Positions 1-59,934 of a DNA stretch of 59,934 nucleotides are shown piece by piece. Where the stretch lies: contig NZ_MTAV01000043.1 of assembly GCF_002154695.1 (NCBI RefSeq), forward strand, positions 1 to 59,934. Direction: 5' to 3'. Position 1 is the stretch's first letter, and each line of letters begins with the position of its first letter. Position numbers and translations under genes: made by a program. Origin of the DNA: Nostoc sp. T09. Lineage in GTDB: Bacteria > Cyanobacteriota > Cyanobacteriia > Cyanobacteriales > Nostocaceae. The notes below the pieces were generated by a model. The model saw only the letters and a program-made list of their open reading frames with translations, ran no database searches and was not told the DNA's origin.

Positions 1-48
1 TGAAGTACAGATTCTAAGCCTCAAACCCAAGCATAAAGACTGTTTTAC

Positions 49-84
49 TTCTGAATTCTGGATTCTAACTCCTGAATTCTGCTG
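49..84. repeat. Degenerate heptanucleotide tandem repeat (STRR type)
   Basis: About five copies of a 7-base unit (TTCTGAA, TTCTGGA, TTCTAAC, TCCTGAA, TTCTGCT) lie downstream of the phosphorylase gene. Such short tandemly repeated sequences are typical of filamentous cyanobacterial intergenic DNA. No function is assigned. Confidence 0.65.
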
Positions 85-187
85 TATATGCTCAAGAGCT
101 TTGCTCTGGAAAGTTTTTTCAAAAATCAAATCATTGCCTCATAGTTAGTTGCTAATTAACTTGCCTTACAACCCCAGATGAAATGGC

Positions 188-3175
188 TTAATTGTTTGCT
201 CTCACAATATTGCTCAATTTGGCTTTGAGGTCTGCCCATGTAATACCTGCTAAACTGGGTAGCACAACATGAGCTTCACCCACGCGCTCAACCGGGCCGA
301 GTCCTACTGTCCACATCTTGGCGGCTAAAGCAGCTTCAATGCCAGCTGCGGCATCTTCTACGACTACACATTGACTTGGTGGTAACCCTAGCAAGTTAGC
401 TGCGAACAAAAATAGATCTGGTGCTGGCTTGGGTTTTTGGACACTATAACCATCTGCGATCGCATCTACTTTCTCAGCAATCCCCAATTTTTCGACAACT
501 GTGTGGGCATTTTTGCTAGCCGAACCGATCGCGATTTTAATCCCGGCTTGGCGCAGTTCATCTAATAAGGCGATCGCGCCTGGTAACAAATCTTGGGGTG
601 TAATATTTTCAATAGATTCAACGTAGTAGCGGTTCTTGCGCTCCATCATCTCTTGGATTTGAGCTTCCGAATACGGTCTATCTTTGACAATCAGCATCAG
701 TGATTCCCGACGAGACACACCCCGCAACTCCTCGTTATCCTGCCGATTAAATGGTATCCCCTCTTCATCTGCTAGCCTTTGCCAAGCGCGATAGTGATAC
801 TCTGCCGTATCTGTCAAAACGCCATCTAAATCGAAAATCACTCCCTGAATCTCGGACGAAAGAGTCGCTTCGCTGTGTAATTGCGTTTTAGGAACTAAGG
901 AAGAGAGACTTTCTGCCCTTCCTTCTGTACCCTGCACCCCTACCTCTTCCCTACCACCAATCTCCAGTTCTGAGCGCAAATCAAACTCGTGCCACTGACC
1001 ACGCCAATGTACTTGGAATTTTAGGCGCGTCCAACCTGGGGGTAGGTGGGGATGAGCTACAGGGCCATTTTCTGTCATTTGGATGCCACCAAAGCCAAAA
1101 ACCACCGCCTGCCAGATACCGCCAGCACTTGCACCGTGAATCCCGTCGTTAGTATTACCCCGGACATCTTGTAAATCTACCATTGCTGCCTGCATAAATC
1201 GTTCGTAAGCTGCCGCTGATTGTCCTAAATCCGAGGCTAGGATGGCGTGAATAGCTGGGCCCAGGGAAGAACCATAGGTAATATCTGTGCGGGGTGCGTA
1301 GTAATCCCAATTTGTCTGCAAGGTTTTTTGGTCGTAGGGAAATTCCGCTGATTGTCGCATCAGATAAAGCAGCATTAAGACATCTGGTTGTTTGAGTACC
1401 TGCCGCTTATTAGCTCCTTCAATACCCAGTATGGCTTGCATGGAACGAGTGCGCGGCTCATATTGATTTAAGTCGATATCTTCCAATTGGAAAAAGCCCT
1501 CGTACTGCTCGATCATGCCTGTTGCCGGATCGTGGAGAATCCAGATATTAGCGATGATATCTTGCCAGCGCGATCGCTGTTTGGCACTCAGATGCAATTT
1601 TTCCTCTAGTTCCCCTGCCCGTTCGGGGAAGGTAGCCTTTAGCCAATCATAGACTTTGATTGCTCTTTCTAAATGCCATTGCACCATGCGGTTGGTGAAG
1701 GTATTGTTGTGGACAAACTCGTGGTATTCGTCTGCACCAATGACTCCGCGAATTTCATAGCGTTCGTATTTGGGGTTAAACTCAACTCGGCTACCCCAGA
1801 ATATCGCCGTATCTAGAACAATCTCTGCACCACAATCTCGCATCCACTCGTCATCGCCAGTTGCTTGCCAGTAGTACCAAATGGCATAGACAATATCTGC
1901 ACTAATGTGAATTTCGCGATCGCGACACCAAATCCGCACATCTTCCCCATAGGGATCGTTAGGTAGCGCCCACCGGGGTGTAACTTCATCTCCTGTATCA
2001 GCACTTTCCCACGCAAACATCGCTCCTTTATACCCATCATGAGCTGCCTTGCGTCGCGCTCCATTTAAGGTGTGGTAGCGATAACTGAGGAGATTGCGAG
2101 CTAGATCGGGTTGAGTATAAGTAAAAAATGGCAGTATAAAAATTTCTGTATCCCAAAAAACATGACCGTGATAACCGAAGCCAGATAGAGTTTTGGCAGG
2201 AATACTTACCTTGTCATCATTTTTTGGAGCCGCAATTAATAGCTGAAACAAGTTGTAGCGCACAGCAAAAGCCGCCGTGCTATCCCCCTCAATCAAAATA
2301 TCGCTTTTTTGCCAGATTTCATGCCATGCCTGTTCTTGGTCTTTCAGTAGCGTTGTGTAATCTGGTAGTAGCTTGAGTTTTTCTCGCGCTGCTTTTTCTG
2401 GTGCAGCAACATCTCGCGATGTAAAAACTGTGACAATTTTTTCTGCCGTTACTGTCTGGTTTGAGGAGGCTAAAAATGTGGCACTCAACGTAGGATACCC
2501 TGGGGCACTGTTAACCTGTAAAGATGCCTCCGCCCCAGAAATTGTCAACTTAGCTGCTAGACCGATATCAATTAGAGAGTTGCGAGTCCGGCGATGCAAC
2601 CAAACACCCTGGTCAGTTTTGTCTTGTTCTAGACATTCCCAGTGATTAAAACCGGGATTTTCTGGATAGCCGTTGATACTAGCTTGAATTTCAATCAAAC
2701 CATCAAAATCCAAGGAGGTGACTTGGCAGCGTTGCCCCAACACATGCTGATCTGCGATGCTGGCGAAGCGCTCAAAATGTATATCTATCGTATTTCCTGT
2801 AGGACTACGCCAACGCACAGAACGGCTCAGCAGACCCCGACGCACATCCAGTTGCCGATTATAGTCTAATATCTCTCCTTGATCGAGGCGGAAGCGATCG
2901 CCATTAATCGTTACCAGTAATGGTAGCCAGTCAGGACAGTTTACCAGTTCTGTGTATACGACAGGAACCTCATCATAGACACCGTGAATGAAGGTAGCTG
3001 GCAATGCACGCATGTAACCTTCTTCAAAGCTACCCCTGGTTCCTAAGTAACCATTCCCGATTGTGAACATGGTTTCTCGGTAGTGCAACTGGTCGGGGTC
3101 AAACTGGGTTTCGGTTAATATCCAATCGTTATAGATAAAATGGCGAGAACGACCTGTTATATCCATTGTGACCAT
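188..3175 (-). CDS. GH65 disaccharide phosphorylase fused to beta-phosphoglucomutase-type HAD enzyme
   Basis: Two enzymes are joined in 995 residues. Residues 1 to about 735 form a glycoside hydrolase family 65 phosphorylase (maltose/trehalose/kojibiose phosphorylase type). The ADEYHE motif (481-486) carries the family's general-acid Glu, and KQPD near 595-598 fits the phosphate-binding loop. A low-complexity linker (about 738-776) leads to a HAD domain opening with DLDGVLTD (782-789), as in beta-phosphoglucomutase. Known chemistry would give phosphorolysis of an alpha-glucosyl disaccharide to beta-glucose-1-phosphate, then isomerisation to glucose-6-phosphate; coupling of the two steps is inferred. 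Substrate cannot be told from sequence. The first ATG is used; a second lies three codons in. No signal peptide is seen. Sucrose synthase lies just upstream on the same strand (56-bp gap). Confidence 0.88.
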   Translation of the reverse strand: MVTMDITGRSRHFIYNDWILTETQFDPDQLHYRETMFTIGNGYLGTRGSFEEGYMRALPATFIHGVYDEVPVVYTELVNCPDWLPLLVTINGDRFRLDQGEILDYNRQLDVRRGLLSRSVRWRSPTGNTIDIHFERFASIADQHVLGQRCQVTSLDFDGLIEIQASINGYPENPGFNHWECLEQDKTDQGVWLHRRTRNSLIDIGLAAKLTISGAEASLQVNSAPGYPTLSATFLASSNQTVTAEKIVTVFTSRDVAAPEKAAREKLKLLPDYTTLLKDQEQAWHEIWQKSDILIEGDSTAAFAVRYNLFQLLIAAPKNDDKVSIPAKTLSGFGYHGHVFWDTEIFILPFFTYTQPDLARNLLSYRYHTLNGARRKAAHDGYKGAMFAWESADTGDEVTPRWALPNDPYGEDVRIWCRDREIHISADIVYAIWYYWQATGDDEWMRDCGAEIVLDTAIFWGSRVEFNPKYERYEIRGVIGADEYHEFVHNNTFTNRMVQWHLERAIKVYDWLKATFPERAGELEEKLHLSAKQRSRWQDIIANIWILHDPATGMIEQYEGFFQLEDIDLNQYEPRTRSMQAILGIEGANKRQVLKQPDVLMLLYLMRQSAEFPYDQKTLQTNWDYYAPRTDITYGSSLGPAIHAILASDLGQSAAAYERFMQAAMVDLQDVRGNTNDGIHGASAGGIWQAVVFGFGGIQMTENGPVAHPHLPPGWTRLKFQVHWRGQWHEFDLRSELEIGGREEVGVQGTEGRAESLSSLVPKTQLHSEATLSSEIQGVIFDLDGVLTDTAEYHYRAWQRLADEEGIPFNRQDNEELRGVSRRESLMLIVKDRPYSEAQIQEMMERKNRYYVESIENITPQDLLPGAIALLDELRQAGIKIAIGSASKNAHTVVEKLGIAEKVDAIADGYSVQKPKPAPDLFLFAANLLGLPPSQCVVVEDAAAGIEAALAAKMWTVGLGPVERVGEAHVVLPSLAGITWADLKAKLSNIVRANN

Positions 3176-3231
3176 CTTTGCTAAGGAGAGACTAAGAAAA
3201 ATTTCTAAGAATTTTGAATTTTGATTGCAAC

Positions 3232-5643
3232 CTAGCGATGCATATGCTGTTCTAAAATCTTTTCGGCTCTGGGTTTATAAATCAGATGAAATAAGCTGTC
3301 CACGTAGCGGACTCTAGCTTCGGTATTTTCTGGAGCTACAAAATTCCAGAAACCGTAGATTTTAGCTAGCAAAAGTAACTGATTGCTGTGTAATTGCCAG
3401 TTGTACTTATTACGAATTCGCTGGATCATCCAATCTGAGACTTCACTCCATTGTTCGGGATGAGCATCGCATTGGTTAAGGAAATCCAACATCCTATTAG
3501 CAGATCCTTCTAAATCTGTAGGGTTGAGAGTGAATTTATGTTCTCGCTCCTCAATAATTTCTAAAGCACCGCCAAATTGAGTGGCAAAAGTTGGCAAACC
3601 AGAAATCATCGCTTCCAAAATGCTTCTACCAAAGGCTTCAAAACTGGCAAAGTGAACATAAATACCTTTTTTATCAGCTACTAATCGGTAGACTTCGCCA
3701 ATGTCACTACTAGGCAAACGCATCCCCAGCCAACGGATATGACCGTGGAGATTGTAGTGGTTGATAATATCGTGAAGTTTTTGGATTTCTGCGGCTTCTT
3801 CAGCGTTAACAGCTTCTGATGTATGCAACTTGCTAGTTAATATAAACAAGTTGCAATGCTCTTGCAAAGCCTGACTTTTGCCAAAGCACTCAGCCAAGCC
3901 AGTGAGATTTTTGATTGAGATAATCGGAGCGACACTAAGGATTGGCCGCTTGTCAGGGTTATCTAAGTGACCCAAAATTTGCGAATCTTCGCGGTTAAAA
4001 AGTAAGTCATTGAGATTTTGGCGAAGATTCGGATCGCGGTTTTCCGAACTGCTAAACGGGAAAAAAATGTTCTCGTTTACTCCTGGTGGCACCACGTTGA
4101 ATTTATGACTAAATAAATCGATGCCATCAATTACGTGATATAGCTGGGGCATCGTAAAACATTTGTAGGATTCATACTGTCCAATACTTTCTGGTGTGCC
4201 GACAATTTCTTGATAGGACGAGGTAACAATAAAGTCGGCTGCATTCATGTTAATCAAATCAGCAGTGAACTGTGCCGAGAAATGGTAGTGATCCTCTAAA
4301 TCCTGCCAGTAAAGATTACTAAATAGATGTTTCGGCTTTTCTAAAGCGTGGGCAATATGGCAATGGGTGACTTTGAGCTGTTTAGCAAGGAGAAAGGCAA
4401 CTAAGTTGCCATCGGTGTAGTTACCAATCAGCAGATGTGGTTTACCTTTAAATTCAGCTAGCAGTTCTTTTTCTGCATCTTGGGCAAATGTTTCTAAATA
4501 AGGCCAAATCTCATATTTAGTAATCCAATTATTCGTAATTTCGGGATTGAATTCACCAAAAGGTACGCGCAATATCCAGCCATTTTCTGTACCTTCAATT
4601 TTTTCTCGACGCAGGTTGCAGTATGTGCCTTCGCAGTTAGGAATCAGCCGAGTCAAAATAATTACGTGGGGTTGAATGCCCAAACGGTCAAGACCAGCAA
4701 GTTGAATTTCTTTACGTAGTTTGTTTTCTAAGCTGCGCGCTTGTTCCACGACATAAACAACTTGACCTAATGTTTCATCTCTGCCAACAACTCCCTCTTG
4801 TCCCACCCAGCCGTGTATGGAAATCAGAACGACCCGAAAAACGGCAGGAACACGAGCCACAAATGCTTCCAGCATTGCAGGCTGTGGGTTGTCAATGAAG
4901 CGTTCGAGAAGTTCTAGGGTTTCGCGCACCCGCGAGGCTGTGTTACCCCAACCTGGTTCAAAGCCGAGTTCTTGGAGGTCAATATGAAATTTTTCGTAGG
5001 GTGTGTCAGGATGTTGCTGGCTAAGCAACTTGAGGACTTGCTGAATTTTTTGGGCTAACTGAGTACCTGAGTGAATGCGATCGTTGATCAGCATTTCAAC
5101 ACCATCGTAACTGAGTCGATGTAGTACTTTAAATAAGACCTCTAAACAGTAGTGAGGGTCTGTAAAGACCTGACTGCACAGATAACGGTTGAGAAAAGCT
5201 AGACCTTGACCAATATTTCTCGGATCGCTAATCGTTGGGGAATTAGCGTAAAAGGGATGGAGGTCTATATCTAGAATGTGGGGTTGGTAGCGATTAACTA
5301 GGCGATCTCTGACATCTAGCAATGCTTGGGGTGTCATGAGTTCAAATTTAGTAAATTCCTCTGTTAATCGCCAAACCTCCTGACTAGCAATCCTGGGACG
5401 AACGACAAACCAGGTACTTTCCTCTTCCAAAATGATTTCATGACAGTAGTGAATGAGTTTGCCTACTGAAGAAGAATAATAAAAATAAGTAGGCTTTTGG
5501 GATTGCTGGCAGTATTCCGCAAAAGCTTGTAAAATCTCATTTCTCAGGAAGTAACGCTTACCTGTATTACTCAGCATCAAAATTAACTGATGCAGAGCAG
5601 TTTTATCATCACTGTTTAAGGCAGCTTGAACTAGTTCATACAT
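3232..5643 (-). CDS. sus: Sucrose synthase
   Basis: At 803 residues this matches the usual length of plant and cyanobacterial sucrose synthases. It has the long N-terminal regulatory half and a C-terminal GT-B glycosyltransferase half. The retaining-transferase signature FEAFGRSILEAMISGLP, with its two spaced glutamates, lies near residues 665-681. The enzyme reversibly cleaves sucrose with UDP/ADP to fructose and NDP-glucose. In heterocystous cyanobacteria it supports sucrose breakdown during nitrogen fixation. The phosphorylase/HAD gene follows in the same direction, so co-transcription is plausible. Paralogues called susA and susB are known in Anabaena; I cannot decide which this is. Confidence 0.93.
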   Translation of the reverse strand: MYELVQAALNSDDKTALHQLILMLSNTGKRYFLRNEILQAFAEYCQQSQKPTYFYYSSSVGKLIHYCHEIILEEESTWFVVRPRIASQEVWRLTEEFTKFELMTPQALLDVRDRLVNRYQPHILDIDLHPFYANSPTISDPRNIGQGLAFLNRYLCSQVFTDPHYCLEVLFKVLHRLSYDGVEMLINDRIHSGTQLAQKIQQVLKLLSQQHPDTPYEKFHIDLQELGFEPGWGNTASRVRETLELLERFIDNPQPAMLEAFVARVPAVFRVVLISIHGWVGQEGVVGRDETLGQVVYVVEQARSLENKLRKEIQLAGLDRLGIQPHVIILTRLIPNCEGTYCNLRREKIEGTENGWILRVPFGEFNPEITNNWITKYEIWPYLETFAQDAEKELLAEFKGKPHLLIGNYTDGNLVAFLLAKQLKVTHCHIAHALEKPKHLFSNLYWQDLEDHYHFSAQFTADLINMNAADFIVTSSYQEIVGTPESIGQYESYKCFTMPQLYHVIDGIDLFSHKFNVVPPGVNENIFFPFSSSENRDPNLRQNLNDLLFNREDSQILGHLDNPDKRPILSVAPIISIKNLTGLAECFGKSQALQEHCNLFILTSKLHTSEAVNAEEAAEIQKLHDIINHYNLHGHIRWLGMRLPSSDIGEVYRLVADKKGIYVHFASFEAFGRSILEAMISGLPTFATQFGGALEIIEEREHKFTLNPTDLEGSANRMLDFLNQCDAHPEQWSEVSDWMIQRIRNKYNWQLHSNQLLLLAKIYGFWNFVAPENTEARVRYVDSLFHLIYKPRAEKILEQHMHR

Positions 5644-6501
5644 GACTAAGTCCTAAAACTCTAAATTAGGTCACGACCTCATTAGTTCTTTCCGCAACAA
5701 ACAAGGTTTTAGATCGCTGGTGTTTAGAGGTACATTTCCTCTGTGATCGTAACTAAAGTATCAAGCCATTTACTTCTAGCTGTAGGATGAGATATTGCAG
5801 CGAATCTTAGACCTATGCTCAACAATTGTGCTACACATCAATAACTCCTTGTTCTGGGACTATATCTTTAGCTAAATTTCCATAAATTCCCATAATCTAT
5901 AGAAGTGTTAAGGCAGATTAAGTGTTATTTCAGGGGAACGGCTGCGCCGAACAGGACTGGACTCACCATTTACTACCCTGCGGGAATGCCTCTAGCGAAC
6001 AAGCCGGGGAACCCATCCAAAGCAGTGGCTCCCATAGGTAAATTTTAAAATCAAGTATGAATCCTATAGTTAAAAAAAGAGTGGAAGAAAGCATAACAGT
6101 CGCTTCATTCTTCCACCCTGGCATTTACCGCTGTAGAGAGCAGGAATATCTAGAGAAATTGCCTTTTTTCCAGGGTTAATGTTTATAATTAAGGCAAAAT
6201 CTATCCGCGATTAGAATTCCTGGCGCAGTAAATGTTAAGTCTAATTATTATGATTTTCTCTTCTAATTTTTAGAGAAATATATTCCTGGTAAATAAATAC
6301 AAAAAACTTGTAATTACTCAGTTTTTCCTGAAGTAATCTAATGGCTTGGTAGACCCTGATAACAACACCCTTGAAGTCGTTTATCTTCTCTACCTTAACT
6401 GTAATAATTGCTAGTTAGTTGCCAAATTGGCATTTTTAAAATACTTGAATTGTTCATGTCTAACTTTTTTACAGCGTTTTTCAAGTAAATAGACCACGCG
6501 T
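5644..6501. other. Gene-poor upstream region of the sucrose synthase gene
   Basis: No convincing ORF is present. Around 5930-6030 are fragments resembling Nostoc dispersed repeats (ctgcgccgaac, ccctgcgggaatgcc). A perfect 9-bp inverted repeat, GTGGAAGAA (6081-6089) and TTCTTCCAC (6108-6116), could form a hairpin about 440 bp upstream of the sucrose synthase start. The rest is AT-rich. It probably holds the sus promoter, but no element can be fixed by eye. Confidence 0.5.
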
Positions 6502-6563
6502 TAGGGACACGGCACCAGTAAGATTATTATATGTACCGAAAGATTGTGGATGCCGTGCCCCTA
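6502..6563. repeat. Short MITE-like palindromic element
   Basis: Arms TAGGGACACGGCA (6502-6514) and TGCCGTGCCCCTA (6551-6563) are complementary with one mismatch and enclose a 36-base AT-rich loop. The shape fits a small non-autonomous repeat of the kind common in cyanobacterial intergenic DNA. Confidence 0.5.
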
Positions 6564-6650
6564 CTTTGGATTTCTGGTTCAATAACCTGGAAACTGTTGT
6601 AATCTAAATTAATGTGATTAAAAATCGGCTATATAATATTAAACACAAGT

Positions 6651-6675
6651 AAGGGTATGGAATTCCCATACCCTT
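6651..6675 (-). terminator. Hairpin downstream of the 6721-7389 gene
   Basis: AAGGGTATGG (6651-6660) pairs with CCATACCCTT (6666-6675) around a short loop. It sits 46 bp past the stop of the minus-strand gene. No strong T-run follows, so it may be an RNA-stabilising hairpin or weak terminator. Confidence 0.45.
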
Positions 6676-6720
6676 AATTACAAAATAGTTAATTCGACAG
6701 ATTTTTCTTTTGCAACGATA

Positions 6721-7389
6721 TTAATACTTGCGTAAAATAGCAGACAAAGAACTCTGTTTACGAAGATCCATCAAATCTGCCAAAGACTCTTTACTTTTCT
6801 CCATGCGATAGCTGTGTTCTGGTGGTAAAACTGTCATCAGCGGTTTTGTCCTAGATTGCATGGAGACAAGAGGCGTTAGTGATTGTGGCGGTACAAATAC
6901 TTGGGGAGTTTTGGGAGACTGTGGTTGTACTCGTTGCGGTTGACTTTGTACCGTGCGCGTTGGATAGCGTTTAAGATGTTTCTGGACTTTTTGACCGTTT
7001 GCTGGACGGTTGAGGATGCGCAAAATTATCACACAACCACTAGCACAGCTGAGGGCGATCGCTGCAACCATCCATAAAGGCATAGGATTGCTATTCTCAG
7101 AGGGCGTATTGATTGCTACTTCAGCTACAGTTGTAGTTGCTACATCTGGGTTTTTATCTGGTTCTTCTGACTGTTGTACATTTCCCACAGAACCCAGGTT
7201 ATACAAGGCAAGTACAGCACTTGCAAAAAACGTTGCTGATAACCCAATCAACAACAACCAAGGATGGCGTGCGACCAGATGTATCAAAACTTGTGAGCTA
7301 CTGTTTGCTCTCGATTTACTGTTTGTCAGCTCTGGAGTGGCCCCAGTAGATTGGGTTGGCTCGTGCTGTACATTCTGACTATTTTCCAT
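6721..7389 (-). CDS. Hypothetical membrane protein with two predicted transmembrane segments
   Basis: I do not recognise this 222-residue protein. A polar N-terminus (1-35) precedes a hydrophobic segment near 45-68 and a second near 103-125. A basic, Pro/Gln-rich stretch follows. The C-terminus (about 195-222, MEKSKESLADLMDLRKQSS) looks like a conserved amphipathic helix. It is probably an inner-membrane protein with both ends in the cytoplasm. It lies upstream of sucrose synthase, with a 1.08-kb gap, and downstream of ddl, without evidence of a shared function. Confidence 0.6.
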   Translation of the reverse strand: MENSQNVQHEPTQSTGATPELTNSKSRANSSSQVLIHLVARHPWLLLIGLSATFFASAVLALYNLGSVGNVQQSEEPDKNPDVATTTVAEVAINTPSENSNPMPLWMVAAIALSCASGCVIILRILNRPANGQKVQKHLKRYPTRTVQSQPQRVQPQSPKTPQVFVPPQSLTPLVSMQSRTKPLMTVLPPEHSYRMEKSKESLADLMDLRKQSSLSAILRKY

Positions 7390-7577
7390 AGATTACTTTC
7401 AGATTTGTACCCCTCTTGATCCAAGATCATACTGGAGGATTCAAGTATCAGGTATCCGTAGCCAAATTTTGCAATAAAGTAACTTTTGTGTGCAGCTTAG
7501 ACTACTAAATCCAATAAGTTTCTACAAAAACGCTAATTTTGACACATGTATGAGTTTTTGCTAGCTCATTGCTTTGC

Positions 7578-8648
7578 CTAACTCTTCGGTTCGACAGCAG
7601 AATCTCTCTCTATAGCTAGTTGAATTAGTTTATCTACTAGTTCAGGGAAGGATATACCACTATATGCCCATAGTTGAGGATACATACTAGTTGCAGTGAA
7701 ACCAGGTAAGGTGTTGATTTCATTGATCAATACTTCACCTGTGGCTTCTACGTAGAAAAAGTCTACTCTTGCCAGCCCAGCAGCGTCAACAGCGGCAAAG
7801 GCTTGCAGAGCCATGTCTTGAATTTGACGAGCGATCGCCTCTGGTAACGCGGCGGGTATCAGTAAATCTGCTCGACCTTCAGTATATTTTGTTTCGTAAT
7901 CATAAAAATCGCTATTATAAGTAATTTCGCCAATAACAGAAGCTTGGGCTTGATCGTTGCCTAAAACCGCACATTCTACTTCTCTAGCAACGACTCCCGC
8001 TTCCACAATTATCCGGCGATCGTAACTAGCAGCATTATCTAATGCCGCTTCCAATTCTTGCCGCGATCGCACTTTGGCAATCCCCACCGATGAACCTAAA
8101 TTCGCAGGCTTGACAAAACAAGGGTAGCCCAGGGTGGACTCAATTTCATCACATAATTTCGGAAATACGCAAGGATTTGACCAAACTTGCGCTCTTGTTA
8201 TTGCTTTGTACTTGACTTGGGGTAGTCCGGCTTGAGCAAAAGCGACTTTCATGCCAATTTTATCCATCCCTGTTGCCGAACCTAACACCCCAGAACCCAC
8301 AAACGGAACTTGCATCAGGCTAAGTAATCCTTGAATTGTGCCGTCTTCACCGTTGGGCCCGTGCAGAATCGGAAACCAAAGATCTACTTGTTGTGTCTGT
8401 GGTGGAAATTGCCAAAGATTAGGAGTCGTTCCTTGGTTCTGAATAGCAGCGCCAGATGCTAAAACTTGTTGGGCGACTTCCCCAGCTTGCCAAAATCCAT
8501 CTTTTTGGATATAAAAAGGCAGTATTTCGTACTTATTAGCATTTTGTTCTGCACTTAATGCTTTAGCGATCGCCCGTGCTGAACTAATCGAAACTTCATG
8601 TTCCCCAGAACGTCCGCCAAATAGTAACCCCACCCGCAGTTTAGTCAT
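7578..8648 (-). CDS. ddl: D-alanine--D-alanine ligase
   Basis: This ATP-grasp ligase of 356 residues makes D-Ala-D-Ala for peptidoglycan precursors in the cytoplasm. The N-terminal [15 protein letters not shown] motif, the central [13 protein letters not shown] strand-loop and the C-terminal [15 protein letters not shown] metal/ATP motif are all present. Length is normal. The ATG at 8648 has a GAGG ribosome site eight bases upstream. The divergent neighbour encodes a lipid acyltransferase. Confidence 0.96.
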
Positions 8649-8833
8649 CTTCCGTACCTCTTAGCTCTTTCTCGCAGATAGCGTATCACAACCTGCTCAA
8701 AAATCTCGATCGGTTATCATTTCCCAGCCTGTAAACTGTTAACTGATTAACAATTACCTCAAAATCACAGATTGTCCTGAAATCTCAACAGGAGTAATTG
8801 TCTGAGCTTTACCAATCCTGTTAATATGCCTTG

Positions 8834-9682
8834 ATGTCAGAAACACAACATCACCTCAAGAAAAAACTCGGTTGGTCTTTGGATGAGCGAGATCCAAGAT
8901 TCATCGAATCACTCATGCCACTAATTGGGTGGTTCTATGACCACTATTTTCGAGTCCAAACTAGTGGTTGGCACCATGTCTCACCCCAAGAGAAAGTTTT
9001 ATTTGTTGGTTCCCACAACGGGGGGCTAGCGGCTCCTGATATGGTGGTGATGATGTATGACTGGTTCCGACGATTTGGTGTAGAGCAACCAGTTTACGGT
9101 TTGATGCATCCCAAAGTCTGGGAGGTAACCCCACCAATAGCACAACTAGTAGCCAAAGTTGGCGCAATCATCGCTCATCCCAAAATGGCTTATGCTGCTT
9201 TGCGCTCTGGCGCTAGTGTAGTGGTATATCCTGGTGGTGCTGAAGATGTCTTTCGACCGCATTCTTTACGGAACCAAATCTATTTTGCAGGGCGACAAGG
9301 ATTTATCAAGCTAGCACTGCGGGAGCGAGTACCAATTGTACCTGTGATTTCCACTGGTGCCCACGATACGCTGATTGTACTGACTGAATGCTATAACATT
9401 GTGCAGCAACTCCACAAATTGGGGATGCCTTGGTTGTTTGGAATTGATCCGGTAGTATTTCCAATTTATCTAGGCTTACCTTGGGGGTTAGCACTTGGCC
9501 CATTGCCCAACATCCCATTGCCTGTAACTATCCACACGCGGATTTGTCCACCGATTAAGTTTGAATATTATGGCAGAGAAGCCGCGTGCGATCGCGAGTA
9601 TGTCAATGAATGTTATGAGTTAGTTGTTAGTCAGATGCAGCAAGAGTTAGACCAATTAGTCAAGCTGAGTGCTAAGTCATGA
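8834..9682 (+). CDS. Lysophospholipid/diacylglycerol acyltransferase family protein
   Basis: The protein has about 282 residues. The SHNGGLAAPD block (near 56-65) corresponds to the catalytic His motif of the LPLAT superfamily. VVYPGGAEDVFRP with the following basic stretch matches the acceptor-phosphate region. These variants look more like the MGAT/DGAT-like branch than classical PlsC. It probably transfers acyl chains to a glycerolipid at the membrane; the exact acceptor is unknown. I chose the ATG at 8834 rather than the in-frame TTG one codon upstream. Confidence 0.8.
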   Translation: MSETQHHLKKKLGWSLDERDPRFIESLMPLIGWFYDHYFRVQTSGWHHVSPQEKVLFVGSHNGGLAAPDMVVMMYDWFRRFGVEQPVYGLMHPKVWEVTPPIAQLVAKVGAIIAHPKMAYAALRSGASVVVYPGGAEDVFRPHSLRNQIYFAGRQGFIKLALRERVPIVPVISTGAHDTLIVLTECYNIVQQLHKLGMPWLFGIDPVVFPIYLGLPWGLALGPLPNIPLPVTIHTRICPPIKFEYYGREAACDREYVNECYELVVSQMQQELDQLVKLSAKS

Positions 9683-9750
9683 ACACGATCGTAACTGCTA
9701 ACCATTGCGGATATGTTCAAGATATCTGGATTCCAAACCAAATATGATTG

Positions 9751-9975
9751 TTAGACAGCCTTATCTTTTGGCTCCGAACCCTTGCGCACATGTTCAAGAA
9801 ATTCAGGATAATTTTCTAAGTCTTCTGGAGATTCTAAAAATGGCATTTCAACCCAGCTAGCTTCTGCATTTAACTTGTCCACATAGGCATAAAATGCTTC
9901 TTGATCGTGCCGATGAGCCAAAACGTATGCCTGCAAGTCTTTGTGACTCATCGCCTGAAAGTTAGGTTTGCTCAT
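9751..9975 (-). CDS. Small DUF6887-type protein, second gene of an overlapping pair
   Basis: The 74-residue acidic protein begins MSKPNFQAMSHKDLQAYVLA and contains HDQEAFYAYVDKL. This is the pattern I associate with the cyanobacterial DUF6887 family, of unknown function. I start it at the ATG at 9975 rather than five codons upstream, because that ATG overlaps the TGA of the preceding small gene (ATGA). The overlap implies translational coupling. The two proteins may form a complex or an antitoxin/toxin-like pair; that is inference. Confidence 0.7.
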   Translation of the reverse strand: MSKPNFQAMSHKDLQAYVLAHRHDQEAFYAYVDKLNAEASWVEMPFLESPEDLENYPEFLEHVRKGSEPKDKAV

Positions 9976-10148
9976 TGCACGTATCTCCATCTGCCATTGG
10001 GATATATCTCAATAATATTCTCCTCACCTGCCAGAAAGAACACATTTCCTGTGCGTTCGTCTACACGAACCACATTTATAGGCAAGTAAAGTTTGGTAAA
10101 CCAGCAGCACAATGTAAAGCACTGGGTCTTTTGTTCTGGCGTAGTAAT
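9972..10148 (-). CDS. Small DUF6888-type protein with a non-canonical ATT start
   Basis: A reading frame of 58 codons runs from an ATT at 10148 to the TGA at 9972. It encodes TTPEQKTQCFTLCCWFTKLY, then VVRVDERTGNVFFLAGEEN, and ends EIYPNGRWRYVQ. This is the layout I recall for DUF6888, which usually precedes DUF6887. No ATG, GTG or TTG lies between the upstream in-frame TAA and the conserved part. A clear AAGGAG sits 8 bases before the ATT (a second ATT is one codon earlier). Either ATT is the start, as in infC, or the ATG mutated and the gene is decaying. Confidence 0.6.
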   Translation of the reverse strand: MTTPEQKTQCFTLCCWFTKLYLPINVVRVDERTGNVFFLAGEENIIEIYPNGRWRYVQ

Positions 10149-10355
10149 AATAAAAGCTCCTTATGACTTCTCATCGCGCAGAGTATAGCACCTTGTACAT
10201 TAGGATATTCAATTAGCATTGCTTGCACCACTTCTATATAATTCGCCAGCTAAAAGTGGGAACTTCGATAATTTTGACTTTCGCTAACTCTTTGTGTTGA
10301 GTTTCTTGATAGTTTCAGGGCGCATAAACGCTAGGGAAAAGAGAGGGTGCCTAAT

Positions 10356-11462
10356 ATGTCTTCTTTTGAATTAAATGACAGTAACACTTTTAAAGTGGAT
10401 GGTATCCATATAGAAATTTGGGAGCCAAACCTAATAGTGTTGCCTGTTCCTAATACCACAGAAAACGCTAATATCTCTTTACAAATAACAATTTGCATTA
10501 CTAACAATGCACTGTCTTCTTTCCCCTTCTTCTGTGACAAATTGTCTCCAGAAATCCTTGCCTCTAGTGGACAAGTAATACATCCACAAAAACTGATAAA
10601 TGCTCAGATTACTCCAAGTATAGATAACAGCATTGCCATTCCATCTAAAAAGACTCTACTTTGCTATTTAATTGCAAAGTTATCTATACAAAATAACTTA
10701 TTTCAACTTCAATGGAATATTTGTACCAGTTTCCAATTCTCAACTAATACTCACCATACTTGGTATCTTGATACTTTCCAACTAGGAATCTATCAACTTC
10801 GATTGATTTACAACAGCCCTAGCGGAGAGTTAATAGTTAAAGATAGACAAACTGGGGACAACATTTTACTCGAAAGCTATTTAATAGATCCCATAATAAC
10901 AACATTTGTCAATGTTCAATTTGTTGAACCTGTGGAAACCGATCGCAAAGCTGTGGAAGTGAATGGTATCCGCTTTGAAACTATTGTGCCAGAGAACATA
11001 TGGAGAATCTCGCTCTCCAACTTGTTCGAGGTCAGCCCCTCTGTAGAGATTGGAATTCGCATTACTAACAACTCATCAATCTCTGAGCGATTCTGTTCCT
11101 ATACCACGTTGATTCCAGTACTCTTGGGAGAAAATGGTTTAATTTTAGGGCAACAACTAGGCGGCGGTAGCACTGGGTGGGTAGGTTCTAAGGAATCCGA
11201 CTATCATTTAGTCAAGCCTCAAGAAAGTGTGACGTTTTTTGTTACTGCACACATTGAAGGGCGAACAGATGGTTTATTAAACCTAATAGTTAATGGTACA
11301 GGTTATGGCTATTGGTCGCTTGAGGGTTTGAAGTTGGGTATCTATCAGCTTCAGTTAACCTATAGAGCCTTAACAAACCCACCTGATGGTGGGTTGTTTG
11401 AAGATTTATGGAAGGGTATGGTGCATACCCCTTTTGTAGAGTTTTGTCTTATTCAATCTTGA
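10356..11462 (+). CDS. Unknown protein with two copies of a beta-rich domain
   Basis: I do not recognise this 368-residue protein. It has an internal duplication. FKVDGIHIEIWEP...ITICITNN in the first half parallels VEVNGIRFETIVP...IGIRITNN in the second. The ends of the halves also match (FQLGIYQLRLIYNSPSG and LKLGIYQLQLTYRAL). Alternating hydrophobic residues suggest two beta-sandwich domains. No signal peptide is seen. The ATG at 10356 has GAGAGG about ten bases upstream; an in-frame GTG three codons earlier abuts that site and is less likely. Confidence 0.6.
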   Translation: MSSFELNDSNTFKVDGIHIEIWEPNLIVLPVPNTTENANISLQITICITNNALSSFPFFCDKLSPEILASSGQVIHPQKLINAQITPSIDNSIAIPSKKTLLCYLIAKLSIQNNLFQLQWNICTSFQFSTNTHHTWYLDTFQLGIYQLRLIYNSPSGELIVKDRQTGDNILLESYLIDPIITTFVNVQFVEPVETDRKAVEVNGIRFETIVPENIWRISLSNLFEVSPSVEIGIRITNNSSISERFCSYTTLIPVLLGENGLILGQQLGGGSTGWVGSKESDYHLVKPQESVTFFVTAHIEGRTDGLLNLIVNGTGYGYWSLEGLKLGIYQLQLTYRALTNPPDGGLFEDLWKGMVHTPFVEFCLIQS

Positions 11463-11514
11463 AATAGACATCTACGAAATATTAATATTTTGTGGCGTTG
11501 GGACTGCCTTCTAT

Positions 11515-12744
11515 TTACGTAGGTTTATGATCTAAACGGGTAGCTTGCTCTAAGGCGGCTTTTTCTCTGGATCTGCGAGCATAGGGTTGTAATTGGGTGC
11601 GATCGCAGCCAGTGAGGATACTCAAATTTTCTAAGCTAATACCTCGAATTAACATTTCTACACGCCAAGTATGTTGTGCTTGGGCGATCGCTGGTGGTTG
11701 TCCTTGAGGTGTTAACATTCCCTGGGTCCAAGTTTCCCAGCAACTCTGAATTTCTGAATCGGAAATTGGTTCTCCTGAAACGTTGAGAAACATCGCTTGT
11801 TGAGTATCTTTACGACTTTTCAGCCATTTAATTAAAGGATTATTAGTATAAGAGCCATAGTGTTTACCCATAATCCATTGATTCACAGGCACTTGGCGGA
11901 CTAATCCGGGAGTGGTAATTTGCAAAAAGTGCCCTTGCTCATCATAGATTTGGTGCGATCGCTGCAAGCTAACCATTTCTGTGGGAGATAAGCCAGCAGC
12001 AAATAAGATATATGCCAAAGAATAATCTTGTAGTCCCAATCTCTTGGCTTGTCGCAGAATTTCATGGACTAAAGTTGCAGGTAAATCAGCTACTTCTGTG
12101 GTGATGCTGCTTTCTGGTAAGTTATTGATTACTGATTCTGGTGAAGGTGACATCGCACCGCGTAAAAACAACTCCACTAAATTCTCCAGAAAATCATCTC
12201 GGTCTTCCCAAAGTTCATGAAATTCGCTAGTAAATTCAATAACTGCATATCCTAAAAGCATTCCATTCAGCAAGCTGGCTAATTTTTCTGCCGGCAGATA
12301 GGTATTTAAGTGTCCTTGCTGAATTACCGTAGCTAAATACTGGGCCACATAGCGGTTAGCTTCTGTTAAACCCCTTCCCAAAGCACGGCGATTTTCCGCA
12401 GGGTATTGGTCAGCTTCACCTACTACAGATCTGACAAACTCTGGTACACGCTCTAGCGCAAGCAAGCTATCACTTGCATAATCTTTGAGGGCTTGGTAGA
12501 CGCTACCAGGAGGGCTGGCGCGTCTTACCAAAGATTCACCTAAATTTTTAAAGGCCGCAGATTCTTCCAAAACAGCTAACAGCAATCCATGCTTATTGCC
12601 AAAATGCCGAAATAGCGTGACTTCGTTTACTTCTGCCTTTTCCGCAATTTGGCGGGTTGTAGTGCCACTGACTCCTTGAGCTGCAAATAGTTCCAGTGCT
12701 GCTTGAATCAGACGTTGACGAGCTGAATGAGTTGGAGATGCCAT
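11515..12744 (-). CDS. TetR-family regulator fused to a tyrosine-recombinase-like C-terminal domain
   Basis: Residues 1-60 form a TetR helix-turn-helix (TTRQIAEKAEVNEVTLFRHF). The region to about 195 resembles a TetR ligand/dimer domain. At 409 residues it is about twice the usual TetR size. Residues about 222-400 look like a phage-integrase catalytic fold. AYILFAAGLSPTEMVSL resembles the segment that normally carries the first catalytic Arg, here Ser. HTWRVEMLIRG (H358, R361) resembles HxxR, and LQPYARR (Y388) the nucleophile segment. The missing Arg suggests a non-catalytic DNA-binding module. The gene diverges from the desaturase at 12953, with two similar palindromes between them. Confidence 0.75.
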   Translation of the reverse strand: MASPTHSARQRLIQAALELFAAQGVSGTTTRQIAEKAEVNEVTLFRHFGNKHGLLLAVLEESAAFKNLGESLVRRASPPGSVYQALKDYASDSLLALERVPEFVRSVVGEADQYPAENRRALGRGLTEANRYVAQYLATVIQQGHLNTYLPAEKLASLLNGMLLGYAVIEFTSEFHELWEDRDDFLENLVELFLRGAMSPSPESVINNLPESSITTEVADLPATLVHEILRQAKRLGLQDYSLAYILFAAGLSPTEMVSLQRSHQIYDEQGHFLQITTPGLVRQVPVNQWIMGKHYGSYTNNPLIKWLKSRKDTQQAMFLNVSGEPISDSEIQSCWETWTQGMLTPQGQPPAIAQAQHTWRVEMLIRGISLENLSILTGCDRTQLQPYARRSREKAALEQATRLDHKPT

Positions 12745-12751
12745 AAAAGCA

Positions 12752-12770
12752 ATGCAAGCGGCACTTGCAT
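12752..12770. promoter_or_regulatory. Candidate operator 1 for the TetR-type regulator
   Basis: ATGCAAG, five bases, then CTTGCAT form a perfect 7-bp inverted repeat of 19 bp. It lies just upstream of the regulator start codon. Size and symmetry fit a TetR-type operator, which suggests autoregulation. Confidence 0.55.
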
Positions 12771-12797
12771 ATAAAGAAGAGAGTTGTTAAGATAAAA

Positions 12798-12816
12798 ATG
12801 TAAGTGATACTTGCTC
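12798..12816. promoter_or_regulatory. Candidate operator 2 for the TetR-type regulator
   Basis: ATGTAAG, five bases, then CTTGCTC repeat the first palindrome with the same spacing and two imperfect half-site positions. The centres are 46 bp apart. A further lone half-site ATGCAAG lies at about 12893-12899, nearer the desaturase gene. Confidence 0.5.
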
Positions 12817-12952
12817 TACTTTACTGTAACCAACTTATACAGAACGGGTAAATCCCTTGTAGGTTGTGAAGCGCAATAGCCAAATACACCCAATGCAAGA
12901 GTAGATCCAAAAGAAAAGCAGGTCGCTTGATCGTTCATCAACAGGAATTTTT

Positions 12953-13813
12953 ATGACTGCAAAATCTCTGGCGTTCGCCCCAGAGCGAGGAACGTCACTT
13001 CGCCTCAGTTGGACGAATGTCGTATTTTTCGGTACATTTCATGCTTTAGCTCTCCTAGTAGCTCCTTGGTTTTTCTCTTGGTCAGCGTTAGGTTTACTGC
13101 TGTTTTTGCACTGGTTATTCGGAAGCATTGGGATTTGTTTGGGATATCACCGACTACTGAGCCATCGGAGTTTCCAAGTACCGAAGTGGTTAGAATATGC
13201 GATCGCCCTCATTGGTGCTTTAGCTTTACAAGGCGGGCCGATTTTCTGGGTTGGTGGACACCGCCAGCATCACGCCCACACTGAAGATACAAATTTAGAC
13301 CCATACTCTGCCAAACGAGGATTTTGGTGGAGTCATATGTTGTGGATTTTCTATCCACGTGCGGAGTTCTTTGATTACGAAGTTTATCAAAAATATGCGC
13401 CCGATCTAGCGCGTCAACCATTCTATCGTTGGTTGGATAAGTACTTCGTGCTGCTGCAAATCCCCTTAGGTCTGTTGTTATATGCTTTAGGTGGTTGGTC
13501 TTTTGTGATCTACGGCATTTTTCTGAGAGCCGTCTTGCTTTGGCATTCGACTTGGTTTGTGAACTCAGCAACGCACAAATGGGGCTATCGTTCCTTTAAT
13601 GCTACTGACGACTCACGTAATCTTTGGTGGGTATCTATCGTTACTTATGGTGAAGGATGGCACAATAACCATCATACTTATCCCCATGTAGCGAAATCAG
13701 GATTTTCTTGGTGGGAAATTGATGTTACTTGGTGGAGCATCAAAGCTCTCAAGAGCTTAGGTTTAGCTAAAAAAGTAATAATGCCTCCCTCTAGTAGTGC
13801 AAGTCAAGGATAA
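12953..13813 (+). CDS. desC: Acyl-lipid delta-9 fatty acid desaturase
   Basis: The 286-residue membrane di-iron enzyme introduces the first double bond into membrane-lipid acyl chains. The three histidine boxes are complete: HRLLSH (66-71), HRQHH (103-107) and HNNHH (237-241). Hydrophobic segments lie near 25-62, 82-99 and 165-200. Length and box spacing fit cyanobacterial DesC. The divergent TetR-type gene and the palindromes between them suggest regulation by that protein (inference). Confidence 0.92.
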   Translation: MTAKSLAFAPERGTSLRLSWTNVVFFGTFHALALLVAPWFFSWSALGLLLFLHWLFGSIGICLGYHRLLSHRSFQVPKWLEYAIALIGALALQGGPIFWVGGHRQHHAHTEDTNLDPYSAKRGFWWSHMLWIFYPRAEFFDYEVYQKYAPDLARQPFYRWLDKYFVLLQIPLGLLLYALGGWSFVIYGIFLRAVLLWHSTWFVNSATHKWGYRSFNATDDSRNLWWVSIVTYGEGWHNNHHTYPHVAKSGFSWWEIDVTWWSIKALKSLGLAKKVIMPPSSSASQG

Positions 13814-13842
13814 ATTCTTATTAAATTAGTATGTATCTACCC

Positions 13843-13869
13843 AGCCCACAGCGCGATCGCCCGTGGGCT
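13843..13869. terminator. Bidirectional hairpin with a HIP1 site in its loop
   Basis: AGCCCAC (13843-13849) and GTGGGCT (13863-13869) form a 7-bp stem between the convergent desaturase and ogt genes, and the loop holds GCGATCGC. AT-rich sequence follows on both sides, so it may terminate both. Confidence 0.45.
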
Positions 13870-14420
13870 AAATTATTTCAACTCCTTCATGTGCCAGCAA
13901 CCAACGTTTTCGCTCCAGTCCCCCGGCGTATCCTGTAAGTGCAGCGTTCGCACCAACTACCCGATGACAAGGAAGAGCGATCGCCACTGGATTAAGTGAG
14001 TTTGCCATGCCAACAGCACGATAAGCAGTAGGCTTACCAATTCTTGCTGCTAGCTCACCATAGGAAATTGTATTTCCCCAAGGGATATTTCGTAATGCAA
14101 GCCACACTTGCTCTTGAAAGAGTGTCCCGCCAGTGCTTACAGGAATATCATCTAAGCTAGTGCGTAGACGCATTCGCGGAGCGTTGCCGCAGGCTAGCGG
14201 CTTTTCGTAAGACATCGCCCTCAAAATAAGCTTGAATTCTGCTACTAAAGCCCTGTGGGTTTTTCACATTGTGGAAGTTTAAGCTACGATAACGCCTCTG
14301 GAGTAGTTTCAACATTCGTTGCTCATAATCGACAAAGTCCAGAGAGCAAAGTTTCTCTCCATCCGAGACAATTACAATCGTCCCAATTTCTGAACTAATT
14401 TTATCAACTAGCAATTTCAC
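13868..14420 (-). pseudogene. ogt: Methylated-DNA--protein-cysteine methyltransferase, disrupted
   Basis: The N-terminal part (14157-14420) begins MKLLVDKISSEIGTIVIV and reaches IQAYFEGD. The catalytic part, read in another frame down to 13868, continues SLDDIPVSTGG with GTLFQEQVW, NPVAIALPCHRVVGAN (active-site PCHR) and LTGYAGGLERK. Together they make one complete Ogt. A dispersed repeat of roughly 50-60 bases sits exactly at the junction (14159-14219) and shifts the frame. A start inside the repeat could still yield the catalytic domain (118 residues), so residual activity is possible. The intact protein repairs O6-alkylguanine. Confidence 0.82.
14159..14219. repeat. Small dispersed repeat inserted in ogt
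   Basis: A GC-rich block containing gcgtagacgcattcgcgg, ttgccgcaggctagcgg and cgtaagacatcgcc interrupts ogt. Similar modules are known in Nostoc-type genomes as small dispersed repeats. The distance from the last upstream Ogt codon to the first downstream one is 55 bases, not a multiple of three. Confidence 0.65.
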
Positions 14421-14543
14421 AGTAGTGGCGTGAATGAAAAAATGTAGATATCAGCCCTAATCATTAAGGTAATCATTGTGTACTTGTGGCGGTTACTATA
14501 TATTCGTAAGTCCTGTTTGTTTTGAATAGAGGCTATCTACATT

Positions 14544-14951
14544 GTGAACTCAGTCCGTATTGACGAACTTAGTAATGAAGCTTGCTCAATTTTGTATGAT
14601 TCAGATGTCCCATGCATCATTATGGAATGGCACGCCTATGGAACGAGTACTCAGTTTCGACTGATTAGTGAAAACGTATTACAATTACTCATCGATAAAG
14701 GTCTTAGTAAAGTTGTTGCTGATACAACTAATCTCCCAATCATTGCAGCTGAGGATCAGCGTTGGGTGAATGAAGACTGGTTACCCCGTGCCATTGAAGC
14801 AGGTTATCATGCTTGTGGAATGGTTAACTCTCGCTTTTATTTCAATCGTGTAGCTGTTGAAAATGTAGTCAACAGAGTTAAATCAGATAAATTCCGTGTG
14901 GAATACTTTGATAGCCAAGCTGCCGCAAAAGAATGGCTAAAAAGCTTGTAG
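14544..14951 (+). CDS. Hypothetical protein, possibly STAS/SpoIIAA-like
   Basis: The protein has 135 residues and a GTG start with AGAGG about a dozen bases upstream. Alternating beta/alpha character, a VVADTTNLPIIAAEDQRWV block and the C-terminal EYFDSQAAAKEWLKSL resemble SpoIIAA-like STAS/SEC14-type proteins. The match is only general. No signal peptide or membrane segment is seen. It is flanked by the broken ogt gene and the cold-shock/nuclease-like gene. Confidence 0.5.
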   Translation: MNSVRIDELSNEACSILYDSDVPCIIMEWHAYGTSTQFRLISENVLQLLIDKGLSKVVADTTNLPIIAAEDQRWVNEDWLPRAIEAGYHACGMVNSRFYFNRVAVENVVNRVKSDKFRVEYFDSQAAAKEWLKSL

Positions 14952-15169
14952 TTTCAATAACCAATGAAATTCGCTCAATTCAGCCTTTCAAGCAAAACAG
15001 CAATTAGGCATGGGGTACAAATCGCTTCAAGAATTGATGAATGCGTCACATCTCAAGAAAAATTAATATAAAAATTTAGTTAGCCTACCTTGAATTTTGG
15101 GGAATGCTATGAAAAAGCAGTTGACTCACAACTGTTAATAACCTCAATTTGCATAACACTCAAAATAGT

Positions 15170-16003
15170 ATGGAACAGAAAGGAACTATAAAGTACCTTC
15201 GCAAATATACAGGAAGTCAAGGATTTGGCTACATTGCGCTTGAATCCCCAATCTCTAACTACAACAAGGATATTGTCTTCTTCGAGGATGACTTAGAAAA
15301 CCTAACTTTTAAGTCCTTAAAAACAGGGATGGAACTAGAGTTTTTATTGGAGCAAAGACAAGATAAAAAAGGGCAGCCAGAGTGGATTGCTCGTCAAATT
15401 CATATGTCAACAGCCGCAGCATCCGCTCAAGGAGCTTTGCCTGTTATCAAAACATTTTCAACAAGTGTTAACTCGATCTCATTCAAACTTTTCTTAGAGA
15501 ACTTAAGCCATGCTTTCGGGCTAATAGAGCAAATTAAAAGCAGTGATGAGTTTGAAGATGCTGTTTTCTCTCTATTGCGGCTTATTGGAATTCATGCTGT
15601 ATATCAGTACAGCAGAGAAGCTCAAGCAGGACGTGCTGATGGATTCTTTATCCTTGAAAATCTAGCTGTTATGTATGATTGCACTCTCAGAGATTCGTTT
15701 GAGGAATACAAAAAAGATCAAATTGAAAATTACATCAACAAATTAAGTAATAAATCTCAACTCACTATTGAAACACGGAGAGCCGATGGAGGACGTGGAT
15801 CAAAGACGCTTCAAATTCAAGGTAAATCTCGACAAGTTTGGATCATTACGCGAGGATCTACGCGTGAAATTCTTGATTTTGATGGCATCAAGGTTAAAGA
15901 AATTGCTGTAAAAGATTTAATTGCAATTGCCACTAAACGTTGCAAGCAACTTAGCTATGATGCTGATATTTTATCTAATGAACTATTAATGTTAGGAGTA
16001 TAA
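15170..16003 (+). CDS. Cold-shock-like domain fused to a nuclease-like domain
   Basis: The protein has about 277 residues. Residues about 4-75 resemble a cold-shock/S1-type fold: GTIKYLRKYTGSQGFGYIAL has the RNP1-like GFGYI. Residues about 125-195 contain DEFEDAVFSLLRLIGIHAVY, GRADGFFILENLAVMYDCTL and EEYKKDQIENY. That order resembles a PD-(D/E)XK restriction-endonuclease-like core, with Asp in RADG and a degenerate second acidic site. The rest is unrecognised. I use the ATG at 15170; the in-frame TTG at 15149 has no ribosome site. Its convergent neighbour encodes an NYN ribonuclease-like protein. Confidence 0.55.
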   Translation: MEQKGTIKYLRKYTGSQGFGYIALESPISNYNKDIVFFEDDLENLTFKSLKTGMELEFLLEQRQDKKGQPEWIARQIHMSTAAASAQGALPVIKTFSTSVNSISFKLFLENLSHAFGLIEQIKSSDEFEDAVFSLLRLIGIHAVYQYSREAQAGRADGFFILENLAVMYDCTLRDSFEEYKKDQIENYINKLSNKSQLTIETRRADGGRGSKTLQIQGKSRQVWIITRGSTREILDFDGIKVKEIAVKDLIAIATKRCKQLSYDADILSNELLMLGV

Positions 16004-16143
16004 GCTAACAACTAAATTTGAAACTACAAGGCATTAGGTTTGCAAGAGCGCTTGGCAGGCTAATACTTAGTTGCGGAAGTTATATCTTGCCTAGTGAAAG
16101 GCTGATCATCTAAGACTGCAAAGGAAGGCAGTGCGTAGAAAGG

Positions 16144-16170
16144 TAAGGGCACAACAATGTTGTGCCCTTA
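16144..16170. repeat. Perfect 12-bp hairpin
   Basis: TAAGGGCACAAC and GTTGTGCCCTTA form a perfect stem with a 3-base loop between two convergent genes. The sequence resembles a dispersed palindromic repeat and could also act as a terminator. Confidence 0.55.
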
Positions 16171-16313
16171 CAATAATTTAGTGTTAAAAACGTGAATTAT
16201 ATAAATAAAAAGCACTTTTAAATTCCATTTCATATATACAAAAAGGATTAATTATATTGATTTAAATTCTCTTATGAGCGTTATTGATAAAATATTTAAA
16301 TAACAATTTAAAT

Positions 16314-17717
16314 TTAAGATTTGCTTACTTTCCACCCTTTGTCTGTTTGCTTGAGTGTAAAACAACCACTAGACTGCAAAAATTTAATAAAATTACCACT
16401 TATATGCAAACTCTTCATCTGTTGAGTAATTGATTTACTATATTTTTTAGTGAATTCACTAGCTAAAATTTCAGCATTAATATAACTTTCAGATGATTCA
16501 TTAGTTAGACTTTTTATGATATTTATGAGTGCTTGTTTTAGATCTGCTGTTGTATTAATATTTGGCAATGAAGATTCTGTATTGATACTAGCTTGAGCTT
16601 CATTATTACTATCTGCTGGCTGAGATTGATTAACTTCCAATAGGGTTACATATAATTCAGAAGTCGCATCAATTTGATGAATAACAAAATCAGCAGGATA
16701 GTTAATAAAAATATCTCTAGCCTTTTTACCAGGTAAATAATGAGAAACTACTTGGCTAATAGTTACTTGATATTTATTTTTAAATATTTGTGATAAGTTT
16801 GAAAGTTTAATCCAAAAACTTTTACTGTTTATTTGCTCTATTTTTATTAAAATCTTTAACTCTTGAATAAATTTTTCAATGGATGAAATTTTGGCGGGTA
16901 AATTAGGAAAGCTGGTAATAGTTTTTCCAGTAAAAGAATTAAATACTTTTACAGTCTCTCCCTGCTTGCTAACGCGATACACTATTAATCCATTCTGCTG
17001 CATATGATTGCATAAGTTAGTCATAACCGTATCTGATGAACAAACAAAAACTTCTTTAGCGTTTGGGTAACGCTCATGGATTGATGAGCCAAAAGCTATC
17101 ATTTTGCCATCAGCATGGTCTCGACCAGCAGGAACATGAATCAAATCATAGGCGCGATTATGTAATTCAACATCGATTGTTTTACCTATACTGCGCCAGT
17201 TAGCGAAGGCAATCTTGACTTGAAGAGGAAAATGAGAGACTTTAGTTAAAAACTGTTCAGCTTCCTGGTTGATAGTTAAGTTTTCTGCATCTAAAAGTAA
17301 AATTGCTATTCCTGTCTGCTGTAAAGAAACAACATGACCATTAGGCAGAACTGTTTCAGCCGATGTTACATCTTTGACAATATCTGTGCTATCTAAATCA
17401 TTTTTATAAGGGTTAAGTTGATGAACTTTATGCAGTAATTCTATTAAGATTGGAGAATTAAAAGATTCGGGAGTCAACCAATTTTTTAGGTGTCCATTCA
17501 ACTTTTGAATTAATGCATTCCAGTCTGTTGTTTGGCTCAGTATTGCTGCGAACTTAGATTCAATATTATTGCTACGCCACTGAATATGCTTAAATTTTTC
17601 GTTTAATAATTCTGGTTGCTGCTCTTGAATACAAATAATAGCTTGAAAAACATGGGATGCGATAATGTTTATTTGTGAATTATCTTTTTTAGTTAGTAAC
17701 GACTCTTCATGTGGCAT
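16314..17717 (-). CDS. NYN (PIN-like) domain protein with two OST-HTH/LOTUS-like domains
   Basis: This is a 467-residue protein. A helical N-terminus (1-130) precedes an NYN/PIN-like nuclease domain. Acidic residues fit the metal site: D143 in LLLDAEN, D204 in HADGKM and D229 in SSDTVM. Residues about 298-362 (FWIKLSNLSQIF ... SHYLPGKKARDIF) and 395-465 look like two OST-HTH/LOTUS domains. These bind RNA in limkain-type proteins, which also pair with NYN. Predicted role: RNA-binding ribonuclease in the cytoplasm. The AT-rich sequence and the unusual neighbour suggest an accessory gene. Confidence 0.72.
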   Translation of the reverse strand: MPHEESLLTKKDNSQINIIASHVFQAIICIQEQQPELLNEKFKHIQWRSNNIESKFAAILSQTTDWNALIQKLNGHLKNWLTPESFNSPILIELLHKVHQLNPYKNDLDSTDIVKDVTSAETVLPNGHVVSLQQTGIAILLLDAENLTINQEAEQFLTKVSHFPLQVKIAFANWRSIGKTIDVELHNRAYDLIHVPAGRDHADGKMIAFGSSIHERYPNAKEVFVCSSDTVMTNLCNHMQQNGLIVYRVSKQGETVKVFNSFTGKTITSFPNLPAKISSIEKFIQELKILIKIEQINSKSFWIKLSNLSQIFKNKYQVTISQVVSHYLPGKKARDIFINYPADFVIHQIDATSELYVTLLEVNQSQPADSNNEAQASINTESSLPNINTTADLKQALINIIKSLTNESSESYINAEILASEFTKKYSKSITQQMKSLHISGNFIKFLQSSGCFTLKQTDKGWKVSKS

Positions 17718-17896
17718 AGCTAAAACAATAATATATATTAAGATAGGCTGATTCAGATCATCCTGAAATAAGATAATCTACTAATGTTATATCTAGGCAA
17801 AAAACAATTTGATATCCGTGACAATGCCTAAGGGTAGGGCTTAAGTTGAGGATGTAGATTTAATGAACAAGTATTTAGTTAGCTAAAAATGCTCGG

Positions 17897-18868
17897 ATGA
17901 AGTCAGAATTTCTTCAACAATTAGAATTGAAGTATCCCATTTTTCAAGCACCGACAGGTAGCCTTGCAGGGCCAGAGTTAGCAGCGGCAGTTTCTAATGC
18001 AGGTGGGATGGGTGCTTTGGCTTTAACTTGGACTAATCCAGAAGATGCAACTCGACTGATTCAAGAAGTTCGCTCTCAATGCGATCGCCTATTTCAGGTA
18101 AATTTTGTTTTAGCTTTTCCTCCCAAATCCCTCACATCTGCTTTAGATGCTGGTGTCAAAATTGTCACTTTTTCTTGGGGCGATCCTTCACCATACCTCA
18201 GCCAAGTCAGAGCCGCAGGTGCTTATGTGGGAATGCAGGTAACAAATGTTGCCGGGGCACGTCGAGCAATTGAGTTAGGAGTTGATTTTGTGATTTGCCA
18301 AGGCGTAGAAGCTGGCGGTCATGTACAATCGACTTCACCACTATGGAAAATCCTACCGCAAATTTTGCAAGTGGTTGGTGATATACCTGCGATCGCAGCT
18401 GGAGGAATTAGTACAGGAAAAAGTATTGCTCAAGCATTATCTATGGGTGCAGCTGGTGTATTGCTGGGAACCCGGTTTGTCGCTACCCAAGAAAGCCGCG
18501 CTCATCTAGTATACAAACAGCGTCTTACCGAAGCCAAAGCTGATGAAGCTGTTTTAACTGTTTGTTTTGATGGCGGCTGGGCTTATGCAGCTCACCGTGT
18601 CTTACGCAACTCTACATTAGATACATGGGAAGCATTTGGCTGTCCGCCTTCAGGAAAACGACCAGGAGAAGGCGATGTAGTAGCCACTACCGCTTCCGGG
18701 CAAATTATCCGCAGATATGAAGACTTGACCCCAAGAGTGGATATGTCAGGGAATCTTTTGGATATGTGCCTTTATGCAGGTAAAGGATGTGAGGAAATTA
18801 ACGATATTCCCAATGTTGCCGATTTGTTAGCGCGTTTGTGGGCTGAATGTGAAACTGCTTTAATTTAA
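17897..18868 (+). CDS. Nitronate monooxygenase (2-nitropropane dioxygenase family)
   Basis: The 323-residue FMN-dependent TIM-barrel protein has the family features: an N-terminal KYPIFQAPTG, the VSNAGGMGAL loop, CQGVEAGGHV around the proposed catalytic His, and the FMN-phosphate segment IAAGGISTG followed by GAAGVLLGTRF. It oxidises alkyl nitronates and is thought to detoxify propionate-3-nitronate-like compounds. Its stop codon overlaps that of the convergent ATPase gene by three bases. Confidence 0.9.
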   Translation: MKSEFLQQLELKYPIFQAPTGSLAGPELAAAVSNAGGMGALALTWTNPEDATRLIQEVRSQCDRLFQVNFVLAFPPKSLTSALDAGVKIVTFSWGDPSPYLSQVRAAGAYVGMQVTNVAGARRAIELGVDFVICQGVEAGGHVQSTSPLWKILPQILQVVGDIPAIAAGGISTGKSIAQALSMGAAGVLLGTRFVATQESRAHLVYKQRLTEAKADEAVLTVCFDGGWAYAAHRVLRNSTLDTWEAFGCPPSGKRPGEGDVVATTASGQIIRRYEDLTPRVDMSGNLLDMCLYAGKGCEEINDIPNVADLLARLWAECETALI

Positions 18869-20076
18869 GCTGGCAATGTATAACGTTCTTCAATCGCAGC
18901 TTTAATTGCATTGCGACTTTCATTAGCTGATTTGTGCTCGCTTTTTTCAATTTCCGCAATTTCTTTTGCTAAGGATTCATCTTTAATCGCCTCTCTCAAC
19001 CAACGGGAATAATCTCCTCGTTGCAGATGAAATAACCAGGTATCGTCATCTACACCCTCAGCAATTTGAGTGAACAAAATCAAATTTTGAGCGCGGAGAT
19101 TTAACTTTGCTTCTGGCCCCCGGAAGTAAAAGCTTTTATCTTCCCCTAATTGGCCTTCTGCATATTTGCGAACATGACGACGACGTTCGGTATGTCCTGG
19201 GGTAATCTGAAAGCGGAAAGGTTCGGAATCTTCTGCACTGAACCAAGCTAGTGCTTCCCCTGGTTCTAAAGTTTGGGGTGTGAGTTGCGGCGGACAATGA
19301 CCGATAGTTTCACAGAATGCTTTGATGTTTTTCTCTGGTGTTTTCCCTACAGTCAGGATTGTATCTACCAATGATAAGCCTGCTGATGCAACTTGATCGG
19401 GGTGGACAGTAATTAACATCATCCCCTTGAGTTGTTGGGGTAATGTCAAAGAAGCAGGGTTCCAGGATACAGGAATGAGATGATGTGCTTCATCTACAAC
19501 TATCCAATGAGGACGGCCAGTACGCGATCGCAATTCCAATAAAACTGGTAGTAGTTCAGCGAAAAATGCCGGACGATCCTGTAGTGCAATTCCCAGCAAG
19601 TTCACCACCACATTTTGATTCGGCTGTTCTAATAAATCTATAACTTCTGCTATTCTAGGTGCTCGCCCACTATCACCTAAAATTACTCCAGCTTCAAAGT
19701 TTTCGTAGTCGCCTTCTAGGTCAATAATACAAAATTGGTAGTTTTGCTCGGCAATCCGTTCTAATACGGCTGTGGCTAAAGTAGATTTTCCACCACCAGA
19801 AGTCCCAGCTAATAAGATACTAGAACCGTAGGGTTTAATATGGACTTCCGCACCATCTGCTTGAGTACCCAACAAAATTTTGTGTCTTTGCAACTGTTTA
19901 TCTAAATCGGACACATCATCAGCGATGATTTTGTCAATTAATTCGACAACACCATCCCCCCGATTACCTTTGGTGACAAAATCCACCTGTTCTTTTAGGA
20001 TTGGTAAGGCGTTAGCCACCGCTACAGATAACTCGCTTAATTTAAGAAAATTCCATTGCTGCCAAAGTCTTCTCAT
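18865..20076 (-). CDS. HerA-like ATPase domain protein, N-terminally truncated HAD-ATPase fusion
   Basis: The reading frame has 403 residues. LLAGTSGGGKSTLA is the Walker A motif, and HWIVVDEAHHLIP the Walker B. Further blocks (KGMMLITVHPDQVASAGL) fit the HerA/VirB4-like ATPase group. Residues 14-40 (SELSVAVANALPILKEQ, then the start of GNRGDGVVELID) are the C-terminal end of a HAD-IIB phosphatase, which normally forms the whole N-terminal half of this cyanobacterial protein. About 150 HAD residues are missing and the remaining HAD start is in another frame (20042-20137). The ATPase half is intact and could still be made by internal initiation. I found no clear ribosome site at 20076. Confidence 0.7.
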   Translation of the reverse strand: MRRLWQQWNFLKLSELSVAVANALPILKEQVDFVTKGNRGDGVVELIDKIIADDVSDLDKQLQRHKILLGTQADGAEVHIKPYGSSILLAGTSGGGKSTLATAVLERIAEQNYQFCIIDLEGDYENFEAGVILGDSGRAPRIAEVIDLLEQPNQNVVVNLLGIALQDRPAFFAELLPVLLELRSRTGRPHWIVVDEAHHLIPVSWNPASLTLPQQLKGMMLITVHPDQVASAGLSLVDTILTVGKTPEKNIKAFCETIGHCPPQLTPQTLEPGEALAWFSAEDSEPFRFQITPGHTERRRHVRKYAEGQLGEDKSFYFRGPEAKLNLRAQNLILFTQIAEGVDDDTWLFHLQRGDYSRWLREAIKDESLAKEIAEIEKSEHKSANESRNAIKAAIEERYTLPA

Positions 20077-20137
20077 TTACATGGCTATCTGTGGCTAGAG
20101 TGCCATCGTAATCGGTAGCTAATACAAAATAACGCAT
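20042..20137 (-). pseudogene. N-terminal remnant of the HAD hydrolase half
   Basis: A frame of 31 codons starts MRYFVLATDYDGTLATDSHV and ends AAMEFS-stop. DYDGT is the HAD nucleophile motif. It is the original start of the HAD-ATPase gene. After KTLAAME the sequence jumps directly to codons from near the HAD C-terminus, in a different frame. This indicates an internal deletion of several hundred bases. Confidence 0.72.
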
Positions 20138-20351
20138 GATAAATTAAGAAATTTGCATATCTTCGTCCATATCTAGGATGCCAGCCTTTAGTAGCTTTGT
20201 TTATCCAGCTTGAGAGATAAAAATTTATGCCTGCAAGAACGATCTGCGAGCGCTTTTTTGGCGATGTTCGTTGAATAAGGCATAAAGCTTTCTTGATTTG
20301 TACGGCTTCAAGACGTACGATAAAGTAAAGAGCAGAAAGAGAGTTGCCCTA

Positions 20352-20669
20352 ATGTCCGACAAGCAAAAACCTGACAAAACAGCAGACAGGCGTAGCAAAC
20401 CGGAGCGCTTGGAAGCACGCCTTACCCGCGAACAGAAAGAATTGTTACAGTGGGCAGCAGACCTGGAAGGCAGAACCGTCACTGATTTCGTGGTCAGTCA
20501 TGCTCAGGAAGCGGCAGTACGGACAATTGAGGAACACACCATTATCAAGCTCAACCGGGAAGACAGCATCGCTTTCATCGATTCTCTTCTCAATCCTCCT
20601 GCGCTACAGCCCGATGCACCGCTGACACGGGCAATCAGCCGTTACAAGGAAAGCATGGGTCACTCGTGA
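20352..20669 (+). CDS. TacA/DUF1778-type antitoxin
   Basis: The 105-residue protein starts at the ATG at 20352. ERLEARLTREQKELLQWAAD, followed by GRTVTDFVVSHAQEAA, is the ribbon-helix-helix region of DUF1778 (TacA-like) antitoxins. The C-terminal half with FIDSLLNPP is the toxin-binding tail. It overlaps the downstream acetyltransferase-toxin gene by four bases. Family knowledge predicts neutralisation of the toxin and autorepression. Base composition is clearly GC-richer than the neighbours, pointing to recent transfer. Confidence 0.88.
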   Translation: MSDKQKPDKTADRRSKPERLEARLTREQKELLQWAADLEGRTVTDFVVSHAQEAAVRTIEEHTIIKLNREDSIAFIDSLLNPPALQPDAPLTRAISRYKESMGHS

Positions 20670-21178
20670 GCGTCCCTGCTTTTGCGTATACCATCGAGTT
20701 GCTAAACTCAAGGCACAATCGGGCGGATTTTCAGTGTGGAACTGAAGCCCTCGACCGTTATCTGCAAGAACAGGCTGGTCAGGATCTACGGCGTTATGTG
20801 GCAACGCCGTTTGTGCTGCATGATGTGGACACAAACCAGATAGCAGGCTACTACACGCTGGCCGCAACATCAATTCAGGTAGAAGACTTGCCGGAAGCAC
20901 TGCGAGCGAGGTTGCCGAGGTATCCTCTCGTCCCAGCAACACTACTGGGCAGACTTGCCGTAGATGAACGCTACCAGGGGCAAGGGTTGGGGGCGTTCCT
21001 GCTCATCGATGCCCTGCGACGCAGCCTGATGAGTGAGATTGCCGCGATGGCAGTGGTGGTGGATGCCAAAGATGAGCAGGCGCGGGCTTTTTATGAGCAT
21101 CATGGATTTACCTTGTTTCCTAACCAACTTCGACGGTTGTACCTGCCGATGGCGCTCATCGCCAGACAGTTCCGTTGA
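20666..21178 (+). CDS. TacT-type GNAT acetyltransferase toxin
   Basis: The 170-residue GNAT protein has a GTG start inside the antitoxin stop (GTGA). The CoA-binding segment LGRLAVDERYQGQGLGAFLL is complete, as are FQCGTEALDRYLQEQA and FYEHHGFTLFP. This is the pattern of TacT-like toxins, which acetylate aminoacyl-tRNA and stop translation. Specificity cannot be read here. Like its partner it is GC-rich. The pair lies next to the truncated HAD-ATPase gene. Confidence 0.88.
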   Translation: MSVPAFAYTIELLNSRHNRADFQCGTEALDRYLQEQAGQDLRRYVATPFVLHDVDTNQIAGYYTLAATSIQVEDLPEALRARLPRYPLVPATLLGRLAVDERYQGQGLGAFLLIDALRRSLMSEIAAMAVVVDAKDEQARAFYEHHGFTLFPNQLRRLYLPMALIARQFR

Positions 21179-21328
21179 ACCTTTCCAAATCTCTAGAATC
21201 TAAAACCCCTGGCTCTTTAACGTTTGCTGTTCTCTGACTACAAGCAATGCAACAGAATTTAGACTGCTGATACTATCTGGGTTTACCCGTGAAATATTGA
21301 CCCCTTCTGCCGCAAGCAAGATTAACCA

Positions 21329-22249
21329 ATGCCATACTTGACTAATGCTCGTGAAATTAATGCAATTATCGCTAAATATACCCAATCTCAAACTTTGTGG
21401 ATAGATAGTGAAGTAGCTGATTATAAAAGTCGTAATCCCAGATTATCGCTGATTCAAGTATTAGATGACCCCCATGATATGAGTGGCGATCGCGTCCACC
21501 TTTTGGATGTGTTAGATCAACCTGATATCATCAAAGAATTTATTGAAAAAATAATGCTTGATCCTGATATTGAGAAGGTCTTTCATAATGCCAGTTATGA
21601 TTTAAAACTTCTTGGTAACAAGCAAGCTAAAAATGTTACTTGTACGTTAGAAATATCTAAAAAAATACCCTACTATCTCTTGCCCTTACCTAACTATCAA
21701 CTCAAGACTTTAGCAACAGTACTTTGTAACTTTAATAATATCGATAAACAAGAGCAAAATAGTGATTGGGGAAAGCGACCCCTAACTGAAGAGCAAATTG
21801 AGTATGCTTACCTAGACTGTATATATCTTGCGCAAGTGCATTTAAAATTATTAGAATTCCAATCGCAAATTAGTCCCGATCCAACAACAGAAGATTTAGC
21901 ATTACTAGGTGCAAGATATACTCAAGTTGAACAGCAATCTCAACTATTAAATTCGGAATTAGAGCATCTGCAAGAGCGAATTAAAAAAGCTATGCAGGCT
22001 CAGGATGTATCAGAAACATCTTACTGCAAGTTGACTAGTTACGAGCGCAAAACAGTGAAAGTAGCATTTGCTGAACTAGTAAGGCTAGTAGAAACCCAAG
22101 GTATTAATCTAGATTTTCCCATCACACTGACTCAGAAACTCCAAAAAGATTTAGGTAATAACATAGAACAATTGCCTGTAGAGATTGATGAGACTACTGC
22201 TTGGCGGTTAACTTCCAAAAACCAAGAAAATGACATTGAACGCGAATAA
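21329..22249 (+). CDS. rnd: Ribonuclease D-type 3'-5' exonuclease
   Basis: The 306-residue protein carries the DEDDy exonuclease core in its first 200 residues: WIDSEV (DxE), VFHNASYDLKLL (second Asp) and YAYLDCIYL (Tyr and last Asp). The C-terminal 110 residues are helical and may replace the HRDC domains of classical RNase D. It would trim 3' ends of structured RNAs. Start ATG at 21329. Confidence 0.85.
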   Translation: MPYLTNAREINAIIAKYTQSQTLWIDSEVADYKSRNPRLSLIQVLDDPHDMSGDRVHLLDVLDQPDIIKEFIEKIMLDPDIEKVFHNASYDLKLLGNKQAKNVTCTLEISKKIPYYLLPLPNYQLKTLATVLCNFNNIDKQEQNSDWGKRPLTEEQIEYAYLDCIYLAQVHLKLLEFQSQISPDPTTEDLALLGARYTQVEQQSQLLNSELEHLQERIKKAMQAQDVSETSYCKLTSYERKTVKVAFAELVRLVETQGINLDFPITLTQKLQKDLGNNIEQLPVEIDETTAWRLTSKNQENDIERE

Positions 22250-22814
22250 ATGCTTACACAAATACACCCAAGGTTAAGTATTTAGTGACCTTCAGCAGAA
22301 AATTTAATATTGATGAAGATTTTGCTAAAAACAATGAAATTATTATTTTTATAGACTTTAAAAAGTATAATTAAAGGCGGCAAAAATAGAGTATTGCTGC
22401 CTACAATATCACTTAAAGAATGAGAGAAAATCAACAGATAAATCAGGATAGATAACAGTTTTTATACTTCACTCTAGCCTGGAACAAGCCACTCTCTGTC
22501 TAATACTGTGTTGCTGTGGTTTCTTTATTACAACAAATGATGGTGATATCTACGCACTTCACATCTTATCCTCAAGAGAATCGTTAATTAAACCTAGATA
22601 ATATAGCAACCATAAATGATTTGTGGAATATTCTTTCTCTTCTCCTCCTTGGCGTAGTTGGCGTCCTACCCTGCGGGAAGCCACTTCGTGTCTAATGCGG
22701 TTCGCTAAAAAAATAATTTTCATAAATCAGCTTGGATTGCCATATAAACTTACAGCCAAATGATTAATCGAAAAAATAATTTTATCTAGGTATAATGACG
22801 TTTTAAAACAACTT
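22250..22814. other. Intergenic region between the RNase D and TPR genes
   Basis: No gene is visible. GGCGGCAA and TTGCTGCC (22376-22401) could form a weak hairpin after the RNase D gene. At about 22650-22710 lies a dispersed-repeat fragment (tggcgtcctaccctgcggg, agccacttcgtgtctaatg) typical of these genomes. The remainder is AT-rich. Confidence 0.45.
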
Positions 22815-23657
22815 ATGAAACTGCAATTGTTTGAGCAAGAATGGACAAAACTAGGTAGAGCATTAATTATATCTTTGTTAACTATATTGAGTGCAATTAC
22901 CAGCCTTTCATGTAGTAAGAATAGCGATGTATTAGTAACAGAAATTGGTGTCAGTCCCCCTAGCCGCCGTCCAGCGAGAACATCCAAGGCTGTAGAATTC
23001 TATTTGCAAGGACAAAATCAGCACGCCAAAGGAAATTTGCAAGCCGCGATCGCATATTATGATAAAGCGATTAGCCTCAATCCCCAATATAGTGCAGCCT
23101 ACAAAGCTCGGGGACTAGCTCACTTTGATGCCGGAAACAAACCAGCGGCGATCGCAGATTATAACGAAGCACTGAAGCTCAATCCTAACGATGCAGAAGC
23201 TTATAATAGCCGTGCTAATGCTCGCGCCTCCCAAAGAGATCAAAAAGGAGCGCTAGAAGATTATAACGAAGCCATTCGCCTTGCTCCCAACTATGCCGAA
23301 GCCTACAATAACCGAGGGAATGCTTACGCCGCTGGGGGAGATAACAACAGAGCATTGGAAGATTTTAATCAAGCTATTCGCCTCGATACCAGATATGCGA
23401 TCGCCTACAATAACCGAGGTAACCTCCGCGCTGCCAAAGGAGATAATCAAGGCGCAATCTCGGATTACAATCAAGCTATTCGCATCAATCCTAACTTTGG
23501 CCCTGCTTACAATAACCGAGGTAATGCTCGTGCAGCCCAAGGAGATAAACCAGGCGCACTCAAAGATTTACAAAAAGCCGCCGATATCTTTCAAGGCGAA
23601 GATAATAAAGACTTGTACCAGCAAGTGATGAACAACATCAAAGAACTGGGACAATAG
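22815..23657 (+). CDS. TPR-repeat lipoprotein
   Basis: The protein has 280 residues. A signal sequence ends in the lipobox SLSC (Cys33), predicting a lipid-anchored, exported protein. From about residue 60 there are six tandem 34-residue tetratricopeptide repeats, each with AYNNRG or AYKARG and AIxDYNxAI cores. They are nearly identical in places, so recent repeat expansion is likely. TPRs bind protein partners; none can be named. The array of 62-bp repeats follows downstream. Confidence 0.86.
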   Translation: MKLQLFEQEWTKLGRALIISLLTILSAITSLSCSKNSDVLVTEIGVSPPSRRPARTSKAVEFYLQGQNQHAKGNLQAAIAYYDKAISLNPQYSAAYKARGLAHFDAGNKPAAIADYNEALKLNPNDAEAYNSRANARASQRDQKGALEDYNEAIRLAPNYAEAYNNRGNAYAAGGDNNRALEDFNQAIRLDTRYAIAYNNRGNLRAAKGDNQGAISDYNQAIRINPNFGPAYNNRGNARAAQGDKPGALKDLQKAADIFQGEDNKDLYQQVMNNIKELGQ

Positions 23658-23749
23658 AGAGGAAGCGCACAATCATCAACTCCACTTTATTGTCTTAGGC
23701 ATCGCTGAGTGACAAGAACAGCTTCGTGTTTATTGCCAAAAATGCAGTC

Positions 23750-24021
23750 AAACTTGTAAATGCGCCATTCATTTCTATAAATGCTGGAATCAAATTAACT
23801 TTGGTTCGACAAAATTTGTAAATATTCCATTCATTTCTATAAATGCTGATACCAAATTAACTTTAGTTAAACAAAACTTATGAAAACTCCATTCATTTCT
23901 ATAAATGCTGATACCAAATTAACTTTAGTTAAACAAAACTTATGAAAACTCCATTCATTTCTATAAATGGTGGAACCAAATTAACTTTGGTTCCACAAAA
24001 CTTATAAATGCGCCGTTCATT
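23750..24021. repeat. Array of 62-bp tandem repeats with internal palindromes
   Basis: Four full copies start at 23767, 23829, 23891 and 23953, exactly 62 bases apart, with partial copies at both ends. Each holds CATTTCTATAAATG (a small hairpin) and an ACCAAATTAACTTTRGTT-like palindrome. In the last copy this is perfect: TGGAACCAAA and TTTGGTTCCA around TTAAC. The two middle copies are nearly identical. The array ends at the stop codon of the convergent aldehyde dehydrogenase gene. Confidence 0.85.
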
Positions 24022-25518
24022 TCACTCCCGATTATCTATCTGAGCGCGTTGTAAACTCTCAGAAAAGTCAACATAAACACTCTTCCATTCAGTGAAAACA
24101 TCTAAAGCAGTAGTCCCAGCTTCCCTATGACCGTTGCCTGTATGTTTCACACCACCAAAAGGCAAGTGTACTTCTGCACCAATAGTAGGGCCGTTAATAT
24201 AAGTGATACCCGCCTCAATGTCGCGCATGGCAGTAAAAGCCCGATTGATATCGCGGGTGTAAACTGACGAAGAAAGACCATAATTGGTGTTGTTGAGGAT
24301 AGCGATCGCTTCATCAAAAGAACTAACCTCAATTAATGCCACTACTGGCCCGAATATCTCCTCACGCGCCACACGCATTTCGGGAGTTACATCATCCAAA
24401 ATGGTTGGTTGAAAGAAGTAACCATTTTTTAGTTGCTCCTCGCTGGCAATTCCCCCACCAATTAAAATCTTTGCACCTTCCGCATAGGCAATATCCATAT
24501 AATTATTTACCCGTTGAAGTTGCGATTCATTGATTAACGGCCCGATATCTGTATCAGGATCGGTGCCAGCCCCTAAGCGTAACTTACTGGTACGCTCATA
24601 AAGCATGGCAGTAAATTTTTCTTTAATATCGCGATGCAAAATTAGGCGACTAGTAGCTGTACATCTTTGTCCAGTTGTACCAAAGGCTCCCCAAACAGCA
24701 CCATCTAAGGCTAGTTCTAAGTCTGCATCTTCCATTACCACCTGGGCATTTTTACCGCCCATTTCCAAACAAACGCGCTTGTGAGTGCGTCCGCAAGTCG
24801 CCCCAACAAATGCGCCCGTTTCCGAAGAGCCAGTAAAAGACACCAAATCAACATCAGGATGCTCAACTAAAGCTTTCCCGGCTTCTTCACCGACACCATG
24901 CACCAGGTTAATTACTCCTGCTGGTAAACCAGCCTCGGCAAAAATCTCAATTAGTTTAGTTGCACAAGCGGGGGTATCTTCAGCAGGTTTGAGGATGACA
25001 GTATTCCCACATACCAATGCTGGCATAGCTTTCCAGCAAGGAATCGCCACAGGGAAATTCCAAGGAGTAATTAAAGCGCACACCCCTATAGGCGATCGCA
25101 CTGTCATGGCAAATTTATTCGGCATTTCCGAGGGTGTAGTTTGCCCGAAGAGTCGCCGCCCTTCGCCAGCACTGTAAAAGGCACAATCAATTCCTTCTTG
25201 AACATCTCCTCTGGCCTCAGTTAGGGGCTTACCCATTTCTCGACTAATTAACTGAGCGAGTTCTTCTTTATGTTGAAGTAATATTTCCCCAACCCGAAAA
25301 ATATATTCTGCTCTGGCTGGGGCTGGAACTTTTCGCCAACTTTGGTAAGCTTTGCGGGCTGCGGCTACTGCTGTATTCACATCATCTGCTACGGAACCGG
25401 GGAAAGTAGCAACAACTTCACTTTTATCAGCAGGGTTACGACTTTCTAAGGTAGCTCCCCCTAAAGCACTCAACCATTGACCGTCGATGTAATTACGACA
25501 ACTTAACGCAGTAGTCAT
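24022..25518 (-). CDS. Aldehyde dehydrogenase family protein
   Basis: This is a 498-residue NAD(P)-dependent ALDH. The proton-abstracting Glu lies in [12 protein letters not shown] and the catalytic Cys in [24 protein letters not shown] and FTGSSETG form the cofactor site. The family oxidises aldehydes to carboxylates; the substrate is unknown, with sequence flavour near the semialdehyde dehydrogenases. I start at the ATG at 25518, which has GGAGG eight bases upstream. The longer frame from GTG at 25545 would place that ribosome site inside the gene. Confidence 0.92.
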
Positions 25519-25639
25519 CTTTAAGACCTCCAGCTTTGAATCCACTGGAACTTTTGTACTAAGTTTGGCGTGTTTTAGAGGTTGCCGTCAAGTCGGGGAT
25601 TAAGCAAAAAACTAAGTTTATCGTACTTAAAACCACAAG

Positions 25640-25679
25640 AAAAATAAAGAGACTGGTAGTTTTGTTAACCAGTCTCTTT
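25640..25679 (-). terminator. Intrinsic terminator of the peptidoglycan-binding gene
   Basis: AAAGAGACTGGT (25646-25657) pairs perfectly with ACCAGTCTCTTT (25668-25679). On the minus strand the stem is followed by a T-rich run (TTTATTTTTC). It lies 28 bp after the stop codon. Confidence 0.85.
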
Positions 25680-25706
25680 GATGATGTGTTCCTTGAGTCA
25701 GCGATT

Positions 25707-26093
25707 TTACTTCATAGCAGTTAGAGTCCGGCGTCCAATGATTCCATCTGCTCTTAAGCCTTTAGATTTTTGGAATTTCATAACAGCTGAACGTGTCTGT
25801 TTATCAAAGACACCATTAACATTTCCTTTGTAAAATCCTTGCTTCTTTAAAAAGTCTTGAGCAACTTTAACTGATTGTCCTTGGCTACCTAATTTGAGGG
25901 TGATAGTTTGTGTTGCTGCTGTAGTGGGTTTTTTCGTAGTATGAGGCTTTTTGGTAGCGTTGCCTTGCTGACTAGGTTGTGTAACTTGAGTAGGGTTAGT
26001 AGTATTTGGGCTTTTATTATTCATCTGAGAGTATGCTGGCACAGCAGTAGCTAGAGTCAGCATCGGGAGCACAGCGAGTAATTTCCAATTCAT
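25707..26093 (-). CDS. Secreted peptidoglycan-binding (PG_binding_1) protein
   Basis: The protein has 128 residues from the ATG at 26093. A signal peptide (MNWKLLAVLPMLTLATAVPAYS) precedes a Thr/Pro/Lys/Gln-rich linker and one peptidoglycan-binding domain. The domain includes LGSQGQSVKVAQDFLKKQGF, GVFDKQTRSAVMKFQKSKGL and the ADGIIGRRTLTAM end. It probably binds the cell wall in the periplasm; no catalytic domain is attached. A strong terminator follows. Confidence 0.85.
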   Translation of the reverse strand: MNWKLLAVLPMLTLATAVPAYSQMNNKSPNTTNPTQVTQPSQQGNATKKPHTTKKPTTAATQTITLKLGSQGQSVKVAQDFLKKQGFYKGNVNGVFDKQTRSAVMKFQKSKGLRADGIIGRRTLTAMK

Positions 26094-26422
26094 ATTTCTT
26101 TTTCCACCACACAGAAATTGCAATTTGCAGAATTAGTAATCTTAATCAGGTATTGCCTGATTAAAATTACTAGTAAACACTGGTGTTTGTTATAGCTTGA
26201 TGCTATTTCCTCATCCAGAGTTGAAACAAGCATCACACATCTTATTGACAGAGCTATTGCAAATCTATGACAAAATTATGTCTAATTTAAGTATTATTTT
26301 TTATGCAATTAAAGAGACATATTTATTTACGTAATGCTGAGCGCAAATCTCTTGTTGATTACTTTTGTTCACAAAAAAATGTCTAAATTTAGAAGCGCAT
26401 TAGCTTAGTCTGTTTGTTACTC

Positions 26423-26648
26423 AAGGCATCACCGTGCCAAAAAGGGAAAATCATACACTAAGGCTGAAAGCTTTATACAGCAATAGTTTTAACAATCTAT
26501 ATCTGAAGTGATATTTCATCAGATAGAGACGCAATTAGAAATTCGGTTTAAGAAACGTTGATGACTCTATTTCTTACTTTCTACCTGAAAGCCAGTTTTA
26601 GAGGGCATTTACAAAGCCAAGACCGCGCAAGGAAGTTGCGCGGTCGAT
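26423..26648 (+). repeat. Left arm of a long imperfect inverted repeat
   Basis: The sequence matches, in reverse complement, the right arm at 27679-27911 over its whole length with scattered differences. Shared stretches include gtgatatttcatcagatag, atttcttactttcta and gcatcaccgtg. It lies downstream of the pentapeptide gene and includes its terminator hairpin. Confidence 0.8.
26621..26645 (-). terminator. GC-rich hairpin after the pentapeptide gene
   Basis: GACCGCGCAA and TTGCGCGGTC form a perfect 10-bp stem with a 5-base loop, 65 bp past the stop codon. It lies inside the left repeat arm. No long T-run follows on the minus strand. Confidence 0.6.
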
Positions 26649-26709
26649 GTTATTTCAATATAAAAGTAAGTTAGTGGACTTTTTTAACTGCATTTTTTAT
26701 CTATAACTG

Positions 26710-27588
26710 TTAACATCCTTTATTTCTAATACTTCCATCTGACATAATAGTTCTACAAAAAATTGCACCTTCAAAACTACATCGGTGATCATCATCTTCC
26801 ATATACGCTCCTTCAAAACTTGCATCACTTAAGTTTACGCCAGTGAAGGAATTGTCAGCTAAACCTGCTTCTTTAAAAAGAGTGCCACTCAGATCAGCGA
26901 AATCAAAAAATGATGTTTGTATATGTGATTTTTCAAAATTGCAGTTCCTTAAGTCAGCATAACGCAATTCAGACTGTGTAAGCCAAAAACGTAGAACACT
27001 ACCGCTCAATCTGATTCCTGTCAAATCTACAGAACGCTCAAACGTAAAAATTCTTTCTCCTGAGTCATAGCGTTTTTGTAATGACTCAACGGCTTCGCTA
27101 GGTTGATAGTTATAACTTTCAATATCTCCATTGGGTAATATGGCTTCATGAAAAATTACGTCAGTGTAATTCCAATCCCAATTAGCACTTAGAAAAATTG
27201 TTTGGCGACAGAATGAACCTGATAAGTTACATTCCTGTATCGTTGCTGAGGTTAAATTCATTCTAACTAGACTAGAGTCACATAGAAATGTTTTGGTTAA
27301 ATCAGCATTGGTTAAATTACTTTCGTTAAAATTAGTTACCTCTATTTGTGAGTTACTTAAATTAGCATTGCTTAAATTGGCAGAACCTAAGTAGCAAAAC
27401 CTTAAATTAGCACCGCTTATGTTTGCACTGCTTAAATTGGTTCCCATCAAACAAGTAGATTCAAGCCAAGCTTGATTTAGATTAATGCCGCTCAAATCAA
27501 GGTGATTTAGCTGAAGGCCTTTCAAAACTACCTTAGAAAAATCTCGTTCTCCTGATTCATAACGTCTAATAAATTCTTCGGCATTCAT
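26710..27588 (-). CDS. Pentapeptide-repeat protein
   Basis: The 292-residue protein has many A(D/N)LXX-type five-residue repeats (LSSANISGANLRFCYLGSAN), which form a right-handed beta-helix. The two halves each begin RRYESGERDFSKV or KRYDSGERIFTFE and then run into repeats, so the gene looks internally duplicated. No signal peptide or membrane segment is seen. Function is unknown; some family members mimic DNA or interact with membranes. The ATG at 27588 has GAGGTG just upstream. The gene is bracketed by long inverted repeats. Confidence 0.85.
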   Translation of the reverse strand: MNAEEFIRRYESGERDFSKVVLKGLQLNHLDLSGINLNQAWLESTCLMGTNLSSANISGANLRFCYLGSANLSNANLSNSQIEVTNFNESNLTNADLTKTFLCDSSLVRMNLTSATIQECNLSGSFCRQTIFLSANWDWNYTDVIFHEAILPNGDIESYNYQPSEAVESLQKRYDSGERIFTFERSVDLTGIRLSGSVLRFWLTQSELRYADLRNCNFEKSHIQTSFFDFADLSGTLFKEAGLADNSFTGVNLSDASFEGAYMEDDDHRCSFEGAIFCRTIMSDGSIRNKGC

Positions 27589-27678
27589 TACACACCTCAA
27601 GATGCGCTCAAAATCACTGCTCCTTACAGAGCTACCGTACTAAATTTAGCGAAAATATATCATAACCCATCTCTTAAA

Positions 27679-27911
27679 GCCGCGACCGCACAAGAATGTT
27701 GCACAACACTGGCTCTTTTAATGCTCTCTACAACCTGTCTTTCAGATAGAAAGTAAGAAATGCCGTTATCAAGTTTCTTAAATCAAACTTCAAGTTGTAT
27801 CTCTATCTGATGAAATATCACCTCAGATATAACTTGATGAAAGCATTGCTGTATAAGGCTTTCAGCCAAAGACGTACAATTTTTCCCTTTCGACACGGTG
27901 ATGCCCTCAAC
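27679..27911 (-). repeat. Right arm of the long imperfect inverted repeat
   Basis: This is the reverse-complement partner of 26423-26648. Together the arms enclose the pentapeptide gene in a unit of about 1.5 kb. The outer ends share AGGCATCACCGTG-like sequence, reminiscent of terminal inverted repeats. No transposase is present. Confidence 0.8.
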
Positions 27912-28326
27912 TTTAAATTCTCACCTATAAAAAACAAAGAATCCCCTCAACGCCTACAAATTTTAGGCTATCTGAGGGGTCCAAATGTTGCAGCAAAAAG
28001 TGAATTACTATTCAGTTAACCGCCTTCTGATTAACATTTCAATAAATTTAGGTTAATTTTGCGTTAAGAAGCAGTCAAAGATTCATAAAGACCACCATGC
28101 AATGCAGCCATACTCCACTCAAAATATATGGCGGTGGGCGGTTTTGAGGAATCTTCGACCAGTAAAAATATTTAGAAATTGATTCTCACATGAAAACTTA
28201 TTAGTGACGAGAGGGTTTGCTCCCCTCATAGGCCAATACGGTTCAGTTAACAGTAGCCGTCACCTAAAGGGCTTGTCATTACCCAAATTTTTGTGACAGT
28301 CCAAGTATCGCGCTGACCGTCATCCC

Positions 28327-28440
28327 GCCCAGAACTGAAGTTCCGGGCTAATAGCCTAAGTCCACTTAAGTGGACTGAAATATGCAGCTTAGTCTACTTC
28401 AGTAGACTTTAGCTATTAGCCTTGGAATTGATTCCAAGGC
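28327..28440. repeat. Dispersed element of four consecutive hairpins
   Basis: In order: GCCC/GGGC around agaactgaagttcc; the palindrome AGTCCACTTAAGTGGACT; AGTCTACTTCAGTAGACT; and GCCTTGGAAT/ATTCCAAGGC. CTAATAGC and GCTATTAG flank the two central palindromes. The quasi-symmetrical layout suggests a mobile or structural RNA repeat. Confidence 0.65.
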
Positions 28441-28554
28441 AGGATACCAACGAAGCGAGAGAATTAGAAGATCTGCTTATCTGAACCGTATTGCGTCATA
28501 GGCAGTCGCAAAGAACGGCAGATGAGGAAGAAAAAGCAGGGAGCAGGGGGAAGA

Positions 28555-28626
28555 AATCTTTGACCCTTGACTGTTGACTCTGGACTCTTGACCAATGACA
28601 AATGACCAATGACCAATGACAAAAAG
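28555..28626. repeat. Heptanucleotide tandem repeats (STRR)
   Basis: Degenerate 7-base units of the TTGACYC and CCAATGA/CAAATGA kind run for about 70 bases. Related tracts occur near 53400 and 54730-54800. Confidence 0.7.
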
Positions 28627-29010
28627 AGATAATTCGCGATCGCACCCTTTTTTGCCAAGAGCGATCGCGAATCTAACCGATCGTGATTGCCAAATCTATC
28701 TCTATGCAGCACCCTATCTAGTTTGCTGCCTCTAATGCCACTATGCGGCAGATTTTATCGATGCACTTGATTTTTAGGAATGCATATAGTTGATTATCTG
28801 ATATATCAAACAGAAAATAGTTAACAAAAAGCACAATTTCTAAGTTTATTTTGCAAAATTTTAGGATTAAAAATTAGTTAATTTTTTTTAATTTTGAGAT
28901 TGCTTCGCTGCGCTCACAAAGCTTGGCAATTTTGAATTAGAACAAAGCGAATGTCACATTTTTTGTGTTATAAAACTCACAGCAATTTATCTTAGAGCAA
29001 AAAATACTCT

Positions 29011-31548
29011 ATGGAAACAGAACAACTGGAGCGTTTTAAAGAATATGGCGAATTCATCCTCCAGAAATTAGACTCTGTGCCTGAATATCCCTCCAAGCAA
29101 GAAGATTGGGTACCAGCTAGTCTTGATGAGAGTCTGTTTCGCCTCCGGGAAGCTGCCGAGAAAACTGTAGAACTTGCTACTTCACCAGTGAAAATCGGGG
29201 TGATGGGTGAATTTAGCAGCGGGAAAACTTTGCTGTTAGGCAGCTTGATCGGATACGCCGATGCTTTACCAGTTAGCGAAAACCCTACGACGGGCAACGT
29301 TACAGCCATCCATATCATACCCCAGGACGGCTTTGCAACTACCCAGTTAAGCAACTTTACAGTCGAGTATCTTTCTCACGAAGGTGTGAGTGATTGTCTG
29401 CGGTTCATGATTGGAGAAGCCAACCGTCGGACAGTGGCCGCTGGACTCCCACCTGCGCTGCTATCGAAGCTGAAAGAAGGAAAAGATATTCTTAGCTGGT
29501 GTGAGGAAACATGGAAAATTAGCAATAATTTAGAGTTACGTTATCTACTGCGGGAATTAGTATTATTTGTTCGCGCTTATCAATCTTATGGTGAAGTCAT
29601 GTGTGGTGGTTGCTACCAAATTGATGCTACCACTGCCCGTGAGGGATTGCAGCTAGCCGAGCAGCCAATGGCAATTCAAACTATTAACTTTGATGATTTA
29701 CCGCCAGCTCATATCAAATTACCGAGTCCACCCCAAAAATTACCATCAAAGTTATTACAGAATAGTTTCCCACTAATTCGTCGCGTAGATATAGAAGTAA
29801 AAATCTCACGAGAAATTTGGGATGTTACTGGTGCATCGGAATTTATTCTGCTCGACTTTCCGGGATTGGGTGCTGCTAATTCGGGAGCGAGGGATACATT
29901 TTTATCGCTGCGAGAATTAGCAGAAGTCCAGACAATTTTGGTGCTGTTAAATGGTAAATCACCAGGAAGCGATCGCGCCAATAAAATCTTTACGATGATG
30001 CAGCAGCAGCGTCCAGGACAAGACCTCAAGGATTTAATTATTGTAGGTGTGGGACGCTTCGATCAACTTCCCCTAGAAAGTGAAGGCGGAGAAAGAGAAC
30101 TCGACCAACTAATTAACGATGGTGCAGACAATCATCGTTTACAGGAAAGTAGCGTTTTCCAAAAACTCAAAGTTCTACAAACTACTATTGATGGTGCTAG
30201 TGCATTTACAACCCAAAAAGATCGCATTGTTTTACTCTCACCACTACTAGGACTGGCTGATTTAGCAAAACGTTCAACAACAGTAAAAGCCGGCTCACCA
30301 GAATTTTTGGCTAACCTAGATTATCCCGATTATTTAGACCGTTCCAAGCGGTTACAAGATAAATGGGGACGGTTAAGCGATCGCTTATTAGCATCTGATG
30401 CGCGTAATTATCTTGGGAGACAACTAGGTTACTTTGCTCAAGATGGCGGGATCAGCAAGCTGCGGGAATTGATTCAAAACCACGTAGCTACTCATGGTCT
30501 GAAACAACTTTATGAAGACACTAAAAGAGCTGCTGATGCTGTGCGTCAACAACAGGATAACCTCAAAACTATTCTGCAAGAAATTCACGAGCAAGGTATG
30601 CCAACTTCAGAGAGTCCAGCTTTGCTAGATTTGCGGGCGGCGATTGAAAACTTGGACAAAACCTACAGAAACTTCCAAAAAGATTTAGGTAAAGAACCAC
30701 TCAAAGATAGACGCGGAATTGGTGTCAGCGATGTTGTGAAAGACGAGCTAACATATAGAATTCTTAATTGGAATCAGTGGACTTTACTTTTCAACAAAGC
30801 TAATAATGGCACGATCGCACTTACCGAATCTAAAGGCGCAGCCGGGAAATTATTTGCTCGGGGTAACAAAGTCAATACTACCATTCCTACCAAAAGCGAC
30901 GACTTTTATCCCACATTTGCCAAAACTGTTCAAGAAGTAGAAGAATTTGCCCGCGATCGCATCCAGCAAGCAATTGTAGATTTACTGAACAAATTATCAA
31001 ATATTGTCGCTCAAGAACGTGAATATTTGCAAGCAAATCTCCACTCAGAAATGGAATCAGATATCGAATCTAAATTTGGTATTGAAGAAGCTGAACTTTT
31101 TTATAAACTGCTATTAGGTTGCGATCCTAACCAATGGCAAGAAGCAATTATTTCAGAAATTCACAGCAAAGAAAAAGCAATTTCACCAGAAATTATCTTC
31201 CCTTTAGCTCGTCAAGATGAGAAACACAATATAGGTCAAATCTTTGATTGGGCACCAGAAAGAAATGGTTCACCCAGATCTAACAATCACCAGCTTTTTG
31301 TACTGCGGCTACGGGATGAAATTACTGCTAGTGCCAGCCTTCATCTTGTTCAATATGTTAGCGAAGTCAATCAGCAAGTTAATGCAGAATTAGCAGGTGT
31401 TTTGGATCAAATTATTCCTAGTTTGCAAAATCTTTCTAAAAAAGAAACATTACTCAGATATATTGCCGCTGGAGAATCGCCATCACAGTTATCTATTCCG
31501 ACTTGGTTACAGATTCTTTCAGATATCTCAGTTATCAATTATCAGTAA
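29011..31548 (+). CDS. Dynamin-like GTPase, first gene of an NTPase operon
   Basis: This is an 845-residue protein. The G domain has P-loop GEFSSGKT (66-73), a G2-like Thr in NPTTGNVTA (91-99), DFPG (282-285) as the G3 motif and GRFDQ (about 348-352) in place of the usual base-recognition motif. A long insertion (about 110-260) separates G2 and G3, which is unusual. The C-terminal half (about 500-845) is helical, as in bacterial dynamin-like proteins that act on membranes. No transmembrane segment is obvious. The gene is followed after 56 bp by the Hsp70/actin-like ATPase. Exact family and target are unknown. Confidence 0.72.
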   Translation: METEQLERFKEYGEFILQKLDSVPEYPSKQEDWVPASLDESLFRLREAAEKTVELATSPVKIGVMGEFSSGKTLLLGSLIGYADALPVSENPTTGNVTAIHIIPQDGFATTQLSNFTVEYLSHEGVSDCLRFMIGEANRRTVAAGLPPALLSKLKEGKDILSWCEETWKISNNLELRYLLRELVLFVRAYQSYGEVMCGGCYQIDATTAREGLQLAEQPMAIQTINFDDLPPAHIKLPSPPQKLPSKLLQNSFPLIRRVDIEVKISREIWDVTGASEFILLDFPGLGAANSGARDTFLSLRELAEVQTILVLLNGKSPGSDRANKIFTMMQQQRPGQDLKDLIIVGVGRFDQLPLESEGGERELDQLINDGADNHRLQESSVFQKLKVLQTTIDGASAFTTQKDRIVLLSPLLGLADLAKRSTTVKAGSPEFLANLDYPDYLDRSKRLQDKWGRLSDRLLASDARNYLGRQLGYFAQDGGISKLRELIQNHVATHGLKQLYEDTKRAADAVRQQQDNLKTILQEIHEQGMPTSESPALLDLRAAIENLDKTYRNFQKDLGKEPLKDRRGIGVSDVVKDELTYRILNWNQWTLLFNKANNGTIALTESKGAAGKLFARGNKVNTTIPTKSDDFYPTFAKTVQEVEEFARDRIQQAIVDLLNKLSNIVAQEREYLQANLHSEMESDIESKFGIEEAELFYKLLLGCDPNQWQEAIISEIHSKEKAISPEIIFPLARQDEKHNIGQIFDWAPERNGSPRSNNHQLFVLRLRDEITASASLHLVQYVSEVNQQVNAELAGVLDQIIPSLQNLSKKETLLRYIAAGESPSQLSIPTWLQILSDISVINYQ

Positions 31549-31560
31549 CCAGTTATCAAC
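31529..31560. repeat. STRR tract spanning the end of the dynamin-like gene
   Basis: Heptamers CAGTTAT, CAATTAT, CAGTAAC, CAGTTAT and CAACTCA run through the stop codon. The last few residues of the protein (SVINYQ) are encoded by this repeat. Confidence 0.7.
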
Positions 31561-31604
31561 TCACTAATTAGTAATAACTGTTTACTGAATAAGGAAAATA
31601 TGCA

Positions 31605-34600
31605 ATGCCTGTGGAGATTCGGCTGTTACCTCGCTACCAAGTACGTGTTAAACAAAATAGTGAGTTGGATATTCCTGCTATCCAAATTCTTGCCTATGGC
31701 AGTAATATTCCTTACATTTATCGCATCACTTGCACTGTCAAGGGAACGCCAACAGAATTAGCAGCAAAAATCCAACAAGCATATCAACAATATTACTCTG
31801 CCATTCCTAGCAAAATTTCGTACATCAGGCAATTAGGACAATATCCCTGTAAATTAGAGCAACCTTTAACACAGCCAATCAACTGTAATTTACAGGTACT
31901 TGTTGAGTATTTTGATTCTGATGCGGCGGGTAATTCGCTACTAACAGTAAGAAAGCAAATTGAGGCTAACTGCAATCTCTTCTCCCAAGCTTTTGTGCAG
32001 CTACCAAAGCAAACAACAAAAATAAATACTAAAATGAACCCTTTTGAACTTAATAGTAATAAAGCGCCAAGCGAGCAACAAAAAAGATTTCCCGGCTGGT
32101 TTGCCTTAGATTTTGGTACATCAAACTCTACGGTAACACTGTTCGATCCAATTGAAGTACCAATTGCCGAAGTATTACCCAAAGAACAAGAAATGCGACT
32201 GCGCGATCGCATGGCGCAATGGTTGAATTCCCCCGCCTCAGTTGCTTTACCAGATATCAGTGCTAGTGACTGGGAAAAATTTATTGCTGACATTAGTAAA
32301 AATTTGGAGATAGAACCCAGCCGATTAAGTGAAGTTTTTGAGAGTGATAACAAAGAGCGATTTTTAGAAGCAATTCGCCAAATAGAATTATGCTTAGGTA
32401 CTAGCGATCGCTTTCGACGTGCAGTCAGCAAAAAGCTTTATCAGATATACCATGAAGTCTTTCGCGTTCCTACTTTAGAATCGCAAAATCTCATCCCGGT
32501 TGTATTAGATATCGATCGTCGCAGTACCGAAATTAAAAGTGAGTTAGAAATTGCCAAACTTGCAGCTTTAAAACTGAAGATGGGCAGAGAAGCCAGCGAC
32601 AACAGAAAAAAGGCGATCGCCCAAGGAACCAGCAGTGCTTTAAAAGAAATTATCAGCCGATTTCATCACTCACCCAAACGCTATTTTGGTCAGGATCGTT
32701 CTTTCCCAGTTATTTTAGATGAATCAGAAGAAACAATTAATGTCAACCAATTAATTCAAGCAGCTTGGGGACATTTAATTGAGTTAACCGAAGACTACCG
32801 CCGACGCGCCAGACGTAGATTTTCGGAAGGGGATTTCCTCTCAGCCGTTGTTACCTATCCCACTGTCGCCCCACCTGTTGTTCGCAAAGAAATTAAAGAA
32901 TTAGTTGGACAGTTAGGGCTTGATGATGTCCAAACTGCTTATGATGAAGCTGTTTCTGTAGCGATATTCTTTCTCTGGCGAGAATTTGGCGGTAATCTCA
33001 ATATTGGGATTGAATCTTTCAAAACTCGTTGTCGCCAAGAAGGAAATAAATGGTCGCAAAATGTTCTTGTCTTAGATATTGGTGGCGGAACCACAGATTT
33101 AGCTTTAATTGAACTAACTTTAGAAGATAAAACTCCCTTCTTTGCTGATCATGAAGACCGAGGCTTAGGAGGACGCTACTATAAACTTACACCTAAACTA
33201 TTAGGTTCGTCTGGGCATTTACAGTTAGGTGGAGAGTTAATTACTCTGCGCATATTCAGACTTTTAAAGTTAGCGATCGCCGACTTTTTATTAACAGCCG
33301 TTACCACAGGCGATTTAGAAAGCGACAAGCTAGAAGATTTAATTAACTCCGAATTAAACGAACGTTTTCTCGAAAATGGGCAATTCAAAAGCGGCAGTAT
33401 TTTAAAATGTTTGGATAAAGAAAATCCCGAAGGTGACGCTGCTTACAAAGATGCTCTAGATACGGCTGAGAAAGTATTACCTACCCGATGGCAACAAGCC
33501 CCCCAACGCCTACAAACTTTTTATACACTCTGGGATCATGCCGAAGCTGCCAAAATCAAACTCGGACAAAAGCCAGCAGAAGACGCTTCTCCCTTAACCT
33601 TTACTCTCTCAGAACAGCAAATTTCCGAACTGCTAACTCAAAGTGCGATTAAATTCCAGGTAAAAGATCCCAGTAGCATCTGCCTCACTATCGATAGTCA
33701 GCAATTCGATCGCGCTGCATCATCATCAATTAAAGAAGCGATCGGTATAGCCCAAGGTTTGATGGATAGTCGCTTGCGTCCCCAAGATAGCACTGTAGAC
33801 GCTTGGAATACGCATAAAGTTGATTGGTTAATTTTATCCGGTAAAACTTGCAGCCTCGACCTCGTACAGCGCCACATTTACCAAGAATTTAGTAAATCTC
33901 CTTATTTCGTCTGGAATCCAGAACGAATTACCTTTGTGCTGGAATTTACCAAATTAGCCACCTCTGCCGGTGCTTGCTATGCCGAGAAGCTACGCAGATT
34001 AAGATTTGACCCCGAAGAGTCAAAAGGATTACTACGTAAAGGAGCTAACCAACTAGAAATTGATGTCAAGAACCTGTTTTATTATTTACCTTGCAACTTC
34101 AAACGCAAAACCCAAAGCAACGAACTGCTGACAATCTTTAAAGCTGGGCAAGAACTCTATCAACTAGCTGCTGAAGAAACCGTAGCTAAAGTTCGCACTG
34201 AGTGGCAAGGGATACAGTTAACTAACATTATTTATCGTCAAGACTACGAAGACGGCGACTTGCGGCTTTGGGGTAGCTTCGATGGCAAATCCTTGATGGA
34301 GAAATTAGGGTTGTCAGAATCAGACTTTCTTAGAAAAATCAAAGTCCAGTTTGAAATCGATCAAACTCTCCAGTTCAGCGTTTTGCTTTGTCAAGGAAAT
34401 CCTCATTATTTAATAGATGTTTCTGGCATTGATGTCAGTTCGGTAATTTCCGCCGCCTCAGAAACTTCAGCACTGTTTGCTGATGGCAAATTGAAGTGGA
34501 ATATTGCTGTTGAACGCCCCAATAAAAACTTGAATGATGGTGATATTGCCATTAACGTTCTAGAGTCAGCAACCGTCGATCAACCAGATGCCTACCATCT

Positions 34601-35009
34601 CGTATTTGAAGCCGATAAAGATGTGAGCAAATCGCTGCAAGAATTCCATTATTTACGCGATGGTTCACCAGAACCAGGAACCGGGTTAGTCAGCAATCCT
34701 TTGCCTCCCTTTCCAAATAATGGGCAACACACCTTCTACGTTGTGCAAACAGATGCCGAAACCAACACCAAAAAATGGATACGCATTGGCGCATTAAGTA
34801 AACCCGATGTCACCACAGATTATCCTTGCCAATATCGTGTGACTCTCGACAATCAAGGTATTTTACGAATGCACGCTGGTGAAGTACCTTACTGGATATC
34901 AAGCAAACAAGAAAGCCTTAAGCAACCAGGATGTGTTTACCGCGCTGAACTAGAGTTGCAACCCAATGAAGTCGATAAAGAACGCGATCCCTTTTGCGGA
35001 ATTCATTAG
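31605..35009 (+). CDS. Large Hsp70/actin-like ATPase, second gene of the operon
   Basis: This is a 1134-residue protein. About 160 N-terminal residues are beta-rich and unrecognised. The actin/Hsp70 ATPase core follows: phosphate-1 motif DFGTSNST (169-176), connect-type AYDEAVSVAIFF (about 445-456), phosphate-2 motif DIGGGTTD (491-498) and an adenosine-type motif WLILSGKTCSLDLV (741-754). Roughly 300 further residues form a C-terminal extension. Length and layout recall SrfB-like proteins, which in enterobacteria neighbour a large GTPase-like SrfC; homology is not proven here. AAGGAA lies eight bases before the ATG. It is co-directional with the genes before and after. Confidence 0.75.
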   Translation: MPVEIRLLPRYQVRVKQNSELDIPAIQILAYGSNIPYIYRITCTVKGTPTELAAKIQQAYQQYYSAIPSKISYIRQLGQYPCKLEQPLTQPINCNLQVLVEYFDSDAAGNSLLTVRKQIEANCNLFSQAFVQLPKQTTKINTKMNPFELNSNKAPSEQQKRFPGWFALDFGTSNSTVTLFDPIEVPIAEVLPKEQEMRLRDRMAQWLNSPASVALPDISASDWEKFIADISKNLEIEPSRLSEVFESDNKERFLEAIRQIELCLGTSDRFRRAVSKKLYQIYHEVFRVPTLESQNLIPVVLDIDRRSTEIKSELEIAKLAALKLKMGREASDNRKKAIAQGTSSALKEIISRFHHSPKRYFGQDRSFPVILDESEETINVNQLIQAAWGHLIELTEDYRRRARRRFSEGDFLSAVVTYPTVAPPVVRKEIKELVGQLGLDDVQTAYDEAVSVAIFFLWREFGGNLNIGIESFKTRCRQEGNKWSQNVLVLDIGGGTTDLALIELTLEDKTPFFADHEDRGLGGRYYKLTPKLLGSSGHLQLGGELITLRIFRLLKLAIADFLLTAVTTGDLESDKLEDLINSELNERFLENGQFKSGSILKCLDKENPEGDAAYKDALDTAEKVLPTRWQQAPQRLQTFYTLWDHAEAAKIKLGQKPAEDASPLTFTLSEQQISELLTQSAIKFQVKDPSSICLTIDSQQFDRAASSSIKEAIGIAQGLMDSRLRPQDSTVDAWNTHKVDWLILSGKTCSLDLVQRHIYQEFSKSPYFVWNPERITFVLEFTKLATSAGACYAEKLRRLRFDPEESKGLLRKGANQLEIDVKNLFYYLPCNFKRKTQSNELLTIFKAGQELYQLAAEETVAKVRTEWQGIQLTNIIYRQDYEDGDLRLWGSFDGKSLMEKLGLSESDFLRKIKVQFEIDQTLQFSVLLCQGNPHYLIDVSGIDVSSVISAASETSALFADGKLKWNIAVERPNKNLNDGDIAINVLESATVDQPDAYHLVFEADKDVSKSLQEFHYLRDGSPEPGTGLVSNPLPPFPNNGQHTFYVVQTDAETNTKKWIRIGALSKPDVTTDYPCQYRVTLDNQGILRMHAGEVPYWISSKQESLKQPGCVYRAELELQPNEVDKERDPFCGIH

Positions 35010-35143
35010 GGTAAATAACTCACGCAGAGGCGCAAAGAAAAACTTTCTTAAAACATCTTTCTCTGTGACTTTGTGTCTCTGTGGTTCGTATACATCTTAC
35101 CTTCGCGTGAGGTAAAAAACAGGTAAAACTAAAGGCGAAATTC

Positions 35144-36229
35144 ATGCAGCACCTACGTCAGCTATTAGAAACAGAAAACTCACAGCTAGCCCAATTATTG
35201 CGGTTTAGCCTGTATGGAATACAAGCTTCTTTAAAGCAAGCCCAAAACGAATTTCCTCTCGATCCTGGCGCTAAATTATGCGACGAAATGCTGCAAGAAA
35301 TCCATTCCTTATTACAACCAACATCCTACAAATCTAACTCTAATAGTGAATTAAAATTAAGTCGCCTCCAAGAAGCATTTGATGCTGATAAAGAACTCAA
35401 ATTGTATTTAGGAAATTCCCAACTCCAAAGCCAAACAGACGCAGAATTATGGAACGAAATTCAACGTAAACTGCTGCGGGTTCCAGAAGACTTGGCTACA
35501 TCGTGGCGACAGCGTGCCTTAACTCTGGCTCAAGAAGTGGGTGCAGTAGAAAACACTTCGGATCTCTATCCTCTACCATTCATCCGCGATGAAATTATTT
35601 ACCCTGGACTGAGTGGTACTATTCAAGCTAAGGGTTTGTGTTTGTCCGAGAAAGCACTATCTTATACAGAAATTGCTCAAGCAAGTAAATCAAAAGATTT
35701 AAATTTCCTAGCTGGTTATTTATTTTTATGTATAAATATTATCGAAATAGAACCAGATTTACATCATGCGTTAAAGAGCGTTTTTAGCTTTGATATTGTC
35801 TCCTTACACTCCAAGCCAGAACAGCAAAATCAATATATTGAAGCTTTAACACACCGCTTTCAACGCACCCAAAAAGCTGTAGAAAATGCTGATTCAGTAT
35901 CAACCCTACGTGCTTGGATTGACATGGATGAAGCAATCCACTCTTTGGTATTTATTCCCCCAGGCGATCGCTATTCTTGGTGGGGTAAACTACAACAAGA
36001 ATCACGACGTATGTTAAAAAAATTTGTAGATGAGGCGAATAATGCAGGGTATGAAGTCAAAATTCGTCAATTATCGGGGCTTTATGCCGATATCTGCGCT
36101 TTAACAAAAGATGACCTGCAACTAGATTGTGGCGGTAATCCTGGGGAAGTTTTGACCTGTCTGCGAGTATATGCACGCATTAATCAAGAAGAATCTCCGG
36201 GGCGTGTAATCTTTCGCTCATCACGGTAA
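35144..36229 (+). CDS. Unrecognised helical protein, third gene of the operon
   Basis: I do not recognise this 361-residue protein. It is soluble and mostly helical, with no signal peptide or membrane segment. A Tyr/Pro-rich loop (SDLYPLPFIRDEIIYPGLSG) lies near 140-160. The AAAGG ribosome site is eight bases before the ATG. A 134-bp gap, holding a cyanobacterial intergenic repeat fragment (ctcacgcagaggcgcaaag), separates it from the ATPase gene. Position suggests an adaptor or regulator of the two NTPases (inference). Confidence 0.6.
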   Translation: MQHLRQLLETENSQLAQLLRFSLYGIQASLKQAQNEFPLDPGAKLCDEMLQEIHSLLQPTSYKSNSNSELKLSRLQEAFDADKELKLYLGNSQLQSQTDAELWNEIQRKLLRVPEDLATSWRQRALTLAQEVGAVENTSDLYPLPFIRDEIIYPGLSGTIQAKGLCLSEKALSYTEIAQASKSKDLNFLAGYLFLCINIIEIEPDLHHALKSVFSFDIVSLHSKPEQQNQYIEALTHRFQRTQKAVENADSVSTLRAWIDMDEAIHSLVFIPPGDRYSWWGKLQQESRRMLKKFVDEANNAGYEVKIRQLSGLYADICALTKDDLQLDCGGNPGEVLTCLRVYARINQEESPGRVIFRSSR

Positions 36230-36274
36230 TCGTTGGTACTTTTTATCCTAAAATTTTCGCGATCGCAGCAAATT

Positions 36275-37120
36275 ATGCTCAAAAGCCCACTCCGTTATCC
36301 AGGCGGTAAATCAAAAGCAATCAATCAAATAATTGAATACTTACCAGAAACTTTTTCTGAATTTAGAGAACCTTTTGTAGGTGGTGGTTCTGTATTTATC
36401 TATCTAAAGCAAAAATTTCCTCATTTAAAAATTTGGATTAATGATTTAAACCGTGAGTTATTCCTATTTTGGAAATTTGCTCAATCTGATATATCTCAAC
36501 TAGTAACTGAAGTGCGGCGGATTAAAGATAAATATACAGACGGTAGATTACTATTTACAGAATTAACCAGCGTAGGTATCAATAATTTATCTGATTTTGA
36601 AAGAGCAGTCCGCTTTTTTGTACTTAACAGAATTACATTTTCGGGAACCGTAGAATCGGGTGGTTTTTCTCAGGAAGCTTTTCATAAACGCTTTACTAAC
36701 TCATCTATAGACCGTCTAGAGAAATTAGGAAATATTGTATTGAAAGATATTTTAATAACTAATTTAGATTACAGTGAATTATTGCATTCAACCGATGAAA
36801 AGGTGTTTTTATTTTTAGATCCGCCATATTTTAGTGCTACTAAATCTAAGTTATATGGTAAAGATGGGAACTTACATACTTCTTTTGAACATCTAAAATT
36901 TGCTGAATTATTAAAACAATGCCATCACCGATGGCTAATTACTTATGATAACTCGCCACAAATTCAAGAAAATTTTCACTGGGCTAATATTTCAGAGTGG
37001 GAATTGCAATATGGGATGAATAACTATAAACAGAGTAATGCTGCTAAAGGAAAAGAGTTATTCATTACTAACTATGAAATTCTACAGAATCTGGAGAAGA
37101 AAATTAAAACTTTTTTGTAG
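36275..37120 (+). CDS. dam: D12-class DNA adenine methyltransferase
   Basis: The 281-residue protein has the alpha-type N6-adenine methyltransferase order. LKSPLRYPGGKSKA is the AdoMet-binding motif X, FREPFVGGGSVF motif I and FLDPPYF the catalytic DPPY. The ATG at 36275 lies only 45 bp after the unknown operon gene. Recognition sequence cannot be read; many cyanobacterial relatives methylate GATC, which lies inside the abundant HIP1 octamer. No restriction enzyme is adjacent, so it looks solitary or attached to the upstream operon. Confidence 0.88.
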   Translation: MLKSPLRYPGGKSKAINQIIEYLPETFSEFREPFVGGGSVFIYLKQKFPHLKIWINDLNRELFLFWKFAQSDISQLVTEVRRIKDKYTDGRLLFTELTSVGINNLSDFERAVRFFVLNRITFSGTVESGGFSQEAFHKRFTNSSIDRLEKLGNIVLKDILITNLDYSELLHSTDEKVFLFLDPPYFSATKSKLYGKDGNLHTSFEHLKFAELLKQCHHRWLITYDNSPQIQENFHWANISEWELQYGMNNYKQSNAAKGKELFITNYEILQNLEKKIKTFL

Positions 37121-37250
37121 TGAGAACTTCAGTCCTCAAATATCTAAGTAATCAACTACTTACTACAAACTGTTTCCCATTTTCCGGTAGGATAGCTCCC
37201 AGACTCATCAACGAAAGCTCAACCCTACCACACGCAAACAGACCTTTTCT

Positions 37251-38318
37251 ATGACAACTTCCCCCATCTCCACGCCAGAAACTTCACCTAGCTGGTATCT
37301 CCTGCTGCAACAATTAATCAATGGTGAATCTTTATCTCGCACTCAAGCTGCTGAATTGATGCAAGGATGGCTAAGTGAATCTGTTCCCCCAGAATTATCG
37401 GGAGCAATTTTAACAGCACTGAACTTTAGAGGCGTTTCTGCTGACGAGTTGACTGGGATGGCGGAAGTGCTACAGTCTCAATCTTCCTTTCTCAGAACTC
37501 AAAACTCAGCACTCCCCAGTCTCATTGATACCTGTGGCACTGGCGGAGATGGTTCATCAACTTTTAATATTTCTACAGCAGTTGCTTTTGTGGCGGCTGC
37601 CTATGGTGTACCCGTCGCTAAACACGGCAATCGTTCGGCTTCCAGTTTGACAGGAAGCGCCGATGTCTTGGAAGCTTTGGGTGTAAATCTCAGTGCCCCT
37701 AGCGAAAAAGTGCAAGCGGCAGTCAAAGAAGTGGGGATCACTTTTCTATTTGCCCCTGGTTGGCATCCAGCACTCAAGGCGGTTGCTACATTGCGTCGGA
37801 CTCTTAAGGTACGGACTGTTTTCAACTTACTCGGGCCGTTGGTAAATCCTTTAAATCCAACTGGGCAAGTGGTTGGGTTATTTACTCCCAAACTTTTGGC
37901 AACTGTTGCCCAAGCTTTAAACAATTTGGGTAAGCAAAAAGCAATTGTTTTACATGGGCGAGAAAAACTCGATGAAGCGGGGTTAGGAGATTTAACCGAC
38001 TTAGCAGTTTTATCTAATGGTGAGGTGGAGTTAACGACTGTAAATCCCGAAGCGGTTGGTGTAACGCCTGCTACTATAGGTGCCCTCAGGGGTGGTGATG
38101 TTCAGGAAAACGCTGAAATACTCAAAGCGGTACTGCAAGGCAAGGGCACTCAAGCGCAACAGGATGCTGTAGCGTTAAATGCCTCCTTGGCGCTGCAAGT
38201 GGCGGGTGCGATTCCATTACTAGACCATGCCCAGGGTATTAAAGTAGCTAAGGAGATCCTAGATAGTGGCGCTCCCTGGGTAAAATTGGAGCAGTTAGTT
38301 CAGTTTCTGCGGAATTAA
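37251..38318 (+). CDS. trpD: Anthranilate phosphoribosyltransferase
   Basis: The 355-residue enzyme is the second step of tryptophan synthesis, joining anthranilate and [21 protein letters not shown] is the PRPP/metal loop, KHGNRSASS and [19 protein letters not shown] the further signature blocks. An extra loop just before the first motif ([11 protein letters not shown]) is encoded by a heptameric repeat. The last 71 bases overlap the end of the convergent aspartic-protease gene. Confidence 0.95.
37488..37521. repeat. In-frame heptameric repeat inside trpD
   Basis: Units TTTCTCA, GAACTCA, AAACTCA and GCACTCC repeat the ACTC core every seven bases. They encode a loop between the N-terminal helices and the PRPP loop, where most TrpD proteins differ in length. 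Confidence 0.6.
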
Positions 38319-39297
38319 TTTCTGAGCGCGATTGCGGGCGAAATTCCACGACATTGCGTTTGATGGTGACATCATAGTTGCCGAAAAAGTCGTGACCAAG
38401 CAGTCCAGTTTCTAGATCTGAGCCTGCGATCGCTACTGGTACTTTATTCACCATTACTCCAGCTGCTGCCATCGAATCAACATAGCCAATCGTAAATTCC
38501 ACTTGCTTAGAACTGGCTGTGTTCGCTTTAGCTTTGCCGACGGCTACTATACCTAAAGCATTTGCCATGTTTTGGGTAATTACAGTGCCACTAGCCCCTG
38601 TATCGACAATCATCTCGAATCTTCGTTGGCCATTGAAGGTAACGTCAATAATTGGTGTTCCCCCAATGCGGCGTTTGATTGGCGCGATAAAAACATCTTG
38701 CTCTTGCTCGATTTGTCGAGTTGGGAGCAAGACCGACTGTGGTAATGGCTGCCGCTTTGGTAAAACTGGCGGTAGAGGTTGAGTTGAGTTGAGTGTGGTT
38801 TTTCTGGAAGGAACAACAACAACTACCCTTTGAGGCTTTGCCGCTATTGGCGGTAGGGGTTTTGGGGTAGCTTGATCCAAAGCATATTTGATCTGGCGCT
38901 GGTATTCTGAGATTTTGATTTGGGCGACCGTGAAATTGGGGCTTTCTTGCTGCACGTTTTTCATCAGCGCGATCGCATCCTGGAACTGACTCACCACCAA
39001 CTTCCAATCATCGGGCGATTGGGCAGATTTGCTGATCGTCATCGCACCTGCCGCTTTGTCCAGCGCCATTTCAAAAGAATTTAGTTCAATTGCCGACGGA
39101 GTCTGTGGCTGTGGTTCTGGGCTGGATAATGGTGTTGCTTCGACCAGAGGCGATGCTGCTGCATTTTCCACGGGCGTAGACTGCTCATGGTCGCGAGTCG
39201 CAGTAGTCTGTTTGTCTTTACTACAGGCAACACCCAAAACCGCTAGCGCACTTGATAAAATAATCAGGATTGCACGGGATAAAAAAGACTGGAGCAT
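38248..39297 (-). CDS. Retropepsin-like aspartic protease lipoprotein
   Basis: The protein has 349 residues from the ATG at 39297. A signal peptide ends with lipobox LGVAC (Cys25). A Ser/Pro/Gln-rich, partly helical region follows. The C-terminal 120 residues form a single retroviral-type protease domain with [15 protein letters not shown] and [14 protein letters not shown]. Such proteases act as dimers. Predicted location is membrane-anchored, on the periplasmic side. Its gene end overlaps the 3' end of trpD by 71 bp on the opposite strand. Confidence 0.85.
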
Positions 39298-39631
39298 AAT
39301 TAACTTCGATTTTACCTGCCCAGAGGGCTGCAAATCTACCTCTCCCCACCTATTTCCTGAGAAAGAATTTAGGGAAGAGATCGGAGACCAGGGGAGTGGG
39401 AGGACAAGGAGAAGGAAGAAAAAGCAGGGGGAAGAAATGCTTGATTCTTGACCCTATTTAAATTTTTTATTTTTAATTAATTAGCTTCAGAACGCTAAGT
39501 CTCTAAACTCATGGGATAATTAACATTCGCAGCTTATACGAAACTAGGGACTAAACGCTAGAAACTAGAAAAAATCTTCTGAAACCCTAGCTCTTATCCC
39601 CAGCCCCTAAACATGATTGCCTTCATCGCCT
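39298..39631. other. Intergenic region upstream of carA
   Basis: A polypurine tract (about 39360-39435, ggagaaggaagaaaaagc) resembles heptameric repeats. AT-rich sequence (39460-39485) follows. No gene is seen. The carA promoter presumably lies in the last 150 bases; no riboswitch-like fold is evident. Confidence 0.4.
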
Positions 39632-40798
39632 ATGTCCCCGTCTGACACAATACCTGCTTTACTTGTCCTAGCGGATGGAACTGCTTATCGCGGTTGGTCG
39701 TTTGGTGCCACAGGAACCACAATTGGGGAAGTGGTCTTTAACACTGGCATGACTGGATATCAAGAAGTGCTGACAGATCCCAGTTACTGCGGTCAAATTG
39801 TCGTTTTTACTTATCCTGAATTGGGTAACACTGGCGTCAATGCTGAAGATGAAGAATCGGCTAGACCACAAGTGCAAGGTGCGATCGCCCGCAATATTTG
39901 TCAGCGACCAAGTAACTGGCGCTCGACACAATCCTTGCCTGACTACCTAAAACAGCACCAAATCCCTGGTATTTACGGCATTGATACCCGCGCCCTCACC
40001 CGCAAAATTCGGATGTTTGGAGCCATGAATGGTGGTATTTCCACATCTATTCTGGATGAGGCTGAGTTACTAGAGCAAGTACAGGCAGCCCCTAGTATGC
40101 AGGGATTGAATCTAGTGCGTGAGGTTACTACCCCAACAGTTTATCAATGGTCAGATCCCACAATCCCAGCTTGGGAATTCAACTCTAATCCAGCGAATAG
40201 TGCGGCAGAATCTTTTACCGTTGTTGCTCTTGACTTTGGGGTGAAACGTAATATATTGCGTCGTTTAGCAAGTTACGGTTGCCAGGTAATTGTTGTTCCC
40301 GCGCATACACCACCAGAGGAAATTCTCAAATATAATCCAGATGGCATCTTTCTTTCTAACGGGCCTGGCGACCCAGCGGCTGTCACTGAAGGTATTGAAA
40401 CTGCCAAGGCACTGCTAGGCGCTGAAAAACCGATCTTTGGTATCTGTATGGGTCATCAAATTTTGGGTCATGCCTTGGGAGCAGAAACCTTTAAACTCAA
40501 GTTTGGTCATCGGGGATTGAATCAACCTGCGGGTTTACAACAACGGGTAGAAATTACCAGTCAAAACCACAGTTTTGCTATTGACCCAGATTCTTTACCT
40601 GAGACAGTTGTTGAAATTAGCCACCTAAACTTGAACGATCGCACTGTTGCTGGGGTACGTCACAAGTCTCTGCCTGTGTTTTCAGTACAATATCATCCAG
40701 AGGCTAGTCCTGGTCCCCACGATGCTGATTACTTGTTTGAGGACTTTGTCCAAGCAATGCGAGCAGCACGTCAATTAGCCGCAACTGGGGCTAAATAA
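39632..40798 (+). CDS. carA: Carbamoyl-phosphate synthase small subunit
   Basis: This 388-residue glutamine amidotransferase subunit supplies ammonia to CarB for arginine and pyrimidine synthesis. The N-terminal domain has [20 protein letters not shown]. The class I amidotransferase domain has [14 protein letters not shown] with the nucleophile Cys and YHPEASPGP with His/Glu. I start at the ATG at 39632; an in-frame TTG five codons upstream is less likely. carB is not in the window. Confidence 0.95.
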
Positions 40799-40981
40799 AA
40801 TCAGGATGAGAGATTAGGGAAGAAGGACAAGGAGGACAGGGAAGACAAGGGAGATAAAGGCAAATAACCAATCCCCAATGCCCAATGACGCCAGTTGCTT
40901 CAAGTCGGCAAAGCCGACGACACTTGCTTCAACCCGGGAAACCCGCGCAACGCAGTGTCTCCCCAACGCACTGGCTACTCC

Positions 40982-41446
40982 ATGCCCCAAGCCCATGCCC
41001 TAACCCAGCAGGTTGTAGACAACTTGCACCAAAACCATCTATACTGGAGCGTTCACTTTCACCATGAGGAGGGAGTTATTGCTGAGCCACTGAATCTAAC
41101 TGTGAGCCTGAGGGGTACTCGTGAAGCCCGGGATAACTGTCAGCTATTCCGCCTCACAGGTTTATTAGATGCTTTTTCTGAGCCGACATTTCGCAAGGTA
41201 CTAGGTAGCAAGATTGATGAGGGTCCAAAGCACATTATTTTGGATCTATCACAAATTGACTTTGTTGATAGCTCTGGCTTGGGCGCTTTAGTGCAGCTAG
41301 CCAAACAAGCTCAAAACGCCACTGGCACCTTGCAAATTGTCACAAATGCCCGTGTCACTCAAACGGTCAAGCTTGTTCGCTTAGAGAAGTTTCTCTCCCT
41401 GCAACCAACTGTTGAAGCGGCTCTAGAAAACATCAAGTCGTCTTGA
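40982..41446 (+). CDS. STAS-domain anti-sigma factor antagonist
   Basis: The STAS domain covers about the last 120 residues, with ILDLSQIDFVDSSGLGALVQ holding the phosphorylatable Ser region. These proteins bind or release anti-sigma/kinase partners depending on phosphorylation. The start is uncertain. An ATG at 40982 is used here. However, the first 30 codons look like dispersed-repeat DNA, and a strong AGGAGG (41067-41072) lies 5 bases before ATT at 41078. That would begin IAEPLNLTVSLRG, just where the conserved domain starts, and give 122 residues. Confidence 0.8.
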   Translation: MPQAHALTQQVVDNLHQNHLYWSVHFHHEEGVIAEPLNLTVSLRGTREARDNCQLFRLTGLLDAFSEPTFRKVLGSKIDEGPKHIILDLSQIDFVDSSGLGALVQLAKQAQNATGTLQIVTNARVTQTVKLVRLEKFLSLQPTVEAALENIKSS

Positions 41447-41469
41447 TTGCTTGACCAAAAAAACAATCT

Positions 41470-41506
41470 AGCTATCCGATGCTTTATCTGGATAGCTTAA
41501 TTTTTA
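41470..41506 (+). terminator. Intrinsic terminator after the STAS gene
   Basis: AGCTATCC (41470-41477) pairs with GGATAGCT (41490-41497) and is followed by TTAATTTTT, 24 bp after the stop codon. Confidence 0.75.
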
Positions 41507-41510
41507 GCTC

Positions 41511-41558
41511 AGCTGGCTAGCCAACCTCTCTATTTATGGCAGAGGTATCAAGCCAGCT
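41511..41558. other. Bipartite stem-loop upstream of mini-RNase III
   Basis: Outer arms AGCTGGCT and AGCCAGCT enclose inner arms ACCTCT and AGAGGT. The structure lies just after the STAS terminator and about 136 bp before the next gene. It may be a second terminator, a repeat or a leader structure. Confidence 0.4.
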
Positions 41559-41693
41559 AATATTAAAATCTCAACTTTTAAACAAAAAGATAAAATTTAG
41601 TCAGTAATTTTTGCTAGTGTAGATTATGCTAAGTATCTCAACAGATAATCAATGATGCCTGCCAAATGTAGCACACTAAGGAAAAATTAACTT

Positions 41694-42173
41694 GTGAAGC
41701 CTAAGGAGGAAGAGCTATTAGATGGACAAGATGAAGCTGCGAAACAGAATTCATTTTGGACTAAATCACTCTTGGCAAGCACATTTCAATTACCCGAACA
41801 AATCTCTGTTTCACAAGTGCAACAAATTTCTCCTGCTGCATTAGCATATGTGGGAGATGCAATATATGAGCTATATGTTAGAATGTTTTATCTAATGCCA
41901 TTGCAGCGACCAGATACTTACCATCGTCTGGTAGTGGCACAGGTAAGAGCAGAAAAACAAGCGCTACATTTGCGATCGCTAGTACCTCATCTGAGGGATA
42001 GTGAATTAGATATTGTCCGACGGGGTCGTAATGCTGCCACAGGACGCTCGAAGCGGATTGATCCAGAAATTTACCAACAAGCAACTAGTCTAGAAACTTT
42101 AATTGGCTACCTTTATCTCACAGACTTCCCACGCTTAACCGAGCTGTTGCAAAAACTCTATCTAGAAAAATAG
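41694..42173 (+). CDS. mrnC: Mini-ribonuclease III
   Basis: The 159-residue protein is a single RNase III catalytic domain without a double-strand-binding domain. LAYVGDAIYELYVR contains the signature Asp/Glu pair; the second acidic site lies in SLETLIGYLYL. In other bacteria it matures 23S rRNA ends, fitting the following rRNA methyltransferase gene. The start is a GTG at 41694; the extra N-terminus of about 40 residues is poorly conserved in character. Confidence 0.9.
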   Translation: MKPKEEELLDGQDEAAKQNSFWTKSLLASTFQLPEQISVSQVQQISPAALAYVGDAIYELYVRMFYLMPLQRPDTYHRLVVAQVRAEKQALHLRSLVPHLRDSELDIVRRGRNAATGRSKRIDPEIYQQATSLETLIGYLYLTDFPRLTELLQKLYLEK

Positions 42174-42269
42174 TCGGCGATAAATCTCACGAAAGCAAAA
42201 TCCAGTAGAGTGAGCTTCGGTAAGTTTGGGAATCACTATGCCCACCCATAAGTTATACCAAATACTCTT

Positions 42270-43310
42270 ATGTCATCGGATAAACCCAGAAAAATCAAGA
42301 CTGCTGGCGAACCTAATCGCGGGCTACCTGTAAAAGTGAAAGGCAAGCGTGTTCTTGCTAATCCTATTCGCAATCCCAGACCGATTGAAGGTAATAAGCC
42401 AGTTCGCAATCCCAAACCGATTGAAGGTAATAAGCCAGTTCGTAATCCCAGATTTGGCGATGCTAAACCCGAAACTGGCGGCCCACGCCAAAATCGTACC
42501 GTTCCCCACCCCCCCTCAGAGATCAAACAAGCACCAGAAGATAGTGATATTATCTATGGTCGTCATCCAGTATTGAGTGCTTTAGAAAATCAGCGTGGTC
42601 TCAACCGAATTTGGATTACTACCCGTTTACGTTACGATCCCCGCTTTCATCATTTGATCCTGCAAGCCAAGGACAATGGTGCAGTTATTGATGAAGTAGA
42701 ACCAAAGCGCTTAGACCAAATCACCGACGGAGCCAATCATCAAGGTATAGCGGCGCAAATCGCTCCCTACGCCTATATGGAATTGCCAGATTTAATTGAG
42801 AAGGCAAAATCTGTCAGCGATCCAGTGATTATCGTAGCTGATGGGATCACTGACCCCCATAACTTAGGTGCAATTATTCGCACCGCAGAAGCTATAGGCG
42901 CACAAGGATTAGTTATTCCTCAAAGACGGGCATCTGGGATTACTTCCACAGTGGTGAAGGTGGCAGCAGGTGCTTTAGAAAACTTCTCCGTCGCCCGCGT
43001 CGTTAATTTGAGCCGTTCTTTAGAAGAACTGAAGGAAGCTGGCTTTTGGATTTATGGCACAGCAGCAACCGGCAGTGAACCTCTACATACAGTGAGTTTT
43101 AGCGGTCCGATTGTTTTAGTAATTGGCTCAGAAGGTGAAGGACTTAGCATGTTAACACAACGTTCTTGCGATGTCTTAGTGTCTATTCCCCTCCACGGTA
43201 AGACCCCTAGCCTTAATGCCTCAGTAGCAGCAGGTATGGCGCTTTATGAAATTTATCGCCAGCGCTTGCTAAACACACATTATCTGGATAAATTACAAAA
43301 ACCTCTTTGA
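42270..43310 (+). CDS. rlmB: SpoU/TrmH-family rRNA 2'-O-methyltransferase (RlmB-like)
   Basis: The 346-residue protein has a basic, repeat-bearing N-terminal extension (about 1-88), the L30e-like substrate domain starting [13 protein letters not shown], and the SPOUT methyltransferase domain. The latter carries [29 protein letters not shown] and [20 protein letters not shown], forming the AdoMet knot. It would methylate a 23S rRNA guanosine ribose (G2251 by E. coli numbering). The extension is unusual and Pro/Arg/Lys/Asn-rich. It probably follows the mini-RNase III gene in one transcript. Confidence 0.9.
42369..42450 (+). repeat. 36-bp coding tandem repeat in the methyltransferase gene
   Basis: Two nearly identical 36-bp units (42369-42404 and 42405-42440) and a partial third encode [12 protein letters not shown] and [12 protein letters not shown]. 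They differ at one base, so the duplication is recent. Confidence 0.85.
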
Positions 43311-43407
43311 AAAATAAGAGTAAAAGAGTATAAAGAAATGTAAAGCAAAAAAACACAGCAAAATACCGTTTAATATCCAGTACCTCATTCATAAATTGGC
43401 AACTACC

Positions 43408-43710
43408 ATGAAAACCATTTGGGATGATCTCAAGGAAACGTTGATTAGCACAATCAACAATCTAGGCTTGGCTTGGTGGGTAGAGATTGTGACACAAAAC
43501 CCCCGTTGCACATACTACTTTGGCCCATTTCTGAGCTCTGTGGATGCCAATGTGGCAATTAAAGGTTACATAGAAGATTTGGAGGCAGAAGGCGCACAGG
43601 GAATTATTGTAAATGTGAAGCGTTGTAAACCAGATTCTTTAACAATTGCTGAAGACTTGGGGGAAAGGATTGACCGCAAAGTAAAGCCTGCCTTTAGCGG
43701 TCAAATGTAA
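43408..43710 (+). CDS. DUF1816 domain protein
   Basis: The 100-residue protein begins MKTIWDDLKETLISTINN and contains LAWWVEIVTQNPRCTYYFGPF and a conserved GYIEDLEAEGAQGI. This is the cyanobacterial DUF1816 pattern, small proteins distantly like the CpcD domain of phycobilisome linkers. A direct role in phycobilisomes is not shown. I start at the ATG at 43408 rather than the TTG four codons earlier. Confidence 0.82.
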   Translation: MKTIWDDLKETLISTINNLGLAWWVEIVTQNPRCTYYFGPFLSSVDANVAIKGYIEDLEAEGAQGIIVNVKRCKPDSLTIAEDLGERIDRKVKPAFSGQM

Positions 43711-43737
43711 ATTAGGCAATAGTCAGTATTCCTTGTG

Positions 43738-43869
43738 CTAAGACCTGAGTAGAACCGCGAATACTTGCGTTTCAATTTGCTTGCTTAAATCGCTAGATGC
43801 ATTTAGTCTGGCGGCTAAACGCGCTAACTCCGCCATACTACAAGCAGCAGTATCTACAGCATTTTGTAG
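43738..43869 (-). pseudogene. Possible C-terminal remnant of a methyl-accepting chemotaxis-type protein
   Basis: Between two stops the frame reads LQNAVDTAACSMAELARLAA and a short tail. This resembles the last helix of methyl-accepting/phototaxis receptors. Nothing of the signalling hairpin precedes it. It could equally be a chance frame. Confidence 0.3.
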
Positions 43870-43898
43870 TCAATCGACCTGGAATTAATGACTGAAAA

Positions 43899-44750
43899 TT
43901 ACCACATTTCTTGAGAATGCTCTTCCAGCCAGTGGTCAATGTCTCTCAATACCTGCTCGGGAATTTCCCACGGGAAAAGGTGGGCAGTATTGGGGTAAGA
44001 TTGCCACTGACAATTCTTGAGGTGGCGAGCCGTTTCTAAACTAGCTTCAACTGTGATGTGGCGGTCTTGAGCACCAGCAAGTACTAGACTTGGACATTCT
44101 ATTTGCCACAAGTCTGTAAGTCTGTTGTACCCAGATTGTATGGCAGTGTAAAGGGCACGACTAGCAGCTGGAGAAGTTTGTAAATAAGCTGGCACAGCGT
44201 CCTTAGCGATATAGCTATATGCTGTTGGTGTATGTTGTTGGATTAAGTGACGAAACAGCGATCGCTTAGCAAAAGTTTCAATATTCCACTGCCAACTCGG
44301 TTTGATATAGTTCAATATCCCCGCAACACCAGTATAAACATTATCTTGCCAAGCGATCGGGGGATGGTTGCCACGCGGTCTGGCGGCTGTCGCCACTAAA
44401 ATCAGCCCTGTAATGCGTTGTGGCAGGCGCAATGCCAGTTCCATCGCCAGAATACCACCAAGTGACCACCCTAATACCAAACATTTATCAATCTGAAAGC
44501 GGTCTATTAGGTCTTCTAGGTCGTTTAAATGGTCTTGCATAGCAAAATTGCCCTTGAAGCGACTTTTGCCATATCCACGCAAATCGGGTGCAAAAGTTTG
44601 GTAGCGCTTTGATAGGTGATTTGTAAAGACAGAAAGACTCCGACCGGAACCAGGATGTCCGTGTAAAGCCAAAATGGGCAACCCTTGACCTTGAACATAG
44701 ACATTTAACTTCGCAGCATTAGCCGCAGGATAACTCTGGCGATCGCCCAT
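43899..44750 (-). CDS. Alpha/beta hydrolase
   Basis: The protein has about 283 residues. GWSLGG near residue 95 is the nucleophile elbow, LALHGHPGSG the oxyanion region, and LAGAQDRHI plus NTAHLFPWE supply the acid and His. Substrate is unknown. The start overlaps the stop of the preceding small coiled-coil gene (GTGATG: GTG at 44753 or ATG at 44750), so the two are translationally coupled. Confidence 0.85.
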   Translation of the reverse strand: MGDRQSYPAANAAKLNVYVQGQGLPILALHGHPGSGRSLSVFTNHLSKRYQTFAPDLRGYGKSRFKGNFAMQDHLNDLEDLIDRFQIDKCLVLGWSLGGILAMELALRLPQRITGLILVATAARPRGNHPPIAWQDNVYTGVAGILNYIKPSWQWNIETFAKRSLFRHLIQQHTPTAYSYIAKDAVPAYLQTSPAASRALYTAIQSGYNRLTDLWQIECPSLVLAGAQDRHITVEASLETARHLKNCQWQSYPNTAHLFPWEIPEQVLRDIDHWLEEHSQEMW

Positions 44751-45010
44751 CACTCTGCGTTCTCCTGTCTAGCAAACCAATGTTCTAAAATGGGTTGACT
44801 CTCTGTTCTCAAACCCCGAATTTCTCTAAGCTCAGTCACAATCCCTTCAAAGTTAGATTGAGTTGCATCATACTTAGGCTGATGGATTTCAACTACCTGC
44901 ACCAGTGAATTCACTGTTGAATGCAGTTGTGCGATCGCAGTTCTGTTAGCCTCTATAGCTGCGGTGTTCGCTTCAGTTCTTTGTACTGCCCGCTCTAGTT
45001 TTTCTTGCAT
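44750..45010 (-). CDS. Small coiled-coil protein
   Basis: The 86-residue protein has a heptad-like N-terminus (MQEKLERAVQRTEANTAAIE with repeated ANTAAIEANRTAIAQL). It is probably a cytoplasmic coiled coil. I do not recognise the family; similar small proteins are common in cyanobacteria. It is the first gene of a two-gene unit with the alpha/beta hydrolase. Confidence 0.6.
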   Translation of the reverse strand: MQEKLERAVQRTEANTAAIEANRTAIAQLHSTVNSLVQVVEIHQPKYDATQSNFEGIVTELREIRGLRTESQPILEHWFARQENAE

Positions 45011-45084
45011 ATAAATTTTTATATCTTGCTTCTAATTGTGACATAACCTTAGGAGCAAGGATTTCAGCAGTATTAAGCGAACCT

Positions 45085-45648
45085 TTAGACCGATTTTTCT
45101 TGATAGCCTCCAGCGTAAGTAATCACACACATCTGCCTATATATAGCGTGAATACCGAAAGCAACTCCCGTAACTTTAAAAGCAGGGTTAAAGATATTTT
45201 GGCGATGACCGCGATCGCCCACCCCATCATCAATAATTAATTGCATAATTATGTCTTGGGCTAAATGAAAACCATAGGCAATATTTTCGGCTGCGGTAAT
45301 TTGCCAATCACCATAGCGGCTGATGCGAGTAAAGGGATCGCTACCATCGCTACCGTAGTGGCCAGTCGCGCCTGTGATTCCTTGGTCTTTAACGTGATCT
45401 TTAGCAGCCAAAGACATACCATTAGAAACGCTTAAAGCTGCCACAGGACGAACAGAATACAGAAATGAAATTGCTTCATCAACTGCTTTAACTCCTTCCT
45501 CAGTTTTTAAATAAACCCGCTCGGAGATTCTGACTTGCCTACCTTGGAAGCCCTGCTTCCAATTATTTAAAACTTGGAGGTATGCAGTTGGATTTGTCCG
45601 CACCTTGTTCATTTCTGCTATTACTTGTCGTTCTAGAAGTGATAGCAT
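45085..45648 (-). CDS. CAP (SCP/PR-1) domain protein without signal peptide
   Basis: The 187-residue protein is closely similar to its upstream neighbour across the whole CAP domain ([44 protein letters not shown]). It begins directly with the domain ([20 protein letters not shown]), so it should stay in the cytoplasm or be exported by another route. Function of bacterial CAP proteins is largely unknown. It looks like a tandem duplicate that lost its leader. Confidence 0.82.
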
Positions 45649-45667
45649 TTTTTATTAATTAACATAA

Positions 45668-45708
45668 ATAAAAAACTCTTGTAGTCAGGGCTTAATTCCT
45701 GACTACAA
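45668..45708 (-). terminator. Intrinsic terminator between the two CAP genes
   Basis: TTGTAGTCAGG (45679-45689) pairs perfectly with CCTGACTACAA (45698-45708). On the minus strand GAGTTTTTTATTT follows. It ends transcription of the upstream CAP gene, so the second gene may have reduced or separate expression. Confidence 0.82.
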
Positions 45709-45710
45709 AC

Positions 45711-46418
45711 TTATGATTTTTCTCTATAACCACCAGCGTAATCAATTACGCAAATTGTTTTATATGATTTGTGAGTTCCATAAGCAACACCCGCGACTTT
45801 GAAAGCACCGTTAAAAATGTTTTTGCGATGACCGCGATCGCGCACGCCATCATCAATAATTAACTGCATGACAATATCTCTGGCAGTGTTTGGGCCATAG
45901 CTAATATTTTCGCCTGCGGTAGTTTGCCATTTACCATAGCGATTAATGCGACTAGCAGGGTTGCTACCATCACTACCATTATGACCTGTTGCACCTTTGG
46001 GACCTTGGTCTTTGACATGATCTTTAGCACCTAAAGACATCCCCTTAGATGTACTCAATGCTCCCACAGGACGAGCTGACTTGAGAAATGCGATCGCCTC
46101 ATCCACGGCTGTGACTCCTTCTTGAGTCAGCAAATAGGTATTATTAGCGATTTTAACTCGGTTACCTTGAAAGCGCTTTCTATAGTTTTCTATTATGGGA
46201 AGGTATGCCTTGGGATTTGTCCGCACCTTGTTAGTTTCATCAATTACTTGTTGTTCTAATGGCGAAAGGTAACTTGCCTTGGCTAACAAAGTAGGAGTAG
46301 CTTTCTGACCTATAGACTGGGGCGATTTTGCTACAGACTGGTTAGGGGGTAGCAGTTGTTGATAACAGCTAGCTATCAGGGTAAGGGGCAAAAATAGCCA
46401 AATTCCAGCGCGACCCAT
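45711..46418 (-). CDS. CAP (SCP/PR-1) domain lipoprotein
   Basis: The 235-residue protein has a signal sequence with lipobox LIASC (Cys18), then a linker, then a CAP domain from about residue 52 ([18 protein letters not shown]). Conserved residues include [28 protein letters not shown] and [16 protein letters not shown]. Predicted location is lipid-anchored outside the cytoplasm. GAGGTAA lies six bases before the ATG. A duplicate follows. Confidence 0.87.
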
Positions 46419-46939
46419 GAATTACCTCACAATGTAATTTATACGGTTTAATTTATTTACTTTTGGATACACCACATAATAGTAGAATTTCGTAATCTTC
46501 AAAAAAGATATTTTGAAAAAAAAGCGCAGAGTTACGCCAAGGAGTACAGATAACTCTCCAATACTCGGCGTTAAACCTCTGCGTTATACAATTCTCACTC
46601 AACATCATGTTGTAACCTTTCTTACAAGAAACGTAAAGAGTGAATAGACTATCTAGGGGGGAATGTTGTTCCCCATAAATGCCTGCGGTTTACAAACTAG
46701 ACCTGCCTTAAAAATAGAGGCTGAAACAACGCAAGATCGTTATTTTCATTGTTTCTTGTGAGCGCAGCTCATGGAGTCTCTTGCAAAAATATATTTTTGC
46801 AAGAGGGGGGAAAGGGAAAAGGTTAAAGGGAAAGGGTTTTGAGTTTCTTTCCCCTTTTCCCCTTTCCCTTTTACCGACTTCTGCAAGAAGTCTACTGAAC
46901 ATTGGTATAGGTTTTTTCGGGTTCGCGGTATGCCACGAC
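46419..46939. other. Intergenic region with repeat fragments
   Basis: Around 46510-46590 an imperfect inverted repeat (gcgcagagttacgcc and ggcgttaaacctctgcg) looks like a dispersed repeat. From about 46800 to 46875 is a polypurine-polypyrimidine stretch (gggaaagggaaaagg, then ccccttttcccctttccc) that can fold on itself. No gene is supported. Confidence 0.45.
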
Positions 46940-47698
46940 CTACTTAGCATCAGCTAATATAGTTTCGATGTTTGATAACTGCACGACACCAGAGAAATTT
47001 TTACTCTTCATCACGAAAAAAGGTGTACCAGCAATGCCCAATTGTTCAGCTAGCCGAACATCTTTTCCTATCGCTTTTTCAGCAAGTGTGTTGATACCGA
47101 AGGCATCACTTTTAAACTTTTCTAAATCTAGATTCAAAGATTTTGCGGTATCGATATATAACGCTTCGCCAAGTTGTTTTTGATTAGCAAACAAAGCATC
47201 ATGATACTCCCAAAATTTGCCTTGTTGATTTGCTGCCCAAGCTGCTTTAGCTGCCGGCAATGCTTCAGCATGAATTGCAGTTAGAGGGAAATGTTTGTAG
47301 ACTAATTTCACCTCATTCTGGTGCTTTGCTAACAACTGCTTCAAGGTTTTATGCGCCTCAGCACAGTAGGGACATTGAAAATCAGAAAATTCTACCAACA
47401 CAATTTTTGATGTTGCCGATCCAGTAGTAGGAGACTCACTAATTACCAACTGAGGATTTGTTTTTAAATCTTGTAAAAACGCTTGTCGTGTTTGTTGCAA
47501 CTGTTGTTGCTGTTGCTGTTCGTATGTTTGGACAGATTCGATAATTACCTCCGGGTGTTGTCGGAGGATTTGTAATACTTGCTGTTCTAGTTTGGGATTG
47601 ACGGAACTAGCCGCTTGTGCGGGAAGGGACCAGGCTAAAAGACAGCACAGTAAGCTGATGCACGCCCATATACGTATATACGGAAAAAATTGACGCAT
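46940..47698 (-). CDS. Exported DsbA-like thiol-disulfide oxidoreductase
   Basis: The protein has 252 residues. A signal peptide (to about residue 30, SLPAQAA) precedes a helical, Gln-rich stretch (about 60-75) and a thioredoxin fold. The active site is CPYC (109-112) and the cis-Pro loop is GIAGTPFFV. It probably forms or isomerises disulfides in periplasm or thylakoid lumen. The extended N-terminus is common in the cyanobacterial DSBA/BdbD-like group. Confidence 0.88.
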   Translation of the reverse strand: MRQFFPYIRIWACISLLCCLLAWSLPAQAASSVNPKLEQQVLQILRQHPEVIIESVQTYEQQQQQQLQQTRQAFLQDLKTNPQLVISESPTTGSATSKIVLVEFSDFQCPYCAEAHKTLKQLLAKHQNEVKLVYKHFPLTAIHAEALPAAKAAWAANQQGKFWEYHDALFANQKQLGEALYIDTAKSLNLDLEKFKSDAFGINTLAEKAIGKDVRLAEQLGIAGTPFFVMKSKNFSGVVQLSNIETILADAK

Positions 47699-48612
47699 AC
47701 AAAAACTCGATTTCTCAACATCCTCCTAGTATTCCCTGAGACGAGTCTAGGCGATCGCATTCTTGGGCAAAATCAAATTTAATCCATAATTGATTTAAGA
47801 GGCCAGCCAAACTCCGTCCGTATTATTGATGGTGTTGCGTGCAAATGGCGATCAAAGCAGAAAAATTGATTGGCGATGATGATTGTCAGAATTGTATTTG
47901 ACTACTATGGATGTGGAAGCAGCTCATCTTAAATTTAAATTCTCTATATTAAGTCATTATTTATGCTATTTTTTTTTAAACTTCAGTATATACGCTTAAA
48001 CAGCGATTCCCTAGAAAAGCGATCGCTATTTCAGCGTATTTGTACATGTTTTGGTTTTAACGCTCAAGAAATTCCTGATTTTACCTAAAAAATTAGTAAT
48101 CAACAGTCAACTGTGAAAATACAGTTTTTTACAAAATATTATTGATTTGTATAGCAATTTCTCATAGAAGTGAAGCCAAAAAATTTATAAAGAAATAACT
48201 TATAGTTTTAAAAAATTATTGCAAAATAGTGATATTAGGAGAAAAATGCTATAATTCATTTAATTTTTTTAGATATTCTTTGCAATACTTAACTACCTTT
48301 TAATGAACAAAGGTTAACATAGATTAAAAATGATAAATACCATCATATTTTAGTAAATATATCAGGCTAAATTGAGAGTAAGCTTAATCATTAGAGCCTA
48401 GTTAAGAACTTGTGTAACTAAGCGCAAATAAACATCACAATCAAAAATGAAAATCCATATTCTGATTTTTGGACAACAATGATATGGATAATTAGCTGTG
48501 ATTTTATATGTGTGAAAAACTTACTAGGTTGTACAGCAAGGTTATAAAAAGCCTAGCTGAGGCAAGTCACTAAGAGCAGAAACCAAAGCAATCTTAACAA
48601 CAAGACAGACGT
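47699..48612. other. Long AT-rich region upstream of the universal stress gene
   Basis: I see no gene in these 914 bases. A HIP1 octamer lies near 48018. Several AT-rich runs (47965-47990, 48100-48330) and imperfect inverted repeats are present, but nothing I can call. The last 150 bases should hold the promoter of the downstream gene; a small RNA cannot be excluded. Confidence 0.4.
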
Positions 48613-49467
48613 ATGATGATAGAGAAAATTTTGCTGGCTGTGTCTGGATTGGGACATGCAGAAGAGATGCTGAAAGCATTGAAAGAAGTGCCATCAATTC
48701 AAACTGCAAAAGTTACAGTTTTGCATGTGGTACCACCTCAATCTACCGCTAATGCTATGACCCAAAAGTGGGAAGAAGGTGGCAAGATCCTAGCTAATGC
48801 TATTCAGTCTTTGAACTTAGATCCAAGTCAAGCTTCTTCAATCTTGCGGCAAGGCGATCCTAAAGATGTAGTTTGCCAGGTAGCTGATGAAATCGATGCT
48901 GACTTGATTATTATGGGTTCACGGGGACTTAAGCGGCTGCAATCGATTTTATCGAACTCAGTTAGCCAGTATGTATTCCAGCTGTCATCTCGCCCCATGT
49001 TGTTGGTAAAAGATGACATTTATGTTAAAAGAATTAACCGCGTTATGGTGGCAATGGATAATTCTGATGCCGCCAAACACTGCTTGAGTTTAGCTTTGTT
49101 TCTGCTGCGAGGTATCCAGGGCGGTCAGCTAATTTTGACTAATGTTAATACAGATTTGCGTGGTAAATCATCTGACGTGAACGAAATTACCCCAGAGAAA
49201 AATTCAGCTTTGGCAGCAGCAGTTGCAGAAGCCGAAAGGCAAGGGGTGAAAGCTCGTTGTTTTACTAGTAGTGGCAAACCAGGCGAAGAAATCTGTCGTT
49301 TGGCAGAGGAGTTGAACGTAGATTTATTATTGCTTGGATCTCCAGATCGGCGTCCATCGGTCGCGAAGAGTTTTGTCGATATAGATCGGCTAATCGGCGC
49401 TTCTTTGTCTGATTATGTTCGAGTCAATGCTAGTTGTCCTGTGTTGTTGGCACGAACCGTTAGTTAA
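48613..49467 (+). CDS. Tandem universal stress protein
   Basis: The 284-residue protein has two UspA domains. The first (1-136) has LIIMGSRGLKRLQSILSNSV, a recognisable ATP-binding G-x2-G-x9-G(S)-type loop. The second (about 140-284) ends LLLLGSPDRRPSVAKSF, where that loop is degenerate. So one domain may bind nucleotide and the other not. A terminator follows 32 bp after the stop. An ATG pair (48613, 48616) makes the first codon ambiguous by one. Confidence 0.87.
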   Translation: MMIEKILLAVSGLGHAEEMLKALKEVPSIQTAKVTVLHVVPPQSTANAMTQKWEEGGKILANAIQSLNLDPSQASSILRQGDPKDVVCQVADEIDADLIIMGSRGLKRLQSILSNSVSQYVFQLSSRPMLLVKDDIYVKRINRVMVAMDNSDAAKHCLSLALFLLRGIQGGQLILTNVNTDLRGKSSDVNEITPEKNSALAAAVAEAERQGVKARCFTSSGKPGEEICRLAEELNVDLLLLGSPDRRPSVAKSFVDIDRLIGASLSDYVRVNASCPVLLARTVS

Positions 49468-49499
49468 GGTCACAATATATTTAGCGGTTGATAAACAAA

Positions 49500-49536
49500 A
49501 ACCCCTACACCTATGGTGCAGGGGTTCTTTATTTTA
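49500..49536 (+). terminator. Intrinsic terminator of the universal stress gene
   Basis: ACCCCT-A-CACC and GGTG-C-AGGGGT form a stem with one mismatch around a TAT loop, followed by TCTTTATTTTAT. It also sits just past the end of the convergent psbM. Confidence 0.82.
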
Positions 49537-49547
49537 TAAAAAACGTA

Positions 49548-49664
49548 TTAACTATCTTTTTTACCTTCGCGGCTGGCAGTTTGGATGTACAGAACTATCA
49601 AAAATACAGCGGGAACTAGTACGAACAGAATGCTCGCTACGAACCCCAGGTCATTAACTTGCAT
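49548..49664 (-). CDS. psbM: Photosystem II reaction centre protein M
   Basis: The 38-residue single-helix protein reads [20 protein letters not shown], then a hydrophobic run ending [14 protein letters not shown]. This matches the PsbM pattern: a short polar start, one transmembrane helix and a charged C-terminus. PsbM sits at the dimer interface of photosystem II in the thylakoid membrane. A GGAGAGG site lies about ten bases before the ATG. Confidence 0.9.
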
Positions 49665-49783
49665 GGCAAGAAAGCCTCTCCTAGATTTCCAGTCAACAAC
49701 ATTAGGATAGCATCATCGATGACAGAGTTTGCCCAAATTTTCTGCTGCTATAAATGCTCAGCAAGGTGAAATTATCCCCAGGG

Positions 49784-50080
49784 CTAAGGCTTAGTTACGA
49801 CGCTTACTGGTCCATTTACTAAGCTTTGACAAGCAAGGCGGTAATTTTCGGGTTTTTTCTTCAATTTCCGGTTTTCTACATCTGTACGAGGGGAAAGATT
49901 CTCTATACCTTCAACAATCTCGACTATGCAAGTACCACACTGGCCATAGCCACCGCAATTTGTCATTTTGCCAATTAATGTATAGATGTCAATTCCATTT
50001 TGTATTGCTTTAAGCCGGAGATTGGCACCATCTGCTGCTACTACTTCTTTATTTTCTTTAACGAATTTGATATTACCCAT
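49784..50080 (-). CDS. 2Fe-2S ferredoxin-type protein
   Basis: The 98-residue protein has Cys at 42, 48, 51 ([11 protein letters not shown]) and 84 (LAC), the ligand set of a plant-type or adrenodoxin-type 2Fe-2S cluster. It begins INIKF-like ([17 protein letters not shown]). It is probably a soluble electron carrier, but its partner is unknown; it is not the main photosynthetic ferredoxin by sequence. AAGG lies eight bases before the ATG. It sits between psbM and psbK on the same strand. Confidence 0.88.
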
Positions 50081-50210
50081 AACTGCTACCTTATTGAATT
50101 TAAGCCCGGTTGTTGGCTGTGTGTTAACTAGGTTGAATATCCTAACTTAAGTCTATAGTAAAAAATTACATATTATTAAGAATTATCAATTTTAGCAAAG
50201 CAAAATAGGC

Positions 50211-50241
50211 AAAAAAATAGGACAGGTTCAAAGACCTGTCC
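50211..50241 (-). terminator. Intrinsic terminator of psbK
   Basis: GGACAGGT (50220-50227) pairs with ACCTGTCC (50234-50241). On the minus strand the stem is followed by TATTTTTTT. It lies 22 bp past the psbK stop codon. Confidence 0.88.
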
Positions 50242-50263
50242 CAGAAATTAAAAATTAATTAAC

Positions 50264-50401
50264 TTACCTAAATCCCACTGCTGCTTGCCAAACGAAAGCA
50301 AGTAACAAGAAGAAAACGGGAATTATTGGGAGAACATCCACCAAAGGATCAAAAATTTGGTAAGCCTCAGGCAATTTTGCTAACAACAGTGCTGCTTCCA
50401 T
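50264..50401 (-). CDS. psbK: Photosystem II reaction centre protein K
   Basis: This 45-codon frame encodes [20 protein letters not shown], then [20 protein letters not shown] and AVGFR. It is a classic PsbK: a short propeptide-like leader, then the mature KLPEAY start and one transmembrane helix. PsbK stabilises the CP43 side of photosystem II. It follows tgt in the same direction, an arrangement familiar in cyanobacteria. Confidence 0.95.
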
Positions 50402-50464
50402 ATTCGTTTAAATCCACCTATCCAACACAGCTTTCATAATTGAGAAGTATCTTAACATGGTTTG

Positions 50465-51664
<1,200 letters not shown>

Positions 51665-51773
51665 CTAAATAATGGACAAGTATAAAAAATGGTAACTGGG
51701 TCTTAGCTATCACCTTAGTGCTAACTACTAACCGATTACCAACTTTTCGACTATATAGTATTTCTGTTGCTAG

Positions 51774-52226
51774 TTAAAACGACTCAGAAGTGTCATCATC
51801 AATTTCTGCATCCCATCTAGCTGAGAGTACTTGCTCCATCATGGCTTCTATAGCGCTGACATTCAAGTTACGCTCCTTTCGCTCTTGTAGGGGAGTGGAG
51901 AGGGGAATTAGCCGCAGACACATACCTTCTTGCATTAAATCAAAGTAGGTTTCTTGTTGCGGGGACTGTTTCAATTCTAAGTAATCAAAACTATGAACAT
52001 TTAAATAAAGCGCTTGGTTGGCAACTAAAGTAGATCTTTGTGGATTGGCAAACACTTCCATCACATCCCCATCACCCTCACTCTGTAACTGGCCTTCTTG
52101 GGTGTAGATGTAGTGGACTCGACCTAAGTCAGCCAACAATCGTCGCATGTCGAGCTTATTCACAATAATGCCCGTGTTAATAATGCACGGAGCTGGTATC
52201 CTGGTGTCGGGTAGATGGTGACTCAT
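51774..52226 (-). CDS. Conserved cyanobacterial hypothetical protein
   Basis: I do not recognise this 150-residue protein as a named family. It has mixed beta/alpha character (PAPCIINTGIIVNKLDMRRL near the start, ALYLNVHSFDYLELKQ) and an acidic C-terminus (DAEIDDDTSESF). No signal peptide is seen. It looks well conserved in style and stands alone between tgt and cobS. Confidence 0.6.
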   Translation of the reverse strand: MSHHLPDTRIPAPCIINTGIIVNKLDMRRLLADLGRVHYIYTQEGQLQSEGDGDVMEVFANPQRSTLVANQALYLNVHSFDYLELKQSPQQETYFDLMQEGMCLRLIPLSTPLQERKERNLNVSAIEAMMEQVLSARWDAEIDDDTSESF

Positions 52227-52595
52227 AAGGAAATGGGGAATGAGCGAAGGTCAGGTGCAACAGCGCAAAACATTTAAGCCCACAGTCTGTATACCCCCTA
52301 CATTTACAAAATATCAACTTTCGAGGGCAATCGTCTAAAAACCTGGATTAGGTTCTTAATTTAAGAATACAAAACAAAATTCTTTCTGTTGAACTTTTGC
52401 ATTTTTGAGATTTGTTAAAGCTTTGTATAAATTAATGCTTAAGTCTTTTAAGCACACTGAGACTAGCATAACAAAATTTTCTGGATGAATCTCAATAGCA
52501 AATAAAACTTATTTAAAGCTTTAAAATCTTCTAACACAGCTTGTGACGGAATAGTGAACTTATTCCATAAATAGCTGTTGAGCGAAGTAAATAAT
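52227..52595. other. Intergenic region between divergent genes, upstream of cobS
   Basis: No gene and no recognisable cobalamin riboswitch (B12 box) are seen. The stretch 52340-52510 is AT-rich and probably carries both promoters. Confidence 0.4.
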
Positions 52596-53369
52596 ATGAC
52601 AAATCAGCCTCCATCTGAGAAAAAGCTGCTGTTAGATTTAGCTGCTAGCGTAATATTTTATACTACTATTCCGTTGCCAAATTTGACGGGATTAGAGTTT
52701 GGGCGGGTGGCGCGTTTTGCTCCACTAGTAGGACTACTGATTGGCGGAATTTTAGGGTTATTTGATACAGGAATAAGTTATTTGGGTATACCAGTATTAA
52801 CTCGTAGCGCCTTAGTAGTGAGTCTGAGCATTGGTATTACTGGAGGACTGCATTTAGACGGAACGATGGATACTGCTGACGGTTTAGCGGTAGGTGACCC
52901 AGATAGACGCTTAGAGGTAATGACAGACAGTGCTACAGGTGCATTTGGAGCAATGGCAGCGATCGCCTTATTGTTGCTCAAAACAACAGCCTTAACAGAT
53001 ATAGAAGCAAACCGTTGGTTGATCTTAATGGCGGCTTGTGGCTGGGGACGCTGGGGACAACAGCTAGCGATCGCTTGTTATCCTTACCTAAAACCTACTG
53101 GTAAAGGCGCGTTGCACAAACAAGCCATTCAATCTTACAAAGATTTGTTACCAGGACTGCTGTTGCTCATAGCTTTAAGCGGGTTACTTTTTTTGCTAGA
53201 TAGCAAGCTGATGTTTTTGGCATTAGCAATGGTAATCGCTGGAAGTGCGATCGCCACTTTGACTAGTGCATGGTTTAACTATAAATTAGGCGGACACACA
53301 GGCGACACTTACGGCGCAGTCGTTGAGTGGACTGAAGCCTTATTTCTTTGTGTGCTGACTGTTTTTTAA
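52596..53369 (+). CDS. cobS: Adenosylcobinamide-GDP ribazoletransferase (cobalamin synthase)
   Basis: The 257-residue integral membrane enzyme joins adenosylcobinamide-GDP with alpha-ribazole, the last assembly step of the cobalamin lower ligand. [18 protein letters not shown] is the acidic, metal-binding signature, and the [12 protein letters not shown] and GKGALHKQ regions are typical. About six hydrophobic segments are present. I start at the ATG at 52596; the in-frame TTG six codons earlier is weaker. Confidence 0.93.
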
Positions 53370-53379
53370 GAGAAAGGGG

Positions 53380-53448
53380 CACAAGGAAGAAATAACTAAT
53401 GACCCTTGTCTATTATCTTTCGACAAATCACAAATGACCAATGACTAC
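53380..53448. repeat. STRR tract after cobS
   Basis: TGACCCTTGTCTATTATC and ACAAATCACAAATGACCA show 7-base periodicity of the CAAATGA/CCAATGA type, also seen at 28600. Confidence 0.55.
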
Positions 53449-53449
53449 T

Positions 53450-53911
53450 TCATTTTATCGGTTGCAGCTTTGTCACTTTAAGTTTAAACTTCCCAACACC
53501 AGTTTCTCCAAAAGAACGGACACGAATAATATAAGTACCTGTTTCTACAATACGAGTAAATAATAAGGAGTTACTGGTGCCATCGGGTCCGTCATCATTT
53601 TCTGCCAATGTTGCTCCATCGGGTGACAGCAGGGTGATAATGCTATCAAAGTTGTCAGATGCCAAATCAACTGCTAAATTATCACCTTTATTCAACTTCA
53701 CCGTATAATCACGGGCAAATCCGCCTTGACCAGTGGGAATATCTTTCTCTGAGAGCGTATCGTTAAATTCAGCACTACTAGTAGTTAAAGGAATTGGACT
53801 ATATAACTTATTTTGAGCAAAAGCTGCGCTTGTACTGACACCAATTGCCACTAATGTGGCTGGAATGATGATTACCCGTTTCAAACCGATTGTAAAAGCT
53901 TTACCGATCAT
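53450..53911 (-). CDS. Exported protein with a pre-peptidase C-terminal (PPC) domain
   Basis: The protein has 153 residues from the ATG at 53911. A signal peptide ends near STSAAFA. The rest is one beta-sandwich PPC domain: RDYTVKLNKGDNLAVDLASD, FDSIITLLSPDGATLAENDDG and VETGTYIIRVRSFGETGVGKF. Such domains usually accompany secreted proteases; here it stands alone. Predicted location is periplasmic or extracellular. Confidence 0.8.
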   Translation of the reverse strand: MIGKAFTIGLKRVIIIPATLVAIGVSTSAAFAQNKLYSPIPLTTSSAEFNDTLSEKDIPTGQGGFARDYTVKLNKGDNLAVDLASDNFDSIITLLSPDGATLAENDDGPDGTSNSLLFTRIVETGTYIIRVRSFGETGVGKFKLKVTKLQPIK

Positions 53912-53992
53912 TTCAAGCAAAATTCCCACACAAACAGGGTGATCTGGTCAATTATAGAGTTCTCTGAGATAGCTTGCCCATGAATTGTTTGG

Positions 53993-54670
53993 TTATTTAT
54001 TTTTGATAGCAGTAGCAAGTGCTACTAACCCTGAGACCGCAATTCCCCAGTTACTAAGTGTTTGTACCGCAGCAGCAGCAGTAGCACCAGTAGTGTAAAT
54101 ATCATCAACTAATAACACTGGAAAATCTGGATGGCGATCGCGAAGTTCTGAACCGACAGCAAAAGCTGCTGACAAGTTTTGTTCTCGCTCTGATACTGAT
54201 AAACCAAACTGCGCTTTAGTTTCTCTAACTCTTTCTAGACCATTTAGTTTGAATTTTAACCCAGTTGTTTGACAAAAACTTTGTGCTAAGAGTGCAGCTT
54301 GGTTATAGCCGCGTTGTTTTTGCTTACTAGCGTGAAGTGGTATGGGAACAACAACAAACTTTTGATTGCGTTTTGGCGAATTTAATAACCAAGCTTCTCC
54401 TAACCATTGACCCAAAGGACGAGCAATTTGAGGTTGATTTTCGTATTTCAGCGCTGCGATCGCTCTTTTTAGGGAACCACCATAAACTCCCCAGCTAAAT
54501 ACTGGTAGAGGCTCTTTCCATAAGATATTTGGGTCTTGGAGGTGACATTTTTGTAACTGTTTTTCACAGTATTCACAAAGTTCACGAGTTGTACTTCGTT
54601 GGCATAGAGGACAATGGGATTGAAGAAAAAGGTTAAGTAAACCTTTAAGTGCGGTTCTAGCATAAATCAC
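53993..54670 (-). CDS. comF: ComF-family phosphoribosyltransferase-like protein
   Basis: The 225-residue protein has an N-terminal zinc-finger-like region with paired cysteines (CPLC and CEYC) and a type I PRTase domain. The PRPP loop is VLLVDDIYTTGATAAAA. Further signatures are VVPIPLHASKQKQRGYNQ and AQFGLSVSEREQN. ComF takes part in DNA uptake during competence, and most cyanobacteria carry it. The start is a GTG at 54670. Confidence 0.9.
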   Translation of the reverse strand: MIYARTALKGLLNLFLQSHCPLCQRSTTRELCEYCEKQLQKCHLQDPNILWKEPLPVFSWGVYGGSLKRAIAALKYENQPQIARPLGQWLGEAWLLNSPKRNQKFVVVPIPLHASKQKQRGYNQAALLAQSFCQTTGLKFKLNGLERVRETKAQFGLSVSEREQNLSAAFAVGSELRDRHPDFPVLLVDDIYTTGATAAAAVQTLSNWGIAVSGLVALATAIKNK

Positions 54671-54730
54671 AGCTAGTATGTCCTTTTAAGATCGGGTATG
54701 GCTGACATTAATCTGGCACAAATCAGATTT

Positions 54731-54805
54731 GTCATTTGTCATTGGTCATTCGTCATTCGTCACTTGTACTGAGCGAAGCCGAAGTATTGGTCATTTGTCA
54801 TTTCT
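54731..54805. repeat. STRR tract upstream of the Uma2-family gene
   Basis: Repeated GTCATTT, GTCATTG, GTCATTC, GTCATTC and GTCACTT units are interrupted by a short GC-rich fragment (ctgagcgaagccgaagta). Confidence 0.65.
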
Positions 54806-54904
54806 TCCCCTGCTCCCCCTTGCCTCATCCGCTTCAATTCCCAGCCCCGATTTTCAAGTTACGATACTAAAATCCCCCCGACCCTCACATTTGCTGAACA
54901 AGTC

Positions 54905-55489
54905 ATGCAAAAGATAGAAACGACGTTACCACTTCGCCTGTGGACTGTTGAGGAATACCACCGAATAGCTGAGGTTGGGATTTTTGGTGCAGATGAACGT
55001 GTGGAACTCCTAGATGGAAAGATTATTTGGATGAGTGCCAAAGGAACAACCCATACTTCAGCTGTGGGCAGAACAAATAAATTAATACAAAATCGTTTAG
55101 GAAGTCGGGCTTGGGTATCTGTTCAAGACCCAGTAAAGTTAAATGAACGGTCTGAACCAGAACCAGATATTGCGGTCGTTAAAGTAGATCCTCTAGACTA
55201 TGCAGACCATCATCCTACTCCACCTGAGATTTATCTGATTATTGAGGTGGCAGATAGTAGCCTGAAACTGGATTGTGAAACTAAAGGCAAAGCCTACTCA
55301 AAAGCGGGAATTAGTGATTATTGGGTGCTAGACGTGGTTAGTCGTCAAGTACACATCTTGAGAGAACCAAGTGAAGATGGCTATCAAAGTGAAAAGATTT
55401 TGGCAGAAGATGAGACTATTTCACCCTTAGAGTTTCCTGATTTGAGAATTCAGGTTTTAGAGATGTTACCGCTAGTGAGTAGGTCTTAG
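54905..55489 (+). CDS. Uma2-family (DUF820) endonuclease-like protein
   Basis: The 194-residue protein has a PD-(D/E)XK-like fold. Signatures are WTVEEYHRIAEVGIF, RVELLDGKIIWMS, EPEPDIAVVK with the catalytic Asp, IEVADSSLKLDCETKGKAYS with Glu and Lys, and the YWVLDV strand. The family is hugely expanded in cyanobacteria and its biological role is not settled. Start ATG at 54905. Confidence 0.88.
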   Translation: MQKIETTLPLRLWTVEEYHRIAEVGIFGADERVELLDGKIIWMSAKGTTHTSAVGRTNKLIQNRLGSRAWVSVQDPVKLNERSEPEPDIAVVKVDPLDYADHHPTPPEIYLIIEVADSSLKLDCETKGKAYSKAGISDYWVLDVVSRQVHILREPSEDGYQSEKILAEDETISPLEFPDLRIQVLEMLPLVSRS

Positions 55490-55541
55490 GTAAAAGCGAT
55501 CGCATTCAAGTAAAATTTGGTAAACAGCACTAGTTTGGCAT

Positions 55542-56030
55542 TTAGGGCTGGTTGAGTAATTTTACGTACACACGATCGCACCTTGGGGTTTCTACACCTG
55601 TTGCTGGTTTATATCCGTTACTTTCATACAGTTTGACCGCTTCTACTAAAACACTCGCGGTTTCAATCCAGATTTCCTGAAAACCACGGGCGGCGATCGC
55701 TGCTTCTAGTTGTTGTAACAAATATTTCCCTAACCCTATACCTCTGATACTGGGTAAAAGGTACATTTTGCGGATTTCTACAGCTTTTTCACCCCGATTT
55801 ACAGGGTAGTATGCCCCAGTACCTACTAACTGGCCTTGGTGTTCAATTACCCAAAACTCGCCTCCAGTGGCTAAGTAGCATTCCTCCACTTGCACCACAT
55901 CTCGGTCAGCGCCGTTGGGTTCCCAACCCAAACCGTATTCTGATAATACATAACTGATAACTGCGGCAGTGCTTGTGCGATCGCTCTGCTCCCAGTTACG
56001 AATCAAAAAATCTCGATAATAATCTCTCAT
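55542..56030 (-). CDS. GNAT-family N-acetyltransferase
   Basis: The 162-residue protein begins MRDYYRDFLIRNWEQSDR. The acetyl-CoA site lies in VEIRKMYLLPSIRGIGLGKYLLQQL, and EIWIETASVLVEAVKLYESNGY completes the fold. The RGIGLGK loop fits Q/RxxGxG/A. Substrate is unknown. It is probably a soluble cytoplasmic enzyme. Confidence 0.86.
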   Translation of the reverse strand: MRDYYRDFLIRNWEQSDRTSTAAVISYVLSEYGLGWEPNGADRDVVQVEECYLATGGEFWVIEHQGQLVGTGAYYPVNRGEKAVEIRKMYLLPSIRGIGLGKYLLQQLEAAIAARGFQEIWIETASVLVEAVKLYESNGYKPATGVETPRCDRVYVKLLNQP

Positions 56031-56078
56031 CGGAAAATTTTCAATAATTTTTAATTTTGAACGGGAGCAAAGTGAGAG

Positions 56079-57929
56079 TCAAGTTTGCACAGAAAATTCT
56101 TCTGGATCTATATCCCAATTTACCCAACGAACAGCAACTCTGGCAGAGTTAATCTGTGGTGGTACTCTTAATGTATGAATTTTGCCAGTGCTAGGGCAAG
56201 TCATTTTTAATAAATGAATTGCTTCAACATCAACATCAGCATTAATGCGAAGTAAGGTGTATTCTTGCCAAGAATCGATGACTTGCGCTTGTAATTGCTC
56301 ACATATGCGATCGTAGCCTATACCTTGGATTAAAACGCGCCTGAGTTCGGCATTATCTTCTGCTAAAAGCCACTGTGCTTGCCATTCGTGGGGGCGTACC
56401 TTGCCGTATTTCTCAGGTATTTTCACTCCGTGATAGTAGTATCCAGTATGCCAGCCATCGCTAAACTGAATCGCGGGTTCTCCTTCTGCGTGTAAGCGAT
56501 TCTCTGTATCTAAAGAGATTTTACGGGGGCGATCGCACACTATACAAACTCTCTCAAAGGGAAATATCCAACCGCAGTTTTCAAATAGTTGATTGAGACA
56601 CCGCAATGCTTCTTGTTCTTCTTGGTCAAGCTGATAATTAAATTCACGAACTAAAAACTCGGTCGAACCAATCATCGTCAGCAATTCTTCAGGCATAATA
56701 GTAATTTGCCCTAAAATCCTCAAATCATAGTCTTCTAACTGCTTGTGAAAACGTCTCCACACTTCTCTAGAAAAGTTATTTTGTGTAAGGCGGTTTTGAA
56801 TATTACTGTATAGAAAACATCGCAATCCTCTACTCAGTTTTTTACCAGTAATTTTCTGGATTTTCTCTGCTATCTCTTTTTCCAATTCTTGACGTTCCGG
56901 TAAACACTTTAAATTTACGGATGGACTAGGTAAAAAAATAATTTTAGGTTCTTCCAGACCCATGTAAGCATAAATATCCTTAACTGCTTTTATGCTTTTT
57001 TGTTCATCAATTGGTACAGTATAAATATTAGAACACTTGCTTTGGAGTGATGACCAGATGCTCCTGTCGAAGATTGGTGGACGAATCCCCAGTGAATTTA
57101 GGTTTTTCAGCCCAAATAATAGGCTCAAGTCGGAAATTTGATTGCAATTGAGATATAAGCGGTTTAGGTTAGTTAGCCCAGATATGGGACTTAAATCCGA
57201 AATCTGATTGTCATTAAGTATAAGTTCAGTTAGGTTAATAAGTTCAGATATAGGGCTTACATCTGCAACTTTATTGGTAGCAATATCAAATCTAGTTAGA
57301 TTGGTCAGTTGCGATATAGGACTGATATCTGAAACTTTATTATCAAGAAGATTCAATGTAGTCAGGTTGATCAGTCCAGATATGGGAGTCAGGTCGGAAA
57401 TTTGATTACGATCGAGATGCAGTACAGTCAGATTTTTTAGCTCAGATAGAGGACTTAAATCTGAAATTTGATTGCGCTCAAGATTCAGTACAGTCAAATT
57501 TATCAGCCGAGATAAAGGACTTAAATCTGAAATTTTACTGTGAACGAGATGCAGTACAGTTAGCTTGGTGAGATCGCACAGAGGATTTAAGTCTACAAGG
57601 TTTTTGTTTTTGTTACTGAAATAGAATTTAGTCAGATTAGTTAGGCTAGACAGGGGATTTAAATTTAAAATGTTCCTCTCAAAAAGATGCAGTACAGTCA
57701 AGTTAGTTAGGCTAGACAGCGGACTCAGGTCAGAAATACCCTGTTTATAAAGAATCAATTCGGTAGAGTTTGATAGTATCTGCTCTGCTTCATAGCGATC
57801 GCAAGTTCCAGCTTTCTCCAATAGCACCTCAACTGTATGTCTTGCTTCAGTTGAGAGGCTATCTTTATGCAAACACCAGTCAGCAAAGCGACGAAAGTTC
57901 GGAGTCTGGTTTGGCTGTGGTTCAGACAT
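56079..57929 (-). CDS. Leucine-rich repeat protein with an unrecognised C-terminal half
   Basis: This is a 616-residue protein. About ten 22-residue internalin-type leucine-rich repeats run from about residue 58 to 285 (NLTVLHLDRNQISDLSPLS pattern). A helical cap precedes them. The C-terminal 320 residues are not repeats and I cannot assign them; they hold CIVCDRPRK, possibly a single metal or redox site. No signal peptide is seen, so unlike internalins it should be cytoplasmic. Neighbours give no functional hint. Confidence 0.78.
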   Translation of the reverse strand: MSEPQPNQTPNFRRFADWCLHKDSLSTEARHTVEVLLEKAGTCDRYEAEQILSNSTELILYKQGISDLSPLSSLTNLTVLHLFERNILNLNPLSSLTNLTKFYFSNKNKNLVDLNPLCDLTKLTVLHLVHSKISDLSPLSRLINLTVLNLERNQISDLSPLSELKNLTVLHLDRNQISDLTPISGLINLTTLNLLDNKVSDISPISQLTNLTRFDIATNKVADVSPISELINLTELILNDNQISDLSPISGLTNLNRLYLNCNQISDLSLLFGLKNLNSLGIRPPIFDRSIWSSLQSKCSNIYTVPIDEQKSIKAVKDIYAYMGLEEPKIIFLPSPSVNLKCLPERQELEKEIAEKIQKITGKKLSRGLRCFLYSNIQNRLTQNNFSREVWRRFHKQLEDYDLRILGQITIMPEELLTMIGSTEFLVREFNYQLDQEEQEALRCLNQLFENCGWIFPFERVCIVCDRPRKISLDTENRLHAEGEPAIQFSDGWHTGYYYHGVKIPEKYGKVRPHEWQAQWLLAEDNAELRRVLIQGIGYDRICEQLQAQVIDSWQEYTLLRINADVDVEAIHLLKMTCPSTGKIHTLRVPPQINSARVAVRWVNWDIDPEEFSVQT

Positions 57930-57953
57930 TGGGTATTAGCTGGCGGGGAAACT

Positions 57954-58352
57954 CTAACTTACGATACCCATGTTCGTGTAAACCTCAATCAAATTGCCAT
58001 CGGGATCGCGAAAATGAGCTGTGCGAATTCCCCAGTCTAAACGGTCTGTAGGTTGAGCCACAACGATCGCATTATGCTCTTTGAGCCGTTGATATACTTC
58101 ATCGACGTTATCGACGGCAAAAATTAAAGATGTTTTATCCTGGCTGTAAAAGGATGAAAGCTGATTAGGGATGATTTGGGACATGAACTCTTTCTTTAAC
58201 ACAGCCAGCTGGATAGATCCGGTACTAAACTCAGCGTATCCAGTCTCTTCATCCCCCCAATCTACATCCAACCCCAGTAAATCCCGGTAGAACAAAAAAG
58301 CATCTTTGTAGTTGGAAACAAGCAGTCTTAAGTGTGTTAACTGAAGTTTCAT
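57954..58352 (-). CDS. VOC-superfamily (glyoxalase/bleomycin-resistance) protein
   Basis: The 132-residue protein carries the paired beta-alpha-beta-beta-beta modules of VOC proteins: MKLQLTHLRLLVSNYKDAFL, FYRDLLGLDVDWG, then VDNVDEVYQRLKEH and the C-terminal AHFRDPDGNLIEVYTNM. His and Glu in the metal positions are present. Substrate is unknown. It sits 20 bp upstream of nothing on its strand but follows miaE within 25 bp, so the two may be co-transcribed. Confidence 0.85.
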   Translation of the reverse strand: MKLQLTHLRLLVSNYKDAFLFYRDLLGLDVDWGDEETGYAEFSTGSIQLAVLKKEFMSQIIPNQLSSFYSQDKTSLIFAVDNVDEVYQRLKEHNAIVVAQPTDRLDWGIRTAHFRDPDGNLIEVYTNMGIVS

Positions 58353-58372
58353 AATCTCGGTGTGTTAGTTTA

Positions 58373-58969
58373 CTAACTATGAATTCTCGGCTCTGGGTGT
58401 AAATTTGCTAGCAATTCACTTTCAACAAATGCTAGTTCATCGAGCCGTTGCATGACAAGTTCACGGTCAAAGTAAGTATCGGCTAAAACCCAGTAAGTAC
58501 CAAAGTGACGTGCTTCTGATGCCATTAAACCGCGGTAAAATTTCGCTAATTCTGGCTCAGGACAGTGGGTAGCTAACAATCCTAGACGTTCGTGACTGCG
58601 CGCTTCAATTAACCCGGTGACGAGTAACGAATCTAAAAATCTATCAGGTTCTTGGGGCCGAACTTGAGCTTTCAAACCTGCGCCGTAGGGAGGTGGTGGT
58701 AAAGGTGCAAGGGGAATATTCCGGCGTTCTAGCCACTGATTGACTAGTTCAAAATGCTCTAGTTCTTCACGAGCGATCGCAGTTAACTCTCTGACCATTT
58801 TCGCATTGGAAGGGTAGCGAAACATAAAATTTAACGCCACACCCGCTGCTTTGCGTTCGCAGTGGGAATGGTCGAGCAAAATAATATCTAAGTTAGCGAT
58901 CGCCTGTTCTACCCAAGCCGAACTGGTAGGTTGTTTGAGGGTGTTGATAGTTGTTAATGCATTAAGCAC
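58373..58969 (-). CDS. miaE: tRNA-(ms2io6A37) hydroxylase
   Basis: The 198-residue ferritin-like di-iron enzyme hydroxylates the isopentenyl group of the modified adenosine 37 in tRNA. The Glu/His pairs of the iron site are seen in LDHSHCERKAAG, AREELEHFELVNQWL, GLIEARSHERL and ASEARHFGTYW. Length fits. The start is a GTG at 58969. The VOC gene follows closely. Confidence 0.9.
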   Translation of the reverse strand: MLNALTTINTLKQPTSSAWVEQAIANLDIILLDHSHCERKAAGVALNFMFRYPSNAKMVRELTAIAREELEHFELVNQWLERRNIPLAPLPPPPYGAGLKAQVRPQEPDRFLDSLLVTGLIEARSHERLGLLATHCPEPELAKFYRGLMASEARHFGTYWVLADTYFDRELVMQRLDELAFVESELLANLHPEPRIHS

Positions 58970-59080
58970 AGGATCAAAAACTCCAGAAGTCTCAATTTAG
59001 CTGACATAGCCCAGCAAATTGATTTTAATCTGGTCTGGGGCGATCGGGACTGAGCAGGCGATCGCTCCCAAGATGTTTGA

Positions 59081-59797
59081 CTACCATTCGATTGGTTGGC
59101 GATCGCGGAAGAATCCACCAGTAGCACCGCCATCATCAAGAGTTGCTAACCAGACAATTGTATCTACTCCTTGTTCTGGAGTTCTTGGTGCATTTTTTCC
59201 ACCCATATCGGTTTGCACCCAACCAGGATACATAGAATTTACTAAAATATCTGTGCCTTGTAATTCGCTTGCAAAAATCCGTGTCAGGGCATTCAAAGCT
59301 GTTTTAGAAATGCGATATCCTGGGGAACCTCCCCCCATATCATGTAGTTGTCCCATTCTTGAAGAAACATTCACTATCCGGCCATAATTCTGTTTCTTCA
59401 TGAGAGGAATTAAAGCCTGGGTAACTCGCAAAACTCCATAAACATTAGTTTCTAGCGTTTGTTTTAAAGTGTCTATTTTGGCATCAAAAATACTGTTGTC
59501 ACCTGTTGGGGAATCAATGTATATCCCAGCATTATTTACTAACACATCGAGTTTGCCAAATTCATTATTAATAAATTCAGCTAATTTTTGGCTACTTTCA
59601 TCACTGGTAACATCAAGAGGCTGAAAAATTACATCTAATCCTTCATTCTTTAATTTCAGCGCTGCTGATTTACCTTTTTCTTCATCACGACTAGTGAGAA
59701 TTACCTGATATCCTTGTTTAGCCAATTGGCGAGAGGCTTCAAATCCCAAACCGCGATTTCCACCTGTGACTACTGCCACTTTTTTAGTTGTACTCAT
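59081..59797 (-). CDS. Short-chain dehydrogenase/reductase (carbonyl-reductase-like)
   Basis: The 238-residue Rossmann protein has TGGNRGLGFEA as the cofactor loop, VLVNNAGIYID, the catalytic Ser in NVSSRMGQL and YRISK as YxxxK. An Arg in SRDEE after strand 2 suggests NADPH use. The C-terminus (GATGGFFRDRQPIEW) resembles plant and human carbonyl-reductase-like SDRs. Substrate is unknown. Start ATG at 59797. Confidence 0.9.
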   Translation of the reverse strand: MSTTKKVAVVTGGNRGLGFEASRQLAKQGYQVILTSRDEEKGKSAALKLKNEGLDVIFQPLDVTSDESSQKLAEFINNEFGKLDVLVNNAGIYIDSPTGDNSIFDAKIDTLKQTLETNVYGVLRVTQALIPLMKKQNYGRIVNVSSRMGQLHDMGGGSPGYRISKTALNALTRIFASELQGTDILVNSMYPGWVQTDMGGKNAPRTPEQGVDTIVWLATLDDGGATGGFFRDRQPIEW

Positions 59798-59934
59798 GGT
59801 TTTTCTCAGGTTATCAATCGATTGAATTATTCTACTGATTTATATCCCCTACTTCTTCAAGGATACAGCTGGCGAATAGGGGGTCTTACCCCCTGGGAAC
59901 CCGAGGAGCAGCAAATAAGAAGATACAAATAGTA

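Follow-up and report, generated by a model that had tools for sequence, protein, structure and literature searches.

A conserved, co-inherited gene unit of filamentous cyanobacteria predicted to encode a dynamin-family GTPase, an Hsp70/actin-type ATPase and a third component

Introduction

The closest described gene arrangement comes from the cyanobacterial dynamin-like proteins (cBDLPs), where genes of the "Chaperone clade" are followed immediately by one for a DnaK-domain protein (Jilly et al. 2018, PMC5827413). The pairing of a dynamin gene with a DnaK gene is already published. In the sections of that account considered here there is no mention of a third gene, of confinement to a single family, of joint loss or of a link to nitrogen. 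They do describe another dynamin, NosDLP, whose GFP fusion was located at the cell periphery with rare septal rings. A second point of comparison is SrfABC, described in the part of the source used as a three-gene operon with a large SrfB, whose proteins form a heteromeric complex (PMC6950479). The third consists of alr1146, alr1147 and alr1148 of Anabaena PCC 7120, consecutive on one strand and reported, without a known function, as signature genes of the heterocyst clade (PMC4365693, PMC2823733). According to the tables and passages considered, two of them were raised approximately nine-fold after nitrogen step-down (PMC4365693 Table 6), the rise of alr1147 being just 2.5-fold; alr1146 encodes 847 aa and is given as Nostocales-specific, and Frankia and Streptomyces aurantiacus are the actinobacterial relatives named (PMC4365693). 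Heterocyst differentiation itself is described as involving extensive thylakoid membrane remodelling (PMC11500504).

Here we describe a locus of Nostoc sp. T09 (Nostocaceae) that shares features with each of these systems. The window, that is, the whole stretch of DNA analysed, is 59,934 nt of contig NZ_MTAV01000043.1 (assembly GCF_002154695.1), and the features of interest are as follows.

28961..28981, + strand: promoter-like block before gene 1, TTTTGTGTTATAAAACTCACA, with TATAAA at 28969-28974
29011..31548, + strand: gene 1, predicted dynamin-family GTPase, 845 aa
31605..35009, + strand: gene 2, predicted Hsp70/actin-type ATPase with remote SrfB similarity, 1134 aa
35144..36229, + strand: gene 3, 361 aa, constant third component, with no relative or fold found in the searches below
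36275..37120, + strand: D12-class DNA adenine methylase with an ATG start, a neighbour outside the unit

The coordinates, strand and intergenic gaps of the initial annotation (56, 134 and 45 bp, from gene 1 through to the methylase) were borne out by a check of the open reading frames, and the motifs it had picked out (GEFSSGKT, DFPG and GRFD; DFGTSNST and DIGGGTTD) proved to be real and conserved among relatives. Rfam at gathering scores gave no match anywhere in the window.

Results

The initial annotation had read the four genes as one operon, a proposal that rare adjacency would have spoken against. In the gene-neighbourhood survey genes 1-2-3 stood complete and in order at 121 of 128 loci, or 115 of 122 after six duplicate loci were merged, and are thus far from rarely adjacent. 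Since all three were in order at so many loci, the arrangement is non-random. It should be noted that 80 of the 128 loci came from the best-scoring gene-3 relatives (the contig scan with gene 3 examined the best 80 of 176), so that the sample leans to close relatives; among these 80, 79 carry what we take to be Nostocales names and one is named just as an uncultured cyanobacterium. Strand and order were shared at every distinct locus compared, both for genes 1 and 2 (117/117) and for genes 2 and 3 (118/118). If gene 2 is taken as the DnaK-domain protein, its position after gene 1, in the same orientation, is that of the Chaperone clade; the GKTLLLGSLI of gene 1 does not conform to the extended P-loop motif (with N-A) given for nearly all members of that clade in the account considered (PMC5827413).

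Of 244 genomes sampled from the phylum, all three genes occur together in 28, and every one of the 28 belongs to the family of the window. Genes 2 and 3 were absent from all of the other 216 phylum genomes searched, in which gene 1 gave just weak P-loop matches in six. Within the family gene 2, to which alone this figure refers, was found in 186 of 192 genomes. Five of the six lacking it also lack gene 3 and, save for one weak P-loop match, gene 1, and in the sixth all three genes are broken, with gene 3 at a separate locus (two loci). There are exceptions to the linkage: gene 3 was unlinked from genes 1 and 2 yet stop-free in two genomes, and three fragmented assemblies (84-96% complete) contained gene 1 with no gene-3 match. 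In trees of 67 loci, only one of 39 well-supported gene-1 splits conflicted with gene 2, and the distances of the two genes were correlated with an r of 0.989; by sequence, the gene trees fit vertical inheritance of the unit. We conclude that genes 1-3 are one conserved, co-inherited unit, and that the grouping proposed at the outset holds for these three genes and leaves out the methylase, which is absent near 57 of 120 loci. One filamentous family retains the complete set, whereas the set was not found in the other cyanobacteria sampled, so the three genes probably function together there as a single machine.

Gene 1 is, by its sequence and predicted fold, a dynamin-family GTPase, as originally suggested. 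It matched Pfam Dynamin_N at 2.3e-6, which exceeds the curated cut-off, and the profile was matched by 51/51 relatives (E <= 0.1). The G1 P-loop, GEFS[S/A]GK[T/S], was present in 51/51 proteins (GEFSSGK[T/S] in 50 and GEFSAGKT in one), as were the G2 motif PTTGN[V/I]TA and the G3 motif DFPG, each in 51/51. The G4 base-specificity motif of the dynamin superfamily is (T/N)KxD; gene 1 is divergent at this position and lacks it, having GRFDQLP in 39/51 proteins and GRFNQLP (Asn for Asp) in 12/51. The AlphaFold model, of modest confidence (mean pLDDT 78, pTM 0.58), comprises a GTPase domain and long helices, in keeping with the GTPase domain and long helical bundle or stalk of the superfamily. In Foldseek the best matches of the model were the bacterial dynamins SynDLP (E 1.3e-12) and then BDLP (1.2e-8), both with a probability of 1.00 (PDB 7zw6, 2j68; ~12% identity). 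TM-scores were low, 0.26-0.40 to the SynDLP chains and just 0.18-0.34 by query length among the 50 matches listed. Gene 1 thus differs from SynDLP and BDLP in its divergent G4 motif, and the parts of their descriptions considered mention no Hsp70-like partner, unlike the situation here.

Gene 2 appears from its sequence to be an Hsp70/actin-type ATPase that is weakly SrfB-like. The Hsp70-type phosphate motifs noticed at the outset are retained: DFGTSNST was found in 47/47 proteins and DIGGGTTD in 46/47, the remaining one having the conservative change DVGGGTTD. The match of the window protein to SrfB (PF07520; 2e-5, 23.3 bits) was just under the cut-off of 27.1, with 15/15 members matching the profile (E <= 0.1, best 4.3e-6). 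The match to Pfam HSP70 was weaker (0.13, 10.8 bits, below the gathering cut-off of 20.6) and was shared, weakly, by 7/15 members. Gene 2 also weakly matches MreB. Sequence searches of the PDB with genes 1-3 gave no match below E 0.18, the best for gene 2 being an Hsp70 at E 0.27. For 56 of 118 usable distinct relatives, the best gene-2 match begins past residue 100.

Gene 3, said in the initial annotation to resemble nothing familiar, kept that status. Pfam gave nothing at E <= 1, PADLOC gave no match and the best in NCBIfam was 0.04; its relatives produced scattered weak Pfam matches, each in at most 4 of 56 members, and fold searches against the PDB and viral libraries returned nothing at E <= 0.001. 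By these sequence and model searches, gene 3 is without known relative or fold.

A conserved promoter-like block precedes gene 1 alone within the unit. The best 20-base upstream window recurred with <=4 mismatches at 28 of 46 thinned gene-1 loci (shuffled control <=1), and the same test gave 2/47 upstream of gene 2 and 9/47 upstream of gene 3. Within the 80 bases preceding gene 1, the 21-base block was found at 81 of 109 loci when <=5 mismatches were allowed, and it was missing or weak at 28; all eight genomes of the genus (8/8) carry an exact copy upstream of gene 1. We suggest that this block may act as a promoter. Elsewhere in these genomes, at <=2 mismatches, one further site lies before a TPR-like protein (8/8 genus genomes) and a second was seen in just one genome. 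With the reversed block as control, one match was obtained in eight genomes; a shared promoter regulon was judged not convincing. Of 109 upstream stretches (600 bases each), 25 contain an NtcA-type site (GTAN8TAC), compared with 10% of random stretches, at positions from -125 to -548 among the 12 matches listed; the window has none. TCCGGA, which we take to be the DIF motif, was at background upstream of gene 1 (4/109 vs 3.1%).

We presume that alr1146-1148 are the orthologs of genes 1-3, given the similar length of gene 1 and the three consecutive same-strand genes; in the sources as considered, the alr genes are listed singly and their descriptions mention neither a dynamin, an Hsp70 nor a unit (PMC4365693, PMC2823733). 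The distribution of the unit does not simply follow that of nitrogenase. In the family, nifN was above cut-off in 190/192 genomes and nifH in 152/192, so that nifH is a poor marker here, with split genes suspected. All five genomes that lack the unit match nifN strongly (nifH passes in two). Nitrogen fixation therefore does not require the unit in every case, and nitrogenase was rejected as a simple explanation of the distribution. Conversely, one genome with no nifN match retains all three genes stop-free.

Discussion

We propose, at about even confidence, that genes 1-3 are one transcription unit, vertically inherited, encoding a nitrogen-responsive three-protein NTPase machine for membrane remodelling in heterocyst-forming cyanobacteria. 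The gene-1 GTPase would assemble on a membrane and bend, tether or fuse it; the gene-2 ATPase would load, restrain or disassemble the GTPase; and the gene-3 protein would be an adaptor that joins the products of genes 1 and 2 or picks the site. The unit would be switched up once combined nitrogen is exhausted, and the target would be a membrane remodelled in heterocyst differentiation (septum, cytoplasmic membrane or thylakoid). We infer the single transcript, the division of labour, the target membrane and the complex, which the three proteins probably form. We know of no machine that was shown to remodel heterocyst thylakoids, and the unit pairs a GTPase of the membrane-remodelling type with the kind of distribution, and probably of induction, that such a machine should show. 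If the proposal is true, the unit would provide a rare example of an Hsp70-like ATPase with a genetic link to a dynamin; it is open to deletion in a common laboratory strain and offers a non-pathogen system for studying the role of a SrfB-like protein. It is possible, though doubtful, that the heterocyst clade evolved a private machine of three parts, a dynamin being run by an Hsp70/actin-type ATPase and an adaptor with a new fold that are dedicated to it, and that this machine rebuilds membranes or septa in the differentiating cell. It would then be the bacterial equivalent of membrane-coat recycling by chaperones, linked to multicellular development.

Several of the same observations can be read otherwise. 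The Hsp70-type motifs of gene 2, the weak HSP70 match in 7/15 members, the lack of a clear transmembrane segment and the retention of genes 1-3 in the nifN-less genome would all suit a general chaperone or proteostasis unit, with gene 2 as chaperone, gene 1 as GTPase switch, gene 3 as co-chaperone and nitrogen induction as stress. We consider this unlikely: a GTPase domain and long helices are seen in the gene-1 model, whose best matches are SynDLP and BDLP, and the Hsp70 profile gives gene 2 a lower score than does SrfB. A structural or cytoskeletal role in the filament or septum, independent of nitrogen, with gene 2 as an actin-like scaffold and gene 1 at the septum, would explain the confinement to one filamentous cyanobacterial family in the sample and the weak match to MreB, and finds a parallel in the septal rings of NosDLP-GFP (PMC5827413); the induction published for the presumed orthologs after nitrogen step-down (PMC4365693) makes it quite unlikely. 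As for the SrfB/SrfC pair invoked initially, the gene 2-SrfB likeness is real and weak, and the SrfC likeness of gene 1 was not upheld: neither SrfC- nor SrfA-type families were among the Pfam matches listed for 51 gene-1 proteins (25 of 26 families) and 56 gene-3 proteins (E <= 0.1). A true SrfABC system, that is, an effector-like protein complex, would account for three complex-forming proteins of similar relative sizes with a large SrfB-like member (PMC6950479, as far as described there), and is in our view highly improbable, since the gene-2 match of the window is under the cut-off, gene 3 has no consistent match and the gene order would be reversed if gene 3 were SrfA-like.

The initial annotation had also left open a conflict-type NTPase, with the methylase as a self-marking or hitch-hiking partner. 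In an antiphage system of this kind one might expect the weak similarity that gene 1 shows to PADLOC LeoA (4.9e-5, residues 5-102, P-loop included) and the matches of the methylase to the PADLOC MTase_II and orphan-methylase models. Against this, gene 2 is present in 186/192 family genomes and the trees fit vertical descent; the phage collection gave no relatives of genes 1-3, viral contigs gave pattern matches with no confirmed relative, plasmids had no gene-2 or gene-3 relatives and for gene 1 just a P-loop match in five Leisingera records, and PHROGs gave nothing for genes 1-3 at 0.01. The unit was found to be neither patchy nor mobile nor adjoined by defence genes, with 10 flanking proteins scanned and one matching PADLOC (exonuclease-like, ~2e-6). 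The antiphage reading is therefore very unlikely, and of the two alternatives originally offered the membrane-directed NTPase is the best reading. The methylase (Pfam D12, PF02086, 4.7e-37) is an unrelated neighbour and not part of the unit. It is missing from the fetched stretch at 57/120 distinct loci; where it lies on the strand of gene 3 (61 distinct loci) the two are separated by 48-7474 bp, by no more than 150 bp in just four, and at 43/58 loci trpD is found no more than 300 bp from the methylase. Its loose spacing, its frequent absence and its proximity to trpD led us to reject it as a partner. The list of open reading frames starts the methylase at a TTG at 36233, compared with the ATG at 36275 given above.

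Reading frames and predicted products

ORF calling returned four co-directional genes separated by 56, 134 and 45 bp, which confirms the positions, strand and spacing given by the initial annotation:

29011-31548, + strand, gene 1, dynamin-like GTPase, 845 aa (Pfam Dynamin_N, 2.3e-6)
31605-35009, + strand, gene 2, Hsp70/actin-type ATPase, 1134 aa (Pfam SrfB, 2e-5, 23.3 bits against a cut-off of 27.1; HSP70, 0.13)
35144-36229, + strand, gene 3, 361 aa (best NCBIfam match 0.04, chance level)
36275-37120, + strand, gene 4, D12-class DNA adenine methylase by profile match

Gene 3 had no match in Pfam or PADLOC. A consensus scan of the + strand from 28800 to 37300 gave no terminator-like sites. Of 118 usable distinct relatives, 56 lack the first ~100-150 residues of gene 2 (window 31605-32050) or carry them too degraded to match, so this part seems dispensable. 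At one locus fetched twice (L038 and L200) gene 1 seems to be split, with pieces spanning residues 1-125 and 127-843; this may reflect a sequencing error or a broken gene. Upstream, on the other strand, window 25707-27600 encodes a peptidoglycan-binding-domain protein and a pentapeptide-repeat protein.

For gene 1, the predicted structure (51 sequences; mean pLDDT 78, pTM 0.58) has a GTPase region at the N-terminus followed by long helices. Its best PDB match was the cyanobacterial dynamin SynDLP (E 1.3e-12), with further matches to BDLP, an oligomerised bacterial dynamin pair, MxB and mitofusins; TM-scores by query length were low among the 50 matches listed (0.18-0.34), perhaps due to a differing domain arrangement. 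The gene-3 model (56 sequences; pLDDT 79, pTM 0.69; poor at the C-terminus and over residues 311-340) is a mixture of helices and strands with no fold match in the PDB or the viral library at E <= 0.001. No clear transmembrane segment was seen in any of the three products: 19-residue hydropathy peaks at 1.1, 1.7 and 1.4 for genes 1-3 respectively, against a usual threshold of 1.6; the gene-2 peak, slightly over this threshold, lies just C-terminal to the phosphate-2 motif, within the ATPase part, and includes Arg and Lys.

Conservation of the three-gene unit

Genes 1-3 are a conserved three-gene unit, and to that extent the operon proposed in the initial annotation was a sound observation; the methylase partnership and the defence reading attached to it do not hold. 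A neighbourhood survey covered 128 loci (the window, two sets of 27 and 20 loci taken from genome surveys, and the 80 best-scoring named gene-3 relatives), a sample leaning to close relatives, of which six were duplicate fetches. All three genes were together in 115 of the 122 distinct loci. Gene 3 was elsewhere in two of the seven incomplete loci, four others were at or near a contig end or on a short contig, and the stretch fetched for L225 gave no gene-1 match. Among distinct loci, genes 1 and 2 shared a strand in 117/117 and genes 2 and 3 in 118/118, with median spacings between match ends of 196 and 143.5 bp. Extra DNA separated genes 1 and 2 in L232 (~4.4 kb) and many Nostoc loci (1.0-1.9 kb), and genes 2 and 3 in L229, L159 and L174 (1.6-3.6 kb). 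In five loci (L136, L145, L049, L163 and L187) the ~1.3-1.55 kb between genes 1 and 2 bears an ORF, whole or split, which we presume to resemble an Rpn-type nuclease/transposase; gene 2 in these loci lacks its first ~120-145 residues.

Gene trees were built from 96 loci with full-length genes 1-3 (gene 2 matching from residue 150 or earlier), thinned to 67. Conflicting well-supported splits numbered 1/39 (gene 1 vs 2), 4/39 (1 vs 3) and 6/47 (2 vs 3), with distance correlations of 0.989, 0.957 and 0.967, respectively. This agreement between the gene trees fits vertical descent as a unit.

The methylase had been suggested as a possible self-marking partner. It was missing from the fetched stretch in 57 of 120 distinct gene-3 loci; of the 63 distinct loci with both genes, 61 have them on one strand (median distance 1552 bp), and the methylase lay within 150 bp of gene 3 in only four, including the window. 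trpD is found within 300 bp of the methylase in 43/58. The adjacency to gene 3 in the window is a local accident.

A block containing TATAAA ends 29 bp 5' of gene 1. Sixty loci in which all genes match from residue 1 were thinned to 48; this requirement excludes most of the Nostoc loci where gene 2 is shortened. The best 20-base window of the block recurred with at most four mismatches before gene 1 in 28/46 loci, and the same test gave 2/47 before gene 2 and 9/47 before gene 3 (shuffled controls <=1), with reference stretches of unequal length (200, 56 and 134 bases, respectively). The recurring stretch before gene 3 looks like a dispersed repeat. In a wider set, a 21-base block was present with at most five mismatches in 81 of 109 upstream stretches; the 28 without it include the family's deep branches as well as several other loci, one group of which retains TGTTATAA and diverges 3' of it. 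We infer a single promoter serving genes 1-3.

A similar TGTTATAAAATTCACA block occurs 5' of a TPR-like protein whose N-terminus is hydrophobic (L253 at ~1500, and L248-L252, L254 and L255); the site is present in 8/8 genomes of the genus, the gene itself being read in three. In the gene 2-3 gap, window 35018-35112 contains CGCAGAGGCGCAAAG, with a partly complementary stretch beyond it; this looks like a dispersed repeat.

Distribution and loss

A phylum sample of 244 genomes was searched with gene 2 as a single-protein query and then with a profile of each of genes 1-3. Each gene was present in the identical 28 genomes, all in the window's family, which we take from the names of related records to be the heterocyst-forming Nostocaceae. 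At E <= 0.001 the remaining 216 had no gene 2 or gene 3, and six of these gave weak gene-1 matches around the P-loop, nothing stronger. Since the match-less genomes listed first are of the window's order and of different families, we take it that this sample holds no unit-less family members. In a denser family sample, gene 2 (the query) was found in 186/192 genomes and 53/56 genera. This near-universal presence, together with trees fitting vertical descent, argues against the defence or conflict system initially proposed.

Genes 1 and 3 were then sought in 12 family genomes, half of them lacking gene 2 and the other half taken for comparison or for their odd gene-2 matches. In five of the gene-2-less genomes (88-100% complete) gene 3 was also missing and gene 1 gave at most one weak P-loop match; the sixth (89% complete, 450 contigs) had gene 1 without gene 3. 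Two genomes with a partial gene-2 match (96% and 84% complete; 400 and 1230 contigs) had gene 1 and no match to gene 3. Three others keep all three genes, and in one (G257, 100% complete) all three are broken. As gene 3 of G257 lies ~3.4 Mb from genes 1 and 2 (on a 4.9 Mb contig as written), two unlinked places have decayed. Gene 3 of G051 and G174 has moved away from genes 1-2, yet is stop-free. We take joint absence and joint decay, with three fragmented assemblies as the exceptions, to be the strongest evidence for one functional unit.

Relation to known systems and proposed role

We infer that genes 1-3 correspond to alr1146-1148 of Anabaena PCC 7120, on the basis of the length of alr1146, a run of three genes on one strand, restriction to the same clade and a location 5' of carA. 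If carA is alr1155, as we assume, the gene count from gene 3 to carA is one short of expectation in one related genome and two in another. The 847-aa alr1146 is listed as Nostocales-specific in one study (PMC2823733). In another (PMC4365693), alr1146-1148 are heterocyst-clade signature genes of unknown function, two of them induced about nine-fold after nitrogen step-down and alr1147 2.5-fold; alr1146 is credited there with one bacterial relative, in Streptomyces aurantiacus, and alr1147 with two, in Frankia and S. aurantiacus, while alr1147 is scored absent in 'Nos2', by list order Nostoc azollae. As a scale for induction, 434 chromosomal genes are up at least 5-fold by 12 h in PMC3141674. 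SrfA, SrfB and SrfC of the SrfABC system are reported to form a complex (PMC6950479). A cyanobacterial dynamin clade with a DnaK-domain protein encoded downstream (PMC5827413) probably includes genes 1-2. The gene 1-2 pair and the clade restriction are already partly published; the present work adds the third partner, shows that the genes co-occur and are lost together, finds a dynamin-like fold and separates the methylase from the unit. A literature search, with most subscription journals outside its reach, found no study that treats genes 1-3 as one unit.

Members of the dynamin family assemble on membranes and use GTP to remodel them, and Hsp70-type ATPases load and unload assemblies. We propose that gene 2 may govern the assembly or recycling of the gene-1 product, and that gene 3 could link the two or direct them to their site. 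The unit might work on membranes rebuilt once nitrogen is exhausted.

Two findings speak against a strictly heterocyst-bound role: the five unit-less family genomes all gave strong nifN matches (nifH was over the cut-off in only two), and G263 (95% complete), in which nifN had no match, keeps genes 1-3, all stop-free. Nitrogen fixation as such therefore does not require the unit, which may serve filament or stress biology more broadly. Across the family, nifH fell under the cut-off in 40/192 genomes, whereas nifN passed in 190; a split nifH may account for many of these 40.
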